Source: an uncultured Marivita sp.
GTDB lineage: Bacteria; Pseudomonadota; Alphaproteobacteria; Rhodobacterales; Rhodobacteraceae
Direction of reading: 5' to 3'
DNA length: 61,635 nucleotides
NCBI GenBank assembly: GCA_947503115.1
Contig: CANNCS010000007.1
Span: 1-61,635 of the forward strand
How positions within the stretch are numbered: position 1 is the first letter of the stretch; each line of letters starts with the position of its first letter. The translations under genes were made by a program, and so were the position numbers. The notes beneath the pieces are model-generated. The model saw only the letters and a program-made list of their open reading frames with translations. It did no database searches and had not been told where the DNA came from. Of this stretch, positions 1-61,635 are shown piece by piece.

Positions 1-361
1 CTACCGGACGTCATCACGTCAATCGGAACCAGAGATTGGGCGAAAGTGGGTCAATGATCGCAGCCCTTGGTATAAGGCCCCCCTTTGCTGCCGAAGTGTC
101 ACAGCAGGCAGTCCCTGCCGGATGTCCTTGATGCTAACGCACCAACAGTTCGCGCGCGTTGACCTGCCGCAAAAACCGTTTGAGATCATTGAACTGTCCG
201 ACATCGCGCCGCAGACTGGCTCGTGAAAGACTGGCAGAACAACCGTCCATCACGCGCAATGCATACTGTTGAATACTGGTAAAATACTGAAATGTCTGGT
301 AATTTCCTTTACTTGGTTAAATCACGGGCCTAAGTCTTGGCGAAATCTGAAAGACCGACCT
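1..361. other. Leading segment with no recognised gene
   Basis: No gene could be recognised here. The minus strand carries a 38-codon open frame at 134-250 with a protein-like composition, but it has no clear ribosome binding site and no family I know. The stretch at 265-330 is more AT-rich than its surroundings and holds three TGGTAA/TGGTTAA-like half-sites (near 277, 297 and 314). It is probably the promoter region of the DUF3422 gene. Confidence 0.4.
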
Positions 362-1660
362 ATGGCACCTATAGAAGACCACCCGCTGCGCTATGCTCTG
401 TCGAATGAACTGCATGCGCGTCCGTTCCCTTCGCTCGAAGCGCCCTGTCGTGCGGTTTACCTCGCGCTGAAAAAACCGAAATCGGCGGCCGGACGGGATA
501 AGACCTTGGACCTTGATCACCTCAAGGCGCTTTTGGATCGTTACGGGACCACACATCCGCAACCTGGGGCCACGCACTTTTCCGGCCAGATCGGGCAGCA
601 CATGCTCAAGTGGGAACAGCACACCGAATTTGTGACCTACACCGTGTTCCTCAATGGGCTGACCGACCGGCCTTTCGATCCGTCGGATATGGACGTGTTC
701 CCTGACAATTGGCTGGCTTCGGCCCCCGGTGTGCGGATTACGTCGGCGCTGATCCGGGTTGAGGATCGCCCCGATGAAGAAAAGGTCTCGCAAAGTCTTT
801 CGGACTGGTTTGTGCCGGAAAGCCTTGCTGTGAGCCGCGTACTGGATGACGATGCGATTGTAGCGGGGGATTTCCGCATCGACCCAGCGGGGCACCTGCG
901 CTTTGGCTGTTTTGTGCGCAAGGGCATCGGCCGCCGCCGCGTTGGCCGGATTGTTCAGCGCCTGTGCGAGATTGAAACCTACAAAACAATGTCGATGCTG
1001 GGCTTCACCCGCGTGCGCGAAATGGGGCCGCGCATGGGGGAGATCGACAACGAGTTGAATCTCTTGATGGAGGCGATGACCCACGGTGACGGGCAAGAGG
1101 AAGACCGCCTGAAATCGCTGCTGGCGGTTTCGGCGGAATTGGAAAGCCTGTCGGCACAAACCTCATTCCGGTTCGGTGCGACCGGTGCTTACGAGGCGAT
1201 TGTCGAACAGCGCGTGTCGGTCTTGCGAGAAGAGCGGTTTCAGGGTCGCCAGACCTTTGCTGAATTTATGACCCGCCGATATGACCCAGCCATGCGGACG
1301 GTGAAATCTGCCGAAACCAGACTGTCGGCCATGGCCGCACGGGCGGTACGGGCGGGCGACCTGCTGCGCACTCGGGTCGAGGTGGCGCGGTCGGCGCAGA
1401 ACCAGCAGCTATTGGAAAGTATGAACCAGCGGGCGGATATGCAGCTAAGGTTGCAAAAGACGGTCGAAGGGTTGTCTGTGGTGGCGATCAGTTACTACGC
1501 CGTGTCGTTGGCGGGGTATCTGCTTTACCCAGTTGCAGAGATGTCGGGAATTTCGAAAGGGGCCGTGACGGCGGCGGCGACCATTCCGGTGGTATTGTTG
1601 GTCTGGTTGGCGATCCGCCGTATCCGCCGTGTGGTAGAGCAGGGCGGCCCTGATCTCTGA
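362..1660 (+). CDS. DUF3422 family membrane-anchored protein
   Basis: This 432-residue protein matches the DUF3422 family, whose function is not established. The N terminus (HPLRYALSNELHARPF) is the conserved family opening. The middle is soluble with charged, helix-rich stretches that may form a coiled coil. Two hydrophobic segments at about residues 367-389 and 398-420 close the protein, the second followed by a basic tail, so it probably sits in the inner membrane with a large cytoplasmic domain. An upstream in-frame ATG at 269 would add 31 residues that do not resemble the family, so the ATG at 362 is preferred. The gene stands alone, and its 3' end is followed at once by an 18-bp palindrome. 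Confidence 0.85.
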   Translation: MAPIEDHPLRYALSNELHARPFPSLEAPCRAVYLALKKPKSAAGRDKTLDLDHLKALLDRYGTTHPQPGATHFSGQIGQHMLKWEQHTEFVTYTVFLNGLTDRPFDPSDMDVFPDNWLASAPGVRITSALIRVEDRPDEEKVSQSLSDWFVPESLAVSRVLDDDAIVAGDFRIDPAGHLRFGCFVRKGIGRRRVGRIVQRLCEIETYKTMSMLGFTRVREMGPRMGEIDNELNLLMEAMTHGDGQEEDRLKSLLAVSAELESLSAQTSFRFGATGAYEAIVEQRVSVLREERFQGRQTFAEFMTRRYDPAMRTVKSAETRLSAMAARAVRAGDLLRTRVEVARSAQNQQLLESMNQRADMQLRLQKTVEGLSVVAISYYAVSLAGYLLYPVAEMSGISKGAVTAAATIPVVLLVWLAIRRIRRVVEQGGPDL

Positions 1661-1661
1661 A

Positions 1662-1679
1662 TTTTACCAATTGGTAAAA
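1662..1679. promoter_or_regulatory. Perfect 18-bp palindrome, operator-like
   Basis: TTTTACCAATTGGTAAAA lies two bases after the DUF3422 stop. It has no loop, so it is more like a dimeric protein binding site or a weak bidirectional terminator than a standard hairpin. The core ACCAATTGGT resembles GntR-type sites in general terms. Half-sites of the same kind (TGGTAAAA) occur upstream of the gene near 278. Confidence 0.4.
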
Positions 1680-1689
1680 ATCGTATGCG

Positions 1690-1710
1690 CGTTTCCGTCG
1701 ACGGGAAAGG
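1690..1710. terminator. Imperfect hairpin between convergent genes
   Basis: CGTTTCC-GTCGAC-GGGAAAGG forms an imperfect stem between the convergent DUF3422 and ppx genes. There is no long T-run, so termination is uncertain. A very similar element occurs at 31813-31832, also just after a stop codon. Confidence 0.35.
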
Positions 1711-1730
1711 CGGGAGCGTCTTCGCGTCCG

Positions 1731-3278
1731 CTAGCGCTTTACCACCACTTCGGTTTCCGCCCGCAAGGAGGCAGCCAGCGACAGGAACCGCGCCTCGGCA
1801 ACTTCGCCGTATAGCGACACGGATTCCGGTGTCAGCTTGAGGCGCAGCAGTTTCTTACGTGGCCGCCATTCAAGCGCCGTACCGTCAGCGCTGGCATCTG
1901 ACATCCAGAGCATTGACCCAAACCGCAGTGCCTTGCCCAGTACCTCGGCCTCAAGCGTCGCCTTTTCTGACAACAAGCCTTCAAGTTCCTCGAACCGAGT
2001 GCCTTCGCGTTTGTTTTTGTACCGGTGTAAAAGTGCCAGACCGAGGAACACGCGTTCCGAGTGCTTGAGCCCGCCAAGGTTGGCGCGGGTGGCGTTGTCG
2101 AAACAGGTCTCGGCGCGGTAATCGGGATGCGCACGCCAGCTCACGTCATGCAACAGGCAGGCCGCCTTGATCAGCCGCATCCGCGCCGCGTCGGCATTTG
2201 AAAACAGCGGCGTTACAAAGCGGAACAGCTTTTTGCCGAACCCCGGAAGACGCGCATCTTTGGCCTCGGCAAATCGGCAGGCTTCGATCAGTGGATCGCG
2301 ATCGCGCAATTCCTGCGGCATCTGTTCGTAAAGGAGACCTTCGCGAATGCCATAGCTTGAGATTGCGATGTCCTTGGGTTTGAACGTCTGCACCAACCGT
2401 TTGAGCACATCGACCGCATAGGGCACCAATTCCATCCGCGCATTGGATATGCCGCAGGCCTGCCGCAGTTCTTCAATGTCGCTAGACTTGATGAACTTCA
2501 CGGTCTGGCTCACCGATTTCTTGTCCATCCGGTATTCGTGAAGCACATGCAGAGGGTAGCCGCGTCGATACATGTCGATCCGGGCAATGGCGCGCCACGA
2601 ACCGCCGACAAGGAACAGGCGGTCACGTTGTGGCCCCATGTGATCGGCGAGTTTGGCCATCGCCGCCTTGATATGCTCGTCCCGGCCTTTCTGACCGCCT
2701 TTGAGATCGCGCAGCTTGAGAGGGCCGAGGTTGGAACTGATGCGGCGCCCGACAAGACCATCGGAAATCTCGGCCAGCTCCATCGACGATCCGCCGATAT
2801 CGCAGACAAGCCCATAGCTGCCGGGCCAACCCAGCAGCACACCCTGTGCCGACAGCCGCGCCTCTTCTTCGCCGCCAATCACCCAGATCCGCAGCCCGGT
2901 TTCGCGCAGCACATCATTGCGAAAATCAGGGCCATCCTCGGCCTCGCGGACAGCGGCTGTGGCCACCACGGTTAGAGGTGGCAGGTTCATCCCGTCGGCC
3001 AGCGCCTGGAACCGTTTCAGGGCTTGTAGTGCCCGTGCGCGGCCTTCGGGATTTAGGCGTCCGGTATCGGACATTCCTGCACCAAGGGCGCACATGAGTT
3101 TCTCGTTGTAGAAATACGCAGGTGATCGCGCCGCACCGTCGAATACGACAAGTCTGACAGAGTTCGAGCCGATATCGACAACACCCACGCGACTTAGCGC
3201 GCGGGCCTTGGGGTCGTTGAACAGGGGGCGGCCGAACAGGCCTATTGGATCGTGTTCGGCGTCGCTGGTTCCGTCCAT
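1731..3278 (-). CDS. ppx: Exopolyphosphatase, Ppx/GppA family
   Basis: The protein (515 aa) hydrolyses terminal phosphates from polyphosphate or, as GppA, from pppGpp. Both ASKHA phosphate loops are visible: VVDIGSNSVRL at residues 33-43 and CDIGGSSMEL further on, followed by the C-terminal HD-like helical region containing LLHDVSW. Length is typical of the longer alphaproteobacterial Ppx. About 30 residues precede the first motif, so the true start could be slightly downstream. ppk lies in the same orientation about 0.9 kb upstream, separated by a pseudogene on the other strand, so synthesis and breakdown of polyphosphate are encoded in one neighbourhood. Ppx and GppA cannot be told apart from sequence alone. 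Confidence 0.92.
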   Translation of the reverse strand: MDGTSDAEHDPIGLFGRPLFNDPKARALSRVGVVDIGSNSVRLVVFDGAARSPAYFYNEKLMCALGAGMSDTGRLNPEGRARALQALKRFQALADGMNLPPLTVVATAAVREAEDGPDFRNDVLRETGLRIWVIGGEEEARLSAQGVLLGWPGSYGLVCDIGGSSMELAEISDGLVGRRISSNLGPLKLRDLKGGQKGRDEHIKAAMAKLADHMGPQRDRLFLVGGSWRAIARIDMYRRGYPLHVLHEYRMDKKSVSQTVKFIKSSDIEELRQACGISNARMELVPYAVDVLKRLVQTFKPKDIAISSYGIREGLLYEQMPQELRDRDPLIEACRFAEAKDARLPGFGKKLFRFVTPLFSNADAARMRLIKAACLLHDVSWRAHPDYRAETCFDNATRANLGGLKHSERVFLGLALLHRYKNKREGTRFEELEGLLSEKATLEAEVLGKALRFGSMLWMSDASADGTALEWRPRKKLLRLKLTPESVSLYGEVAEARFLSLAASLRAETEVVVKR

Positions 3279-3443
3279 GTGGCCTCCCGGTCAGATCTCG
3301 GGCACCGTGTCAAAGGGTGGCCCGAAGGTCAAGAAACCATGGTTGGAATCGTGCGTGACGTATGGTCCGGTATCGGCCTTTTCGATGGGTGTGTAATCGG
3401 TCACTCTGACCCGTATCACAGGCAGCACATAGGAGCGGCTATC

Positions 3444-4159
3444 ATGCGGATTGCAACCATGGCCACAGGCGGAATCGGTGGATTTCTGGCGGTCAAATTG
3501 GCCAATTCCGGGCACAGCGTTGCGTCCATTGCCCGAGGGTCGCACCTGGACGCGATCCGGGCCAACGGTTTGCGATTGGACAGTGCATAGGGGAGCGAGA
3601 TTCCTCGTCCCGAGATCGCGACTGATCGACCAGACGAGGTGGGCGTTGTTGACGCCATCATCTTGGGCGTGAAGGGCCACGCGCTTGACGACGCGACAGT
3701 CGCCCGTCCGCCCGCATCGACGCCCTACGTGCGGCGATCAACGCAGCCGGATCCGCTGCGCCCGAGACCGACGACATTGACAAGGAGCTTTGGTCCAAGT
3801 TTGTCCTGTTCTCAGCGCTGTCCGGGGTCACGGCGGCGGGGCGGTGTACCATTGGTGATGTGCGCACCACTCCGGAGCTTGAAGCCTTGTTTAAACGGGC
3901 CATGTCGGAAACCGCGCAGGTCGGTCGTGCGTTGGATGTTGCACTGGATATCGATCTGGAAGCGCAGATCTGGGAGGCCTTAATGGCGTTTCCAGCGCAG
4001 GGGCGGGCGTCGACAGCCATAGACCTTCAACATGGTCGACCGCTTGAAATCGAGTGGGTGTCAGGGGCCGCCACGCGCCTAGCGGCGAAAGCTGGGTTCG
4101 ACGCATCTGTCAACGCCGCGCTTTATGCGATCCTCTTGCAGCATAAACATGGGCGCTGA
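3444..4159 (+). pseudogene. Degenerate 2-dehydropantoate 2-reductase (ApbA/PanE family)
   Basis: This is a broken ketopantoate reductase-like gene. An AGGAG site at 3431 precedes ATG 3444, and the first frame encodes a Rossmann start (MRIATMATGGIGGFLAVKLA). The frame meets TAG at 3588-3590, yet the same frame resumes after it with the family motif VVDAIILGVKGHALDDA (about 3642-3692). The reading then shifts to another frame, where the C-terminal domain continues (DIDKELWSKFVLFSALSG from about 3773) to the stop at 4159. About 100 residues normally found between these parts are missing, so there is both a nonsense codon and an internal deletion or frameshift. It sits between ppx and ppk on the opposite strand. 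Confidence 0.85.
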
Positions 4160-4181
4160 TTCCGCTTTTCAAAAAGTGGGT

Positions 4182-4201
4182 AAGACCTTTCGAAAGGTCT
4201 T
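4182..4201 (-). terminator. 20-bp perfect palindrome, probable ppk terminator
   Basis: AAGACCTTTCGAAAGGTCTT lies between the pseudogene end and the ppk stop. Read on the minus strand it is followed a few bases later by a run of five T, which suits a terminator for ppk. It could also stop read-through from the plus strand. Confidence 0.5.
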
Positions 4202-4209
4202 CCTGCGCT

Positions 4210-6384
4210 CTATTCCTCGGTATGGGTCAGTTTGGGTACGTCGGACGCACCTGCCGATCCACGGCCCGACAGGGACGGGTTCTCCATGAAGAAACGGTGG
4301 CAATTGAACGCAAACGCGCCTTCGTCCCATGTTGTGCGTACAAACGCGCCGTCCGGCTGCATGATCCAACTTTGCGCCACATCGGCAAGGTTCGCCGCCA
4401 TGATCTGGCTGACGATCTGCGCTTTGACGGTGGCGTTTTCGATCTCGACCAGGGTTTCCACACGGCGTGTCAGGTTACGGCCCATCCAGTCGGCGGAAGA
4501 CATAAACACGCGGGATTTCTTGTGTGGCAGACCATAGCCATTGCCAAAGCAGATGATCCGCGAATGTTCGAGGAAACGCCCGACGATGGATTTGACACGG
4601 ATGTTCTCGCTGAGCCCTTTGACACCGGGACGCAAGCCGCAGATGCCGCGGATCACGCAGTCGATCTTCACCCCGGCTTGACTGGCGGCATACAGCGCGT
4701 CGATCATATCGGGTTCGATCAGCGAATTCATCTTGAGCCAGATTTGCGCTGGTTTGCCGGCACGGGCATGGTCTGCTTCAGCGGCGATCATCTCTAGCAT
4801 CTTGGGCTTGAGCGAATGCGGCGAGATGCTCAGGTTTTCCAGCCCGTCGGGCAGAGCATAGCCTGACAGGTAGTTGAACACCTTGGTGGCATCGCGCCCA
4901 AGAGAGGCGTCGCAGGTGAAAAAGCTCAGATCGGTGTAGATCGTTGCGGTGATCGGGTGATAATTGCCGGTGCCGTAGTGCGTATAGGTGACAAGTTTGT
5001 CGCCTTCGCGGCGCACCACAATCGAGATCTTGGCGTGTGTTTTCCAGTCAAGGAAACCGTAAACCACATGTGCCCCCGACCGCTCCAGTCGGCGGGATTG
5101 GCGGATATTGGCAGCTTCATCAAAGCGGGCCTTTAGTTCCACAAGGGCGGTGACGGATTTGCCGTCTTCCGCCGCTTCGCAAAGGGCTGCGACGATGGGG
5201 GATTGGCGCGAGGTGCGGTACAGCGTCTGCTTGATCGCGACCACGTCCGGGTCACGCGCAGCTTGGGCAAGAAAGCGCACCACCATATCGAAGGTCTCGT
5301 AGGGGTGATGCAGCAGCATGTCCTTTTGCTTGATCGCGGCGAACATGTCGCCGTCAAAATCCTGCACGCGTTCCGGCACGCGCGGGGTGAAGCTGGGCCA
5401 AAGCAGATCGGGGCGGCTGTCCAGCACCAGTTCTTTCAGGTCTGCAGCGCCGATCATGCCGGTCAATTCGATCACATCGTCTTCGCGGACCCGCAATTCG
5501 CGCATTACCGTGTCGCGCAGGGTTTTTGGGGCCCCGGTGGTGACCGTCAGACGCACCACTTCGCCGCGCCGACGCCGTTTTAGGGCGACCTCGAATTCGC
5601 GCACTAGGTCTTCGGCCTCGTCCTCGACCTCGATATCGCTGTCGCGCAGAACCCGGAACCCGAAATGGTCGCGTAGCTTGTAGCCTGGGAAAAGACGGTC
5701 GAAATGCAGCAGTAACAAATCTTCTAGGAACAGGAACCTGTCGGCCCCGTCATGTGGGGGCAGCGCTACAAAGCGTGCAACCTGTGCCGGGATCGGCAAG
5801 AGCGCCTGCAACCCGGTCTTGTCTTTGCGCCGTTCGAGTTGGAGGGCGAGGCAATAACCGTTGTTGGCGATGAATGGGAATGGGTGGGCAGGGTCAATGG
5901 CCAGAGGTGACAGAACCGGGAAGACCTGGTTCAGGAACACGTCTTCCAGATGGGTCAGGTCGGCATCGTCCAGTTCGTCGCGCGACAGGATCGAGATGCC
6001 TTCAGCCTCCATCTGTTGACGCAGATCGGCAAGCACGCGCTGCTGCGATGCCATCAGTCTGCGGGCGTCTTCGTTGATCAGGACCAATTGTTCCGCCGGG
6101 GTCAGCCCATCGGCGGCCGGGGTCACATTACCCGCCTGTGCAAGTTCGCGCAGACCGGCCACACGAACGGTGTAGAACTCATCAAGGTTGGTTGCCGATA
6201 TTGACAGGAACCGCAGCCGCTCCAGCAACGGCACTCGGGCGTTTTCAGCTTCTTCCAGTACACGCCAGTTAAATCCCAGCCACGACATCTCGCGGTTGAA
6301 AAACCGACCTGGGCCGGTCAGATCGATCTCCGGTAATTCGGCGGGGTCGGGAGCGGGGGCATTCAGGAAGTCTGCGCTGTTCAT
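4210..6384 (-). CDS. ppk: Polyphosphate kinase 1
   Basis: This enzyme reversibly transfers the gamma phosphate of ATP to a growing polyphosphate chain. The 724-residue length is normal for PPK1. The N-terminal domain begins with FFNREMSWLGFNWRVLEEA and the conserved LSISATNLDEF. The middle has DMLLHHPYETFD. The catalytic region contains THYGTGNYHPITATIYTD and IVGRFLEHSRIICFGNG, the PLD-like histidine regions of the family. The gene runs toward ppx on the same strand but the two are separated by an antisense pseudogene. The start is at ATG 6384, about 67 bases downstream of the hdaA stop at 6452. Confidence 0.97.
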   Translation of the reverse strand: MNSADFLNAPAPDPAELPEIDLTGPGRFFNREMSWLGFNWRVLEEAENARVPLLERLRFLSISATNLDEFYTVRVAGLRELAQAGNVTPAADGLTPAEQLVLINEDARRLMASQQRVLADLRQQMEAEGISILSRDELDDADLTHLEDVFLNQVFPVLSPLAIDPAHPFPFIANNGYCLALQLERRKDKTGLQALLPIPAQVARFVALPPHDGADRFLFLEDLLLLHFDRLFPGYKLRDHFGFRVLRDSDIEVEDEAEDLVREFEVALKRRRRGEVVRLTVTTGAPKTLRDTVMRELRVREDDVIELTGMIGAADLKELVLDSRPDLLWPSFTPRVPERVQDFDGDMFAAIKQKDMLLHHPYETFDMVVRFLAQAARDPDVVAIKQTLYRTSRQSPIVAALCEAAEDGKSVTALVELKARFDEAANIRQSRRLERSGAHVVYGFLDWKTHAKISIVVRREGDKLVTYTHYGTGNYHPITATIYTDLSFFTCDASLGRDATKVFNYLSGYALPDGLENLSISPHSLKPKMLEMIAAEADHARAGKPAQIWLKMNSLIEPDMIDALYAASQAGVKIDCVIRGICGLRPGVKGLSENIRVKSIVGRFLEHSRIICFGNGYGLPHKKSRVFMSSADWMGRNLTRRVETLVEIENATVKAQIVSQIMAANLADVAQSWIMQPDGAFVRTTWDEGAFAFNCHRFFMENPSLSGRGSAGASDVPKLTHTEE

Positions 6385-6451
6385 GACGGTCCTTTAGCGA
6401 TGGCGCGTGACAATTCGGTGACGCCTTGCCTGAGGACATCACTTTAAACCA

Positions 6452-7147
6452 CTAGTCTGACGCTGTTTCTTCGCGGAATTCAAGCGCGGCCAATGTGGCA
6501 CGGGCCAGGCTGCGCGTCACACCCTTGGGCGTGCCCAAAGCTTCGGTGTCCAAATGTGCCACAACTTGCCCTGCGGCTTCAAACGACCGTGGCATCCATC
6601 GCACCAGATAGGGGATCACATCTGCCATCGGCACAATCTGACGGTCGGCAAAAAGCTTGGCCAGAACGGCAGAGAGCAGAATGTCATCGGGAGTGGCCAG
6701 CTTGGCTACAGTTGTGCCAGACATGCGGCTGGCCAGATCGGGCAGCTGAACGTCCCATGATGATGGCGCGCGCGTCGCGGTCAGCAGAATGGAGTGACCG
6801 TTGGCCAGCACGAGGTTGTGCAAGTGAAACAGCGCCTCTTCGGCGTCAGAATGTCCGGCGACGTCCTCGACATCCTCGACACAGATCGGATTGTCGGCAA
6901 GGCTCGGGACGTCCTCAGTTCGGATGTCACGCGCCGCAATCATTCGCCCGCCGCTTTCGGCGCACCAGACATGCGCCAAATGAGTCTTACCCGATCCGGA
7001 CGGACCGACCAGAACAAGCTTGCCGTTCGGCCAGTTGGGCCATGTGTCCACCAAACCCAAAGCCACCGCGTTGCTGTGGGTGACGTAAAAGTCGCCGCGC
7101 CCCAGCGCAGGGCGCGCTGGAATGTCAAATTTCATCTGAAGGGCCAT
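6452..7147 (-). CDS. hdaA: DnaA-related regulatory inactivator HdaA
   Basis: HdaA promotes hydrolysis of DnaA-bound ATP together with the DNA polymerase sliding clamp, limiting replication initiation. The protein (231 aa) is a single DnaA-type AAA+ domain lacking the DNA-binding domain IV. The N terminus has a clamp-binding-like segment (QMKFDIPARPA, residues 4-14). The Walker A motif GPSGSGKTH is at 48-56, and a Walker B-like ICVEDVEDV follows near residue 90. Its ATG directly abuts the TAA of the upstream AI-2E permease gene, so the two are probably co-transcribed and translationally coupled. This pairing is common in Rhodobacterales. Confidence 0.93.
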   Translation of the reverse strand: MALQMKFDIPARPALGRGDFYVTHSNAVALGLVDTWPNWPNGKLVLVGPSGSGKTHLAHVWCAESGGRMIAARDIRTEDVPSLADNPICVEDVEDVAGHSDAEEALFHLHNLVLANGHSILLTATRAPSSWDVQLPDLASRMSGTTVAKLATPDDILLSAVLAKLFADRQIVPMADVIPYLVRWMPRSFEAAGQVVAHLDTEALGTPKGVTRSLARATLAALEFREETASD

Positions 7148-8215
7148 TTATTCCGGGTCCTGATCACTCAACCCGCGATACAGCCGGCTATGAAGGTATT
7201 GGTTTGCGGCAAAGCGCGTGACGACGCCGATAGAGGCAGCAACCGGAACTGCGACCAGCATGCCGACAAAACCGAACAGCGTTCCAAAGATCGACAGCGC
7301 CAAGATTAGCCACACGGGGTGTAGACCGACGGACGAGCCGACCAGCTTGGGCGTCAGCACGTTGCCTTCGATCACCTGCCCGAGCATGAACACACCCGCG
7401 ACAAGGCCGATGGACAGCCAGTCACCCCAGAATTGGAACAAGGCAAGGCCGATTGCCAGCGCCCCGCCGATCAGGGCTCCAAGATAGGGAATAAAGGTCA
7501 CAAGCCCCGCGATGAACCCGACAACCAGCCCGAATTGCAGCCCGATCACCATCAACGCCACTGCGTAGTAGGTGCCGAGGATGATACAGACTGTGCCCAT
7601 GCCGCGGATAAAGCTGGCCAAAGTGCCGTCGATATCCTTTGCCAGCTTGCGGATGGTCGGCGCGTGATCGCGCGGCAGCAATTCGTCGATGCGCGCGACC
7701 ATGTTGTCCCAGTCGAGCAACAGGTAGACCGCAACCACCGGCACGATCACAAACAGCATCACGATATTGATGATACCTGCCGCCGAGCTGAGCACGGTGT
7801 TGAGCAACTCGCCGCCCCGCGCCTTGATGGTCTCGCCGATGGAAACAAGCGATTGCCGCAGCGGGCTTTCGGTGTCCATGATGTCAGGGAAGCGTTCGAT
7901 CAGGAAATCACGCAGATTGGCAAAGAGGGTCGGGGCCACGTCAAAAAGGTCCAGCGCCTGATTGACAAGCGACGGGATCACCCAGAGCAGAAGAAGGACG
8001 AAAGCGAGAAGCCCGACCACAGTGATAATGGCGGTGGCCATGACCCGGCTGCAGCCCATCCGTTCCAAACGGTCGGCTACCGGATCAAGGAAGTAGGCTA
8101 TCGCGCCTCCGAGCACGAAGGGCAGCAGAACGTCGCCCAAGAACCAAAGCACCACCGAAAAAACGATGGCGGCCATGCTCCAATATTTAAGCTGGTCCCG
8201 CGCGGGAAGTGCCAT
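7148..8215 (-). CDS. AI-2E family (PerM-like) transporter
   Basis: A 355-residue polytopic inner-membrane protein of the AI-2E transporter/PerM family. About eight hydrophobic segments are visible, beginning at residues 12-45. The C-terminal half has the family signature region around FIPYLGALIGGALAIGLAL and the hydrophobic stretch after LVGSSVGLHPVWLILALS. Family members export small molecules or act as Na+/H+ antiporters; the substrate here is unknown. It is the first gene of a likely two-gene unit with hdaA. ATG 8215 gives the normal N terminus. Confidence 0.9.
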   Translation of the reverse strand: MALPARDQLKYWSMAAIVFSVVLWFLGDVLLPFVLGGAIAYFLDPVADRLERMGCSRVMATAIITVVGLLAFVLLLLWVIPSLVNQALDLFDVAPTLFANLRDFLIERFPDIMDTESPLRQSLVSIGETIKARGGELLNTVLSSAAGIINIVMLFVIVPVVAVYLLLDWDNMVARIDELLPRDHAPTIRKLAKDIDGTLASFIRGMGTVCIILGTYYAVALMVIGLQFGLVVGFIAGLVTFIPYLGALIGGALAIGLALFQFWGDWLSIGLVAGVFMLGQVIEGNVLTPKLVGSSVGLHPVWLILALSIFGTLFGFVGMLVAVPVAASIGVVTRFAANQYLHSRLYRGLSDQDPE

Positions 8216-8369
8216 GCGATCTGCCCCTGTGATCCTGCCCCTACATCGCCTGTCCGGGGACGGGTTTCAAGAGGCTGGCGCCATCTACCCATGTCCCTTG
8301 ACTAGTCGGAATGAACGCAGCACCGTTGCACCCATTAAATAAAGTTTTTTCGAATATAGGTTTTGCTTC

Positions 8370-8885
8370 ATGCCTCAAACAGCGCTTTTGACCCCTGTGT
8401 GCAACACGTCCTATGGTGACGGCCCCGGACATTCGGCCCTTGTGATTGGAACCAAGGTGTATTCCTTCGGCGACAATGGCGGTTGGTACGTCGTCGCGGC
8501 CAAGACATACATGGCGGATAACAGCTTTCGACCAGTTCTGGTCCAGCACCTGAACGGCGCCAAAGTGGATGGCGCCGCAATGCTGAAATATGCCAAAGGG
8601 TCCCGCGATGCGGGCGAATGGTACATTTTTTCGGGATTGTGCAATCATCAGGCGGCGTACGCCATCGACGCTGCAACAAACGAAACATTCGAACCCAGTG
8701 GCTTTGATACGCCTTATGCCGTCGCCGTTGAGGTGTCGCAGAAAAAATACGAAACGGACCGCTACGTCGTTCTGTCCTCCGAAAAGAAAAGCGATGCGGT
8801 GGCCTTTAAGGAACTCAGCCGACTGATCCGGGACTTCCCCAATTGCCCGGTTGGCCAGCCGAAGTTCTACGAATGGACGGATTGA
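8370..8885 (+). CDS. Uncharacterised protein with GHSAL...C-x-H pattern
   Basis: I do not recognise this 171-residue protein. It has no signal peptide or membrane segment. The N-terminal third contains GDGPGHSALVIGTKVYSFGD, and later there is FSGLCNHQAAYAID. A GHxAL start followed by a Cys near the middle is reminiscent of permuted papain-like (NlpC/P60-type) folds, but this is only a pattern resemblance. Many aromatic residues and no low-complexity sequence argue for a real folded protein. An AT-rich region (8330-8365) lies in front of ATG 8370 and suggests its own promoter. The gene is divergent from the AI-2E gene. Confidence 0.7.
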   Translation: MPQTALLTPVCNTSYGDGPGHSALVIGTKVYSFGDNGGWYVVAAKTYMADNSFRPVLVQHLNGAKVDGAAMLKYAKGSRDAGEWYIFSGLCNHQAAYAIDAATNETFEPSGFDTPYAVAVEVSQKKYETDRYVVLSSEKKSDAVAFKELSRLIRDFPNCPVGQPKFYEWTD

Positions 8886-8966
8886 AATACCGGTAGTGTA
8901 GGACATAGCCGACTGCGTGCTGTTTGAATCGGGGCGCTAAACGCGCGCGGACCGTTGAGATGGGTG

Positions 8967-9917
8967 TCAGTCCCGCCCCAAAGCCCGGCAGGCGCCCCAG
9001 ATCGCTGCACCGTCGGTCAGCGCCAATACCCAGTCCAGTGGAATGCCCTTGGGGGTCGCGATCCCATGCTCAGCCCCCATCGCTGCGCCGATCATCAGGG
9101 ACCGACCAGCACTGTCGCCACCGGCCAGAATGTTGCGCTCCACCGCATCGGCATAGCTGGTTGCATGGCGCAGAATATGAAACATCACCGGCCCGGATGT
9201 GGGCAGGTGGCAAGCACGACCAACCTGACCGGCGTAATCCGTCGTATCACCCTCGGAGGTGGTCAGCGCGTCCCGAAGGGCGGTTTGAATGTCGCCCGTT
9301 GTCCCGTCCGCTGCAGCGACAAGCGCGTCGCTTACCGGAGTGCCATTCAGAACACGGCACAGCAGGTTCGAAAAGACGGCGGTATAGCCTGTCGCTATGT
9401 CATTCACATTGGTGATTTGCATTGCCGCCAGCGCGTGGTCAGCCAGATCAGGTGCGTCGTGGTAGGCGGCTACGATGGCCGGCAGCCGTGACAAGGCCGG
9501 GTTTTGGTCGTCGTCGATGCCCGTTGGCGCTTGATCCGCGGCGATCCGCTCTAACGCGCCACGGGTCGGACGGTCGATATAGCCTTTAAAGGCCCCGCCT
9601 GGTCCGAAATGTGCAGCGAAGGCAGTACGCTGGGCAGCGGCATCGAACGCTCCGCCGCGGTCGATCATGCAGCGCATCGCAAGATACAATGTCTCACCAT
9701 ATTGAGTGAGCATCCCCGCGTGGCGGGTGCCGTGGGCGAAGTACCCCTTTACGTTGTTGAAAAAGGCTGCATCCACAGGGGCAAAAACCGCGGTGCCGCC
9801 GCGTTCAGCTGCGATCTTGGCGATGCGATCGGGGTCGTAAAGCCAGTGCAGCCCTAGGCTTTCTGCATCCGCCACCAACGCGCCTAGCAACATCGCTGAG
9901 GTTTGGGTCTGGATCAT
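8967..9917 (-). CDS. ADP-ribosylglycohydrolase family protein
   Basis: The fold is that of DraG-like ADP-ribosylglycohydrolases, which remove ADP-ribose from proteins or nucleic acids using two metal ions. The N-terminal metal region reads GALVADAESLGLHWLYD (from about residue 12), and the C-terminal one reads GGDSAGRSLMIGAAMGAEHG. In DraG the latter is GDTDT; here the second aspartate is replaced, as in the J1-crystallin-like branch, so hydrolase activity is uncertain. Length (316 aa) is normal. An AGAGG site precedes ATG 9917. The upstream gene on the same strand is the histidine kinase, 33 bases away, so the pair may be co-transcribed. Confidence 0.85.
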   Translation of the reverse strand: MIQTQTSAMLLGALVADAESLGLHWLYDPDRIAKIAAERGGTAVFAPVDAAFFNNVKGYFAHGTRHAGMLTQYGETLYLAMRCMIDRGGAFDAAAQRTAFAAHFGPGGAFKGYIDRPTRGALERIAADQAPTGIDDDQNPALSRLPAIVAAYHDAPDLADHALAAMQITNVNDIATGYTAVFSNLLCRVLNGTPVSDALVAAADGTTGDIQTALRDALTTSEGDTTDYAGQVGRACHLPTSGPVMFHILRHATSYADAVERNILAGGDSAGRSLMIGAAMGAEHGIATPKGIPLDWVLALTDGAAIWGACRALGRD

Positions 9918-9950
9918 GTAATGCCTCTGATATTCGGGCCAACCGGTGCT

Positions 9951-11423
9951 TCATTCACCAAGTGGCATTGTCACCCTTGCCACAACGCGAGCCCCGTCCT
10001 TGGCACGATCAATGTCGGCACCTATTTGCGCCGCGAATTGCTGAACCAGACGTTCGCCTGTGCCCGAGGAGTCGATGTCGATGCTTGGTTCTGTCGTGTT
10101 CAAATCGGCATTGGCGACGGTGATGAGCAGGCTTCGATCACCGGTGATTTCAAGATCCAGCGTCACTGGAGCGGTGTTGCTTGGACCGCCGTATTTGATC
10201 GCATTGGTCAGCAATTCGTTAAGCATCAAGCTCAGTGCGATGGCGGTATCGCTTTTGAGGCGGATCTCCTCGGTTGGATAGTTAAAGATCATCGCCGCTT
10301 CGGGAAGTTCCGCACTTTTGCGGGTCGACAGCACCAAACGGTTAAAGAGGGTCACCAAGTCGATCTGGGCGACATCGTCGTCGATCTGGATGGCCGCGTG
10401 TACATCTGCCACAGCACGGACCCGCGATTCCACGGCGCGCAATGCCTCGCGCGCGCGATCGGCGGCGGGGCCACCTGCCATCATCAGTTTGCTGGATTGC
10501 AGGCGCAGCAGCGAAAGCGCGATCTGTAGGCTGTTCTTGATCCGATGGTTGGCTTCGACGACTAGCGCCTCGCGAACATGCACCGCCTGCTGAAGTTCGC
10601 GCCGGGCCGTTTCGATGTCGGTCAGGTCTACAAAAGTTCCCACCAGTTTGGAGCGACGGTCCACCGGATCGGTTGCAATCTCGCCTCGGATTCGGACAAA
10701 ACGTTCCTCGCCTGACGGCAACGGCACCCGGTAGTCGAAGGATGCGATCTCGCCATGTGGGGCTGCAAGCACGCGGGCCACCTCTTTATGCACAGCTCCG
10801 ATGTCGTCCTCGTGGATCCGTTCGAAAAACGGCGCCGCATAGGGGCCCGCCTCGTCTGGCGCAAAGCCAAACATTGCGTCAATCGCGTCGTGGCGCAGGA
10901 ACAAATCGTTTTCGGGATCATAGCTGAAATAGGCGACCGATGCTGTCGAAGTGGCGGCGCGACGGTGACTTTGGGCCAGCCGAGCCGTCAGAGTCGCTTC
11001 GGTCACGTCGCGTGCAGTTTGCAGGATCGCGATGATTTTGTCGTCTTTGCGGATCGGCGCGAAATGCATTTGCCAATGATGTTCAACATAATGGCCTTCG
11101 TCACTCAGCAGATCGAACCGGGCCGGGCCTACTTCTTGTGGTTTGCCGGTGCGCAGGATTTCGTCAGTCGCATTACGGATGAAATTCACCGCGTCCGACC
11201 CTTCGGCATCAGCGCTTGGTGGAAACGCCTCGAACATGCCCATACCGCTAATATCGGCCCCGACTGAAGCCGACATCACCGCATGTGCCGAGTTGCGCCA
11301 CAGCAGCGTCAGCTTTGCGTCCGGCAGATAAAACAGCGCCGCAAAGGGTACGGCCTCGAAACCAAGGGCGAGGATTTCGTTCAGAGAGTCGGTCTCGTCG
11401 AAAACCGGCACGTCAATCGTCAT
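9951..11423 (-). CDS. PAS-domain sensor histidine kinase, HisKA_2/HWE type
   Basis: This 490-residue soluble kinase has two PAS-like domains (about residues 15-140 and 160-275) and no membrane segment, so it probably senses an intracellular signal. The dimerisation/phosphoacceptor box reads EANHRIKNSLQIALSLL (near residue 295), the HisKA_2/HWE pattern typical of light and general stress sensors in alphaproteobacteria. The ATPase domain shows LMLNELLTNAIKYGG (N box), and the G box is GTGERLVQQF. No response regulator is adjacent, so it is an orphan kinase; PhyR-type stress signalling is a plausible but unproven partner. Confidence 0.9.
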   Translation of the reverse strand: MTIDVPVFDETDSLNEILALGFEAVPFAALFYLPDAKLTLLWRNSAHAVMSASVGADISGMGMFEAFPPSADAEGSDAVNFIRNATDEILRTGKPQEVGPARFDLLSDEGHYVEHHWQMHFAPIRKDDKIIAILQTARDVTEATLTARLAQSHRRAATSTASVAYFSYDPENDLFLRHDAIDAMFGFAPDEAGPYAAPFFERIHEDDIGAVHKEVARVLAAPHGEIASFDYRVPLPSGEERFVRIRGEIATDPVDRRSKLVGTFVDLTDIETARRELQQAVHVREALVVEANHRIKNSLQIALSLLRLQSSKLMMAGGPAADRAREALRAVESRVRAVADVHAAIQIDDDVAQIDLVTLFNRLVLSTRKSAELPEAAMIFNYPTEEIRLKSDTAIALSLMLNELLTNAIKYGGPSNTAPVTLDLEITGDRSLLITVANADLNTTEPSIDIDSSGTGERLVQQFAAQIGADIDRAKDGARVVARVTMPLGE

Positions 11424-11577
11424 TCTTCAACCATTCTCTGAACCCATTGTCGAAACGAGGCTGGTCGATTTTCTGAGCAGAGTCCACATACCAGCGTCAC
11501 ACAACCATCCTGACCTAGATGCACCCGTCGCCGGATACGGAGTCTTGGGACGGCTTGGTATCAGATTTGGCGAACGG

Positions 11578-13314
11578 TCACTTCGGCTTTGGTGGCGACA
11601 CATAGACATCGGGATCGTCCCGCCATTGCCGCCATAAATCCAGAATACCGTTCTTCCCGAAAACCGGGACTTCCCACTGCGGCCAGTGTTCGGGGCGGGC
11701 GATCCCTTTTGGTAAAATGACACTGGCATCGCCAAAGCAATTTTTGATTTGTGCGGCGGTTACAGATCTGTCGGCAAAAACGATCTGTTTTAGCAGGGCA
11801 TGGCCGAAGGTGGCGCTTTGAAGGGACGTGCTGTCTGCGAATTGTGTTTTATGAAGCAACGCCTGACCCAACTGCGCGCGTCTGAGGTTGGCAGATTGTA
11901 ATTGCGCCCGATAAAGCTGAACGCCAAACATGTATGCTCCACCAAGGTCCGCACCTTCCAATCTGGCCCAACTCAGGTTTGCGCCATCCAATCGCGCGTC
12001 TCGAAGATTGGCCCAACTCATCCTGGCGCGACGTAGATCGGCGCCGTTCATCTGGGCGAGGCCGAGTACCGCTCCGTCCATTCTGGCCCTGTAGAACACC
12101 GAACCGGCCAGGCGTGCCTTGTAGAGCGATGCCACCTCCATTTTGGCATTCTGAAACTCTGCACCCTCCAGTCCTGCGTTGGTCAGGTTCGCCCATTCCA
12201 AACGCGCGGCGTTGAATATCACGCCCTGCAACTGCGCCCCTTTGAGGTTAGCCGCCTCCAATGTGGCTTTGGATAGGTTTGCCCCTTCCATACGTGCGCC
12301 GCGGAGGTCCGCGCCATCCAACCGCGTTTCCTGCAGCGACGTGCCAACCAATCGCGCAGAGCGCAATACAGCCCCTTCCAGCCGGGCTCCGTCCAATTGG
12401 CAACCACTCAGATCTAAGTTTGTCAGGTCGGCTGCTTGTAAGTTCGTTTCTCTTAGATCGGGTCGGTAGCCGCTGTACGCGGATAGGGTTCTGGTCCAGT
12501 TTTGCAGGTCGGTTTTGAACGCTTTGATCTTTTGGGCATCGGGCAATGCGCCGTCTTCTGGGTATTCCAAGACAGGGCAGGGCGCGTCGAAAACCCAATG
12601 CCCTTCGTGCATTTCACCTTGAATCCACCTGGCCTCTACCGCGCGCCGCGGAGGTCCTCGCCGTCCAAGGATTCTGAGCGCCAGCGCGATGTCTTCACGC
12701 GGAGTTTTCAGCGATGCAGCCCAATCACGCGCATTGGGGTTTGTTTTGTTCGAAAATCGCGCATCCCGCCACGCCAGATGTTGCGCCTTTTCATTCTTGG
12801 TCGCGGTGTCTTTCAAGGGGGGCCATTCCTGAAGAGGAAAGACTATCGCGCCCGACGCTGGCGCGGCCTCCCGGATATAGGCACAAAGAATCTGCATCGT
12901 TCGGACATGGGTGTGTCCCTGATTTACAGATACTGCGTCTTGCGCAATCTGCTCGAGTGACAATAGCGCACGGACCCGAGCATCAACCAAGGGGGCTGAC
13001 CGTCCTATACCTTCTTCGCTGACAGTCTCGAGCGCGGTCAACTGCGCCTCTGCCTTGCGGATTCGGCGGTCGATGCTGTGCGCGGTTAACCATTCACGGG
13101 CCGTCGCCACCGGATCGACCTGTCGCGATGTGCGCGTCATCGCCCGCACGGGATTAAGAACTGTCTGGGTATTTTGTGACAGACCAGCCCGCCAAGCCGA
13201 GCTGCGCGCCACAACGGCCAAGATCACCGCAGCAACGGCCAGCGCAGTCACCATACCGACGCCCTGAAACAGGTGCTGCGCAAGCGCCAAAGTCATCGTC
13301 TCGTTTTCGCGCAT
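11578..13314 (-). CDS. Membrane-anchored pentapeptide-repeat protein
   Basis: The protein (578 aa) starts with a hydrophobic segment at about residues 12-37 ([17 protein letters not shown]), which should anchor it in the inner membrane. A soluble region of about 250 residues follows. From about residue 295 to 520 there are roughly 40 consecutive pentapeptides of the A(D/N)LXX type, such as [20 protein letters not shown], which fold into a right-handed square beta-helix. Function is not predictable from the repeats. An alternative start is the seventh codon (ATG 13296). The gene is divergent from proS. Confidence 0.88.
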
Positions 13315-13454
13315 TCACATCCCGGTTCATTCGGCAATCGCCTCAGACCACAACCACTTGCAAAGACCAGACCATCTTAGCTTTGCGCGACCCGCACTTG
13401 TTCGTTCCGTTGCAACCCGCTAGGACGAGCCAAACCACCCATCCGAGGTCCCAG

Positions 13455-14798
13455 ATGCGCCTGTCCCGCTATTTCCTGCCCGTTCTTAAAGAAACCCCCG
13501 CCGAGGCACAGATCGTCAGCCACCGGCTGATGCTGCGTGCCGGTATGATTAAACAGGCCAGCGCTGGCATCTATTCGTGGCTCCCACTTGGCTACAGGGT
13601 GCTGCGCAATATCGAACAGATCGTGCACGAGGAACAGGTACGCGCGGGCCATATCCCGATGCTGATGCCGACGCTGCAATCTGCTGACTTGTGGAAAGAA
13701 TCCGGCCGCTACGATGCCTACGGTCCTGAAATGCTGCGCATCCGCGACCGGCAGGACCGCGATATGCTCTATGGTCCCACCAACGAAGAGATGATCACCG
13801 ACATCTTCCGCTCCCATGTGGGCAGCTACAAAGACCTGCCGCTGACGCTCTACCACATTCAGTGGAAATTCCGTGACGAGATCCGCCCGCGCTTTGGCGT
13901 GATGCGGGGTCGCGAATTCCTGATGAAAGACGGCTACAATTTCGACCTGACCAAGGAAGACGCGTTGCACGCCTATAACCGCCATCTGGTCAGCTACCTG
14001 CGCACCTACGAGCGCATGGGCCTGCAAGCGATCCCGATGCGTGCGGACTCTGGTCCCATTGGTGGCGACGACACGCATGAATTCCTTGTTCTGGCTGAAA
14101 CTGGCGAAAGCGAAGTGTTCTATGACAGCGAGATCACCGATCTGAAATTTGGTGACCGCGCCATTGATTATGATGACGTGGCTCAGTGTCAGGCAGTTCT
14201 GGAAGAGTTCACCTCGCGCTATGCCCGCACAGATGAAACGCACGACGACGCCGAGTTCGCAAAAGTACCTGCTGACCGTCAACGCACTGCACGTGGCATC
14301 GAAGTGGGCCAGATTTTCTACTTTGGCACCAAATATTCCGAAGCAATGGGCGCGACCGTGGCCGATTCCGAAGGCAACAAAGTGCCGGTGCACATGGGCA
14401 GCCACGGTATTGGTGTCAGCCGACTTCTGGGCGCGATCATCGAAGCCAGCCATGACGACAACGGTATCATCTGGCCCGAAGGTGTGACCCCGTTCCATTG
14501 CGGAATCGTCAACCTCAAGCAGGGTGATGAAGAAGCGGACGCCGCTTGCGAGGCGCTTTATAACAGCTTCATGGCAATCGGTCTGGAGCCACTTTACGAC
14601 GACCGCAACGAGAGAGCAGGCGGCAAATTTGCCACGATGGACCTCATCGGCCTACCGTGGCGCATTACCGTCGGCCCACGCGGGCTCAAGAACGGTGTGG
14701 TCGAACTGACTTCCCGTCGGACTGGCGAAAGCGAAGAACTTCCGCCTGAACAGGCCATCGCCAAGGTGGCCGGGATCTACGGCAAAGCGACCACCTGA
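13455..14798 (+). CDS. proS: Prolyl-tRNA synthetase
   Basis: Charges tRNA-Pro with proline. The protein of 447 residues is the short alphaproteobacterial ProRS, without the large editing insertion (INS) found in E. coli. The class II core is seen in the motif 1 region [15 protein letters not shown], in motif 2 around [20 protein letters not shown], and in motif 3 [16 protein letters not shown]; an anticodon-binding domain closes the chain. The open frame extends upstream to 13176, but the family N terminus ([15 protein letters not shown]) fixes the start at ATG 13455. Its TGA overlaps the ATG of the next gene by one base, so the serine hydrolase gene is translationally coupled. Confidence 0.97.
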
Positions 14799-15727
14799 TG
14801 TGGCGCGCCGCCGCCCTGCTGTGCTGCATAGCTAGCACAGGGGCGGCGCAAACGCCCGATGACGTGGCAGCTGCGGTCAGCGGCTGGCTCACCGAACATG
14901 GCGCAAGGGGCGTGGTGGCCATTCGGTCCCCAGACGCCGACACGGTTGTTTTCGATCTTGGCATTAACGTTGACGCGGTCATAGAACTTGCCAGCCTGTC
15001 CAAAGCCATTACCGCAATTTGCGCAGCCGAGCTGGTGAAGATCGGATCCTTGGCATGGGATGATCCCGTCGCGAAATATGTTCCCGGTTTCGCAGACATG
15101 AGCGTGGCTGACGTGATCACGCATCAAAGCGGCATCACACAGGACGCTACACAGATTTACATGCGCACATGGCTCGATGATCCGACGCACCGCGCGGCAG
15201 ACATCGTTGCGCACATGCAGAATAGGGGTGCACCAACCGGTGGAGACGGTTTGGTCTACTCCAACGACAACTACGCTTTGGCTGCGATGGTGATCGAAGC
15301 TGCTTCTGGGTCACCGTACGAGCATACTTGTCGCGATCTGGCGCTGACCCCCGCAGGCGTCATGGCACACCCGTCACCCAGAAGCGGAGCATTTCTATCA
15401 TGGGGTGGGTGGTCCATCACCGCGAAAGATTACCTGTCGTTTCACGCCCATTGGTTCGACACACAAACCGATACGCTGAAAGGCCCTTCGGGTGATTTTG
15501 GTGGTGGCGCGGTTTACGGATTGGGTATGTTGGCGCGTCCGATGCAAGGCGGCATGAACCACTGGCACTTTGGTGCGTTGTGCTTCCCAAATCAATTGAA
15601 CGTCGGTAGCTACGTGGTTGCTTTCTTTAATGATTGGCGTGTCATGGTGGCTTACGACGCGTGCGTGGAATGGCCCGCGATGGTCGCGCTCGACGGCGCT
15701 ATTGTAAGCGCCGTCTTTGACGATTAG
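14798..15727 (+). CDS. Beta-lactamase-family serine hydrolase (penicillin-binding-protein-like)
   Basis: A 309-residue exported hydrolase of the serine beta-lactamase/class C-like fold. A signal peptide occupies residues 1-18 ([18 protein letters not shown]). The catalytic SxxK is S66-L-S-K69 in ELASLSKA, and the YxN motif is Y154-S-N156. A late MNHWHFGALCF segment may stand in for the usual KTG-like region. Substrate is unknown: it could be an esterase, D-aminopeptidase or DD-peptidase rather than an antibiotic-resistance enzyme. The start codon overlaps the proS stop (TGATG). Confidence 0.82.
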   Translation: MWRAAALLCCIASTGAAQTPDDVAAAVSGWLTEHGARGVVAIRSPDADTVVFDLGINVDAVIELASLSKAITAICAAELVKIGSLAWDDPVAKYVPGFADMSVADVITHQSGITQDATQIYMRTWLDDPTHRAADIVAHMQNRGAPTGGDGLVYSNDNYALAAMVIEAASGSPYEHTCRDLALTPAGVMAHPSPRSGAFLSWGGWSITAKDYLSFHAHWFDTQTDTLKGPSGDFGGGAVYGLGMLARPMQGGMNHWHFGALCFPNQLNVGSYVVAFFNDWRVMVAYDACVEWPAMVALDGAIVSAVFDD

Positions 15728-15752
15728 GCACCGTTTTTGTCAATACTAACCC

Positions 15753-15772
15753 CGGATGGGTTGGCCCATCCG
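15753..15772. terminator. Short hairpin between convergent genes
   Basis: CGGATGGG-TTGG-CCCATCCG makes an 8-bp perfect stem between the serine hydrolase and glmM stops. There is no T-run on either side, so it may be only a weak bidirectional terminator. Confidence 0.4.
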
Positions 15773-15778
15773 CGACCA

Positions 15779-17122
15779 CTATACCGACGCGGCGACCTCG
15801 GCGACGATCCCGTCCACGACCTCCAGCAACAGCGCTTCGTCTTCGCATTCCGCCATCACCCGGATCAGCGGTTCGGTCCCGGACTTGCGGATCAGCAACC
15901 GGCCTTTGCCATCCAGGCGCGCCTCGGCATCTGCGATCGCCGATTTGACAGATCCCACTTCGAGCGGGGCCACTGACGGATCATATCGCACGTTCTTGAG
16001 CAATTGCGGCACCGGGTCGAAATTGCGTGCCAACGCGCTGGCGGGTTTGCCGGTGCGGCACATTTCACCCAGAAACTGCATTCCAGCCATCAGCCCGTCG
16101 CCTGTTGTGGCGAAATCTGTCATCACGATATGGCCCGACTGTTCGCCGCCAAGGTTCCAGCCGCCCCGCCGCATTGCTTCAACCACATAGCGATCGCCAA
16201 CACCGGTCCGTTCCAGCCGCAGCCCGCGCCCGGTCAGAAAACGCTCCAACCCGAGATTGGACATGACGGTGGCCACCAGAACGCCTTCGTGCAGGCGTTG
16301 CTCTTCAGCCCAACGCGCGGCCATCAGCGCCATGATCTGGTCGCCATCGGCCACTTGTCCGGTTTCGTCGATCAGGATCACCCGATCCGCGTCGCCATCA
16401 AGACAAATCCCCACGTCCGCGCCATGTGCCACCACGGCAGCAGCGGCCAATTGTGGGTGGGTGGACCCGCAGCCTTCGTTGATATTGGTGCCGTTCGGGG
16501 ACACGCCAAGCGAGATGACCTCGGCGCCCAATTCCCAAAGAACTTCTGGGGCGGTCTTGTAGGCCGCTCCATTGGCGCAGTCGATCACCACCTTGAGCCC
16601 ATCCAGCCGTAAATCTGACGGGAAGGTCGATTTGACCCGCTCTTGGTAGCGGAAGCGACCGTCGTCGATGCGTTTGGCGCGTCCGATGTTCGCGGCTTGT
16701 GCCGACTCGACACCGGTTTCGATCAAAGCTTCAATTTCGGCTTCATCTGCATCCGACAGTTTGAACCCGTCAGGTCCGAAGAACTTGATCCCATTGTCAG
16801 CGGCCGGGTTGTGGCTGGCCGAAATCATGATCCCCAGATCGGCGCGCATCGAAGGCGTCAATAGCCCCACAGCCGGGGTCGGCACTGGCCCTAGCAGCAA
16901 CACGTTCATACCTGTTGAGGTCAGCCCGGCTGTCAGTGCGTTTTCAAACATATAGCCCGACTGGCGCGTGTCCTTGCCGATCACGACCCGGTGCACCCCT
17001 TTGGAATCTTGTCTGAAATGCCGACCGACCGCGGCTCCGATCCGTAGCGCCATATCCGCCGTCATGGGATGGACATTCGCCGTCCCGCGCACGCCATCCG
17101 TGCCAAAAAGCTTACGCCCCAT
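15779..17122 (-). CDS. glmM: Phosphoglucosamine mutase
   Basis: Interconverts glucosamine-6-phosphate and glucosamine-1-phosphate for UDP-GlcNAc and cell wall synthesis. The N terminus [13 protein letters not shown] is the family signature and sets the start at 17122; an upstream in-frame codon at 17146 would add eight unconserved residues. The phosphoserine loop is [12 protein letters not shown] with catalytic S103. The metal loop [11 protein letters not shown] and the C-terminal phosphate-binding loop [12 protein letters not shown] are intact. Length (447 aa) is normal. The first 11 bases overlap the end of folP, the usual coupled arrangement in alphaproteobacteria. Confidence 0.97.
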
Positions 17123-18131
17123 TCTCGATACCCCACTCGATTGCACGCCACATCTTCAACGCTTGGCATGTTTCCCTTACGTCATGCACACGGATAACTT
17201 GTATACCTAGTGACGCTCCATGCAAGGCCACTGCAACAGAGCCGGCGACTCGTGTTTCCGCTGTGCCAGCCCCGCAAATCGTGCCGATGAATTTTTTGCG
17301 CGATGCGCCCAGCAGGATCGGGCATCCCAGGCCGTGAAACACTGCGATGTCGCGCAGCAGGGCGAGGTTGTGATCCAGCGTTTTGCCAAAGCCGATACCC
17401 GGATCGACCAAGATCTGATTGCGGGCGATGCCCTGCGCCACCAAAGCCTCAACCCGCTCCGACAAGAAGTCGTACACATCGAGCCGCACATCGTCATAGC
17501 GTGGCGCATCCTGCATCGTTTGCGGATCGCCTTGGGCATGCATCACGCAGACAGGCGCTTGTCGTGTTGCACACAACGGGGCAAGATTTGCATCAAAGGT
17601 GAAACCCGCCACGTCATTGACCAGCGCGGCACCCGCGTCGAGCGCTGCCTCGGCCACAGGCGCCTTGCGCGTGTCGATGGAGATTGGCACCGACAGGCCA
17701 GCAGCGATTGCCGTAATTGGACCGCGCACGCGCCTGATTTCCTCGTCCACGGGCACTGTTTCGGCCCCCGGCCGGGTGCTTTCGCCACCCACGTCGATGA
17801 TCCCGGCGCCGTCTTCGGCCATCCGCCGGGCCTGTGCGACCGCTGCATCGGGGTCGAGGTAGCGCCCACCGTCGGAAAAGCTGTCGGGTGTGACGTTGAG
17901 AATGCCCATCAAGGTCACGCCACTCATGTCCATTCCAGCGATGGGGGGCCTTGGAGCAGTCAGGCGGGCCAGTACGTCCTCCGGGATCGCTTTGGCGGGA
18001 ACAACCTCAGGTATCCCGCCGCGGCGCAGTGCGACGGCGTGTGTGAACCACAGTGGACCACCAGCAAGGTCAAACGCGTCTCTAGGGCGCGAAGCCGCAG
18101 CTTGGGGCAGGGGGCGAAAATACGATTTCAT
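17112..18131 (-). CDS. folP: Dihydropteroate synthase
   Basis: Condenses dihydropterin pyrophosphate with p-aminobenzoate in folate synthesis; target of sulfonamides. The TIM-barrel core begins at about residue 72 with [17 protein letters not shown], followed by [16 protein letters not shown], the pterin loop [14 protein letters not shown] and VNDVAGF, and closes with [11 protein letters not shown]. About 70 residues precede the core, a common N-terminal extension in Rhodobacterales, though a later start near codon 67 is possible. The gene overlaps glmM by 11 bases and lies 39 bases after folB on the same strand, making a folB-folP-glmM unit. Confidence 0.95.
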
Positions 18132-18170
18132 GGCGTGTGAATGAAACGCATTGCGCGGTTTGACAAGCGT

Positions 18171-19097
18171 TTAGAGCACGCTTTCGCCGATGGCGCTGTT
18201 GCGAACTGAAACATTCGCCACGCGAGGCGCGTCGGCTCCAATTACCAATAGCTCGCTTGCTTCCATTTCCGTGGCAAACCAGCCGGTCAGAGCGGCAGAC
18301 TCTGTCACAGGGGCGTCCGGTCCTTCGACCGCGTCCAGAACGATTTTTGATGGGGCCCAGACACAAACCTGACCGTTCTTCATCGCCCAATCCAGTTCCG
18401 TGCGGGTCGCCACGACTTTGCACCGGGCATCGCGGGACGCCAACATCCAGCCATTCTGTTCGATCGCCAATAGGTCGATACGTCGCTGTGCCATCGGGTG
18501 TCCAACGTCGGGCCGGGGGCCGTCGGGCAGACCTACGCACAAGATCAGCGGAGCAGGTTCGGCAGAAAGCTGGTCGATCCAAGTGCCCAAATGTTCCGAC
18601 TTCAGCGCGGCATTGGTTAGGTAAACCACCCGCGGATGCGGGCGTTCATGGCTAGAATCGGGAACACTATCGCCCAGTTCACCGCGCGAGCGCACAATCT
18701 CGACCCCCAGCGCACCGGGGCCACGGTCAAGCTTTTCGATCCGTACAAAGGTCCGCAACGCTTGCGGCTCCAGAAGGATGCGTTCTGCGATCCGTTCCGC
18801 CAGCGTTTCGAGAAGGTTCAACCGCTCCGCACCCAATTCAGTCGCAATCGCCTCGGTCACACGGTCATAGGACAAGATACGATCCACATCATCGTCAATA
18901 TGGCCGACGATTGGTTGGACCTCTACCACAACGTTAAAGCAGATCCGCTGCCGTGTGCCGCGTTCTGCTTGAAACGCGCCAATCTCGACCTCGACGATGT
19001 GATCGCGCAGCGAAATACGGTCCACAGGGCCATCATCGGATGTGGCGATGGCCCGTTCGGACGGGTGCGCAAAGGCAAGTCGAATTTCAGAGCTCAT
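18171..19097 (-). CDS. folB: Dihydroneopterin aldolase with C-terminal kinase-like domain
   Basis: The N-terminal part (about residues 24-135) is a FolB domain: ISLRDHIVEVEIGAFQAERG opens it, ILSYDRVTEAI is the conserved Y/D region and LNLLETLAERIAE carries the catalytic-region ETLAE. It would cleave dihydroneopterin to hydroxymethyldihydropterin. The remaining 170 or so residues are not FolB. Their closing part, VWAPSKIVLDAVEG then SAALTGWFATEMEASELLVI, resembles the end of amino-acid-kinase folds (Asp/Glu/uridylate kinase) with ATP-site residues not obvious. AGAGGA precedes ATG 19097; the in-frame codon at 19145 lacks such a site. The first gene of the folB-folP-glmM run. Confidence 0.87.
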   Translation of the reverse strand: MSSEIRLAFAHPSERAIATSDDGPVDRISLRDHIVEVEIGAFQAERGTRQRICFNVVVEVQPIVGHIDDDVDRILSYDRVTEAIATELGAERLNLLETLAERIAERILLEPQALRTFVRIEKLDRGPGALGVEIVRSRGELGDSVPDSSHERPHPRVVYLTNAALKSEHLGTWIDQLSAEPAPLILCVGLPDGPRPDVGHPMAQRRIDLLAIEQNGWMLASRDARCKVVATRTELDWAMKNGQVCVWAPSKIVLDAVEGPDAPVTESAALTGWFATEMEASELLVIGADAPRVANVSVRNSAIGESVL

Positions 19098-19215
19098 AGC
19101 GCGTCCTCTCGTCGGTCTTGTCTGGGCTATCAGAGGACAGAGCAAACGAAAATGCCGCGAAGGGGCATTTCAGCCACCGCTCGCGACATCCAAATGACAA
19201 AAGTCTTGTTTCAGA

Positions 19216-19848
19216 TCAGCCGTTCGAGCTGACGCGCCATGTGTGACGGTAGAATACGTGCACGCCAATCGAGGTCGTTTTGGTGTAGGTACGCGACCAT
19301 CGCGGACGAACCGCTGTGGTGTGGTAGTGGGTGGCACCATTAGTGAGGTTCATCGGGACACGGCCATCCAGAATTGCGCGCGCGACCTTGCCGACCCGGT
19401 CCCAAGCCTTGGGTTCACGGATACGTTCGGGGATACCGTCACAGGTATAGGTGAACTGGCACTGATATTTTTTGCCAGTTCCCTGATTGATCACTGCGCA
19501 GACACTGTCTGGAAAGCGGCCGCTATCGACGCGGTTCATGATCACTTCGGCAACGGCGAACTGGCCCTTGATGGTTTCACCGCGCGCTTCGAAGTAGAGC
19601 GCTTCGGCAAGACATTCCCATTGTGCGCCACCAGATGCAGCGTCTTGGGCGTTCAGCCATGATGCGTTGTAGATTGCGGCCTTGCGGGCCAGGGGGGTCA
19701 CCAGTGATGTCAGGTGCGATTGCCCTGCTGACACCATCATGGATTTTTCTTGGTTCAGAAGCTCTTGTGCGGCCTCTTTTGTGCGCTCTGCCAGTGTCGG
19801 CGTGGCCATGACGGCGGCGGCCAATATCAATGCAAACAATCTCGTCAT
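19216..19848 (-). CDS. SleB-type cell wall hydrolase
   Basis: A 210-residue exported peptidoglycan hydrolase of the SleB (Hydrolase_2) family. Residues 1-20 (MTRLFALILAAAVMATPTLA) form a signal peptide. The catalytic domain begins with ECLAEALYFEARGE, where the first glutamates include the catalytic one, then AVAEVIMNRVDSGRFPDSVC and QFTYTCDG, ending in the family GATHYHT. The open frame reaches 19992, but the signal peptide fixes the start at ATG 19848. It lies 118 bases upstream of folB on the same strand, and its own upstream neighbour is the PPDK-like gene. Confidence 0.9.
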   Translation of the reverse strand: MTRLFALILAAAVMATPTLAERTKEAAQELLNQEKSMMVSAGQSHLTSLVTPLARKAAIYNASWLNAQDAASGGAQWECLAEALYFEARGETIKGQFAVAEVIMNRVDSGRFPDSVCAVINQGTGKKYQCQFTYTCDGIPERIREPKAWDRVGKVARAILDGRVPMNLTNGATHYHTTAVRPRWSRTYTKTTSIGVHVFYRHTWRVSSNG

Positions 19849-20033
19849 ACCGAGTGTTGATCTCGCGGCGTTGTGGGTGGCGACGCCATGCACAAAAATG
19901 TGGCAGCGCCGCGCAGTCGACGGGCTGTTACAGAAATATTGGGATTTTAACAAGTTTATCGCCCATGCACGCCGTGCATGGCCGCTGCCCATTCAGGAGT
20001 TTCGGCAAGATTTAGGCCAAAACCTGCTTAAAA

Positions 20034-22583
20034 CTACCCGATCTTGTCGGCTAGTGCAAGCTGCGCTGCGGCAAGACGCGCCACCGGAACCCGGAACGGT
20101 GAACAGCTTACATAGTCGAATCCTGCCGCCCGGCAGAAGGCGATTGATTCGGTATGGGCGGCATGTTCACCACAAATTGAAAGCACAACATTGGGTTTTA
20201 CAGCCCGGCCGCGGACTACGCCAAGGCGTAGCAACTCACCCACGCCCTCGGTGTCGAGGATGTGGAACGGGTCTTCGCTGAATACGCCCTGCCGGACATA
20301 TTCCGACATGAACCGTCCTGCATCGTCGCGGGACAGACCATAGGTCATCTGCGTCAAGTCGTTGGTGCCGAAGCTTAGGAAATGGCTGTGCTCGGCAATG
20401 TCGCCTGCGCGTAGGCAGGCGCGGGGGGTTTCGACCATCACACCCAGACGGTAAGAAAAATCGGCACTTCGTTCGGTCCGTACAGCAGCAGCCACCGCCT
20501 CGACCCGACCGCGCACCAGTTCGACCTCGCGCTTGGCTGACACCAGCGGGACCATGATTTCCGGCACGATGGTGATGCCTTCTTCGGCAGCTTCTACCGT
20601 AGCCTCAAAAATTGCGCGCGCCTGCATGTCATAGATCTCGGGCACGGAAATCCCCAGACGAACGCCGCGCATTCCCAACATGGGGTTGTATTCCGCAAGG
20701 CTCTCGATCCGGCGGGTGACGTCGCTCACCGGGATGTCCAACGCTTCGGCCAGTTCGCGCTGACCTGCTCGGCTGGTGGGCAGGAATTCGTGCAGGGGTG
20801 GGTCAAACAGACGGATGCACACTGGCTGGCCCTGCATGATGCGAAACAACTCAAGGAAGTCCGCCCGCTGCATTGGCAGCACGAGTTCCAACGCCGCTTG
20901 GCGGTCCTGCGGGTTCTGGGCAAAGATCATCTCGCGCATCGGGGTGAGGCGTTCGGTCTCGAAGAACATGTGTTCGGTTCGGCAAAGGCCAATACCTTGC
21001 GCACGGAAATGCAATGCGGTCTTGGCATCGGCAGGCGTATCGGCATTGGCGCGCACACCAATATCGCGCTCTGCGTCGGCCCAACTCATGAAGGTGCGGA
21101 AAGTCTCGTCCAGCGTCGCTTCGATCATCTCGACCGACCCGGCCAACACCTGACCATTGGTGCCGTCCACGGTGATCTCGTCACCTTCCTTGAGCACCCG
21201 ACCATCGGTCGCCACCAACTGCCTACGCTTGACGTGGAAGCGCAGATTGGCCGCGCCTACGACGCAAGGCAGACCCAAACCGCGTCCGATCACCGCCGCG
21301 TGGCTGGTCATGCCGCCGCGTTCGGTCAGCACGGCGCAGGCCACATGCATGCCGCGGATATCCTCGGGGCTGGTTTCGCGTCGGACTAGAACACACGGCT
21401 CGCCCCGTGCGGCACCGGCTTGTGCGGCCTCGGAGGAAAACACGATCTTGCCCGTTGCAGCCCCTGGGCTGGCGGCGATGCCTGTTCCCAGAATGTCCCG
21501 CTTGGCGGTTGCGGCCACCTGACGGTGCAAAAGTTCGGATAGGGCACGCGGTTCAATCCGCATCACCGCCTCTTGCTTGGTAATGATCCCGTCTTCAGCA
21601 AGTCGTACGACGATCCGCAATGCTGCTCGTGCGCTGCGTTCAACACGCACACCGTCCAGAATATGCAGATTGCCGTTCTCGATGGTGAACTCGATCTGCA
21701 TTTCCTCGCGCAAGCGCGCGCGCATCAACGCCGCATGCTTCTTGAGCGCGGAAAATGCTTGGGGCGCCAAGTCCTCAAGAGATGGCCCGCGCGGGTCTTT
21801 CTCAAGGAAAATCGACGCTGCGCCGCCGTCCAGCGCTTCGCGGCCTTGGCTCTGGCTAAGGTAACGGCCGGTGATCTGCGGCAAGCCAGTTGACGGGTTG
21901 ACCAACTGCAACACGCCCGATCCACATTCGCCGCTGCCCAAACCCAGCGCCATTTCCTGCACCACAAGACCCAGCCCCGCATCGACCGGTGCTCCTTTGG
22001 CTTGTCGCAACAACCGCGCTGTTGTGCCTTCCCAGGCCCGCGCCATGGACCGCAGGATCTCGGCCAGTTGCACAGCGGGATCTTGCGGAAATGGCTCTTC
22101 CGCTTCTTCTTCGTAAAGCTTCAATGCTTCGGTCAGCGCGCCGTGCCCGTCACCGTCGATCTCGTCGAATGCCTCGGCGTCAAGCCGCGCGACGTCGATC
22201 GCGTAGTTCATTACGAACCGCAGGTAGATTTCTGTCGCAGCGGCGGTCCCGATCTGGTCGCACAATGCAACGTAACGCGTATCATTCATACCAATATTGA
22301 GAACCGCTCCCGGACCGCCCCAATCGGGGTCTTCAGAGGACGGACGCACACAAAGCAGGGCCTTGGAGTCGAATTCGTTCAGAACACCAGACACGTCCGG
22401 GCGGTACCCGGATGCGATCTGGTGTACTGTCGCGAATGAAAGTGCCACGGTGCGCGGCACCGGAAGATCAAGCCGGACGAGGCGCTGCAAACACTTCGCC
22501 CGCCCGCCATGGGTGGGCGTTGACATGGGGGAACTCGGCGTGATGAGGGTCACATCCGGGTTGTCAGGACTTGGTTTCTGCAC
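20034..22583 (-). CDS. ppdK: Pyruvate phosphate dikinase-like PEP-utilising enzyme
   Basis: PPDK interconverts pyruvate, ATP and Pi with PEP, AMP and PPi. The swivelling phosphohistidine domain (GGMTSHAAVIGRGLGLPCVV) and the C-terminal PEP barrel (CIRLFDPPLHEFLP, then SICGEHAAHTESIAFC and DYVSCSPFRVPVARLAAAQ) are clear. The N-terminal ATP-grasp part is divergent: the usual GGKGANLAEM is replaced by GGRAKCLQRL, and the RSG segment by RPSSEDPDWGG. It may therefore be a PPDK paralogue with altered nucleotide use. The start is GTG 22583 because AAGAGG lies 7 bases before it, better than ATG 22613. Length is 849 aa, slightly short of typical PPDK. Confidence 0.8.
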   Translation of the reverse strand: MQKPSPDNPDVTLITPSSPMSTPTHGGRAKCLQRLVRLDLPVPRTVALSFATVHQIASGYRPDVSGVLNEFDSKALLCVRPSSEDPDWGGPGAVLNIGMNDTRYVALCDQIGTAAATEIYLRFVMNYAIDVARLDAEAFDEIDGDGHGALTEALKLYEEEAEEPFPQDPAVQLAEILRSMARAWEGTTARLLRQAKGAPVDAGLGLVVQEMALGLGSGECGSGVLQLVNPSTGLPQITGRYLSQSQGREALDGGAASIFLEKDPRGPSLEDLAPQAFSALKKHAALMRARLREEMQIEFTIENGNLHILDGVRVERSARAALRIVVRLAEDGIITKQEAVMRIEPRALSELLHRQVAATAKRDILGTGIAASPGAATGKIVFSSEAAQAGAARGEPCVLVRRETSPEDIRGMHVACAVLTERGGMTSHAAVIGRGLGLPCVVGAANLRFHVKRRQLVATDGRVLKEGDEITVDGTNGQVLAGSVEMIEATLDETFRTFMSWADAERDIGVRANADTPADAKTALHFRAQGIGLCRTEHMFFETERLTPMREMIFAQNPQDRQAALELVLPMQRADFLELFRIMQGQPVCIRLFDPPLHEFLPTSRAGQRELAEALDIPVSDVTRRIESLAEYNPMLGMRGVRLGISVPEIYDMQARAIFEATVEAAEEGITIVPEIMVPLVSAKREVELVRGRVEAVAAAVRTERSADFSYRLGVMVETPRACLRAGDIAEHSHFLSFGTNDLTQMTYGLSRDDAGRFMSEYVRQGVFSEDPFHILDTEGVGELLRLGVVRGRAVKPNVVLSICGEHAAHTESIAFCRAAGFDYVSCSPFRVPVARLAAAQLALADKIG

Positions 22584-22657
22584 CGCAGCACCTCTTAAAT
22601 GTGCACGCAGCATACGTCCGGCGCACGCTCTGACAAGTGGCGTTTATCGCGCAGGTG

Positions 22658-24877
22658 TTATCCTTCGATCTTGGTCAGATCGGCGACCTGCAAACAGGTA
22701 CTGCGAATGCTGCTCAGAAGGTTAAGTCGATTGCGCCGCAAAACGTCGTTGTCAGCATTGACCTGCACTGCTTCGAAGAAGGCATCGACCGGCCCCCGCA
22801 ACGCAGCCATTGCCGCCATTGCAGTACTGAAATCCTGCGCCTGCATCGCCGGGGTAATCTTGGCCTCGGCAGTGGCAAGCGCCTCGAACAGTGCGGTTTC
22901 GGTCGGGTCTTCGGCGAATTTCGCGTCACCACCGTACGAGTATTCCACACCGTCCTTTTCTTCGGCCTGCGTCAGGATGTTATTCGCCCGCTTGAAGCCC
23001 TGAACAAGGTTTTCGCCATCCTCGGTATCGAGCACCGCTTGCAACGCCTTGGCCCTATTGACCAGCAGCGCCAGATCATCGTTGCCGGGCATTCCAAGGC
23101 AAGCGTCGATCACGTCATGCCGCACGCCCTGATCGCGGAGATACACCTTGAGGCGGTCGTGGAAGAAAGAGAGGAGGTCGACGGATTTGTCGGGCACTTC
23201 CCCATTCATCGCATCCAGACCGTCGGTCGCGCCGTCACGCCGCGCTTTGAGCGTGCGATAGGCGGCGCTAAATACACCATGCTCCGCAATCTCGCGGATC
23301 AAGTCGTCGATATCTGTCTCGCTGACACCGTCGATCAGGTGGCCTTTGTGCCGGACAAGTTGCAGGTCGATAAACCGATCAAGCGGCATTTGCAGCCCGT
23401 TCTCCAACACCAACCGGATCACCCCAAGCGCTGCACGACGCAGCGCAAACGGGTCTTTCGATCCTGTGGGTTTCTCGTCAATCGCCCAAAACCCGGTCAG
23501 CGTGTCGATCTTGTCGGCCAGCGCGACAGCCACAGACACAGCAGCCGAGGGCACATCATCCGACGGGCCAAGCGGCGAATAATGCTCTTGGCAGGCCGCG
23601 CCGACTTCGGTCGGCAATCCTGCAGCGTCGCTATAGTAGCGGCCCATTAGCCCCTGAAGTTCAGGGAATTCATAAACCATTTCCGACGCCAAATCGGCCT
23701 TGGCCACGGTCGCGGCCTGTGCTGCCAGATCTGCATCTGCACCCACGACGGGCGCAAATTCACGCGCTAAGGCCGCAATGCGGTCAATGCGCGCCTTTTG
23801 TGATCCCAGCTTGTTGTGGAAGGTCACGTTGGTCAAACTGTTGGTCCAAGCGGTCAGGCCATCGGATTTGGCCACGCGCAAATCGTTTTCCCAAAAGAAC
23901 TTCGCATCCGACAGACGCGCCGATAGCACCTTCTGGTTGCCGGCAAGGATGGTCGCGCCATGATCGGCGGTTTCACGGTTTGCCACAGTGATGAACCGTT
24001 CGATCCGGCCCGTCTTGGGGTTTTTCACGGAAAAGAACTTTTGGTGCTCTTTCATAGAAGTTTGAAGCACCTCGGCTGGCAGACCAAGGAAATCCTCTCC
24101 GATCTCGCCCATCAAAACGACAGGCCATTCGACCAGCCCGGCCACCTCGGCCAGCAGCCCTTTGTCGTCGACCACCTCAAGCCCGCTTGCGAAGGCCTGA
24201 TTGGTCGCGTCCTGCCAGATTGCCTCGGCCCGCTCGGCGGCATCCAATACCACATGCGCGCGCTTCAGCTTGGCCTCATAGTCGTCGAACCCGGTCACAT
24301 CGAACGCACCCGGGGCCATGAAGCGGTGACCTTCGGTGGTGCGGCCCGACACGATGCCGTCCACATCTAGCGGCACAATTTCCGACCCATCCTCACGCGA
24401 CAGCAAGCAGACGATCCGGTGCAACGGACGTACCCAGCGCAGGCTGCCTGCGCCCCAGCGCATCGATTTCGGCCATGGGAAGTTGCGGATCGCATCCTCA
24501 AGAACCTCTGCTACGATCTCGGCAGCAGGAAGGCCCGGCTTTTCGATCACCGCGTAGAAGACGCGGCCTTTCTTTTCGTCCCGTTCGATCAGGTCGTCGC
24601 GTGTCAAACCCGCGCCGCGCAGAAACCCTTCGATGGCCTTGTCGGGCGCGTCAACGCGCGGTCCCTTGCGTTCTTCCTTGACGTCCGGCGACCGTTCGGT
24701 CAGCCCATCCACGCGCAGCGCCAGGCGGCGGGGCGTGGCAAAGGCCGCGGCACCGGCATAGGTCAGACCCGCCTCGACCAGACCATTGGTCACCCGTGTC
24801 TTGAGGTCGTCAGCGGCCTTGCCCTGCATCCGCGCCGGGATTTCCTCAGAAAAAAGCTCGATCAGAAGGTCTGGCAT
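22658..24877 (-). CDS. glyS: Glycyl-tRNA synthetase beta subunit
   Basis: The beta subunit binds tRNA-Gly in the alpha2-beta2 bacterial GlyRS. The 739-residue protein opens with the family start MPDLLIELFSEEIPARMQ and carries KEHQKFFSVK, the HD-like region and a C-terminal helical (DALR-type anticodon) part. An in-frame ATG at 24907 would add ten unconserved residues, so ATG 24877 is chosen; it shares one base with the TGA of the DUF6446 gene. The operon order is glyQ-FkbM-DUF6446-glyS, so the two synthetase subunits are separated by two unrelated genes. Confidence 0.97.
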   Translation of the reverse strand: MPDLLIELFSEEIPARMQGKAADDLKTRVTNGLVEAGLTYAGAAAFATPRRLALRVDGLTERSPDVKEERKGPRVDAPDKAIEGFLRGAGLTRDDLIERDEKKGRVFYAVIEKPGLPAAEIVAEVLEDAIRNFPWPKSMRWGAGSLRWVRPLHRIVCLLSREDGSEIVPLDVDGIVSGRTTEGHRFMAPGAFDVTGFDDYEAKLKRAHVVLDAAERAEAIWQDATNQAFASGLEVVDDKGLLAEVAGLVEWPVVLMGEIGEDFLGLPAEVLQTSMKEHQKFFSVKNPKTGRIERFITVANRETADHGATILAGNQKVLSARLSDAKFFWENDLRVAKSDGLTAWTNSLTNVTFHNKLGSQKARIDRIAALAREFAPVVGADADLAAQAATVAKADLASEMVYEFPELQGLMGRYYSDAAGLPTEVGAACQEHYSPLGPSDDVPSAAVSVAVALADKIDTLTGFWAIDEKPTGSKDPFALRRAALGVIRLVLENGLQMPLDRFIDLQLVRHKGHLIDGVSETDIDDLIREIAEHGVFSAAYRTLKARRDGATDGLDAMNGEVPDKSVDLLSFFHDRLKVYLRDQGVRHDVIDACLGMPGNDDLALLVNRAKALQAVLDTEDGENLVQGFKRANNILTQAEEKDGVEYSYGGDAKFAEDPTETALFEALATAEAKITPAMQAQDFSTAMAAMAALRGPVDAFFEAVQVNADNDVLRRNRLNLLSSIRSTCLQVADLTKIEG

Positions 24878-25404
24878 CAATTGCCTCCAGTTTCGCGTTC
24901 GGGGCAATCTTCGCCCAAGGGGCTGCCATCATAGGCCTTGTCCCCGCAATCGTTGATTTCGTGCCAAATATAACCGCGCCCGTCTTCGGCGATCGCGACC
25001 ACCCGGTCGATCCCGAATTCGAGGTTACGCTGGCTCGTGAACACCAGTGCGCGACCATTATCGATATCTTGGCCAATGGTATCGGCGTCGAAGCACTCGA
25101 ACCAGCTCGGCGCATTGCGCGGAGATGAACCAAGATACTGCTCATAGGTGGATGTCAGCGTCGACAGCGGCGTCTGTGTGGTGAAGCACGCTCTGAACCT
25201 AATGGGTGAGCTTTCGCTGTCAATCGCTTGAAAATCCTCATAAAGAATGGTTTCTCGCGTTCCGCTCAGCGTGGTCAGTTGTACATCATCCACACCATTT
25301 GGCGTGACGGTATCGTAGTAGGCATACACCTGCAGGTAATACATAGCCACACCCGCAATCAGCGCGCTGACGGCTATGACGATGGTAAGGATCTTGCCGG
25401 TCAT
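24877..25404 (-). CDS. DUF6446 family membrane-anchored protein
   Basis: A small protein (175 aa) with an N-terminal hydrophobic segment (residues 4-24, ILTIVIAVSALIAGVAMYYLQ) and a periplasmic domain of about 150 residues. I place it in DUF6446, a Rhodobacterales family of unknown function usually found between glyQ and glyS. Five cysteines lie in the soluble part (RACFTTQ, WFECFDAD, DCGDKAY, EDCPERE); if exported, some may form disulfides. The stop overlaps the glyS start by one base, and the FkbM stop is only 3 bases upstream, so it is in the middle of one operon. Confidence 0.8.
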   Translation of the reverse strand: MTGKILTIVIAVSALIAGVAMYYLQVYAYYDTVTPNGVDDVQLTTLSGTRETILYEDFQAIDSESSPIRFRACFTTQTPLSTLTSTYEQYLGSSPRNAPSWFECFDADTIGQDIDNGRALVFTSQRNLEFGIDRVVAIAEDGRGYIWHEINDCGDKAYDGSPLGEDCPERETGGN

Positions 25405-25407
25405 TGC

Positions 25408-26109
25408 CTATTTCCAATCCATGTTCACGCGCGGTTGCGTCATTGTTGCCGCACGCGCCCGCAACGCGTCAGTGCGCGCCAAGAGGTCGGGGATGCGGCT
25501 CTCGTGCGTTTCGACAAAAAGATGCCCGATCCGCTTTTTTACCGGATGGTCAAAAAGCGCTTCCAGAAGCGGAACCTCGGCCCCCTCGATATCCATTTTG
25601 ATCACCGCAATGTCACCATCCAGTGCGGCCAGAAAGGCGGGAAAGTCGATGACGTTCACGTCCACAGCGCTGGCCTTGTCGATATTGCGCTTCTGCGCCA
25701 TGAGCGACGACGATTGTGATTGTTCCACTGGGTCAGAGTCGAAAGACGACGTTCGATAGAGCGGAAATGTTCCGTCCTCGGTGCCTGCAGCGGCCTCGAT
25801 CACTTCGATATTCGAGACATCGGCCAAGCGTTTGCGCAATTCTGCGGCTGTCCAGGGGTCAGGCTCGAACGCATAAACTTTGGCGGCATGGGCCGCCATG
25901 GTGCGGGTGTGCTGACCTAGATTGGCGCCAAGGTCGACGCAAATCTTACCAGCCGCCTCGGTCAAAGCCTCGCGAAATTCCGCCTCTGCAGCGGGCGCAA
26001 AAAGCTTGCGTAACTTGCGGCGATATTTCAGCCCAAGCTCTCCCGGCAGGTGCTGCATCAGGCTGTATTTAGCCCGGCGCAGTGGCGTATTTCGGTTAGC
26101 CTGTGCCAT
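25408..26109 (-). CDS. FkbM family methyltransferase
   Basis: A SAM-dependent O-methyltransferase of the FkbM type (233 aa). SAM motif I is CVDLGANLGQHTRTMA (near residue 65), followed by YAFEPDPWTA (motif II region) and IKMDIEGAEVPLLEAL, the characteristic FkbM DIEGAE. Such enzymes methylate sugars, polyketides or glycans; the substrate here is unknown. ATG 26109 overlaps the glyQ stop, so it is coupled to glyQ. The N-terminal 50 residues are basic and could touch membrane or glycan. Nothing links it to tRNA synthesis except position. Confidence 0.88.
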   Translation of the reverse strand: MAQANRNTPLRRAKYSLMQHLPGELGLKYRRKLRKLFAPAAEAEFREALTEAAGKICVDLGANLGQHTRTMAAHAAKVYAFEPDPWTAAELRKRLADVSNIEVIEAAAGTEDGTFPLYRTSSFDSDPVEQSQSSSLMAQKRNIDKASAVDVNVIDFPAFLAALDGDIAVIKMDIEGAEVPLLEALFDHPVKKRIGHLFVETHESRIPDLLARTDALRARAATMTQPRVNMDWK

Positions 26110-27038
26110 CAGGCGGCATGTCCTCCGGCTTCGGTCATCACAAAAGCATCCGCGCAGCTTTTGGCCAGCGCCCGCACTCTGCCGATATAGCTTTGTCGTT
26201 CCGTAACCGAGATCACGCCCCGTGCATCGAGCAGGTTGAAAATGTGGCTGGCCTTGATGCACTGATCATAGGCCGGATGGGCCATAACAATGCGCTTTCC
26301 AGTCTTCGGATCGTCCTCGGTCTGATCCAAAATTCGGGCGCATTCCGCCTCGGCTTCCTCGAAATGACGCAGTAGAACGTCCGTATCCGCCACGTCAAAG
26401 TTCCAGCGGGAATATTCTTGTTCGGTCTGGCGGAACACATCGCCATACGACAGCGCAATTGGCGCGTCCGGGTCGTTGTAGGGCATGTCCATAACATGAT
26501 CGACGCCCAGCACATACATTGCCAACCGCTCCAATCCGTAGGTCAGTTCGCCCGACACCGGATGACAGTCATGCCCGCCTACCTGTTGAAAATACGTGAA
26601 TTGCGACACTTCCATGCCATCACACCAGACTTCCCAGCCTAGCCCCCATGCGCCAAGCGTCGGGCTTTCCCAGTCGTCTTCGACAAAGCGGATGTCATGC
26701 AGCGCCATGTCGATCCCGATGGCCCGCAATGACCCGAGATACAGCTCTTGTAGGTCGGGCGGCGACGGTTTGATCAGCACTTGGTACTGGTAATAATGCT
26801 GCAAGCGGTTCGGGTTCTCACCATAGCGCCCATCGGTCGGGCGGCGCGACGGCTGCACATAGGCTGCGGCCCACGGCTTTGATCCCAAAGACCTCAGCGT
26901 GGTGGCTGGGTGGAACGTACCGGCACCCACTTCCATGTCATAGGGCTGCATCACGGCACAGCCTTTGGTGGCCCAATAGGTCTGCAGACGCAGGATGATC
27001 TCCTGAAAACTGCGCGGCTTCGTGATGGTCTGATCCAT
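26109..27038 (-). CDS. glyQ: Glycyl-tRNA synthetase alpha subunit
   Basis: The alpha subunit makes glycyl-adenylate in the heterotetrameric GlyRS. The 309-residue chain has the full class II core: [18 protein letters not shown] at the start, [29 protein letters not shown] (motif 2), and the [21 protein letters not shown] region. It is the first gene of the glyQ-FkbM-DUF6446-glyS operon; its TGA overlaps the FkbM ATG. A GGGGTGA element precedes ATG 27038. An intergenic region of 153 bases separates it from the divergent gene at 27192. Confidence 0.98.
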
Positions 27039-27191
27039 GGCGTTGTCACCCCGGTTTGCACTGGCGCCTGATTAGGCGCATGGGGTCCGGGGGTCAATTG
27101 CGTGCGAGGTTCTAATTTTCGCGTTCCAGTAGCGGCGCAATCTTGTTAGAGCATGTGCCTGAAATAGGTTTTTCGGGCGGGTGACGAAATA

Positions 27192-28913
27192 ATGTTGCGC
27201 AATTTGTTATTTACGGTCTTGGCGACACTGATGTTTTGGGGCCAATCTGCATTGGCGCAGGACAGCGTTTATGTGCAAATCGAAGCACAGCCCAGTTTGT
27301 CCGTCGCCGAAGATCGTTTGCGCGACTATGCCTCCAATCTTCCCGATGTGAACGGGTTCGATTTGGGCCGGGGCTGGTATGGTATCGCTCTCGGGCCTTA
27401 TCCCCGCGACGAGGCTGGGCGCGTGTTGGGCAGCCTACGTGCACAGCGCTTGATCCCCAGCGACAGCTATCTTGAAGCGCCAGAACGCTATGGGCAGCGC
27501 ATTTGGCCGATCGGTGCAGGTCCGGCCGCTGTCCCACCAATCAGTGTGCCCGAGATCGTAACAGCACCTGAACCCGATCCACTAGACGCCGACGAAACCC
27601 CGCGCGAAGCCCGTGCGTCAGAGGGGCTGCTGACCCGCGAAGAACGCGAAGCACTGCAAATTGCTCTGCGTTGGTCAGGTTTTTACAATTCGAGCATTGA
27701 TGGCGCATTTGGCCGAGGCACCCGGTCCGCAATGGCCGCTTGGCAGCAATTCAACGGTTTCGAAGACACTGGTATTCTGACAACCGCGCAGCGGGCCGAG
27801 CTGTTTCGCCAGTACAACGCGGTGCTGGAAGGCATGGACATTCGATCTATCCGCGACGCAAGAGCAGGCATCGCCATTGATCTGCCGCTGGGCGCTGTGG
27901 CCTTCGATCGCTACGATAGCCCCTTTGCGCATTTCGAGCCGACAGGATCAGTCGAAGGTGCGCGCGTTTTGCTCATCAGTCAGCCCGGCGACCAAGACCG
28001 TCTGGCCGGGCTTTACGAGATCATGCAGACCCTCGATATCGTGCCGCTGGACGGCCCGCGCGACCGCAGCCGGGACAGTTTTACCCTCACCGGGCAGAAC
28101 AGCCGCATTGTGTCCCACACCGAAGCGCGACTTGATGGAGGCGCGATCAAGGGCTTCACATTGGTTTGGCCCGCAGCTGACGAAGAGCGCCGCACCCGAA
28201 TTCTGGCCGCCATGCAATCCAGCTTTGCACCGATCGACGGCGTTCTTGACCCGGCGGTGATCGCCGAGGATAGCCAAAGTGTTGATCTGGTTGCGGGCCT
28301 TGCGATCCGTAAACCCAAGCTTACTGCGTCGGGGTTCTTTGTCGACCCTCAGGGCAGGGTGGCTACCACCGATACGGCCGTTGCAAATTGCGGCCGCATC
28401 ACGCTCAACAACGACTACAGCGCCGAAGTGGTGACATCCGATCCGTCGCTTGGTGTTGCGGTCCTGCGAGCCACACAGCCCTTGGCGCCGAACGACATCG
28501 CCCAATTTCGCGATGGCGCGCCGCGCTTGCAGTCCGAAATCGCTGTAGCGGGTTTCTCGTTCGGAGGTGTTTTGCCGTCCGCAACAATGACTTTTGGTCG
28601 TTTGTCGGACCTCAGCGGCCTGAGTGGAGAAGACACGCTGACCCGTCTGGCCATAAGCACGCTTGATGGCGATGCGGGCGGTCCGGTGCTTGACGATGGT
28701 GGCGCGGTGATCGGCATGCTGGTGCCGCATGATGCCGGAGGCCGCCAGCTGCCTGATGATGTGAACTTTGCCACCAACAGCGCAGCGCTTCAGCAGGTGT
28801 TGTCCGGTGCGGGCGTGTCTCCGCAGGTCACACCCGGCCTTGCACGCCTCGATCCGGTAGACCTTACCGCCAAAGCCACGGCCATGACCGTGCTTGTCAG
28901 CTGCTGGGAGTGA
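27192..28913 (+). CDS. Peptidoglycan-binding protein with trypsin-like domain lacking the catalytic triad
   Basis: An exported 573-residue protein. Residues 1-22 are a signal peptide (ending QSALA-QD). Residues 25-105 look like a SPOR-type fold (VQIEAQPSLSVAEDRL, WYGIALGPYPRDEA). A PG_binding_1 domain lies at about 140-200 (ALRWSGFYNSSIDGAFGRGTRSA). From about 370 to 530 the sequence follows a chymotrypsin/DegP pattern, but the His position is T395 (VATTDTAVANC), the Asp position is G421 (DPSLGVAVL) and the Ser position is A495 (GDAGGPV). All three catalytic residues are replaced, so it is probably a pseudoprotease acting by binding. It runs alone toward the EamA gene, overlapping its 3' end by 17 bases. 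Confidence 0.82.
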   Translation: MLRNLLFTVLATLMFWGQSALAQDSVYVQIEAQPSLSVAEDRLRDYASNLPDVNGFDLGRGWYGIALGPYPRDEAGRVLGSLRAQRLIPSDSYLEAPERYGQRIWPIGAGPAAVPPISVPEIVTAPEPDPLDADETPREARASEGLLTREEREALQIALRWSGFYNSSIDGAFGRGTRSAMAAWQQFNGFEDTGILTTAQRAELFRQYNAVLEGMDIRSIRDARAGIAIDLPLGAVAFDRYDSPFAHFEPTGSVEGARVLLISQPGDQDRLAGLYEIMQTLDIVPLDGPRDRSRDSFTLTGQNSRIVSHTEARLDGGAIKGFTLVWPAADEERRTRILAAMQSSFAPIDGVLDPAVIAEDSQSVDLVAGLAIRKPKLTASGFFVDPQGRVATTDTAVANCGRITLNNDYSAEVVTSDPSLGVAVLRATQPLAPNDIAQFRDGAPRLQSEIAVAGFSFGGVLPSATMTFGRLSDLSGLSGEDTLTRLAISTLDGDAGGPVLDDGGAVIGMLVPHDAGGRQLPDDVNFATNSAALQQVLSGAGVSPQVTPGLARLDPVDLTAKATAMTVLVSCWE

Positions 28914-29826
28914 TCCCCCGCCCGAACAGTCTGTTCAGCGCGCCCCACTGGCTGACCAGAACACCAAGCAGGATCAGTCCCATTGCCAGCAACAACGCGG
29001 GGCGGAATGGCTCGCCCAGAATGACGATGCCAAGGATCACCGACCACATCGGCACCTGATAGCTGACCAGTGACATGAACACCGGCCCGGCGCTGCGGAT
29101 CACCAGAATGCGTAACATGTTCGCGCCTGCAGTCGGGATCAGCCCCAACAGTGCAACGATCCACAAGGTGCGTGTGTCGGGTAGTGGCGGGGGGCCTTCG
29201 ACGACAATGGCCGCCGGGATCACCAGCAATGATCCGAATACCAGCGCCATTGCAGCCAGTCCGAACGGATCAACTGGCGGCAGGCGGCGCATCAGAACCG
29301 AACTGATCGCATAACACGTCGCCGCGCCAATGCAGGCCAGCCGACCAAACGGCTCCAACGGACTACCGCTCGAAGCAAAGGCTTGTCCCCCCAAGAGCAC
29401 CGTCACCCCGGCAAAGCCGACCAGCATTCCGATAAAGCGGCGCGTCGTGATGCGCTCGCCCGGCACAAAGAGATGAGCCAATGGCAGCATGATCAACGCG
29501 CCAGAAGCCATTGACACCCCGGCAAATCCCGAGGTCACGGTCTGTTGACCCCAGCTAAGCAGCATGAAGGGCACGGCCGAATTAAACAGGCCCGACACCG
29601 CAAGCGCACCCCAGCTTGTGTCTTGCGTCAGAAACAATCGCCCGCCGCGGATTTGCCAAATGGCCACCGCCAGAAGGGCTGCAAACCCAATGCGCCCGGC
29701 GGCCAGCCAGAAGGGCGTTATGCCTTCCAGTGCCAGTTCGATGAACAGAAAGGTTGCTCCCCAGACAAGGCCAAGGGTCGCGACCATGCCCCAATTGGCT
29801 GGGGTGATCTCGGGTTGAGTGTGCAT
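28897..29826 (-). CDS. EamA/DMT family transporter
   Basis: A 309-residue member of the drug/metabolite transporter superfamily with two EamA repeats, about 10 transmembrane segments in all. The first repeat starts with GMVATLGLVWGATFLFIELAL and includes FRFIGMLVGFAGVTVLLGGQ-like helices; the second ends with LLLAMGLILLGVLVSQWG. Such proteins usually export amino acids or other metabolites; the substrate is not deducible. Its 3' end overlaps that of the convergent pseudoprotease gene by 17 bases. No neighbouring gene suggests a substrate. Confidence 0.9.
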   Translation of the reverse strand: MHTQPEITPANWGMVATLGLVWGATFLFIELALEGITPFWLAAGRIGFAALLAVAIWQIRGGRLFLTQDTSWGALAVSGLFNSAVPFMLLSWGQQTVTSGFAGVSMASGALIMLPLAHLFVPGERITTRRFIGMLVGFAGVTVLLGGQAFASSGSPLEPFGRLACIGAATCYAISSVLMRRLPPVDPFGLAAMALVFGSLLVIPAAIVVEGPPPLPDTRTLWIVALLGLIPTAGANMLRILVIRSAGPVFMSLVSYQVPMWSVILGIVILGEPFRPALLLAMGLILLGVLVSQWGALNRLFGRGITPSS

Positions 29827-29969
29827 AAAATTCAGGCATCCAGATCGGCGGGGCAGCCAAATCCGGGCCTTGGTGTTGCATCCGGTTGGCGTTCAAGATG
29901 CTGTGTAATCCTGTGCTGATGCTTCGGCAACGCCATAGAGCGGAAAGAAACATCTCGACGGAGAACCAG

Positions 29970-30053
29970 ATGGACGCCTTTTTTATCATTCCTATCCTCT
30001 TGCTTTTGGCCTTGTTGGCCTGGTGCGTGTTTCAACTAAAGGACGACATGTAG
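29970..30053 (+). CDS. Putative 27-aa single-span membrane peptide
   Basis: ATG 29970 opens a 27-codon frame ending in TAG 30053. A GGAG element lies at 29961-29964, five bases before the start. The product begins MDAFFIIPILLLLALLAWCV, one strongly hydrophobic helix, and ends FQLKDDM, a short charged tail. This is the layout of small inner-membrane peptides such as KdpF, CydX or CcoQ, but I see no match to any of them and no matching partner complex next door. Neighbours are the divergent EamA gene and the co-directional FAD dehydrogenase 93 bases downstream. Confidence 0.5.
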   Translation: MDAFFIIPILLLLALLAWCVFQLKDDM

Positions 30054-30146
30054 TCCTAGGTCGCTCTGCCGTAACGGCAGGTTTGCCACGATCTACCAAT
30101 CATGAGACCCCTTGTGCCTAGGTGACCCAACGGGGAGGGCGGGTTC

Positions 30147-31805
30147 GTGGCAGATGCAGATGTGATTGTCGTAGGTGCTGGTCTGGCGGGACTGGTCGCG
30201 GCTGCCGAACTGGCCGAGCGCGGCAAGTCGGTCATTCTGCTGGACCAGGAAGGCCCGCAGAACCTTGGCGGACAGGCGCATTGGTCGCTGGGTGGTCTGT
30301 TCATGGTCGACACGCCTGAACAGCGCCGCATGGGTATTCGTGACAGCCACGCATTGGCCTTGAGCGATTGGATGGGGTCGGCACAGTTCGACCGTCCCGA
30401 AGATGCTCTGCCGCGCCGATGGGCAGAGGCGTATCTGGATTTTGCATCTGGCGAAATGCAGTCGTGGCTGCATGGTTTGGGGATGCGCTGGTTTCCCGTG
30501 GTGGGCTGGGCCGAACGCGGCGGTGGGTTCGCGGACGGACACGGCAACTCGGTGCCTCGGTTCCACATCACATGGGGCACTGGCCCGGGGGTTCTGGCCC
30601 CTTTCATTACGCGCTGTCAGAAATATGCAAACGCCGGGCTCATCAGCCTGCGGTTTCGCCACCGGGTGGACCGAATTGACAAGACCAACGGTGCGGTCAC
30701 CGGGGCGTCCGGTGTTACACTGGCTCCTGATTCCGCCCCACAGGGGGCCGAGACCAACCGCGATGTGATCGGTGATTTCAGCCTGACTGCGGCCAGCCTT
30801 ATCGTGACCTCGGGAGGCATCGGTGGCGATCCCGAGATGGTCCGCAAGCATTGGCCCACGGCCCGTCTGGGCACGCCGCCGCAGCACATGCTGTCGGGCG
30901 TTCCGGCGCATGTAGATGGGCGGATGCTCGAAATTTCGGAACATGCTGGTGCGCATGCTATAAACAAAGACCGCCTTTGGTTTTATACCGAAGGCGTGCG
31001 TAACTGGGATCCGATCTGGCCTGCGCATGGCATCCGCATCCTGCCGGGTCCATCCTCGATGTGGTTTGACGCCGAAGGCAACCGCTTTGCACCACCAGCC
31101 TTGCCGGGGTTCGACAGTCTGGGCACGTTCAAAACGATCCTCGATACCGGTTACGACTACAGTTGGTTTGTGCTTACTCAGAAGATCATCAAAAAGGAAT
31201 TTGCACTGTCGGGATCGGAACAGAACCCCGATTTTACCTCGGGAAAGTGGTTGGAGGTTCTCCGCCAGCGCATTCTGTCCGGCACGCGCGCAACCGATCC
31301 GGTCGAGGCGTTCAAAGAACGTGGTACAGACTTTGTCGTGGCCCATGATCTGCCCACGCTGGTGCGCGGCATGAACCAAGTCACCGGAGATGGGCTGATT
31401 GATGAGGCGCATCTGCGCCACCAGATCGAGGCGCGCGATGCCCAGATCGACAACCCGTTTTCCAAAGATGCGCAGATCATGGCAATTCATGCAGCCCGCA
31501 ACTATCTTGGTGACCGCCTGATCCGTACTGCCAAACCGCACCGGATCCTTGATCCAAAGAACTGCCCGCTGATCGCGGTGCGGCTCAACCTGTTGACCCG
31601 CAAGACACTTGGCGGGCTACACACGGCGCTGGACGGGCAGGTGTTGGACCCATCCGGTGCGCCGATCCCCGGCCTATTTGCGGCTGGCGAAGTGGCAGGG
31701 TTTGGTGGTGGGGGCTACCATGGGTACAACGCGCTTGAAGGTACTTTTCTAGGAGGTTGCCTGTTTTCTGGACGTGCAGCCGGGCGCAGTACCAACATCG
31801 CCTGA
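30147..31805 (+). CDS. FAD-binding dehydrogenase (fumarate reductase/KstD-like)
   Basis: A 552-residue flavoprotein of the FAD_binding_2 family. The start is GTG 30147, eight bases after GGGGAGGG. The N-terminal dinucleotide motif is VIVVGAGLAGLVAAAELAERG ending in an acidic residue (LLDQE), and the C-terminal FAD motif is GLFAAGEVAGFGGGGYHGYN. A conserved QNLGGQAHWSLGGLF follows the first beta-alpha-beta. Related enzymes are ketosteroid dehydrogenases and fumarate reductase subunits; this branch is annotated simply as FAD-binding dehydrogenase and its substrate is unknown. It has no signal peptide. The next gene is 157 bases downstream. Confidence 0.88.
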   Translation: MADADVIVVGAGLAGLVAAAELAERGKSVILLDQEGPQNLGGQAHWSLGGLFMVDTPEQRRMGIRDSHALALSDWMGSAQFDRPEDALPRRWAEAYLDFASGEMQSWLHGLGMRWFPVVGWAERGGGFADGHGNSVPRFHITWGTGPGVLAPFITRCQKYANAGLISLRFRHRVDRIDKTNGAVTGASGVTLAPDSAPQGAETNRDVIGDFSLTAASLIVTSGGIGGDPEMVRKHWPTARLGTPPQHMLSGVPAHVDGRMLEISEHAGAHAINKDRLWFYTEGVRNWDPIWPAHGIRILPGPSSMWFDAEGNRFAPPALPGFDSLGTFKTILDTGYDYSWFVLTQKIIKKEFALSGSEQNPDFTSGKWLEVLRQRILSGTRATDPVEAFKERGTDFVVAHDLPTLVRGMNQVTGDGLIDEAHLRHQIEARDAQIDNPFSKDAQIMAIHAARNYLGDRLIRTAKPHRILDPKNCPLIAVRLNLLTRKTLGGLHTALDGQVLDPSGAPIPGLFAAGEVAGFGGGGYHGYNALEGTFLGGCLFSGRAAGRSTNIA

Positions 31806-31812
31806 CGCGGGC

Positions 31813-31832
31813 CGTTTCCATCGACGGAAACG
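31813..31832 (+). terminator. Hairpin after the FAD dehydrogenase
   Basis: CGTTTCC-ATCGAC-GGAAACG is a 7-bp perfect stem just after the stop at 31805. There is no T-run. It closely resembles the imperfect hairpin at 1690-1710. Confidence 0.45.
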
Positions 31833-31962
31833 CATGATGTGTCGACACCTCGCATCCATTGTTCGACGCAAAGTGCAATCTGTGCTAGGCTGAACGCGCG
31901 CAATTATTGGCGCGCGCATTTCATTTCACACCACAAACAATTGACCTCAAAAGGCTTGGATC

Positions 31963-33006
31963 ATGACAGATCATCTTGTCGCATTCTGGAATCTCGAGAA
32001 CCTCTTCGGCCCCGAAAATCACCCGCTCCGCATTGATTGGGTGAAGGCTCAGGTGGCCAGCGATCTTCGCGGTTGGACGCCGCAAATCTACCAAACGAAG
32101 CTCGGCCAGCTCACCGCGATCATCCGCCAGATGAAGGGTGGCGCTGGCCCGGACATACTGGGCGTCTGCGAGGTCGAGGACGCTCATGTCCTGACCGATC
32201 TCAAGACGACTTTGGACGCGGCTTTGCCGAACCGCAGCTATTCTGTGGTCCATGCCACCGCCGACCTAAGTTCACGCGGTATCGACACCGCGTTTCTGTA
32301 TGACGCGACGCTGTTCTCGGTCGATGCTAATCTGGTGTTCAACCATTTCGTTATGCGCCGCACCGGCACTCGGGATATCTTACAGGCCACATTTAAACGC
32401 CTGACCACCGGAGCCGACCTTGTCGTGATGGCAAACCATTGGCCCTCGCGTTTTGGCGGACGCGGTGCCGAGGTTAGCTCGGGCTTCCGCGCCACGGCAG
32501 GTGAAACCCTGTCCTATTGGCACAGCCGCATTTTTGAGGCCGCCCCGCTGAAGAACCGCACTCCAGTGCTGGCGCTTGGGGATCTGAACGATGATCCATG
32601 GGACCGAAGCGTGACCATCAACGCGCTGGCCACCCGCGAGCGCGGCGACGTGGAGCGCGCGACCTCGGCGCGGTTCTACAATATGACGTGGGAATACATG
32701 CTGACCAACGCGACCGACCTCAACGGCAAGGCACGGTTGCTGGAAGGGACGCTCTATTTTGACAAGAACGGAAACCTATTCGATCAGATCTTCGCCAACC
32801 GCCCATTGCTCGACAAAAAGACAGACAGTGGTTTCAAGGCGGTGACAGGCACCGCGCAGGTCATTGCCTTTCCCGAGATGGTCTCGCACAAATCCGGCGA
32901 AGGACCGCGCCGCTTTGGTCTGCCCAAGGGTGATGTGGCCAAGAACGTAGACCTGACGGGGTTCAGCGATCACTTCCCCGTCGGCGTCACAGTCCGGGAA
33001 ACCTGA
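31963..33006 (+). CDS. Endonuclease/exonuclease/phosphatase (EEP) family protein
   Basis: A 347-residue EEP-fold metal-dependent hydrolase. The landmarks are FWNLENLF (metal Asn/Glu) near residue 7, GVCEVEDAHV (catalytic Glu), VVMANHWPSRFGG (His), LALGDLNDDPWD (Asp and Asn) and SDHFPVGV (closing Asp-His). The fold includes DNases, phosphatases and sphingomyelinases, so the substrate is open; it lacks a signal peptide and probably acts in the cytoplasm. It precedes a terminator that serves the convergent ilvC. The start at ATG 31963 has AAAGGC upstream. Confidence 0.9.
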   Translation: MTDHLVAFWNLENLFGPENHPLRIDWVKAQVASDLRGWTPQIYQTKLGQLTAIIRQMKGGAGPDILGVCEVEDAHVLTDLKTTLDAALPNRSYSVVHATADLSSRGIDTAFLYDATLFSVDANLVFNHFVMRRTGTRDILQATFKRLTTGADLVVMANHWPSRFGGRGAEVSSGFRATAGETLSYWHSRIFEAAPLKNRTPVLALGDLNDDPWDRSVTINALATRERGDVERATSARFYNMTWEYMLTNATDLNGKARLLEGTLYFDKNGNLFDQIFANRPLLDKKTDSGFKAVTGTAQVIAFPEMVSHKSGEGPRRFGLPKGDVAKNVDLTGFSDHFPVGVTVRET

Positions 33007-33023
33007 GCGTACTCAAACCGAAT

Positions 33024-33050
33024 GAAAAAGGGCGGCCCACTGGACCGCCC
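33024..33050 (-). terminator. Rho-independent terminator of ilvC
   Basis: On the minus strand GGGCGG-tccagtggg-CCGCCC is followed by TTTTT. The stem is strong and lies 25 bases after the ilvC stop. On the plus strand the same hairpin has no T-run, so it mainly serves ilvC. Confidence 0.85.
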
Positions 33051-33075
33051 CCATCATATGATCTGATCTTAAAAA

Positions 33076-34197
<1,122 letters not shown>

Positions 34198-34230
34198 TCA
34201 TTCTGAAAATTGGCGTGTTACGGAGTTTTC

Positions 34231-34686
34231 ATGCTCGATGCCACTGATCTTCGAATCCTTCGCCAGTTTCAGGCGGCCCCCGATCTGCCCACCGCTGATC
34301 TGGCCGACAGGGCAGGGGTGACACCCACCACGCTTGCGCGCCGCATAGACAAGATGCGCGAGGCCGGCGTCATCCGTGCCGTGCGCGCGGTGATCAATTG
34401 GCCCGCACTCGGTTACACGGTCGAAGTGTCGCTCCGCGTCACTCTCGACAAAACCCAACCCCGCGCGTTTGACGAATTCCTCGCCGCCGCCCGCGAAGTG
34501 TCCGAGGTGATCGAAGCGCAGACCTTTCTGGGGCAGGTGGACGTACGCCTGTCTGTCATCGCTCGCGACATGCCGCACTACAAGCAGGTCTACCGTGACA
34601 AGCTGCTGACCCTGCCGCACATTGCCGATATCGAAGCCTTGATGCACGTCGCCCGCGTGAAATTCGACGAGACCCTGCCACTGTGA
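34231..34686 (+). CDS. Lrp/AsnC family transcriptional regulator, first of pair
   Basis: A 151-residue Lrp/AsnC regulator: N-terminal winged HTH (DATDLRILRQFQ, ADRAGVTPTTLARRIDKM) and a C-terminal RAM ligand-binding domain. A CGGAG element at 34221 precedes ATG 34231. Family members bind amino acids and form octamers. It is divergently placed from ilvC, so control of branched-chain amino acid genes is likely but not shown. The last four bases overlap the start of the second Lrp gene (GTGA), so the pair is translationally coupled. Confidence 0.92.
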   Translation: MLDATDLRILRQFQAAPDLPTADLADRAGVTPTTLARRIDKMREAGVIRAVRAVINWPALGYTVEVSLRVTLDKTQPRAFDEFLAAAREVSEVIEAQTFLGQVDVRLSVIARDMPHYKQVYRDKLLTLPHIADIEALMHVARVKFDETLPL

Positions 34687-35141
34687 TTGACTTGGACGAC
34701 ACCGATCGCGCGATGATCCGCGCTGTGGCCGCTGACGCATTGATCAGCGCAGGGGCTTTGGGACGTCAACTCGGTCTCAGCCAGCCCGCCGCGTGGCGCC
34801 GTCTAAAACGTTTAAAAGAAGCCGGGATCTTTAGGGGGCAACGTCTTGATCTGGACGCTCAGGCGCTTGGCTTTACCGTGACCGTTTTTCTTGGTGTCAA
34901 ACTCGCCACCAAGGGCCGCGTCAGCCTTGAAGATTTCGAACGCGCCGTGACTGCGATTCCCGAGGTCCAGACGGTCGAACACGTGCTGGGCCTCTACGAT
35001 TACCGTCTGCGCGTCGTTGCCCGCGACATCGCTGATTTCGAACGCGTGTTGCGCCGCCGGATCATGATGCTGCCGGGCGTAGGGAATATCGATGCCAATG
35101 TCCTACTCAGCGAAGAACGCTTGCCCGGTCCGATTGGCTAA
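34683..35141 (+). CDS. Lrp/AsnC family transcriptional regulator, second of pair
   Basis: A 152-residue Lrp/AsnC protein starting at GTG 34683, overlapping the previous gene by four bases. The HTH region reads ADALISAGALGRQLGLSQPAAWRRLKRL, and the RAM domain contains VEHVLGLYDYRLRVVARD. It is clearly related to the first regulator but diverged, suggesting an old duplication and possible hetero-oligomers. The gene ends five bases before the convergent Hint gene stop, with no terminator seen between them. Confidence 0.92.
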   Translation: MIDLDDTDRAMIRAVAADALISAGALGRQLGLSQPAAWRRLKRLKEAGIFRGQRLDLDAQALGFTVTVFLGVKLATKGRVSLEDFERAVTAIPEVQTVEHVLGLYDYRLRVVARDIADFERVLRRRIMMLPGVGNIDANVLLSEERLPGPIG

Positions 35142-35146
35142 AGCGC

Positions 35147-36244
35147 TCAGGCGACCTCAGAGACAAGCGCAATCGCCTCGTGCCGCTTGAGCGAATAGCG
35201 CGCCATTCGCGTATCTAGGGTAAACGTCGCAGTCTCTTTGAGAAGTCCAAGGATTTCGTCTCGCGCATCGTTATCGACGCTTTTTAGCGCCATATTGCCT
35301 GGATAAAGCGTTTCCGCGGGGCATCCTTCGGCAAACACCACATGATGCGCGTCACACAGAAAATGCCAGTAATCCACCGTCGGCCTTGGCTCGGGAATGA
35401 TGGTCGTTTGGTTGACCAGATGTTTGGCGGCGACAAACACCTCGTCCTCACCAAACATCAATTCGGCCTTAGCACCGCGAAGCAACATGCGATGGTTTGG
35501 TGATACCCAGAGATCGCGGATGTTCCCAAGCGCGCCACGGGCGATCCGTATAGGGGTATTGACCCCGTCACCCGGTACTCTGACATTTCCGATCCAGCGG
35601 ATCGGCTGAGGCCCAGCATCCAGAGTGTTGACCTCATCGCCCTCACGCAGTGTTTCAATAAAACGCGGTCCCTTTGGGGTCTCGATCAGGGTGCCCGACG
35701 CAAAGCAGATGACTAGCAAAGAGTCTGCGGCATCGGATGAAAACGCGGCGTCGGCCTCTTCATCGGTTGTGATATTCCCGTCACCGTTAAGGTCGATGTC
35801 TTCATGTGTGTCGACGCGCAAAGGCCCGTTTTGTGTGGCGAGCGTTTCAAGAATATTCACTCCGGCAATCGCCGCCACGTCGCCCAGGACCGGTGCGCCT
35901 GTATCGGTTGAGGTCAGTCCTGCGGCGTCAATTTCCAAATACCGGTCGCCCATCGTCCGGCGCCCCATGTCGACATCTGCGCTGCCGGTATAGGTGTATT
36001 TGGCCGTGTCGTTGTAATAGTCCGAGGCGTTGCCGAAAACGATGATCGACGTGACAACAGAGGCGCCAGTCAGAACACCGTCGGCAGTCACATTGTCTAC
36101 CACATAGACAATGATGTCATTGTCATCAAACAGCGCCGTGGCGCTGTGAAGCATGTATTTCCCACCGTTTGACGCGTTCGCATTCGTCGTCTGCGGGTCA
36201 CCCACGACGCTGAATCCGTTCAACAACAACGTGGTTGTTGCCAT
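35147..36244 (-). CDS. Hint-domain protein with EF-hand-like calcium loop
   Basis: A 365-residue protein. Residues 1-175 are rich in Asn, Thr and Asp like RTX-type secreted proteins and include a canonical EF-hand loop, DLNGDGNITTDEE, at 151-163. A Hint (hedgehog/intein) domain starts at C180 (CFASGTLIETPKG) with the block-F-like VSPNHRMLLRG and ends with TLYPG. This is the Hint_2 type that is very common in Rhodobacterales secreted proteins; self-cleavage after residue 179 is possible. No Sec signal peptide is visible, so type I secretion would be the expected route. GAGAGG precedes ATG 36244. Confidence 0.85.
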   Translation of the reverse strand: MATTTLLLNGFSVVGDPQTTNANASNGGKYMLHSATALFDDNDIIVYVVDNVTADGVLTGASVVTSIIVFGNASDYYNDTAKYTYTGSADVDMGRRTMGDRYLEIDAAGLTSTDTGAPVLGDVAAIAGVNILETLATQNGPLRVDTHEDIDLNGDGNITTDEEADAAFSSDAADSLLVICFASGTLIETPKGPRFIETLREGDEVNTLDAGPQPIRWIGNVRVPGDGVNTPIRIARGALGNIRDLWVSPNHRMLLRGAKAELMFGEDEVFVAAKHLVNQTTIIPEPRPTVDYWHFLCDAHHVVFAEGCPAETLYPGNMALKSVDNDARDEILGLLKETATFTLDTRMARYSLKRHEAIALVSEVA

Positions 36245-36274
36245 GCTAGCTCTGCCTCTCGGGGTCTGATGACC

Positions 36275-36298
36275 CTTTAGATTTTTTTTTTACTAAAG
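36275..36298. promoter_or_regulatory. T-run enclosed in a CTTTAG/CTAAAG inverted repeat
   Basis: CTTTAG, then A, ten T and A, then CTAAAG lies between the divergent Hint and aminotransferase genes, about 30 bases upstream of the Hint start. It is the most AT-rich point of the region and probably lies in the Hint promoter. Confidence 0.4.
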
Positions 36299-36361
36299 AT
36301 AAAGCATTGCGCCGCAACCGGTCAAATGTTCATGGTTTGAAAGCAATTTCGCCTTTTGATT

Positions 36362-36443
36362 GTGCCCAAAGGGCACCTTGCGTCGGGCAGGGCAAACGCA
36401 ACGGCTTGGCCGTTTGCCTTTGCCGCGACTTTTTGCATGCAAC
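36362..36443. promoter_or_regulatory. Cluster of three palindromes upstream of the aminotransferase
   Basis: Three separate inverted repeats: GTGCCC-AAA-GGGCAC (36362-36376), GGCAAACG-N12-CGTTTGCC (36391-36418) and TTGCATGCAA (36434-36443). They are spaced over 80 bases in front of the aminotransferase start at 36504 and could be operators or a leader hairpin. Confidence 0.45.
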
Positions 36444-36503
36444 TAGCCTTTGCCAAATGCGCCCGGCGTCGCTACCCAAGACAAAACGCACGGAGGCTTT
36501 GCA

Positions 36504-37628
36504 ATGGCGCTGCTCGATACGGTTGACCCTACGGGTCTCGAAGAATTCTCGGTCGTGTTTACCGACCGGTCCCTGAACCACATGTCAAAATCGTTCCAGA
36601 CGGTGATGACCGACATCTCGTCGATGTTGAAAGAGGTCTACAACGCCGACGCGGTGGCGCTTGTTCCCGGTGGCGGCAGCTACGGGATGGAAGCGGTGGC
36701 TCGCCAGTTCGGGCAGGGGGCCAAGACCCTGATCGTACGCAACGGTTGGTTCTCCTATCGCTGGACACAGATCTTCGACGCAGGGCAGTTCGGTGGCGAT
36801 ACCGTTGTCATGAAGGCCCGTCAGACCGGCAACGAAGCCACTGCTCCCTTTGCTCCCGCACCCATCGAAGAGGTGACGGCCCGCATTCGCGAAGAGAAAC
36901 CAGATATTGTCTTTGCGCCGCATGTTGAAACCAGTGCCGGGATCATCCTGCCCGACGACTATGTCACGGCATTGGCGGCGGCTGCGCACGAAGTCGGTGC
37001 GCTTATGGTGCTCGATTGCATTGCTTCGGGCTGCGCTTGGGTCGACATGAAAGCTACCGGCGTCGACGTTCTGATCTCGGCCCCGCAGAAGGGGTGGTCT
37101 GCGACACCGTCTGCGGGCCTCGTGATGCTGTCTGCCCGTGCCTTGGCGCGCATGGACGAAACTGCATCCAACAGCTTTGCAGTCGATCTCAAGAAGTGGC
37201 ACCAGATCATGCTGGCCTATGAGAACGGCGGTCACGCCTACCATGCGACGATGCCGACAGACGGGTTGAAGGCGTTCCGCGACACGATGCTGGAAACCCG
37301 CGATTACGGCTTTGGCAAACTCAAGGACGCACAATGGGCACTTGGCAATGCCGTGCGGGCGCATCTTGCATCCAAAGGCATCCGTTCCGTCGCCGCCGAC
37401 GGTTACGGCGCTCCAGGCGTAGTGGTAAGCTACACCAGCGATCCCGAAATCCAATCCGGACGTGCTTTCGCGGCGCGCGGAATGCAGATCGCCGCCGGTG
37501 TGCCGCTGCAATGCGATGAACCACCCGAATTCTCGACCTTCCGCCTTGGTCTTTTTGGCCTCGACAAGCTTTACGATGTCGACGGTACCGTAGAACGGCT
37601 TGCCCGGGTTCTGGACGACGTCATTTGA
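36504..37628 (+). CDS. Class V aminotransferase (alanine/serine-glyoxylate type)
   Basis: A 374-residue PLP enzyme of aminotransferase class V, fold type I. Landmarks are VALVPGGGSYGMEAVARQFG near residue 50, LMVLDCIASGCAWVDMKA (PLP-binding Asp) and SAPQKGWSATPSAGLVML with the Schiff-base lysine in QKGW. Relatives transfer amino groups from alanine, serine or aspartate to glyoxylate or pyruvate; the exact substrates cannot be fixed. CGGAGG at 36491 supports ATG 36504 over the upstream codon at 36450. The gene stands alone and ends at a strong terminator. Its upstream region carries several palindromes. Confidence 0.88.
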   Translation: MALLDTVDPTGLEEFSVVFTDRSLNHMSKSFQTVMTDISSMLKEVYNADAVALVPGGGSYGMEAVARQFGQGAKTLIVRNGWFSYRWTQIFDAGQFGGDTVVMKARQTGNEATAPFAPAPIEEVTARIREEKPDIVFAPHVETSAGIILPDDYVTALAAAAHEVGALMVLDCIASGCAWVDMKATGVDVLISAPQKGWSATPSAGLVMLSARALARMDETASNSFAVDLKKWHQIMLAYENGGHAYHATMPTDGLKAFRDTMLETRDYGFGKLKDAQWALGNAVRAHLASKGIRSVAADGYGAPGVVVSYTSDPEIQSGRAFAARGMQIAAGVPLQCDEPPEFSTFRLGLFGLDKLYDVDGTVERLARVLDDVI

Positions 37629-37679
37629 TCCGGGCTTTCGCCAGATCCAATCCGGTTCAAATGCATATTTGAAAAAAGA

Positions 37680-37719
37680 AGAAGCAGGGGTGGGTGCGCT
37701 GTCCCCTGCTTCTCTTTTT
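37680..37719 (+). terminator. Rho-independent terminator of the aminotransferase
   Basis: GAAGCAGGGG-N12-CCCCTGCTTC (37681-37712) is followed by TCTTTTT. The ten-base stem with a T-run is a textbook intrinsic terminator 52 bases after the stop. Confidence 0.9.
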
Positions 37720-37787
37720 CATAAATATGCCCGCGCGCCGCATGCAAAAATCGCGACGGTGGGCATAGGCTCTGGTACTGCGCAAAC

Positions 37788-37815
37788 AAAAGGCCGCCCT
37801 GTTAGGCGGCCTTTT
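37788..37815. terminator. Bidirectional terminator
   Basis: AAAAGGCCGCC-CTGTTA-GGCGGCCTTTT is an 11-bp perfect stem with T-runs on both strands. It ends the J-domain gene (stop at 37839) from the minus strand and backs up the previous terminator from the plus strand. Confidence 0.88.
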
Positions 37816-37838
37816 GCGTCATCAGTCCTCTAAGGCGA

Positions 37839-38471
37839 TCACTTGAAGTTGCGGCTGTCCTTGATCTGGTCCCAGGCCCAGACCACCTCTTGCAATTGTT
37901 CTTCCTGACTGCGGTCTCCGCCATTCATATCCGGGTGCAGCACTTTGATAAGCGCCTTGTAGGCTTTGCGCACATCGGCCTTGGACCAGGTGTCTTTTGC
38001 CTCGAGAATTTCGATCGCGCGGCGTTCGGTTGGCGGCAGCCGCTTGGTGTGGCCGGCTGATGTGCCCGCCTTGCCGGGGTTGCGCGTGGCGTTGTTGCCC
38101 AGCACCTGATGCGGGTCTTCGATTCCAAGGCGCGCCCACGCCTTGGCCTCTGGATCGCGCCAATCCTTGGTCTGTCGTTCCCATACTTTATCGGAACTCG
38201 TCTGTGCGTTCATTTCGGCTTCGGTCTTGCCGTCGAAGAAGTTCCACCGGTTGTTGTACTCGCGCACATGCTCCTGACAAAACCAGAAGAAGTCGTCCAG
38301 AACATCCGGCGCTTTTGGCGCTCGGAACTTGCCTGCCTCCTCGCAACCCTCGTGATCACACGCGCGGGTTGAGGTTTCGGATGCGCCTGACATCCCCCGT
38401 CGGCCGCGGGGGTTCTTCTTCTTCGCCGACTTGATCGACATATCGAAACCGAATGGATCTGATTTGCTCAT
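37839..38471 (-). CDS. J-domain protein (DnaJ-class)
   Basis: A 210-residue protein with a J domain at the C-terminal end: AIEILEAKDTWSKADVRKAYK, then LIKVLHPDMNGGDRS with the HPD that stimulates DnaK. The N-terminal part has a CDHEGCEEAGKFRAP motif and FWFCQEHVREYN, four Cys/His residues that could bind zinc. This arrangement (zinc-like N terminus, C-terminal J domain) is a Rhodobacterales/alphaproteobacterial type distinct from DnaJ. The start is ATG 38471, as the upstream codon at 38594 lies inside the divergent bolA gene. Its partner and clients are unknown. Confidence 0.88.
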   Translation of the reverse strand: MSKSDPFGFDMSIKSAKKKNPRGRRGMSGASETSTRACDHEGCEEAGKFRAPKAPDVLDDFFWFCQEHVREYNNRWNFFDGKTEAEMNAQTSSDKVWERQTKDWRDPEAKAWARLGIEDPHQVLGNNATRNPGKAGTSAGHTKRLPPTERRAIEILEAKDTWSKADVRKAYKALIKVLHPDMNGGDRSQEEQLQEVVWAWDQIKDSRNFK

Positions 38472-38545
38472 AACCTGCCCTTTTCGACTCGGAGGCGTGA
38501 GTGTAGACCAAACCGACGCAGAGGTAAGCCCTTGGAGGCGAAAAA

Positions 38546-38803
38546 ATGACCCGAACTGAACAGATCGAAACACGGCTGCGCGAGGCTTTGACACCCCACA
38601 CGCTCACCGTGCGCGACGACAGCGAAGCGCATCGCGGACATTCCGGTTTTCAGGAGGGTGGAGAGAGCCATTTTCACGTAATCATCCGTTCTGAGGCCTT
38701 TGCCGGGCAGTCCCGCATCGCGCGACACCGCATGGTTCACAAGGCGCTTGGCCCCGAGCTGGTGGCCGCGATTCATGCCTTGTCGATGGATTTGGGAGAG
38801 TAG
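38546..38803 (+). CDS. bolA: BolA family protein
   Basis: An 85-residue BolA-type protein with the class II KH-like fold: LREALTPHTLTVRDDSEAHRG, ESHFHVIIRSEAFAG (the conserved H-F-x-V) and RIARHRMVHKALGPEL. BolA proteins pair with monothiol glutaredoxins in iron-sulfur handling and can affect cell shape. A strong GGAGGCG site precedes ATG 38546. It is divergent from the J-domain gene, with only 74 bases between the two starts, a frequent alphaproteobacterial arrangement. Confidence 0.95.
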   Translation: MTRTEQIETRLREALTPHTLTVRDDSEAHRGHSGFQEGGESHFHVIIRSEAFAGQSRIARHRMVHKALGPELVAAIHALSMDLGE

Positions 38804-38815
38804 GCGGGCGTCCGC

Positions 38816-39205
38816 TTAGGCGGGCCGCGTTTCCTCGTTTCCTTCTTCGAATACCGGGTCTTGCGCGGGGTCCGCATCGGCAATTCCGTTGCCTTCTGGC
38901 ACCGCCGACGACACTGTGGGCGTCTTGGTCAAAACCGGCTCGACCCGCGCGGGCACTACTTGGTCCACATCCGCCGTGGTAAGGGCGCGTCGAAACACCA
39001 AGAGCGTCCGCCAATGCGTCTCAGAACCGGTCAGGCCCACACGTTCTTGCGACGGCAACACGTCCGAGCGCTGGTATTCCCAGCCCTCTGCCGCAAGATC
39101 ATTGATCGCTTGCTCCACCCCCTGCGCAAACCGCGCCTCGGGCGTCTTGAGACCTTTGGCCTTGACCCCCTTCACCGGGGCCGGAACCACTTTGTATTCG
39201 TACAT
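38816..39205 (-). CDS. DUF4177 domain-containing protein
   Basis: A 129-residue protein. Residues 1-75 fit DUF4177, beginning MYEYKVVPAP and including LAAEGWEYQRSDVLPSQ and TLLVFRR. The remaining 50 residues are acidic and low in complexity (many Pro, Val, Glu) and probably disordered. Function is unknown. It converges on bolA with a 12-base gap and lies 75 bases downstream of gatB on the same strand. Confidence 0.85.
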   Translation of the reverse strand: MYEYKVVPAPVKGVKAKGLKTPEARFAQGVEQAINDLAAEGWEYQRSDVLPSQERVGLTGSETHWRTLLVFRRALTTADVDQVVPARVEPVLTKTPTVSSAVPEGNGIADADPAQDPVFEEGNEETRPA

Positions 39206-39279
39206 ACCAAACGCCTTACCTATTGGTGAGCCACCATTGTTCCAGACGTAGGCCGGGCTTCAGCTCGGCACTGCCGATC

Positions 39280-40794
39280 TTACAGCCCCAACTTTGCCGT
39301 CACGATCTGGTTGACTGCCGCCGGATTGGCCTTGCCGCCCGTGGCCTTCATCACTTGACCCACAAACCAGCCTGCCAGTTTCGGGTTTTGCTGGGCTTTC
39401 TCCACCTGCGCCGGATTGGCCGCGATGATTTCGTCCACCGCTGCTTCAATCGCCCCAGTGTCAGTAACCTGCTTCATGCCGCGCGCTTCGACGATGTCTG
39501 CCGGGTCGCCACCTTCGGTATAGACGATCTCAAACAGGTCCTTCGCGATCTTGCCCGAGATGTCGCCCTTCTTGATGAGAGCGATGATTCCCGCCAGTTG
39601 TGCAGGCGAGACCGGGCTTTCCGTGATGTCGTGGTCTTCTTTCTTCAGTCGACCGAACAATTCGTTGATGACCCAGTTGGCAGCCAACTTACCGTCACCG
39701 CAGGCTTCGACAACGTTTTCGAAATACCCCGCATTTGCGGTATCCGCGGTCAACACATCGGCATCATATTCCGACAGGCCGAACTCTTTGACAAAGCGGG
39801 CTTTCTTCTCGTCCGGCAGTTCTGGAAGGCTGTCGGCAATATCGTCGACCCACGCCTGTTCGATCTCCAACGGCATCAGATCCGGGCAGGGGAAGTAGCG
39901 ATAATCATGCGCCTCTTCCTTGGACCGCATTGAGCGCGTTTCGTTCTTGTCCGGATCGTAGAGGCGGGTTTCCTGATCAATTGATCCGCCCGCTTCCAAA
40001 ATCCCGATCTGGCGCTTCGCCTCATAGTCGATCGCCATCTGGATGAACCGCATGGAGTTCATGTTCTTGATCTCGCAGCGCGTGCCGAGATGGGAAAAAT
40101 CCTGTGTTTCCTGATACTTCTCGTACTGGCCCGGACGGCAAACCGACACGTTCACATCCGCCCGTAGGTTGCCGTTCTGCATGTTTCCATCGCACGTCCC
40201 CAGATACCGCAGGATCTGCCGCAGCTTGACGACATAGGCCGCCGCCTCTTCCGGGCCTCGAATATCGGGGCGGCTGACGATCTCCATCAGCGCCACACCC
40301 GTCCGGTTCAAGTCCACAAAGGACATCGCCGGGTCCATGTCATGGATCGACTTGCCCGCGTCCTGTTCAATGTGGATGCGTTCGATCCGCACGCGCCGCG
40401 CGATGCCTGGCTCCATGTCTACGATGACTTCGCCTTCGCCCACGATGGGATGATACAGCTGGCTGATCTGGTAACCCTGCGGCAGATCGGGGTAGAAATA
40501 GTTTTTACGGTCAAACGCCGACTTCAGGTTGATTTGTGCCTTAAGGCCCAACCCCGTGCGCACCGCCTGTTCGACGCAGAATTCGTTGATCACCGGGAGC
40601 ATTCCCGGCATTGCCGCGTCCACGAAAGACACGTTCGAGTTGGGCTCTGCCCCAAATTGTGTCGATGCGCCCGAGAACAGCTTGGCCTTGGAGGCGATCT
40701 GTGCGTGCACCTCCATCCCGATGACCAGTTCCCAGTCATGCTTGGCGCCGGCAATCACCTTGGGTTTGGGGGCTTCGAAGGTCAGGTCCAGCAT
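39280..40794 (-). CDS. gatB: Aspartyl/glutamyl-tRNA amidotransferase subunit B
   Basis: GatB is the kinase/tRNA-binding subunit of GatCAB, which converts misacylated Glu-tRNA-Gln (and Asp-tRNA-Asn) to the amide form. The 504-residue protein has the full layout: [22 protein letters not shown] at the start, [38 protein letters not shown], and the C-terminal YqeY-like domain ending [20 protein letters not shown] precedes ATG 40794. gatA and gatC are not in the window. Confidence 0.98.
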
Positions 40795-40877
40795 GGCAAA
40801 TCCTCTTGGCGTGAACGCCGCGTGGAATACGCCAGAGGGGGGCAGGGGGCAAGGGGGCCTTGCCGGGTTTCCCGTCG

Positions 40878-42080
40878 TCAGGCGTCAGGACGCCGCGGCG
40901 CAGTAACAGGCGGCAGCCCTTTGGCGTGGCGATCCAGTGCCGCCGAAGCGCGTTGGCGCCCCTTGGCAAGCCGATCCTGATCTTCAAGGCGGCTCGCCCA
41001 AACGCCCTTGGCGGCATACCAAATCCGCGGATGTATCTCGTGCAGATAATCACTCACGATCCAGTCAAAACAATCCGCAATCTGGGTGCGGGCGTCGCGG
41101 TTAACCCCTTCGGATTCAAGCGCTGTTCCGGTATAGGCGGCAAAGCTGTTGACGGTGTGCTGATCGTTACGCCGCGCAAGAATGTCCTGTATGCCTTGGC
41201 AGAATAGGTCGCCATCCAGCAGCGCAAATGCCTCGTCATCGACGGTCAGCGCGTCCAAATAGGTCCAGGTGTAGCCTCCGGTTCCCCAGACATCGGCCGT
41301 GCGTTCCATTGTGCGGTGGGCCTCGTGGGACAGCCGTTCGTGGCTTCCGAACCAGCGCGGAAGCATATGGTTGCCCAGAGCGCGCATGTATTTGGCTACA
41401 CCGGGAGCGAGGTCGATCAGATCTTCGTAATCGTCGCTCGCGCGTGTCCGGGGCTGTGTTTCGGCGGCCAGCAGCGCACATCGCACCGAGGCCAGCATGG
41501 GGGAGTCCAGTTCAAAGGCGTCGTAAGGGTCGATCAGCCGATCTGCGCTGTGGAAATGACGGAAGAATGCCGCGCGATGAGCGGCCGGGATGTCTTGCCG
41601 CCAGCTTTCACCACGCCAAGCCCATCCGATGTCGATATGCGCCATCGCAACAACATAGGCGACCCCATAGTCTTGCGGCGTTTCTTCCAGCACAAGCTGC
41701 ATGTCGTTCATGATCGACGCTGCGCTCATTTCATCGCCTGCTGCGACCGCGCGGGTTGCGGCGGTGACGGCGTCCGCGCGCGCACCTTCGGCTAGAATAT
41801 CAGCTTCGGGCACGCCGCCGGGCGTCTGGCTCCGTGCGGCATCGGCCTCGCGGATGCGATCTCCCAATGTGGCCCATGCATCCTGCCGCGCGAGAAATAG
41901 CCCGGCTTCGAACAGCGCGTGGTGGGCATCCTCTTCTTCGCTGGTCACGCGGAATGGAAGGCGAGATTTCGGTTGATTTCCAAGGGCTTCGATGTTCAGA
42001 ACTGTTCCACGCGGAGTCGGGTCAGACGTCGCGCCACGCGCCATGCGGATTAGACTGGTCAGGTTGTTCAAAACGGTCAT
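40878..42080 (-). CDS. Uncharacterised 400-aa protein, Rhodobacterales type
   Basis: I do not recognise a named domain in this 400-residue protein. There is no signal peptide or membrane span; the composition is helix-rich with many Ala, Asp, Trp and His ([49 protein letters not shown]). It looks globular and conserved rather than spurious, and codon use matches its neighbours. ATG 42080 is chosen because the codon upstream (TTG 42095) is a poor start. It lies 83 bases upstream of gatB on the same strand and may share its transcript. Confidence 0.75.
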
Positions 42081-42324
42081 CGGTATGGCCTTCAAGAGGT
42101 CCGGTACACAAGCCGGAAGAGCAGACGTGTCTTATTTGGAATGCCTCGAAAAGGTGTCGCAAATCGGGCGCCAAAGAGATTTCGTTGGGGTATTCCAAAG
42201 GCGTTTGTTCTGGAGTGGGTGGCACAAAGCCGTATTTTGCGGTTCCGGCGCTGAAAACCGCTCATATTGGGGGGTATTTGCGCTTTTCCTTGATTTTTGA
42301 TGGAAAATCAGGAAAGCCGTGCTG

Positions 42325-43044
42325 ATGTCACGCTGGGGGATCATAGGTGTGGCGGTGTTTGTGCTTGGTTTAGCTGGGGCTGTTTCGGCCACACCCGCCA
42401 CAATGGTTGATACGCATTCAACCAACGCGCTGACCGCGTCTTTACGACCGGTGGCGCGCAATTACACCCCTCTGCCCGATATGCGCTGGAGCCATCGAAA
42501 CGAAGCTGATCGCTGGTCTCGTGCCGCTTTGAGCGCGCTGCGCAGCCATGCCAGCGCCCTTCCACGGGTCGTACCCAAGGATATCGCAGCGTGGTGTCCG
42601 GCCTACGTGACCAACGACACTTCCGCCCGTGAGGCGTTCTGGATCGGCTTGCTGTCGACGCTGGCCAAGCACGAAAGCACCTATCGACCAACGGCCGTGG
42701 GCGGAGGCGGCAAATGGTACGGTTTGCTGCAGATTCTTCCCGCCACCGCGCGCGGATATGGCTGCAATGCAACCTCTCGCGAAGGTCTGAAGAACGGCGC
42801 GGCGAACCTGCAGTGTGGCTTGCGGATCATGGCCGTGACAGTGCCGCGCGACGGGGTCGTGTCATACGGGATGCGTGGCGTTGCGGCGGATTGGGGGCCG
42901 TTCCACAGTCGAACCAAGCGCTCTGACATGATGAAGTGGACTCGCGCACAGCCTTATTGTGCAGGGCTTTCGCGGTCATTGCGCCCTGTGGCTCGCCCGG
43001 TTCAAGCGCCGTGGAACGGCGTGGTGTCTACCCAAGGGTTTTAG
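42325..43044 (+). CDS. Lytic transglycosylase SLT-domain protein
   Basis: A 239-residue exported peptidoglycan-cleaving enzyme. Residues 1-22 are a signal peptide (ending AGAVSA). The SLT-type catalytic region starts with LAKHESTYRPTAVGGGGKW, where the Glu of HES is the expected catalytic acid, followed by YGLLQILPATARGYGC and NGAANLQCGLRIM. AGGAAA at 42310-42315 supports ATG 42325 over GTG 42319. Four cysteines (AWCP, YGCN, LQCG, PYCA) could form disulfides in the periplasm. It overlaps the convergent acyltransferase stop by four bases. Confidence 0.87.
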   Translation: MSRWGIIGVAVFVLGLAGAVSATPATMVDTHSTNALTASLRPVARNYTPLPDMRWSHRNEADRWSRAALSALRSHASALPRVVPKDIAAWCPAYVTNDTSAREAFWIGLLSTLAKHESTYRPTAVGGGGKWYGLLQILPATARGYGCNATSREGLKNGAANLQCGLRIMAVTVPRDGVVSYGMRGVAADWGPFHSRTKRSDMMKWTRAQPYCAGLSRSLRPVARPVQAPWNGVVSTQGF

Positions 43045-43901
43045 GCCCGACGCACCGGGAAACGTGTCGCATCCAGCAGCGATACCCCTTGCTTGCGTGC
43101 TTCTCCCAAAGCCAGCGTCGCCCGTCGCAAAAGCGCGATCCCGTCTTCCGAATTCTCCGGCAGCGCTTTGGGTGAGATCGGTTCTCCCACCCGGATCTCA
43201 TAAGGCTGGCGGTGCTTGTTCAGGGTTTCGTGGAACAAGGTGATGTCGCGCAGTGTCGGGTGGATGGCGTCGAACAGATAAAACAAGGCCGAGTTGCGGG
43301 CCTGCACGTGGATCGGGATCACGGGTAGATCGAATTTGCGCGCCAGCATCGCCGCAGAAGCCATCCATGGCCGTTCATGCAACCGCGTGCCACGCCGTTT
43401 CGCCAACCGCCCCGAAGGAAAGATCACGCCCAACCGCCCCTCGGCCACCGCCTTGCGGGCAAATACCATGGTGCCCCGCGTCTTGGCATGGCTGCACTGT
43501 TCCTTGCGCCATTCAACAGGGGCAATCATATCGGCCATTTGCGGCAGCACTTTGAGAATGTCGTGATTCGCAAAGTAATATGCATCCTGACGCACCTGCC
43601 GTAGCGCAGAGTGCAGGATGATCCCATCGGCAATCCCGGTTGGGTGGTTGGCCACGATCAATGCTGGCCCATGCCGGGGCAGGTGGCCCAAACCAGACAC
43701 CGTCACATCACGGGCCAGCCTATCTGCCATCACCGTCATAATGTCGGCTGAGCTTAGGTGTTCGACCGCTTTTCCCAGTTCACACGTCCGGTCATAACCC
43801 AAAAGCCTGTTTAACGTGGGCCGCGCCAGTGACGCTGCCAGTGTCGGGCGAAACAACCAAGGCGCACGGTCCTCGATCAGTGGGTCGATGCGGTCTTTCA
43901 T
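43041..43901 (-). CDS. Lysophospholipid acyltransferase (PlsC-like)
   Basis: A 286-residue acyltransferase of the 1-acylglycerol-3-phosphate acyltransferase superfamily. The catalytic block is VANHPTGIADG near residue 85; the spacing from His to Asp is five residues rather than the four of the classic HX4D, which characterises this subgroup. The second block is GVIFPSGRLAKRRG, followed by LPVIPIHVQARN. Substrate could be phospholipid, ornithine lipid or another acyl acceptor. A GAGGAGAAG site precedes ATG 43901; the open frame upstream is not conserved. Confidence 0.85.
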   Translation of the reverse strand: MKDRIDPLIEDRAPWLFRPTLAASLARPTLNRLLGYDRTCELGKAVEHLSSADIMTVMADRLARDVTVSGLGHLPRHGPALIVANHPTGIADGIILHSALRQVRQDAYYFANHDILKVLPQMADMIAPVEWRKEQCSHAKTRGTMVFARKAVAEGRLGVIFPSGRLAKRRGTRLHERPWMASAAMLARKFDLPVIPIHVQARNSALFYLFDAIHPTLRDITLFHETLNKHRQPYEIRVGEPISPKALPENSEDGIALLRRATLALGEARKQGVSLLDATRFPVRRA

Positions 43902-43932
43902 GTGGCTTCTCCTCGCAGAGTAGCGTGACAAT

Positions 43933-44011
43933 GGCATGACTACCGCAGAACATTTGGCACCGGGAGGCAAGTCATAATTCCGGAACGTCATGTTCTGCGC
44001 GAAGTCATGCC
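43933..44011. repeat. Long imperfect inverted repeat
   Basis: The arm GGCATGACTACCGCAGAACAT (shown as starting 43933) is repeated in reverse at 43990-44011 with one substitution-plus-insertion, separated by 36 bases. Weaker matching continues outward on both sides (around 43912-43925 and 44015-44030). The feature lies between the acyltransferase start and the pepN stop, where no gene is seen. It may be a small hairpin element (MITE-like) or an RNA hairpin. Confidence 0.6.
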
Positions 44012-44123
44012 ACTTGCACGCAAACGTCTGCGACCCCCTGCTGGTTCCGGGGGGAGGCCACATTTTCAGTGTGCAGCCTATGCCAAACCTCTCAGGCAAG
44101 CTGGCCCATTGCGGTGATGCAAG

Positions 44124-46673
44124 TCAGCCCAAGATCCGACTGACCATTTCGTCGGTGTCGCGGCTCAGCTTCGGCTTGGCCTTGATCCGCTCCAACTGGG
44201 TGCGGATCAGTGCCTGCCGATCGGCATCGTACCGCTTCCACGTTTGGAACACCGAACACATACGCGCAGTGGTTTGCGGGTTCTTGTCATCCAGTTTGAT
44301 CAGCCAATCGGCAAGGAATGCATAGCCGGCACCGTCTTTGCGGTGGAAGCCCGCATGGTTCATCGCGAAACCACCCATCACCGCACGGAACCGGTTGGGG
44401 TTTCCCATGTCAAAGGCCGGGTGTTCGACCAGCCCTTCGGCCACGTCGGCGGCCACATCTGGTTTCGCCATGCCAACCTGAAGCCCGAACCATTTGTCCA
44501 TGACCAGCCGGTCCAGTTTCCACTGCTGTTCAAATGCCTTGATCGCGGCATCGCCCCGGCCAGCCGAGATCAGTTGAGAAAGCGCTGAAAGCTGCAGCGT
44601 CATGTTGTCTGCACTGTCATATTGCGCCTGTGCTTCGGCGCCGCCATCAAGGCGCGTCTGCAACGCGAGCAAAGCGGACCCCAAGGACCGCTTGCCTGCC
44701 TGTTCGGCATCGGGCTGATACGGCGCATCAACCGAAACTGAGGCACGCAAATCGGGAAGGAACCCTTGCCAGACCTGGGCCATGTGACCGCGCAGGTCTT
44801 CGGACGCCTGCCAGATCGCATCGGGGTCGGGTACAGCGCCCATTTCGAACAGAACCTGCGCCATTTCCGATTGGGTCGGCAGCGATAGCATCAGCGCGCG
44901 GAAGGCGGGGTCAAGGGCATCGTCACGGACCACCCGTTCCAAACCGTCAAGCCACGCACCATCAGGCCCGGCTCCGTCGCGGATCATCGACAAAAGGCAG
45001 TCACGAGCCAGATTTCGGTTGGCTTCCCATCGGTTAAATTCGTCCGTGTCATGCGCGAGCAGAAACGCGCGCTCTTCGCGACTTACTTCGCGTTCAAGAA
45101 CGATAGGGGCAGAGAACCCCCTAAGGATCGACGGCACGGGTTTGCTGGCCAGCCCGTCAAACGAAAAACTTTGCTCGGCTTGCGTCATTTCCAAAATGCG
45201 CGTTGGTTCTACCTCAACGCCGTTCGGGTTCAGCAGGCCCACTGCAATCGGAATGACCTTGGGGTCTTTTACATCCTGTCCGGGGGTTGGCGGTGTGTGC
45301 TGTTTTAAGCTCAGGGTATAGACTCCGTCCGCCCATTCCTCGGACACGGACACGCGCGGCGTGCCGGATTGCGAATACCACAGCTTGAACTGCGCAAGGT
45401 CGCGGCCTGTGGCGTCCTCAAATACACGCAGCCAGTCTTCGATGGTGCAGGCCTGACCATCATGGCGGTCAAAATAGAGGTTAAGTGCACCAGAATAAGC
45501 ATCGTCACCAACCAACGTTTTCAGCATGCCGATCACTTCGGCGCCTTTTTCATAGACTGTGGCGGTGTAGAAATTGTTAATTTCCTGAAAACTCTCCGGC
45601 CGCACTGGATGGCTCAGCGGGCCTTGGTCTTCGGGGAATTGACGCGCGCGCAGATCGATCACGTCGCTGATGCGTTTCACGGGTTCAGACCGCATATCTG
45701 CCGTAAATTGCGCATCGCGGAAGACGGTTAGCCCCTCTTTCAAGCAAAGCTGAAACCAGTCACGACAGGTGATCCGGTTGCCCGTCCAATTGTGAAAGTA
45801 TTCATGCGCAATAATCGCTTCAATTCTTTCGAAATTCATGTCGGTCGAGGTTTCCGGCGAGGCCAGAACGCAGGACGAATTGAACACGTTCAGGCCCTTG
45901 TTCTCCATCGCGCCCATGTTGAAATCGTCGACGGCAACGATGTTGAAGATATCAAGATCGTATTCCCGTCCATAGACGTCTTCGTCCCAAGTCATTGATT
46001 TCTTGAGCGCCTCCATCCCGAACGCACATTTGCCTTCATCGCCGGGACGGACCCAGATGTTCAACTCCACGTCCTTGCCGGATTTGGTGGTAAAGCTGTC
46101 TGGATGGTTGATCAGCTCGCCCGCGACCAACGCAAAAAGATAGGCGGGCTTGGGCCAGGGGTCGTGCCATTCGGCCCAGCCTTCGCCGCTGCCCGCTGGG
46201 TTTCCATTGGACAGCTTCACCTTTTCTTCACCCTCGATCCGTACCGTGAAGGTGCTCATCACGTCCGGGCGGTCGGGATAGTAGGTAATCTTGCGAAACC
46301 CTTCCGCCTCGCATTGGGTGCAATACATACCGTTCGACATGTAAAGGCCTTCCAGCGCGGTGTTGGTCTGGGGGCTGATCTCTACCTCCGACTCCCAAAT
46401 AAAGGGCTTGTCCGGTACAGCGCAACGCAGCCCGTTATCGGTCAGGTCTGGCGTCACATCTTGCCCGTCGATCTTTGCCCAGATCAGGGAAAGCTCTTCG
46501 CCATGCAGAAAAAACGTGTCGTCGGTCGCGCCCGGATTCGGGGCAAACGCAATCCGACTTACCACCCGCGTCGAGGTCGGTGCCAAACGAAAGGTCAGGT
46601 GAACGCTCCCCACCACATAGCCGAATGGCGTGTAATCCTTGAGGTAGATCGTCGTGGGTGCAGCGTCTTTCAT
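44124..46673 (-). CDS. pepN: Aminopeptidase N
   Basis: A zinc M1-family aminopeptidase of 849 residues that removes N-terminal residues from peptides in the cytoplasm. The exopeptidase motif is MGAMENKGLNVF, and the zinc site is IIAHEYFHNWTGNRITC followed by the distal Glu in LKEGLTVFRD. The C-terminal domain is the DUF3458-type helical arch of bacterial PepN. The open frame begins at 46754, but ATG 46673 gives the family start (MKDAAPTTIYLKDYTP) and has CGGAGC upstream. It is divergent from the photolyase gene, 122 bases away. Confidence 0.96.
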   Translation of the reverse strand: MKDAAPTTIYLKDYTPFGYVVGSVHLTFRLAPTSTRVVSRIAFAPNPGATDDTFFLHGEELSLIWAKIDGQDVTPDLTDNGLRCAVPDKPFIWESEVEISPQTNTALEGLYMSNGMYCTQCEAEGFRKITYYPDRPDVMSTFTVRIEGEEKVKLSNGNPAGSGEGWAEWHDPWPKPAYLFALVAGELINHPDSFTTKSGKDVELNIWVRPGDEGKCAFGMEALKKSMTWDEDVYGREYDLDIFNIVAVDDFNMGAMENKGLNVFNSSCVLASPETSTDMNFERIEAIIAHEYFHNWTGNRITCRDWFQLCLKEGLTVFRDAQFTADMRSEPVKRISDVIDLRARQFPEDQGPLSHPVRPESFQEINNFYTATVYEKGAEVIGMLKTLVGDDAYSGALNLYFDRHDGQACTIEDWLRVFEDATGRDLAQFKLWYSQSGTPRVSVSEEWADGVYTLSLKQHTPPTPGQDVKDPKVIPIAVGLLNPNGVEVEPTRILEMTQAEQSFSFDGLASKPVPSILRGFSAPIVLEREVSREERAFLLAHDTDEFNRWEANRNLARDCLLSMIRDGAGPDGAWLDGLERVVRDDALDPAFRALMLSLPTQSEMAQVLFEMGAVPDPDAIWQASEDLRGHMAQVWQGFLPDLRASVSVDAPYQPDAEQAGKRSLGSALLALQTRLDGGAEAQAQYDSADNMTLQLSALSQLISAGRGDAAIKAFEQQWKLDRLVMDKWFGLQVGMAKPDVAADVAEGLVEHPAFDMGNPNRFRAVMGGFAMNHAGFHRKDGAGYAFLADWLIKLDDKNPQTTARMCSVFQTWKRYDADRQALIRTQLERIKAKPKLSRDTDEMVSRILG

Positions 46674-46795
46674 CGGAAGCTCCGGAATTGTGTCATTGCG
46701 GTTTGAGATAATACCTACGCCGCGATTTGAAAGAAGGAAAACGGGTTGCGCCATCAGGGCTGTTCAAATGCACGCCCGCACCTAGCTTGCACCGC

Positions 46796-48313
46796 ATGAC
46801 GACACTCCTCTGGTTCAAACGCGATCTGCGCATCCATGACCACCCAGCGTTGGCACTGGCCGCACGGGAGGACCGGGTTGTGCCGTTATACATCGTTGAA
46901 CCGGAATATTGGGCGCTGCCTGACACATCGGGCAGGCAATATACATTTTTGCAGGAAAGCCTTTCCGATTTGCAAACCGCATTGCGCCATCTGGGTAGCG
47001 ATCTGGTGATCCGAGTGGGTGATGCCGTGACTGTTTTCCAAGAGTTATACCAAACGGTAAAATTTGATCACGTGATCAGCCACGAAGAAACCGGCAATAC
47101 GTGGACCTTTGCACGTGACAAACGCGTTGCGGCCTGGGCAAGGCGGCAGGGTGTGCGCTGGACAGAACGACCGCAATCGGGCGTCGTGCGCCGATTGCAA
47201 GGGCGCGACGGTTGGGGAGGGCAGCGCAATGCCTTTATCGCGCAAGCTCAGGTCGAGGCGCCAAAGGTGTTGCCCCCATGCGACCTGCCGTCGGATCCTT
47301 TGCCAAATCTTTGCGCACCAGATTCCTGTTCCGGCAGGCAAAAGGGGGGGCGTGACCACGCGCTGTCACTGCTCGGTGGCTTTCTGACCGATCGAGGGCA
47401 GACCTATCGCCGTGCGATGTCCTCGCCGTTGCAAGGCGCTGTCGCATGTTCTCGTCTCAGCCCCCATTTGGCACTGGGTACGATCACGATCCGCGAGGTG
47501 GTTCAGGCGACTGTAGCCCGTCAACGAGAGATCAAAGGCGGGCCAAGGGATGGCTGGGCCGGAAGCCTGAAGTCATTTCAGTCGCGTCTCGCATGGCGTG
47601 ACCACTTCATGCAGAAGCTGGAGGATGAACCCGCCCTAGAACACCGCTGCCTGCACCGCGCCTACGAGGGGATGCGCCCGCTTGAACCGGATCACAGCCG
47701 ATTGACCGCGTGGGAAAACGGCGAAACCGGATTGCCCTTTCTTGATGCCTGCATGCGGTCGCTCCGCACAGTCGGTTGGCTCAATTTTCGGATGCGGGCA
47801 ATGGTGGTGAGTGTGGCGAGCTATCACCTCTGGCTCGATTGGCGCAGCACGGGCCAACACCTGGCCCGCATGTTTACCGATTACGAGCCGGGTATCCACT
47901 GGTCCCAGATGCAGATGCAATCGGGTACCACGGGTATCAACACGCCGCGCATCTACAACCCGATCAAGCAGGGCCGCGACCAAGACCCGACCGGTATTTT
48001 CACGCGCCGCTGGCTGCCGGAACTGGCTGATGTGCCGGACAACCACCTGCATACACCGTGGACATGGGACGAGGCTGGGCGCGTGCTGGGCAAGACCTAT
48101 CCAGAGCCGATCATCGACGTTTCCGAAGCCGCCCGTATCGCTCGCGACCGGATCTTTTCAATGCGTCGCAGCGTCGACCGATCCGAGACACAGCGCGTGA
48201 TCCACAAACATGCCAGCCGCAAGGACAGTGCGGGCCATTTCGTTAACGACCGCGCGCGTCGCAAGCCACGACGTTCCAAAGCTGATAGTGCTCAGTTGAA
48301 GTTTGACCTCTGA
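46796..48313 (+). CDS. Cryptochrome/photolyase family FAD protein
   Basis: A 505-residue member of the photolyase/cryptochrome family. The N-terminal antenna domain starts [20 protein letters not shown]. The FAD domain has [33 protein letters not shown] and [19 protein letters not shown]. In the region where class I CPD photolyases have QWAAGTGTDA, this protein has [14 protein letters not shown] followed by [16 protein letters not shown], so it belongs to a separate branch. It may repair UV dimers in a light-driven way or act as a sensor. ATG 46796 is favoured over upstream 46727 by the family N terminus. Its TGA shares one base with the following DUF2256 gene. Confidence 0.88.
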
Positions 48314-48462
48314 TGGCGAAGCAGCGCAAGAAATCCGATCTTCCGACCAAAATCTGCGCAACCTGCGGGTTGCCCTTCGCATGGCGCAAGAAGTGGGAAA
48401 AGGTTTGGGACGAAGTGAAATACTGTTCGGATCGCTGCCGCAGAGCAAAGAGCAAAGCCTGA
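48313..48462 (+). CDS. DUF2256 zinc-ribbon-like small protein
   Basis: A 49-codon gene too short for routine calling. ATG 48313 overlaps the photolyase TGA (TGATG), so it is translationally coupled. The protein has [14 protein letters not shown] (CxxC) and [13 protein letters not shown] (CxxxC), which should bind one zinc ion, with basic ends. This is the DUF2256 pattern; family members are often found beside photolyase/cryptochrome genes. A helper or partner role with the photolyase is an inference from this link only. Confidence 0.85.
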
Positions 48463-48520
48463 GTTTCAAGGCAACCCCAGCAGTCGCGTCCGATTTTCAA
48501 GAATTTCCAAAATATCTAAA

Positions 48521-48543
48521 TTTGGTCAAAAAATATGACCAAA
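48521..48543. promoter_or_regulatory. GntR-like operator in front of glcB
   Basis: TTTGGTCA-AAAAATA-TGACCAAA is a perfect 8-bp inverted repeat with a 7-bp spacer in an AT-rich stretch, 67 bases before the malate synthase start. FadR-subfamily GntR regulators bind TGGTC/GACCA half-sites, and GlcC-like proteins control glycolate and glyoxylate genes. No GntR gene is in the window. Confidence 0.6.
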
Positions 48544-48609
48544 CCTGTTGCGGATCGGAAACTTTCTTTCTAATTGAGTACCACCGTATACAGCGAGGGG
48601 GGCACAGCC

Positions 48610-50757
48610 ATGGGCACGCGCATCGACCGTCACGGGTTGCAGATTGACCAGACGCTTTTTGATTTCATCGAAGGGCAGGCACTGCCCGGCACGGGTGTCG
48701 AAGCCGACGCGTTCTGGGACGCGCTGTCGATGTTGGCACATGAGTTTGGTCCAAAGAACGCCGCTCTTCTGGACACGCGCGAGGACATCCAGAAAAAGAT
48801 CGACGCATGGCACGTACGCCACCGCAACCAGCCGCACGATCACGAAGCCTATAAGGCATTCCTGACCGAGATTGGATACTTGCTCGACGAGGGTGACGAC
48901 TTCGAGATCGAGACCACCAACACCGACCCCGAGATCGCCAGTGTTCCCGGCCCGCAGCTTGTCGTGCCGATCACCAATGCGCGGTATGCTTTGAACGCCG
49001 CCAACGCGCGGTGGGGTAGCTTGTATGACGGGTTCTACGGCACCGACGCGATGGGTACGCCCGCTCCTAAAGGGGGGTATGACAAAGGCCGTGGCGCCCG
49101 CGTGGTCGCGCGCGCTCGCGTGTTTCTGGACGAGTCCTTCCCGATCGACGGAGGCAGCCATGCCGACGTCTGTCGGTACTATATCCACAACGGCGCATTG
49201 CTCATTGACGACATGCCGTTGGCGCAACCCGAAAAGTTCATTGGCTATCGGGGCCATCCGAAAGCGCCCGAAGCGGTTCTGTTGCGCAACAACGGCTTAC
49301 ATGTCGAACTGGTCTTTGATCGCACGCACTTCATTGGCAGCCGCGATCAAGCTGGACTCGCGGATGTGCGTCTGGAAAGCGCGATCAGCGCGATCATGGA
49401 TTGCGAAGACTCGGTGGCCTGTGTTGATGCAGAGGATGAGACACTGGCCTATGCCAACTGGCTTGGCCTGATGAAAGGCGATTTGCAGGACAGCTTTGAG
49501 AAGGGCGGTAAGACTGTCACCCGTGCGCTGAACCCCGATCTGATCTACACCGCTCCGGATGGCGGGAGCGTGACGATCAAGGGCCGCGCGTTGATGTTGG
49601 TGCGCAATGTGGGCCACTTGATGACGAACCCTGCAATCCTGCTTAAGGACGGATCCGAGATTTACGAAGGGTTGATGGACGCGATGATCACCGCGCTCAT
49701 CGCCAAACACGATCTGGGTAAAACAGAAGGTCTGCGCAATTCGCATCACGGGTCGGTCTATGTGGTAAAGCCCAAGATGCACGGCCCCGACGAGGTGGCC
49801 TTTGCCGACGAAACCTTCACCTTTGTCGAACAGGCGCTGGGCCTGCCGCAATACACGGTCAAGCTGGGTATTATGGATGAGGAACGCCGCACGAGTGTGA
49901 ACCTCAAGCAGTGCATCCGCGCCGCCAAGCGTCGGGTTGCCTTCATCAACACAGGTTTCCTCGATCGGACGGGTGACGAAATTCACACGTCAATGGAAGC
50001 GGGTCCGTTCAGCCGCAAGGACTTTATCAAGCGCAAGGCTTGGATCGGGGGCTACGAAAACCGCAATGTAGATATCGGCCTTGAATGTGGGCTGTCAGGT
50101 AAGGCGCAGATTGGCAAAGGCATGTGGGCGATGCCCGATATGATGGCCGCGATGCTGGAACAGAAGATCGATCACCCGAAATCTGGCGCCAACTGCGCTT
50201 GGGTGCCGTCTCCGACTGCCGCCACGCTACACGCGCTGCACTATCACAAGGTCGATGTCTTCGCCGTACAGGCCAAGCTGCGTAAAGGTGGACGACGCGC
50301 GCATGTGGATACGATTCTCGATATCCCACTGGCTGCGTTCCAGAAATGGTCAAAGGATCAGATCGCACGCGAGGTCGAGAACAACGCCCAAGGCATCCTT
50401 GGTTACGTTGTGCGTTGGGTCGATCAGGGGGTTGGGTGCTCCAAGGTGCCCGACATCAACAACGTGGGCCTCATGGAAGACCGCGCCACATGTCGGATCA
50501 GCGCTCAGCACATCGCCAACTGGCTGCACCATAGCGTGGTGTCGAAAGACGATGTGATGGAGATACTGCAGCGCATGGCTGCCGTGGTGGATGGCCAGAA
50601 CGCAGGTGATGCCGCGTATACGCCAATGGCACCGGGTTTTGACACCATCGCGTTCAAAGCCGCCTGTGATCTGGTGTTTGACGGCCGGGTGCAGCCTTCG
50701 GGCTATACCGAGCCAGTGCTGCACAAGCGCCGTCTGGAACTCAAAGCGGCGGGCTGA
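48610..50757 (+). CDS. glcB: Malate synthase G
   Basis: Condenses glyoxylate with acetyl-CoA to malate, in the glyoxylate cycle or for glycolate use. The 715-residue length is right for isoform G (long, monomeric). Landmarks are [84 protein letters not shown] and [21 protein letters not shown] 48610 with a GCGAGGGG site is preferred over TTG 48574. A GntR-like operator lies just upstream. The isocitrate lyase gene is not in the window. The gene ends 134 bases before tRNA-Arg. Confidence 0.97.
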
Positions 50758-50891
50758 GGCGAGGCGCTTCGGTCAACCGAAACGGACGATACGTCGACGC
50801 ATCGTCGCCCGGTGTAACCCGCCGCAAGAAACCGGGGCGCAGAGCAAGATTTGCATTTGCGCCCCAAATCGCTTCTGTGTAGAGAGGCGAC

Positions 50892-50968
<77 letters not shown>

Positions 50969-51282
50969 CATTTTTTTCAGTGAAACAGCCTTTCTTCTTT
51001 TCTCCCTTGGTCCGAAATCTGCCATTTCGGTCGTTTGCGGCGGTCAATGGTGGAAAGCCTTGCGGTGAACATCACTGATTTTTAACGGGTTCATGGCGCA
51101 CAAGAAGTGGGTCTTGATCCATACTATCTTCATAAAGTTCAATGTGTTAGGTTGGTCCGACACACCAAAGTTCCTACGGTCTGCACAAAATGGGTTCCAA
51201 CCGTGGCAGCGCCCCGGCGGACGACTGGCTTTCTTCTTCTAAATTTTGCCGAAATCGCTGATTTTGCTGTTTTGCCACAAGT
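50969..51282. other. Gap downstream of tRNA-Arg, no gene recognised
   Basis: This 314-base stretch holds a T-run just after the tRNA and open frames with no resemblance to known families. I looked for an integrase or a duplicated tRNA 3' end, because tRNA genes are common integration sites, and saw neither. Confidence 0.4.
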
Positions 51283-51981
51283 TTACGACGGCGAGGACAG
51301 GATGAAGTGGGTAAAGATGTTGTCTGCGACGTGGAAACCCCAATGCAGCCCGTATGACAGGGTCGCGCCATTGCGCGTTGCCAAAAGCAGGCTTGGGGCC
51401 ACTGCGCCGAAACAGATGGCGGCGATCGTGAACCGGGCGACGTAGAAACCGGTGGCACCATTGAAGATCAGCGACAGGTGAAACAACCCGAATAGAGCGG
51501 CGATCAAAGCGCTGACCTGAAAAATCTTCCAGCCGAAAGAATGGAATAGCAGGACCAGGGTTAGGATCAGGGCCTGCTGGAACAAGATCTCAAAGGATTT
51601 TGCCACATAGTAGAGTGCGTTGGCGAACATGAACTCTGGCGGATCACTGGGCGCGAGCGAAAGGTCGATTTCGGGTAAGGCGGGCAGGATAATGAGCGTG
51701 AAAGCGGCGATCATTGCGAGAACGGTGAAGATCGGAAGCGCGTTGTGGGCAGGCGGGCTCCAGTCGCGCAGGCGGTGCCGGAATAGCAGCACCGCCAACA
51801 TTGTGAAGCCGAGATAGTAGGCCGAATAGGTAAGCGGCGCATCGCGGTAGCCAATCGCAAGACCCAATTGGTCCTTGATTGCGAAATAGCCGACCGATGA
51901 CAGTGACCACAAAGCGGCGATCACCACTATGTCGATGATCGCGCGCTCAAATGGCGTCCTATTTGTTAGGAAACCGGTCAT
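51283..51981 (-). CDS. CPBP-like polytopic membrane protein
   Basis: A 232-residue protein with about seven hydrophobic segments. The later part resembles the CPBP (CAAX protease/bacteriocin processing) family: EILFQQALILTLVLLF, ALFGLFHLSLI (FxxxH) and YGLHWGFHVADNIF (HxxxD/N). The first CPBP motif is normally EExxxR, but here it is EILFQQ, so the protease site is probably degenerate. ATG 51981 gives the N terminus MTGFLTNRTP; the in-frame codon at 52026 would enter the next gene. The role is unknown. It follows the DUF1566 gene on the same strand by 25 bases. Confidence 0.72.
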   Translation of the reverse strand: MTGFLTNRTPFERAIIDIVVIAALWSLSSVGYFAIKDQLGLAIGYRDAPLTYSAYYLGFTMLAVLLFRHRLRDWSPPAHNALPIFTVLAMIAAFTLIILPALPEIDLSLAPSDPPEFMFANALYYVAKSFEILFQQALILTLVLLFHSFGWKIFQVSALIAALFGLFHLSLIFNGATGFYVARFTIAAICFGAVAPSLLLATRNGATLSYGLHWGFHVADNIFTHFILSSPS

Positions 51982-52006
51982 GTCGGCCAAAGTATGGGTG
52001 CGCCGC

Positions 52007-53251
52007 TTAGTCTGCGTCGCGCACAAGGCGCACGTGGTTCATCACCCGAATGGCATCGCCTTGCGGGCCGTTGCCTTCTGGATACTCCGCTGCGTCACCG
52101 ATCTTGGGGTCAGACCGCTGCGCGCCGGCGCCATGTACGTCTGTCCAGACACCTCCAAAGAAGCCCATGGCGCGACCAAAGCTGACATAGGCGCCGAAGG
52201 TGCCTGGCTGGTCAGTGAAATTCGCGTGCGTGGTAGAACTCCAGTGGAACGGAAAATCGGGCTCACCCGCCTCATTGGTGATCGCGCTGATTTCAAACAC
52301 CGGATCCAGGGCCGCTGAGTCCGTCGTGTCAGGCGACCGAGAATAATCTACGAGGCCCTGCAGCTCCTTGACGTTCGGAACGTGCCAGTCGTCATAACCC
52401 AGGTAACCTTGCGCGTTCATCTCTTCGGCCCAGGCAAGGGCACCTTCCCAACTGACGGCCTCACCGTTGTCGGCCTGAGCCCACATCAATCCGCTGGCCG
52501 TATCGGTGACGGTGCCGTCGCCGTTATCGGTCAAGTTCGTCACCCCATAGCCTTCGGTGCCGCGCACATACATGATGTAGAATTCCTTGGGTTGCCCATG
52601 CAGCATCAGGCCGTACCCTTTGATCCGACCATCGGCGAAGTTGACACCAAAAAGCGTATCGTCCTTGGTCGCGTTGGTCCCGGAAACGTAGCGCGTGCTT
52701 GACGCCATTTGGCCGTCGATCAACCGTTCACCTGCGTCAGTGTCGCCATAGCCAAAATCGAAGACGGAGGTGTCAATGAAGGGCCGGATGCTTGAGGAAT
52801 CGTTGCCTTCTAGGCCGCTCGGATCGATCCCGTTAAAGTTCATTAGCGAGTACATTTCGGTGATCGTCGGCAGCCGCCAATCGAGATGGCCAGCCAGGTC
52901 AAAGGTCTCCGCGCCGGCCAGCGCCTCGTCGAGTGTCCGTTTGTCATCAATATTGATCACGCCATCACTGTTCAAGTCTGGCGTTTGCACCCACATCAGA
53001 CCGGTCACATTGTCGGTGACTGTGCCGTCGCCATTGTCTGTGTAGCTTTGCTGCGGCCCGAGATGCTGGGCGTCTTGCCCATAGAACGCCTCGCCCGGGG
53101 CGGGGCAGATGATTTCCTGCGTCTCGCCGTAGCAGGCGCTTTGCATCGTGTCCGGAATCGGGAAGGGGGCTTCGGCCATCGATACGCCTGCAGTGATGGC
53201 ATAGGTCGGCAAGGCTAGGGAAATCGTGCGAAAGATGGATTTGGAAATCAT
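52007..53251 (-). CDS. Exported DUF1566 (Lcl-type) protein with calcium loop
   Basis: A 414-residue exported protein with a signal peptide (residues 1-26, cleaving after GVSMA). DUF1566 (Lcl C-terminal) repeats are visible: DNGDGTVTDNVTGLMWVQT and later DNGDGTVTDTASGLMWAQ, each with a following LPTITEMYSLMNF or VPNVKELQGLVDY. Between them DLNSDGVINIDDKR has a dockerin/EF-hand-like calcium loop. Such proteins bind surfaces or glycans. AGGAGACG precedes ATG 53251. It lies 27 bases after the ferric-reductase-like gene and is probably co-transcribed with it. Confidence 0.85.
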   Translation of the reverse strand: MISKSIFRTISLALPTYAITAGVSMAEAPFPIPDTMQSACYGETQEIICPAPGEAFYGQDAQHLGPQQSYTDNGDGTVTDNVTGLMWVQTPDLNSDGVINIDDKRTLDEALAGAETFDLAGHLDWRLPTITEMYSLMNFNGIDPSGLEGNDSSSIRPFIDTSVFDFGYGDTDAGERLIDGQMASSTRYVSGTNATKDDTLFGVNFADGRIKGYGLMLHGQPKEFYIMYVRGTEGYGVTNLTDNGDGTVTDTASGLMWAQADNGEAVSWEGALAWAEEMNAQGYLGYDDWHVPNVKELQGLVDYSRSPDTTDSAALDPVFEISAITNEAGEPDFPFHWSSTTHANFTDQPGTFGAYVSFGRAMGFFGGVWTDVHGAGAQRSDPKIGDAAEYPEGNGPQGDAIRVMNHVRLVRDAD

Positions 53252-53278
53252 GTCTCGTCTCCTGTGGATGACGCGCTG

Positions 53279-54628
53279 TCAGCGCATGTTAAAAAGTTCT
53301 TGGTGAAATGCGCCGCGGGGCATGCCCTTGGTGGCGAGGTCACGGCGTATCGCATCACCGAAGGCAGCAGGCCCGCAGAACCAGACGCTTGCGGATGTCC
53401 AATCCGGCACTGCGGAACGCAGCCTATCGCCCGTCAGGAAGCCATCTTGGCCATCGACCATGATATGCAGGGTAACTCCGGCGGCTTCGGCATCGGCTGT
53501 TAGTTTCTTGCGGGCCTCGGGCGCCAGGTGTGGCGTGGTGTGAAAGAGGTCCACGGGTCGATCGTCCGGCGTTTTTGCGAGCTGCTTCATCCGGGCGATG
53601 AAGGGTGTGATACCGATGCCACCCCCAATCCAGATCTGGCGCGCCGAGGTATCATCGAAGGTAAACCCACCATAAGGGCCTTCGACAACGGCTTTGGCGC
53701 CTACCTTTACATGTTCGGGTAGGAAGTTGGTGTAGTCACCCAGACCCTTGGTGATGAACATGATGCGGGGGTCGCGGGCATCCCAGGCCGATGCGATGGT
53801 GAAGGGATGCGCACCTTCAGACTTGTCGAAGGTCACGAATGCGAACTGGCCGCTTTTGTGGCCCTTCCATCCGTCGTCAAGCCGGATGGTGGTCTCGAGC
53901 ACGTTCATGTCCGCGAGTTGGTTCTGTTCTTCGACCGTACCAGCGACCTTGCGCCGTTTGCCCACCTGCCGCGTCAGGACCAGCACGGCGGACAGGGTGC
54001 CGGAAAGCAAAAGAAGTCCCGTTACGATACCCACTGGCTGCCCCCAAGTGGAGAAGTCCATCAGCACCACGGTATGGAACACCAGAACGAGGTAGGCGAC
54101 CGCGATGAAGAGGTGTGTCTTGGCAAACAGCCGGTAGGGAAACCGCTTGATCAGGGCCAAAGCGATCAGCAACACCGCTACATAAAAGGCCTTTTCACCC
54201 AGCCCTTCGGCGATTTCGCGAAATCCGTTAAGGGTTGAATCGATGGTTGCGATATCTGTCGCTTCGCCTGCGTCTGGCGGTGCGCCGCGTTCCGGTGCTG
54301 TCAAAAGGCCGAGGCTCATCGCCCATTTCGGCCCATTCACCACGATCCAGTGAAAGACAGCGGCCACCAGACCCGATATGCCCAGCCATTTGTGCAAACG
54401 ATACGATTTGTCCAAACCACCGAGCTTAGGTTCGAGCCAGACAGGCCGCACGGCAAGGATCATCGCCACGCTCATCGCACCGATGCCAATCACGCCGGAA
54501 TACTGCGCGAGCAGGTTGCGGATCACGATGACGCTCAGATCCTCTGTAAGTGGCAGATAGGCGAACAGCCAAAGCGCGGTCAGCCCCGCAATGAGGCCCC
54601 AAAGGGAGAGCTGGATGTTTCTCAACAT
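53279..54628 (-). CDS. Ferric-reductase-like flavocytochrome (FRE/NOX type)
   Basis: A 449-residue membrane oxidoreductase. Six or so transmembrane segments cover residues 1-215; two histidine pairs with 13 residues between (LHKWLGISGLVAAVFH and THLFIAVAYLVLVFH) fit a bis-heme b core. The cytoplasmic part has an FAD-binding region (HPFTIASAWD), GPYGGFTFDD and the NAD(P)H site IWIGGGIGITPFIARM and WFCGPAAFGDAIRRDL. It should pass electrons from NAD(P)H through FAD and heme to an acceptor outside, perhaps Fe3+ or oxygen. AAGGA precedes ATG 54628. The downstream neighbour is the DUF1566 gene; a two-component system is divergent. Confidence 0.9.
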   Translation of the reverse strand: MLRNIQLSLWGLIAGLTALWLFAYLPLTEDLSVIVIRNLLAQYSGVIGIGAMSVAMILAVRPVWLEPKLGGLDKSYRLHKWLGISGLVAAVFHWIVVNGPKWAMSLGLLTAPERGAPPDAGEATDIATIDSTLNGFREIAEGLGEKAFYVAVLLIALALIKRFPYRLFAKTHLFIAVAYLVLVFHTVVLMDFSTWGQPVGIVTGLLLLSGTLSAVLVLTRQVGKRRKVAGTVEEQNQLADMNVLETTIRLDDGWKGHKSGQFAFVTFDKSEGAHPFTIASAWDARDPRIMFITKGLGDYTNFLPEHVKVGAKAVVEGPYGGFTFDDTSARQIWIGGGIGITPFIARMKQLAKTPDDRPVDLFHTTPHLAPEARKKLTADAEAAGVTLHIMVDGQDGFLTGDRLRSAVPDWTSASVWFCGPAAFGDAIRRDLATKGMPRGAFHQELFNMR

Positions 54629-54827
54629 GGTTACGGTCCTTGTAGAATCGATCTGCAACCAAGTCTGGCGCAGGAATGTGTAGCCAGTGGCAAGACTTGG
54701 GAGATTTTTCTAAGCGGACGCCACAGGATTTCATTATTGCCTTCAAGCGCTTAAGCTGAGCGCCGTGATATATGGTGTGGGGCCTGCATCTGCATTCTCT
54801 CTGCACAATCTCACGCCATGAAAAGGT

Positions 54828-56234
54828 ATGGACCGCTTGCGCATGTCACTGACCACGAAGATTTTCCTCGCCATCGCGGCCACCGCGGTGCTCGTCATCG
54901 GTACGATGGCGCTTTTAGTGGGCCTATCCATGCGCGATGGGTTCTCGCACTATCTTCTCAGGGGAGAACTGAAACGGTTCGATACACTGGTGCGCGAATT
55001 GGCTTTGGCGCACGATCCAGAGACGCCGGGTTGGCCTGCGCTGGCAGAAGACCCTCGGGCTTGGAACGATTTTGTCCGTGCGCATTTCACACCGCCGGGC
55101 AACCCGGATCAGGAAGAGGTGAATTCCGATCCTCTTATGATTGGGGATCGACTCGCGCTGCTCAACGTCTCTGGCCTCCGCATCGCGGGGGCGCCCGAAC
55201 GTACCGCGACTTTCGACCAGCGTCCGATCTGTGTCGAACGCAGATGCGATGAGGGCGCAACACTTGGATACATCCGTCTGAACGCGCCAGTATTCTCGGA
55301 CAGCACAAGCGATGCCTTTTTCATTCGCGGGCAATACGCATCTCTTGCCTTCTCGGCTCTGATCGCTCTGCTGGTTTCGGCCGCCGCGGCTTTTTTGATC
55401 GCTCGTCAAATACTGATCCCGATAAAGCGGCTCGAAGCTGGGGCAAAGACGTTGGCATCGGGGGACTACAGTAAGCGCATCGACAAGGACCGGACCGACG
55501 AATTGGGTGACCTGATCGCGCATTACAACGTGTTGGCCGAGACCCTCGCAAGGACATCGCAAGCCGAGCGCGAATGGATTTCGAATACATCTCATGAATT
55601 GCAAACCCCGCTTGCCGTTCTGCGGGCTCAGATCGAGGCGTTGCAAGATGGTGTGCGTCAGCCCAACCAAGAGACATTCGCCGAAATGCACGCGGCGCAG
55701 ATGCGATTGTCGCGTCTTGTGCAGGACCTGAAAATCCTAACCTATTCCCGCGAACCCGGACTGGTGGCCGATCTCGGTCGCGAGGATCTGGTAGAGATCG
55801 CCCTTGAGGCTGTCGAAATCGCGCGCCCCGCTTTTGATGCGGCGAAGCTTGAAGTTGAGTGCGCGTTCCCAGAAACGCTTCCGCTGAGTTGTGACCGGGC
55901 CCGTATCGCGCAAGTCATCGACAACCTTTTGCAGAATGTTGCGCGTTATACCGATGCGCCCGGCAAGGTACGGCTGCGGCTCTGGCGCGCGGACGGGTTC
56001 GCACATGTGTCGATTGACGACACGCCGCCTGCGACCCCGGATGACGTGCTGCCCCGACTGTTCGATCGGTTTTTCCGGGCCGAAGGGTCACGGTCGCGGG
56101 CGCTTGGTGGCTCTGGGCTGGGGCTTTCGGTCTGCAAGGCCATCGTGGAGGCACATGGGGGACGCATTACCGCGTCGCAATCAGAGCTGGGCGGCCTGAA
56201 TGTAACCTTCACTTTGCCGGAGAAACGTCCATGA
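54828..56234 (+). CDS. Sensor histidine kinase, BaeS-like
   Basis: A 468-residue membrane sensor kinase. TM1 is at about residues 10-34, a periplasmic domain follows to about 165, TM2 is at about 170-195, then a HAMP domain, a HisKA dimerisation box with H256 in SNTSHELQTPLAVL, and the ATPase domain (IDNLLQNVARYTDAP, LFDRFFRAEGSRSRALGGSG-type G boxes). The periplasmic part has two close cysteines (RPICVERRCDEG), possibly a disulfide. The start could also be ATG 54843. It overlaps the response regulator by four bases (ATGA) and is divergent from the ferric-reductase/DUF1566 operon. Confidence 0.93.
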   Translation: MDRLRMSLTTKIFLAIAATAVLVIGTMALLVGLSMRDGFSHYLLRGELKRFDTLVRELALAHDPETPGWPALAEDPRAWNDFVRAHFTPPGNPDQEEVNSDPLMIGDRLALLNVSGLRIAGAPERTATFDQRPICVERRCDEGATLGYIRLNAPVFSDSTSDAFFIRGQYASLAFSALIALLVSAAAAFLIARQILIPIKRLEAGAKTLASGDYSKRIDKDRTDELGDLIAHYNVLAETLARTSQAEREWISNTSHELQTPLAVLRAQIEALQDGVRQPNQETFAEMHAAQMRLSRLVQDLKILTYSREPGLVADLGREDLVEIALEAVEIARPAFDAAKLEVECAFPETLPLSCDRARIAQVIDNLLQNVARYTDAPGKVRLRLWRADGFAHVSIDDTPPATPDDVLPRLFDRFFRAEGSRSRALGGSGLGLSVCKAIVEAHGGRITASQSELGGLNVTFTLPEKRP

Positions 56235-56911
56235 CATCGCCACGTATCCTCATCGTCGAGGATGAGATCACGCTCGCAGAGGTCATCCGCGACTACTTGC
56301 TGTCAAACGGAATGGAGGTCGACATACTGTCCGAAGGCACTCACGCGGTCGAAACAGCCCTTGAAAAGGCGCATGATCTTATCATCCTGGACCTGATGCT
56401 GCCTGGCGTGGATGGCCTCACGATTTGCCGCAAATTGCGCCAAAACTCAGATGTTCCTATCATCATGACGACCGCCAAAGTCGAAGAAATCGACCGCCTG
56501 CTTGGACTTGAAATGGGGGCGGACGATTATGTCTGTAAACCCTATTCTCCGCGAGAACTGGTGGCACGGGTGCGTGCGGTACTTCGGCGACGCCCCTTGG
56601 GTGGGCAGCCGCCAGACAAGGGCCTCGACGCGCGATTGCACATTGACCAAGAGCGGTGGCGCGCGACACTGGACGGTGATGACCTCGATCTGACGCGACG
56701 CGAATTCTCACTTCTGGCGGCGCTGGCCGCGCGCCCGGGCCGGGTGTTTTCACGCGATCAACTGCTCTCCTTGGCGTTTCCCGACGACACTGAAGTCTTT
56801 GATCGGACGATTGACAGCCATATTCGGAACATCCGTCGCAAGATCCATTCAAAGACGGACTGGGACCCGATCCGGTCGGTCTATGGTGTCGGTTACGCCT
56901 ACGAGGGTTAA
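56231..56911 (+). CDS. OmpR-family response regulator, BaeR-like
   Basis: A 226-residue regulator. The receiver domain has the acidic pair E10-D11, phosphoacceptor D54 (LIILDLMLPGVDG), and the conserved Thr and Lys (PIIMTTAKVEE, DYVCKPYSPREL). The C-terminal winged-helix domain reads LTRREFSLLAALAARPGRVF and DRTIDSHIRNIRRKI. It is coupled to the kinase gene by the ATGA overlap, so the two make a cognate pair. It probably acts on its own promoter and perhaps on the divergent ferric-reductase operon. Confidence 0.95.
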   Translation: MTSPRILIVEDEITLAEVIRDYLLSNGMEVDILSEGTHAVETALEKAHDLIILDLMLPGVDGLTICRKLRQNSDVPIIMTTAKVEEIDRLLGLEMGADDYVCKPYSPRELVARVRAVLRRRPLGGQPPDKGLDARLHIDQERWRATLDGDDLDLTRREFSLLAALAARPGRVFSRDQLLSLAFPDDTEVFDRTIDSHIRNIRRKIHSKTDWDPIRSVYGVGYAYEG

Positions 56912-57208
56912 GGGCCGATCCGCGGTCGGTCCCGATGTACCTGAGGAATTCCAGTGTCGAGAAGAAACCCTGCGGGCTTGGAACTACATTCTTCAGCACG
57001 AGAACAGTGCGATGAAGCTTGAAAAGCAGTCCTTCGATGTGTGGCCAAAGCAGGGGTAAGGTAAAATGGATTGTTTGAGACCACACAGCGATCCTGCGGG
57101 AAGCACTGTTTAACCTGACGTCGGTGTTGGCAAGTATACCCTTCTGCGCGGGGGGGCAGGTATCTAACTGAAAAAATTAAGAAAGGCAGTCTTTCGCAGC
57201 GGCCTCTA
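56912..57208. other. Gap between response regulator and LysR gene
   Basis: About 300 bases between convergent genes. A weak hairpin (AGGGCCGA with TCGGTCCC, with one G-T pair) lies immediately after the regulator stop (56912-56933) and may be its terminator. I see no gene in the rest. Confidence 0.35.
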
Positions 57209-58126
57209 TTAATCGTCATCCGCCGGTTGCTTGCCCATTTGCAAAATAGAATGCTGCGCCTGGGCCTTTGATACAAACCAGTCAATGACGGCCTGCTGAG
57301 ATTGCCCACGCTTCGGACTTCGTCGTGCCAGCAGATAGAAATCATTCTCACCTTGCACAGTTTCAGAGCAAAGTTGAACAAGACGGTTTTCCGCGATGTC
57401 TCGGTGGGCAAGGAAATCGCTGACAAGAGCCACTCCTTGACCGGACAGGGCAGCGTCAATGGCAAGCGTTGTCTGGCTTAATCGCAGCCCGCGTCCGCTT
57501 TGATCATGAACGTTCATTTGCCTTAGAAACGCGGGCCAAAGATCATGCGCGTCATGCAGTTTCGGCAAATGTGACAGGGTCATTGGATCAAGCGGCAGAC
57601 GTTGCCCTGCAACAAGTGTGGGGGCCGCGACGGCGATCACGTCCTGCCGGAAAAGACTGATAACCTCCAACGCCGCGCCAAAGGGGGGCTTTCCCTGCCG
57701 AACCGCAAGATCGATCCCGTCACCATGAAACCGCGACAGTTTCTCCGTGGTGAGGATGCGCAGGTCGATTGTTGGGTGCGCTTTCGCGAATTCCGGCAAG
57801 TTTGGGATCAACCATTTTGCCGCAAACGTCGGTGTTACGCTGACGAACACCGTGTCAGGTTCGGGGCGCAGGGTTTCGGTGGCCGCACGCAGCTCGTCGA
57901 AGGCGGTTGCGACGCGGGCATGATAGCTGCGACCGGCAGGTGTGAATGCCAGACCTTTTGGCACTCTTTCGAACAACTGAACCCCTAGTTGCGCTTCGAG
58001 GTGTCGAACCTGTTGCGCGACGGTCCCCTGCGTTACGCCCAGTTCATCAGAAGCGGCGCGGAAGCTTAGATGTCGCCCAGCCGCATCAAATGCGCGCAAG
58101 CCGTTGAGGGGCGGAAGCCGGATCAT
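57209..58126 (-). CDS. LysR family transcriptional regulator, GcvA-like
   Basis: A 305-residue LysR-type regulator. The N-terminal HTH reads LSFRAASDELGVTQGTVAQQ followed by VRHLEAQLGVQLFERVPKG, typical of the GcvA subgroup (LNGLRAFDAAGRH just before it). The effector domain (from about residue 90) shows VFVSVTPTFAAKWLIPNL. No adjacent divergent structural gene gives a clear target; the neighbour on the other strand is the SDR remnant, so the original target may have been lost. Confidence 0.92.
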   Translation of the reverse strand: MIRLPPLNGLRAFDAAGRHLSFRAASDELGVTQGTVAQQVRHLEAQLGVQLFERVPKGLAFTPAGRSYHARVATAFDELRAATETLRPEPDTVFVSVTPTFAAKWLIPNLPEFAKAHPTIDLRILTTEKLSRFHGDGIDLAVRQGKPPFGAALEVISLFRQDVIAVAAPTLVAGQRLPLDPMTLSHLPKLHDAHDLWPAFLRQMNVHDQSGRGLRLSQTTLAIDAALSGQGVALVSDFLAHRDIAENRLVQLCSETVQGENDFYLLARRSPKRGQSQQAVIDWFVSKAQAQHSILQMGKQPADDD

Positions 58127-58224
58127 TCTGCGATAGTATTTCTATCGCCAATGAACATCAATTCTGGCGCGAAGTCCCGGTCAACAAGCAATAAATAAGA
58201 ATTGAAGCTGCGATGGAGTGCGGG

Positions 58225-58323
58225 ATGTCAGTAGAAAAAGTGGCGTTAATTTCTGCCGGAGGCCGCGCCAAAGGCTCCGACGCGGCCCGCCAGATGGCGG
58301 GGGACAGTCTCCGTGGCGTCTAG
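58225..58323 (+). pseudogene. Remnant of an SDR-family oxidoreductase N terminus
   Basis: ATG 58225 opens 32 codons beginning MSVEKVALISAGGRAKGSDA, which fits the start of short-chain dehydrogenases (KVALITAGGxGxG). The frame ends at TAG 58321-58323 before any further SDR motif (no NAG or YxxxK). It overlaps the start of the DUF6552 gene by 11 bases. The fragment probably results from deletion of the rest of an SDR gene next to its LysR regulator. Confidence 0.5.
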
Positions 58324-58564
58324 TACGGTGGTGCCATCACCTGCAAAGGACCGCATTGCCTTCATCGTCAAATGGGTCGCGTCGATTATCCAGATCATGG
58401 GCTACACGGCGACCGCATTCGGCTGGACGCCCTGGAACCTTTATCTTTTTCTTGTTGGCGTCCTTGGCTGGTTCGCCGTTGGTGTTCTTTGGAATGATCG
58501 CGCGATCATGCTGATCCATATTGTTGCGCTTGGTGCAATGCTGGCCGGAATGACCAGCGGCTGA
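58313..58564 (+). CDS. DUF6552 family small membrane protein
   Basis: An 83-residue protein from GTG 58313, which has GGGGGAC eight bases before it. Two or three hydrophobic helices are visible (FIVKWVASIIQIMGYTATAF, YLFLVGVLGWFAVGVLW, IMLIHIVALGAMLAGM). It fits DUF6552, a Rhodobacterales family of unknown function. The gene begins inside the SDR remnant. It is convergent with the TetR gene, with 88 bases between stops. Confidence 0.78.
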   Translation: MASSTVVPSPAKDRIAFIVKWVASIIQIMGYTATAFGWTPWNLYLFLVGVLGWFAVGVLWNDRAIMLIHIVALGAMLAGMTSG

Positions 58565-58652
58565 CATGGGGGCTTCGGTTGGACGCAAGGCGTTCTGCCC
58601 TTATGAAGGTGTTTGATTGTCTGGCGGCCGCGTAACGGTGTGCACTGACATT

Positions 58653-59171
58653 TCACGCTTGCGAACGTCGTAATCCTTTCGCAAGCCGTCGAGCCGCATC
58701 AACTGCCAAGTCTTTCTGCAATGGCCAAGCCTGAATCAGGCCTTCGATAAGGACAAAAAGCACGGGTTCCGGCAGCTGGCACGCCGCCGAGGCCCGTTGC
58801 GCGACCTCTGTCTTGTGACGGGTCAGCAGTGCACGCAGCTCGGAGTTTCCGGGATCGGCGGCTACGGCCGCGTGAAATAGACAGCCATGCGTTGCCTCGG
58901 TGTTCATCCAGTCCTCAAGACGGGACAGGATCGCGTCGAGCGCATGGTCTGGCGGAGTAGGCAGATCATCGAAAACGTGGGTCAGATAGCGTTGATGCCG
59001 GTATTCCAACGCGGCCAAAACCATGTCCCCCCGCGAGGGCGTGTACTTATAGAGCGTGCGTAGGCTAACACCAGCCGCGTCGCGTAGGGCCACGACGCTA
59101 GGTTCGGCAAAGCCGCGCGCGGCGAAACTACGTTCCAGTCCTGCCGAGATTTTCTGCATCATTTCTGACAT
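58653..59171 (-). CDS. TetR/AcrR family transcriptional regulator
   Basis: A 172-residue TetR-type repressor. The N-terminal HTH is FAARGFAEPSVVALRDAAGV followed by SLRTLYKYTPSRGDMVLAAL. The C-terminal ligand domain is short, close to the minimal family size, with cysteines (HGCLFHAA, ACQLPEP) that could sense electrophiles; that is only an inference. It is divergent from the MDR oxidoreductase gene, and two copies of the palindrome GTAGA-N8-TCTAC lie between the two starts, so autorepression and control of the downstream operon are likely. Confidence 0.93.
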   Translation of the reverse strand: MSEMMQKISAGLERSFAARGFAEPSVVALRDAAGVSLRTLYKYTPSRGDMVLAALEYRHQRYLTHVFDDLPTPPDHALDAILSRLEDWMNTEATHGCLFHAAVAADPGNSELRALLTRHKTEVAQRASAACQLPEPVLFVLIEGLIQAWPLQKDLAVDAARRLAKGLRRSQA

Positions 59172-59181
59172 GCTTGACGAT

Positions 59182-59225
59182 GTAGAATAACTGCTCTACC
59201 CACGCAAGTAGAACAAACCCTCTAC
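59182..59225. promoter_or_regulatory. Two tandem operators GTAGA-N8-TCTAC
   Basis: Two perfect inverted repeats with identical arms and spacing occur at 59182-59199 and 59208-59225, 26 bases centre to centre, inside the 69-base divergent gap between the TetR and oxidoreductase genes. The position and symmetry are what is expected for the TetR binding sites. An AGGAGC ribosome site for the oxidoreductase follows at 59228. Confidence 0.8.
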
Positions 59226-59240
59226 CTAGGAGCACTCACA

Positions 59241-60311
59241 ATGATCCCTCCCGAAACGATGAACGCTGTGGTGCTGACCGGACATGGCGGGCTGGATAAG
59301 CTGGAGTGGCGTCAAGACGTTGCCGTACCACATCCCGCAGCGGGTGAGGTGCTAATCCGTGTCGGAGCGTCAGCCGTGAACAACACGGACATCAACACAC
59401 GTACGGGCTGGTATTCCAAGGCCGTGCGTGGCGACACCAACTCTGCTGCATCCACAGGCTATGACGGCGCGTCCGATGCTGACGGGGCTTGGTCTGGCGC
59501 GCTTGATTTTCCGCGTATCCAAGGTGCCGATTGCTGCGGCGAGATCGTGGCAGTGGGCATTGGCGTTGATGAAGCCCGTGTGGGGGAACGGGTTCTGGTG
59601 TGTCCGATGTACAGGCCCGCAGAGGGCGATGCTGACGCGCTGGTCACCTTCGGGTCGGAACGCGACGGGGGATTTGCTGAATACGCCACGGTTGGTTCCG
59701 AGCACGCATTCCGCGTCGAAAGCTCTCTCTCTGACGTCGAACTGGCGTCCTTTCCCTGCGCGTTTTCTACCGCCGAAGGCATGATCCAGCGCGCAGCGCT
59801 TGGCGCAGAGCGTGTGCTGATTACGGGCGCTTCTGGTGGCGTCGGTTCGGCCGCGGTCCAACTTGCCAAGCGGCGCGGCGCGCATGTTACTGCCGTGACC
59901 AGCCCAACCAAGACCGAGGCGCTTACGGCCCTTGGCGCGGACGCCGCTTTGACCCGCGATTTCACGCCCGAACCTGACGGGTTCGATGTCGTGCTGGACC
60001 TTGTCGGCGGCACCAGTTGGCCGCGTCTTCTGGACGCGCTGCGACCTCGTGGGCGCTATGTAACGTCGGGGGCCATTGCAGGGCCGATCGTCGAACTGGA
60101 TTTGCGTACGCTTTACCTTAAAGACTTGACGTTGATTGGTAGTACCCGTCAGAAGCCAAGTGTTTTCGCCGATCTTGTCAGCTATATCGAACGGGGCGAA
60201 ATCAGGCCCGTTGTCGCGGAAACGTACCCGCTCCACGAATTGCGTAACGCCCAAACGGCGTTTCTACAAAAGTCGCATTTGGGCAAGATTGGGATAGCAA
60301 TCGCCGAGTGA
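59241..60311 (+). CDS. Zinc-type alcohol dehydrogenase/quinone oxidoreductase (MDR) family
   Basis: A 356-residue MDR-superfamily oxidoreductase. The N-terminal GroES-like domain has AVVLTGHGGLDKLEWR and VNNTDINTRTGWYS; the zinc-ligand pattern of classic alcohol dehydrogenases is not evident, so it is more like quinone/enone reductases. The NAD(P) motif is VLITGASGGVGSAAVQLAKRRG. AGGAGC precedes ATG 59241. It is under the twin GTAGA-N8-TCTAC operators, and the isochorismatase-like gene follows 31 bases later on the same strand, so the three genes form a regulated unit. Confidence 0.9.
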   Translation: MIPPETMNAVVLTGHGGLDKLEWRQDVAVPHPAAGEVLIRVGASAVNNTDINTRTGWYSKAVRGDTNSAASTGYDGASDADGAWSGALDFPRIQGADCCGEIVAVGIGVDEARVGERVLVCPMYRPAEGDADALVTFGSERDGGFAEYATVGSEHAFRVESSLSDVELASFPCAFSTAEGMIQRAALGAERVLITGASGGVGSAAVQLAKRRGAHVTAVTSPTKTEALTALGADAALTRDFTPEPDGFDVVLDLVGGTSWPRLLDALRPRGRYVTSGAIAGPIVELDLRTLYLKDLTLIGSTRQKPSVFADLVSYIERGEIRPVVAETYPLHELRNAQTAFLQKSHLGKIGIAIAE

Positions 60312-60342
60312 ACCATGGCTATCTGCCAAAAGGATGGACCAG

Positions 60343-60975
60343 ATGACGTCGAAGCCAAAACAGGCCCGAAAGCTGATCGAGGGCAGGGCCGCCTTGATTG
60401 TGATCGACATTCAGAAAAGCACCTTTATCGATGACAGCGAAGTGCGCTCTATCGACAATATGCCGGGGTACAAGGACCGCATGAGCGCCGCTCGCGGTCT
60501 GGTCGATGCCGCCCACGATGCGCGCATACCAGTGATCTTCATTCAGGAAGTTCACCGCCCCGATCTGATCGACTTCGGCCGTGAACTGGATGGTGACGAG
60601 GATGTGCATTGCCTCGACGGCGATCCTCGCACAGAGGTCGCCAAGGAAGAAATGGGATTTCGCAATGGCGACTATCTGATCCCAAAGCGGCGCTACTCTG
60701 CTTTCTTCGGCACCGATTTTGAAATCCTTCTACGCGGCCTCAAAGTCGATACGCTGATCCTGTGTGGCGGGCTTACGGATGTCTGTGTGCATTACACCTT
60801 CGTCGATGGGCATCAGTCGGACTATTTCTGTCGCGTCGTTGAGGATTGCGTTGGTGGTTCATCCGTCGAGGCCCATGAGGCCGCATTGAGAGCTATGGAA
60901 TACCTGCAAACCGGTGCCGTTCAGACCCGGTCTGCTGTCATCAGCGCCATGATTGAGCAGAAACAGAATGCCTGA
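60343..60975 (+). CDS. Isochorismatase-family cysteine hydrolase
   Basis: A 210-residue hydrolase of the isochorismatase superfamily. The catalytic triad is visible as D22 (VIDIQKS), a Lys in IPKRRYSAFFGTDFE and a Cys in GGLTDVCVHYTFVDG. Family members hydrolyse isochorismate, nicotinamide or N-carbamoyl compounds, and the substrate is unknown. AAAAGGA at 60329-60334 lies eight bases before ATG 60343, which is better placed than ATG 60334. It is the second gene of the TetR-controlled operon. Confidence 0.9.
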   Translation: MTSKPKQARKLIEGRAALIVIDIQKSTFIDDSEVRSIDNMPGYKDRMSAARGLVDAAHDARIPVIFIQEVHRPDLIDFGRELDGDEDVHCLDGDPRTEVAKEEMGFRNGDYLIPKRRYSAFFGTDFEILLRGLKVDTLILCGGLTDVCVHYTFVDGHQSDYFCRVVEDCVGGSSVEAHEAALRAMEYLQTGAVQTRSAVISAMIEQKQNA

Positions 60976-61370
60976 AAGCTGTCGTGGCTCGATTCCTAAA
61001 TCAATCTCTGCCGGACAAAGCTGCACAACGAACCTAGTTACCAAAGCAACCACTAAAGAATAATCCAACTCCCTAAACCCGTGGGGTGTTGGCCCGATCG
61101 GACGGCTTCACTGGCTGCCAGAGACCAGACCGCAAAGTGTCGTTTCGCGGTATGTCCGTCCCACCCCGAAATTCAGTCCAAGGTTTTCTGCATCTTAGCC
61201 CGTTTCTGGGTCTGAGGGATTGGCAGGCCAAAGCATTGGTTCCTGTATTGTTGCGATATTCAGCGAAGATGTTTGACCTGAAAGCATTGTTTTCGCACAC
61301 TCTCAGCAGGCTTGCTCTATTTGGAGCAGCAGTTTCGACTGGCATGCGATTTTTTGCGGAGATTAGTTTA
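60976..61370. other. Gap before the truncated caspase-like gene
   Basis: A 395-base stretch with no gene I can support. Open frames here are short and resemble no family. It includes an AT-richer part from 61250 to 61370 that probably holds the promoter of the next gene. Confidence 0.35.
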
Positions 61371-61583
61371 ATGCAATCCAGATTTCTATTAGCGGGAGTC
61401 GCTGCATTGTGCTTGTCCGGTGGTCAGGCAACCGCAGAGCGCTTGCAGGCCGCCGTGATCGGCAACAGCAGCTATCAGGTGGCACCTCTTGCCAATGCGG
61501 CCCGCGATGCGGCCACGGTCGCCGAAGCTTTGGCGAATGTGGGTTTTGAAGTCAGCACTTATACCAAAGGGGCTGGCTTCTGA
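61371..61583 (+). pseudogene. Truncated caspase-family (peptidase C14) protein
   Basis: ATG 61371, with GCGGAG upstream, begins a 70-codon frame. Residues 1-22 are a signal peptide (ending GGQATA). The next part, LQAAVIGNSSYQ then LANAARDAATVAEALANVGF, is the opening of a caspase p20 domain. The frame stops at TGA 61581-61583, well before the catalytic His (usually GHG) and Cys. So it is either a truncated or frameshifted gene. Only 52 bases of window remain, and no continuation of the domain is evident in them. Confidence 0.7.
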
Positions 61584-61635
61584 CTCATTAGGGATTTCTG
61601 AGGTTCCCAGCTCGCCCGCGCTCTGATTCCATGGC

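Follow-up and report, generated by a model that had tools for sequence, protein, structure and literature searches.

The window, a stretch of 61,635 nucleotides from an uncultured Marivita sp. of the Rhodobacteraceae, carries at 27192–28913 a gene for a protein of 573 amino acids in which wall-binding domains precede a domain of the trypsin fold. The features of the gene are as follows.

27192–28913, + strand: whole gene, SPOR-like / PG_binding_1 / PsbP-like / pseudo-trypsin protein, 573 aa, ATG start
27192–27257, + strand: putative signal peptide, residues 1–22, ending in ALA (sequence inspection)
27261–27467, + strand: SPOR-like domain, residues ~24–92 (sub-threshold Pfam match, predicted fold order)
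27636–27797, + strand: PG_binding_1 domain, residues 149–202 (Pfam PF01471)
27831–28241, + strand: PsbP-like domain, residues 214–350 (AlphaFold2 and Foldseek; no match in Pfam)
27969–28049, + strand: highly conserved stretch of the PsbP-like domain, residues 260–286 (conservation)
28326–28718, + strand: Trypsin_2 domain, residues 379–509, triad lost (Pfam, PDB alignment, Foldseek)
28374–28376, + strand: T395, at the catalytic His position (alignment to Rv3671c/MarP)
28389–28391, + strand: C400, likely half of a disulfide (163/163 orthologues)
28452–28454, + strand: G421, at the catalytic Asp position (alignment to Rv3671c/MarP)
28644–28646, + strand: R485, newly conserved (orthologues versus active relatives)
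28671–28673, + strand: D494, newly conserved (orthologues versus active relatives)
28674–28676, + strand: A495, at the catalytic Ser position (alignment to Rv3671c/MarP)
28902–28904, + strand: C571, in a C-terminal SCW motif, probable partner of C400 (163/163 orthologues)

A putatively wall-linked trypsin-fold protein beside glyQ

Two of the domains are recognised by Pfam above threshold: Trypsin_2 (59.3 bits, E = 9.3e-16, cut-off 27.6) and PG_binding_1 (PF01471), which scores 53 bits against a cut-off of 23 in the query (E = 3.9e-14) and matches in 28/28 orthologues. With 12.9 bits, the SPOR model (PF05036) stays below its cut-off of 21 in the query, and 14 of 28 orthologues match it at E ≤ 0.1 (best 1.1e-5); the order β-α-β-β-α-β predicted for this region in the AlphaFold2 model fits a SPOR domain. 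The Pfam scan of the query protein found no PDZ domain, by which an HtrA/DegP protein would be assigned, and the degP model gave 14.4 bits against a cut-off of 416.2. In the AlphaFold2 model of 551 residues (mean pLDDT 81.5, pTM 0.48), the domains are well predicted and their relative arrangement is unsure; DegS (E = 3.5e-9) and Rv3671c are among the top Foldseek matches of its trypsin part. The nearest named relative, Marivita cryptomonadis, has a protein 92% identical.

The middle domain, which was absent from an earlier note made from the DNA sequence, has no Pfam family when residues 211–350 are searched alone (0 matches at E ≤ 10). Modelled alone with AlphaFold2, it reaches a mean pLDDT of 94.8, and Foldseek returned 15 PDB matches at E ≤ 0.001 (best 2.0e-5), mostly PsbP/CyanoP or photosystem chains. 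The PsbP matches have TM scores by query of 0.58–0.66, but r.m.s.d. values of 4.0–7.9 Å and 6–17% identity; we call the domain PsbP-like, after the PsbP/MOG1 superfamily.

A match to the protein at E ≤ 1e-25 was found in 338 of 394 genomes of the same family, a count of matches rather than verified orthologues, and some of the matching genomes are as small as 2.3–2.5 Mb. No match was found in the other 56 of the 394 genomes, of which 46 belong to the 347 good ones; should these genomes truly lack the gene, part of the family does without the protein. A family profile searched at 1e-20 against a class-wide sample matched 31 of 289 genomes; only 4 genomes, all of the same family, matched over the full length, and the other 27 of the 31 matched within profile positions 361–574, the trypsin part. 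Among plasmids in PLSDB there was one near-full match, in an unannotated record. Loci were read in 136 of the 338 matching genomes, namely high-scoring listed matches and a further 29 chosen by eye, most of which score low; the other 202 were left out. The orthologues L157, L160, L162 and L172 are split across two reading frames, reflecting assembly errors or real decay. Marivita lacus has a second copy (L042, 4001–6139) on a small contig, with no glyQ in view; it is 73% identical, carries two tandem SPOR-like domains and has no triad (T/G/A).

The gene glyQ adjoins in divergent orientation at 83 of 86 loci, some of them counted twice from two collections, and is in view at 23 of 30 loci of a second set. 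In Marivita the gene points away from glyQ, and the next gene, where seen, is convergent. In the interval between the two genes, 27039–27191, blocks that include ttttcgcgttcc and caatcttg are strongly conserved over 13 Marivita loci, and the interval is possibly a shared divergent promoter. On the far side of glyQ lie an FkbM-type methyltransferase gene at 25408–26106, − strand (PF05050, E = 1.3e-11), and, at 24877–25404, − strand, a gene for a DUF6446 protein (PF20044) with an N terminus that is hydrophobic by eye; in Marivita the methyltransferase gene stands between glyQ and the DUF6446 gene, and in many loci of other genera the DUF6446 gene adjoins glyQ directly. All 25 loci with a flank reaching glyS have the DUF6446 gene between glyQ and glyS. 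The literature searched yielded no paper naming DUF6446.

Loss of the catalytic triad, probably ancient

The earlier note had read the trypsin domain as one in which all three catalytic residues are replaced. Alignment to Rv3671c/MarP, with what we take to be its catalytic residues, bears this out with exact numbering: T395, G421 and A495 fall on His, Asp and Ser. Triad loss is a property of the orthologue family and not only of the query. Over all sources, the intact triad occurs in 0 of 163 distinct orthologous domains, compared with 53 of 57 other relatives, a contrast that goes beyond chance; two of its residues occur together in 0 of 163 and a single one in 11 of 163. Membership in the orthologue set was decided by a score above 35 bits with a profile of the PsbP-like domain, irrespective of triad state; identical copies were counted once, and only domains of 100 residues or more were included. 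The His position is occupied by E (75), D (29), A (22), Q (13), T (8), H (1) and others, the Asp position by G (147), D (2) and others, and the Ser position by A (112), V (23), S (8) and others. Four of the 57 relatives show no clean triad: L172 is an orthologue split between frames, L142 is interrupted by a stop, the second L151 copy reads HDT, and L152 has a split alignment, the other piece of which shows H and D.

Counted by genome, the triad is present in 1 of 134 readable trypsin domains from the 136 loci fetched, the remaining two loci having no domain of at least 100 residues (L162 is frame-split, and in L178 the domain is absent). The single case, L181 of genome G202, is a separate, triad-keeping homologue. 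This protein, listed also as L110, has a similar architecture: it matches the SPOR-like and PG-binding domains and, weakly, the PsbP-like domain (11 bits with filters off), a score that places it outside the set of 163.

A shifted or alternative triad, looked for in the orthologues, was not found: no histidine is at least 80% conserved anywhere in the trypsin domain of the orthologue alignment, and the serine and aspartate residues conserved at that level (S380, D417, D473, D494 and D501) all lie off the triad positions, ruling out such a rearrangement. Recent decay and sequencing error are likewise ruled out, because all 163 sequences share the loss and dN/dS is low. The earlier description of a pseudoprotease joined to wall-binding domains is well supported, and, judged from sequence, the protein is very probably non-proteolytic.

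When 87 trypsin domains were placed in a tree, 32 pseudo sequences formed one clade, with a branch support of 100/100 and with a stem whose length reaches 1.91 changes per column, a high value; the triad columns were kept in this tree, its root was drawn at the midpoint and its bootstrap is not fully settled. The neighbours of the clade are triad-keeping relatives from the same family. Since the triad-less sequences form one clade, inactivation in a common ancestor is the simplest reading. L177 and L180, which are divergent members encoded next to glyQ, have the Asp residue and have lost His and Ser; both fall among the loci L153–L242, which the tree leaves out. Because they keep Asp, the triad residues were not necessarily all lost at once, and inactivation was perhaps stepwise, with Asp lost last.

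The trypsin domain is akin to triad-keeping trypsins of Alphaproteobacteria that share its cysteine pair. Several of these, some with a PG-binding domain (L089, L107–L110 and L114), belong to the same subfamily and have C400 and the C-terminal cysteine but, unlike the pseudo-trypsin protein, an intact triad; L110/L181 may be a surviving relative of the active ancestor. Triad-keeping relatives with the cysteine pair occur in at least 18 of 198 genomes of the family (query L091, 1e-20, a search that missed L094 of genome G033), and searches of the Marivita sp. genome with P0001 and L091 matched none. In that genome six places score above the Trypsin_2 cut-off, including the pseudo-trypsin protein itself: two others are DegP-like proteins that retain H, D and S, and the remaining three are small trypsins with a His motif and either a Ser motif or a variant Ser motif. 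We found no link between these proteins and the pseudo-trypsin protein.

Constraint on the dead domain and a candidate docking core

The earlier note had also held that the framework around the missing triad is kept, which stands in part. GGP and glycine 493 are retained in 96–100% of orthologues, the oxyanion glycines and the cysteine pair stay, and C400 and C571 are each present in 163/163 orthologues (47/57 and 41/57 among the other relatives). By contrast, the query differs at six positions that are nearly fixed in 44 active Cys-pair relatives, N393, P456, Q485, Q491, N494 and N523. Compared with the same 44 sequences, and named by the active residue, N393, P456, Q491, N523 and N525 are released in the orthologues, with N525 kept by the query itself; these released positions would line the substrate cleft. 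Two positions have instead been fixed anew: 485 is R in 94% of the 163 orthologues and Q in 89% of the 44 active relatives, and 494 is D in 92% and N in 93%, respectively. In 151 of 163 orthologues R485 stands together with an acidic residue (D or E) at position 494; that R485 touches D494 is our guess.

The dead trypsin domain is under purifying selection. Across 13 Marivita sequences the median dN/dS is 0.071 for the trypsin domain, 0.069 for the SPOR-like, 0.096 for the PG-binding and 0.083 for the PsbP-like domain, rough ratios given dS near 1 and 58–76 of 78 pairs usable per domain. Together, the released positions, the newly fixed R485 and D494 and the low dN/dS suggest that a task other than cutting substrates keeps the trypsin domain under constraint.

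Two loci beside glyQ, each from one genome, encode variants that have lost domains. The protein of L178 ends after the PsbP-like domain, and a trypsin match sought in the other open reading frames above 90 aa at this locus was not found; one lineage thus lives without the pseudo-trypsin domain. The protein of L176 keeps the PsbP-like and trypsin parts, with no match to the SPOR-like and PG-binding domains. The PsbP-like domain is the part common to both, which is suggestive of a functional core, and for this reason we chose it as a candidate docking core. It also contains residues 271–285, which lie within a strand, helix and loop of the model and are better conserved than any other stretch of 15 residues in the protein. 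The assignment is weakened because mean conservation is led by the PG-binding domain (0.73, against 0.65 for the PsbP-like, 0.62 for the SPOR-like and 0.61 for the trypsin domain) and because the PsbP-like domain does not stand out by its dN/dS; a docking core there is a tentative proposal, somewhat short of an even chance. We did not adopt sequence homology between the PsbP-like domain and the middle parts of active relatives, for which a match to L110 (E = 5e-4) is weakly suggestive; hhalign gave E = 0.05 and a probability of 1% for group A and nothing significant for groups B and C.

Proposed role and comparison with known systems

Our main reading is that the gene encodes a secreted, peptidoglycan-tethered pseudoprotease that serves as a non-catalytic scaffold or adaptor on the wall, to which we give a probability of about 0.6. 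SPOR domains act at septal denuded glycan, and the SPOR-like and PG_binding_1 domains would hold the protein on the wall, perhaps at such sites. A partner would dock on the PsbP-like domain, in which a helix and a loop are conserved, and the trypsin fold, closed by a presumed C400–C571 disulfide, would provide a rigid second binding surface or a spacer, its old substrate cleft probably no longer taking substrates. By analogy with DipM, the likeliest partners would be wall hydrolases or other envelope proteins; that the protein is specifically a regulator of wall hydrolases is rather unlikely. A Rhodobacteraceae-specific envelope organiser, which arose by ancient inactivation of a wall-anchored trypsin and has a PsbP-like core, with the dead protease as a second binding domain marked by R485/D494, is possible, if less than probable.

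The retained glycine 493 and GGP might indicate that the protein is still a hydrolase, acting through other residues. This is highly improbable: the trypsin domain has neither a histidine at or above 80% conservation nor a serine or aspartate of that conservation at a triad position, the two invariant cysteines are common to active relatives, and more of the positions fixed in those relatives have changed. Some PsbP-like proteins bind metals or lipids, which favours a sensor whose ligand, a metal or small molecule, is taken up by the PsbP-like or the pseudo-trypsin domain. MamO, which binds metal by a di-His motif (PMC4794232), gives this proposal a precedent, but the trypsin domain has no conserved histidine; a MamO-like metal site is rejected on this ground, and a sensor is quite unlikely.

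A structural part of an envelope machine, comparable to PflC in the Campylobacter flagellar motor (PMC12222027), would also account for a dead protease. Against this quite improbable alternative stand the presence of the protein in most sampled family genomes, some of only 2.3–2.5 Mb, and identified neighbours that are neither flagellar nor pilus genes. An allosteric partner that activates or inhibits an active, DegP-like periplasmic protease could draw on the MamO–MamE precedent (PMC4794232) and on the two DegP-like proteins of the Marivita sp. genome. However, the pseudo-trypsin protein lacks a PDZ domain, and the gene faces away from glyQ with a convergent neighbour where seen. The earlier note had suggested a regulator or scaffold of wall enzymes or of an active protease; a regulator or scaffold role is plausible, and the version with an active protease is the weaker one, because no triad-keeping relative of the same clade was matched in the Marivita sp. 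genome and such relatives occur in at least 18 of 198 family genomes. As far as seen, general pairing with an active sister protease is rejected by the same numbers, and such a partnership is unlikely.

The usual domain models would probably name the protein a trypsin-like serine protease, yet the triad is present in 0 of 163 orthologous domains. It is an old pseudoprotease with triad-keeping relatives, domain-loss variants and a candidate docking surface, and because these exist, the function of a dead, wall-linked protease is testable in culturable bacteria that are not known to be pathogenic.

Among the literature matches listed, we recognised no published description of the pseudo-trypsin family. 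A Dinoroseobacter SPOR protein, Dshi_0924, conceivably a member of this family, is named in one paper (PMC7901474). The best PDB sequence match is MarP/Rv3671c (E = 8.8e-8), but the pseudo-trypsin protein lacks the triad and scores 32.8 bits with the MarP model NF033740, below the cut-off of 250. MarP is an active membrane serine protease. DipM carries LysM wall-binding domains. In DipM, a dead LytM domain docks on and stimulates autolysins (PMC10336132); like other degenerate LytM factors it is a dead hydrolase too, but of another domain family, and autolysin regulation is a property of DipM itself.

MamO resembles the pseudo-trypsin protein in being an alphaproteobacterial trypsin-fold protein whose triad is degenerate and whose role is non-catalytic; it works by activation and metal binding, together with MamE (PMC4794232). 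MamO has a residue other than glycine at position 193 and two metal-binding histidines, whereas the pseudo-trypsin family has Gly in 96% and no conserved histidine, and the SPOR-like, PG-binding and PsbP-like domains of the pseudo-trypsin protein set it further apart; the MamO model NF040961 gave 10.1 bits, below its cut-off of 800. PflC is a periplasmic HtrA relative without a triad and a scaffold in the medial disk of the Campylobacter motor, with a protease domain and two PDZ-like domains (PMC12222027), whereas the pseudo-trypsin protein has wall-binding domains and no PDZ match. MamO, PflC and DipM are precedents for dead-hydrolase scaffolds, with architectures unlike that of the pseudo-trypsin protein, which by the tests applied belongs to none of them but may in principle work as they do.
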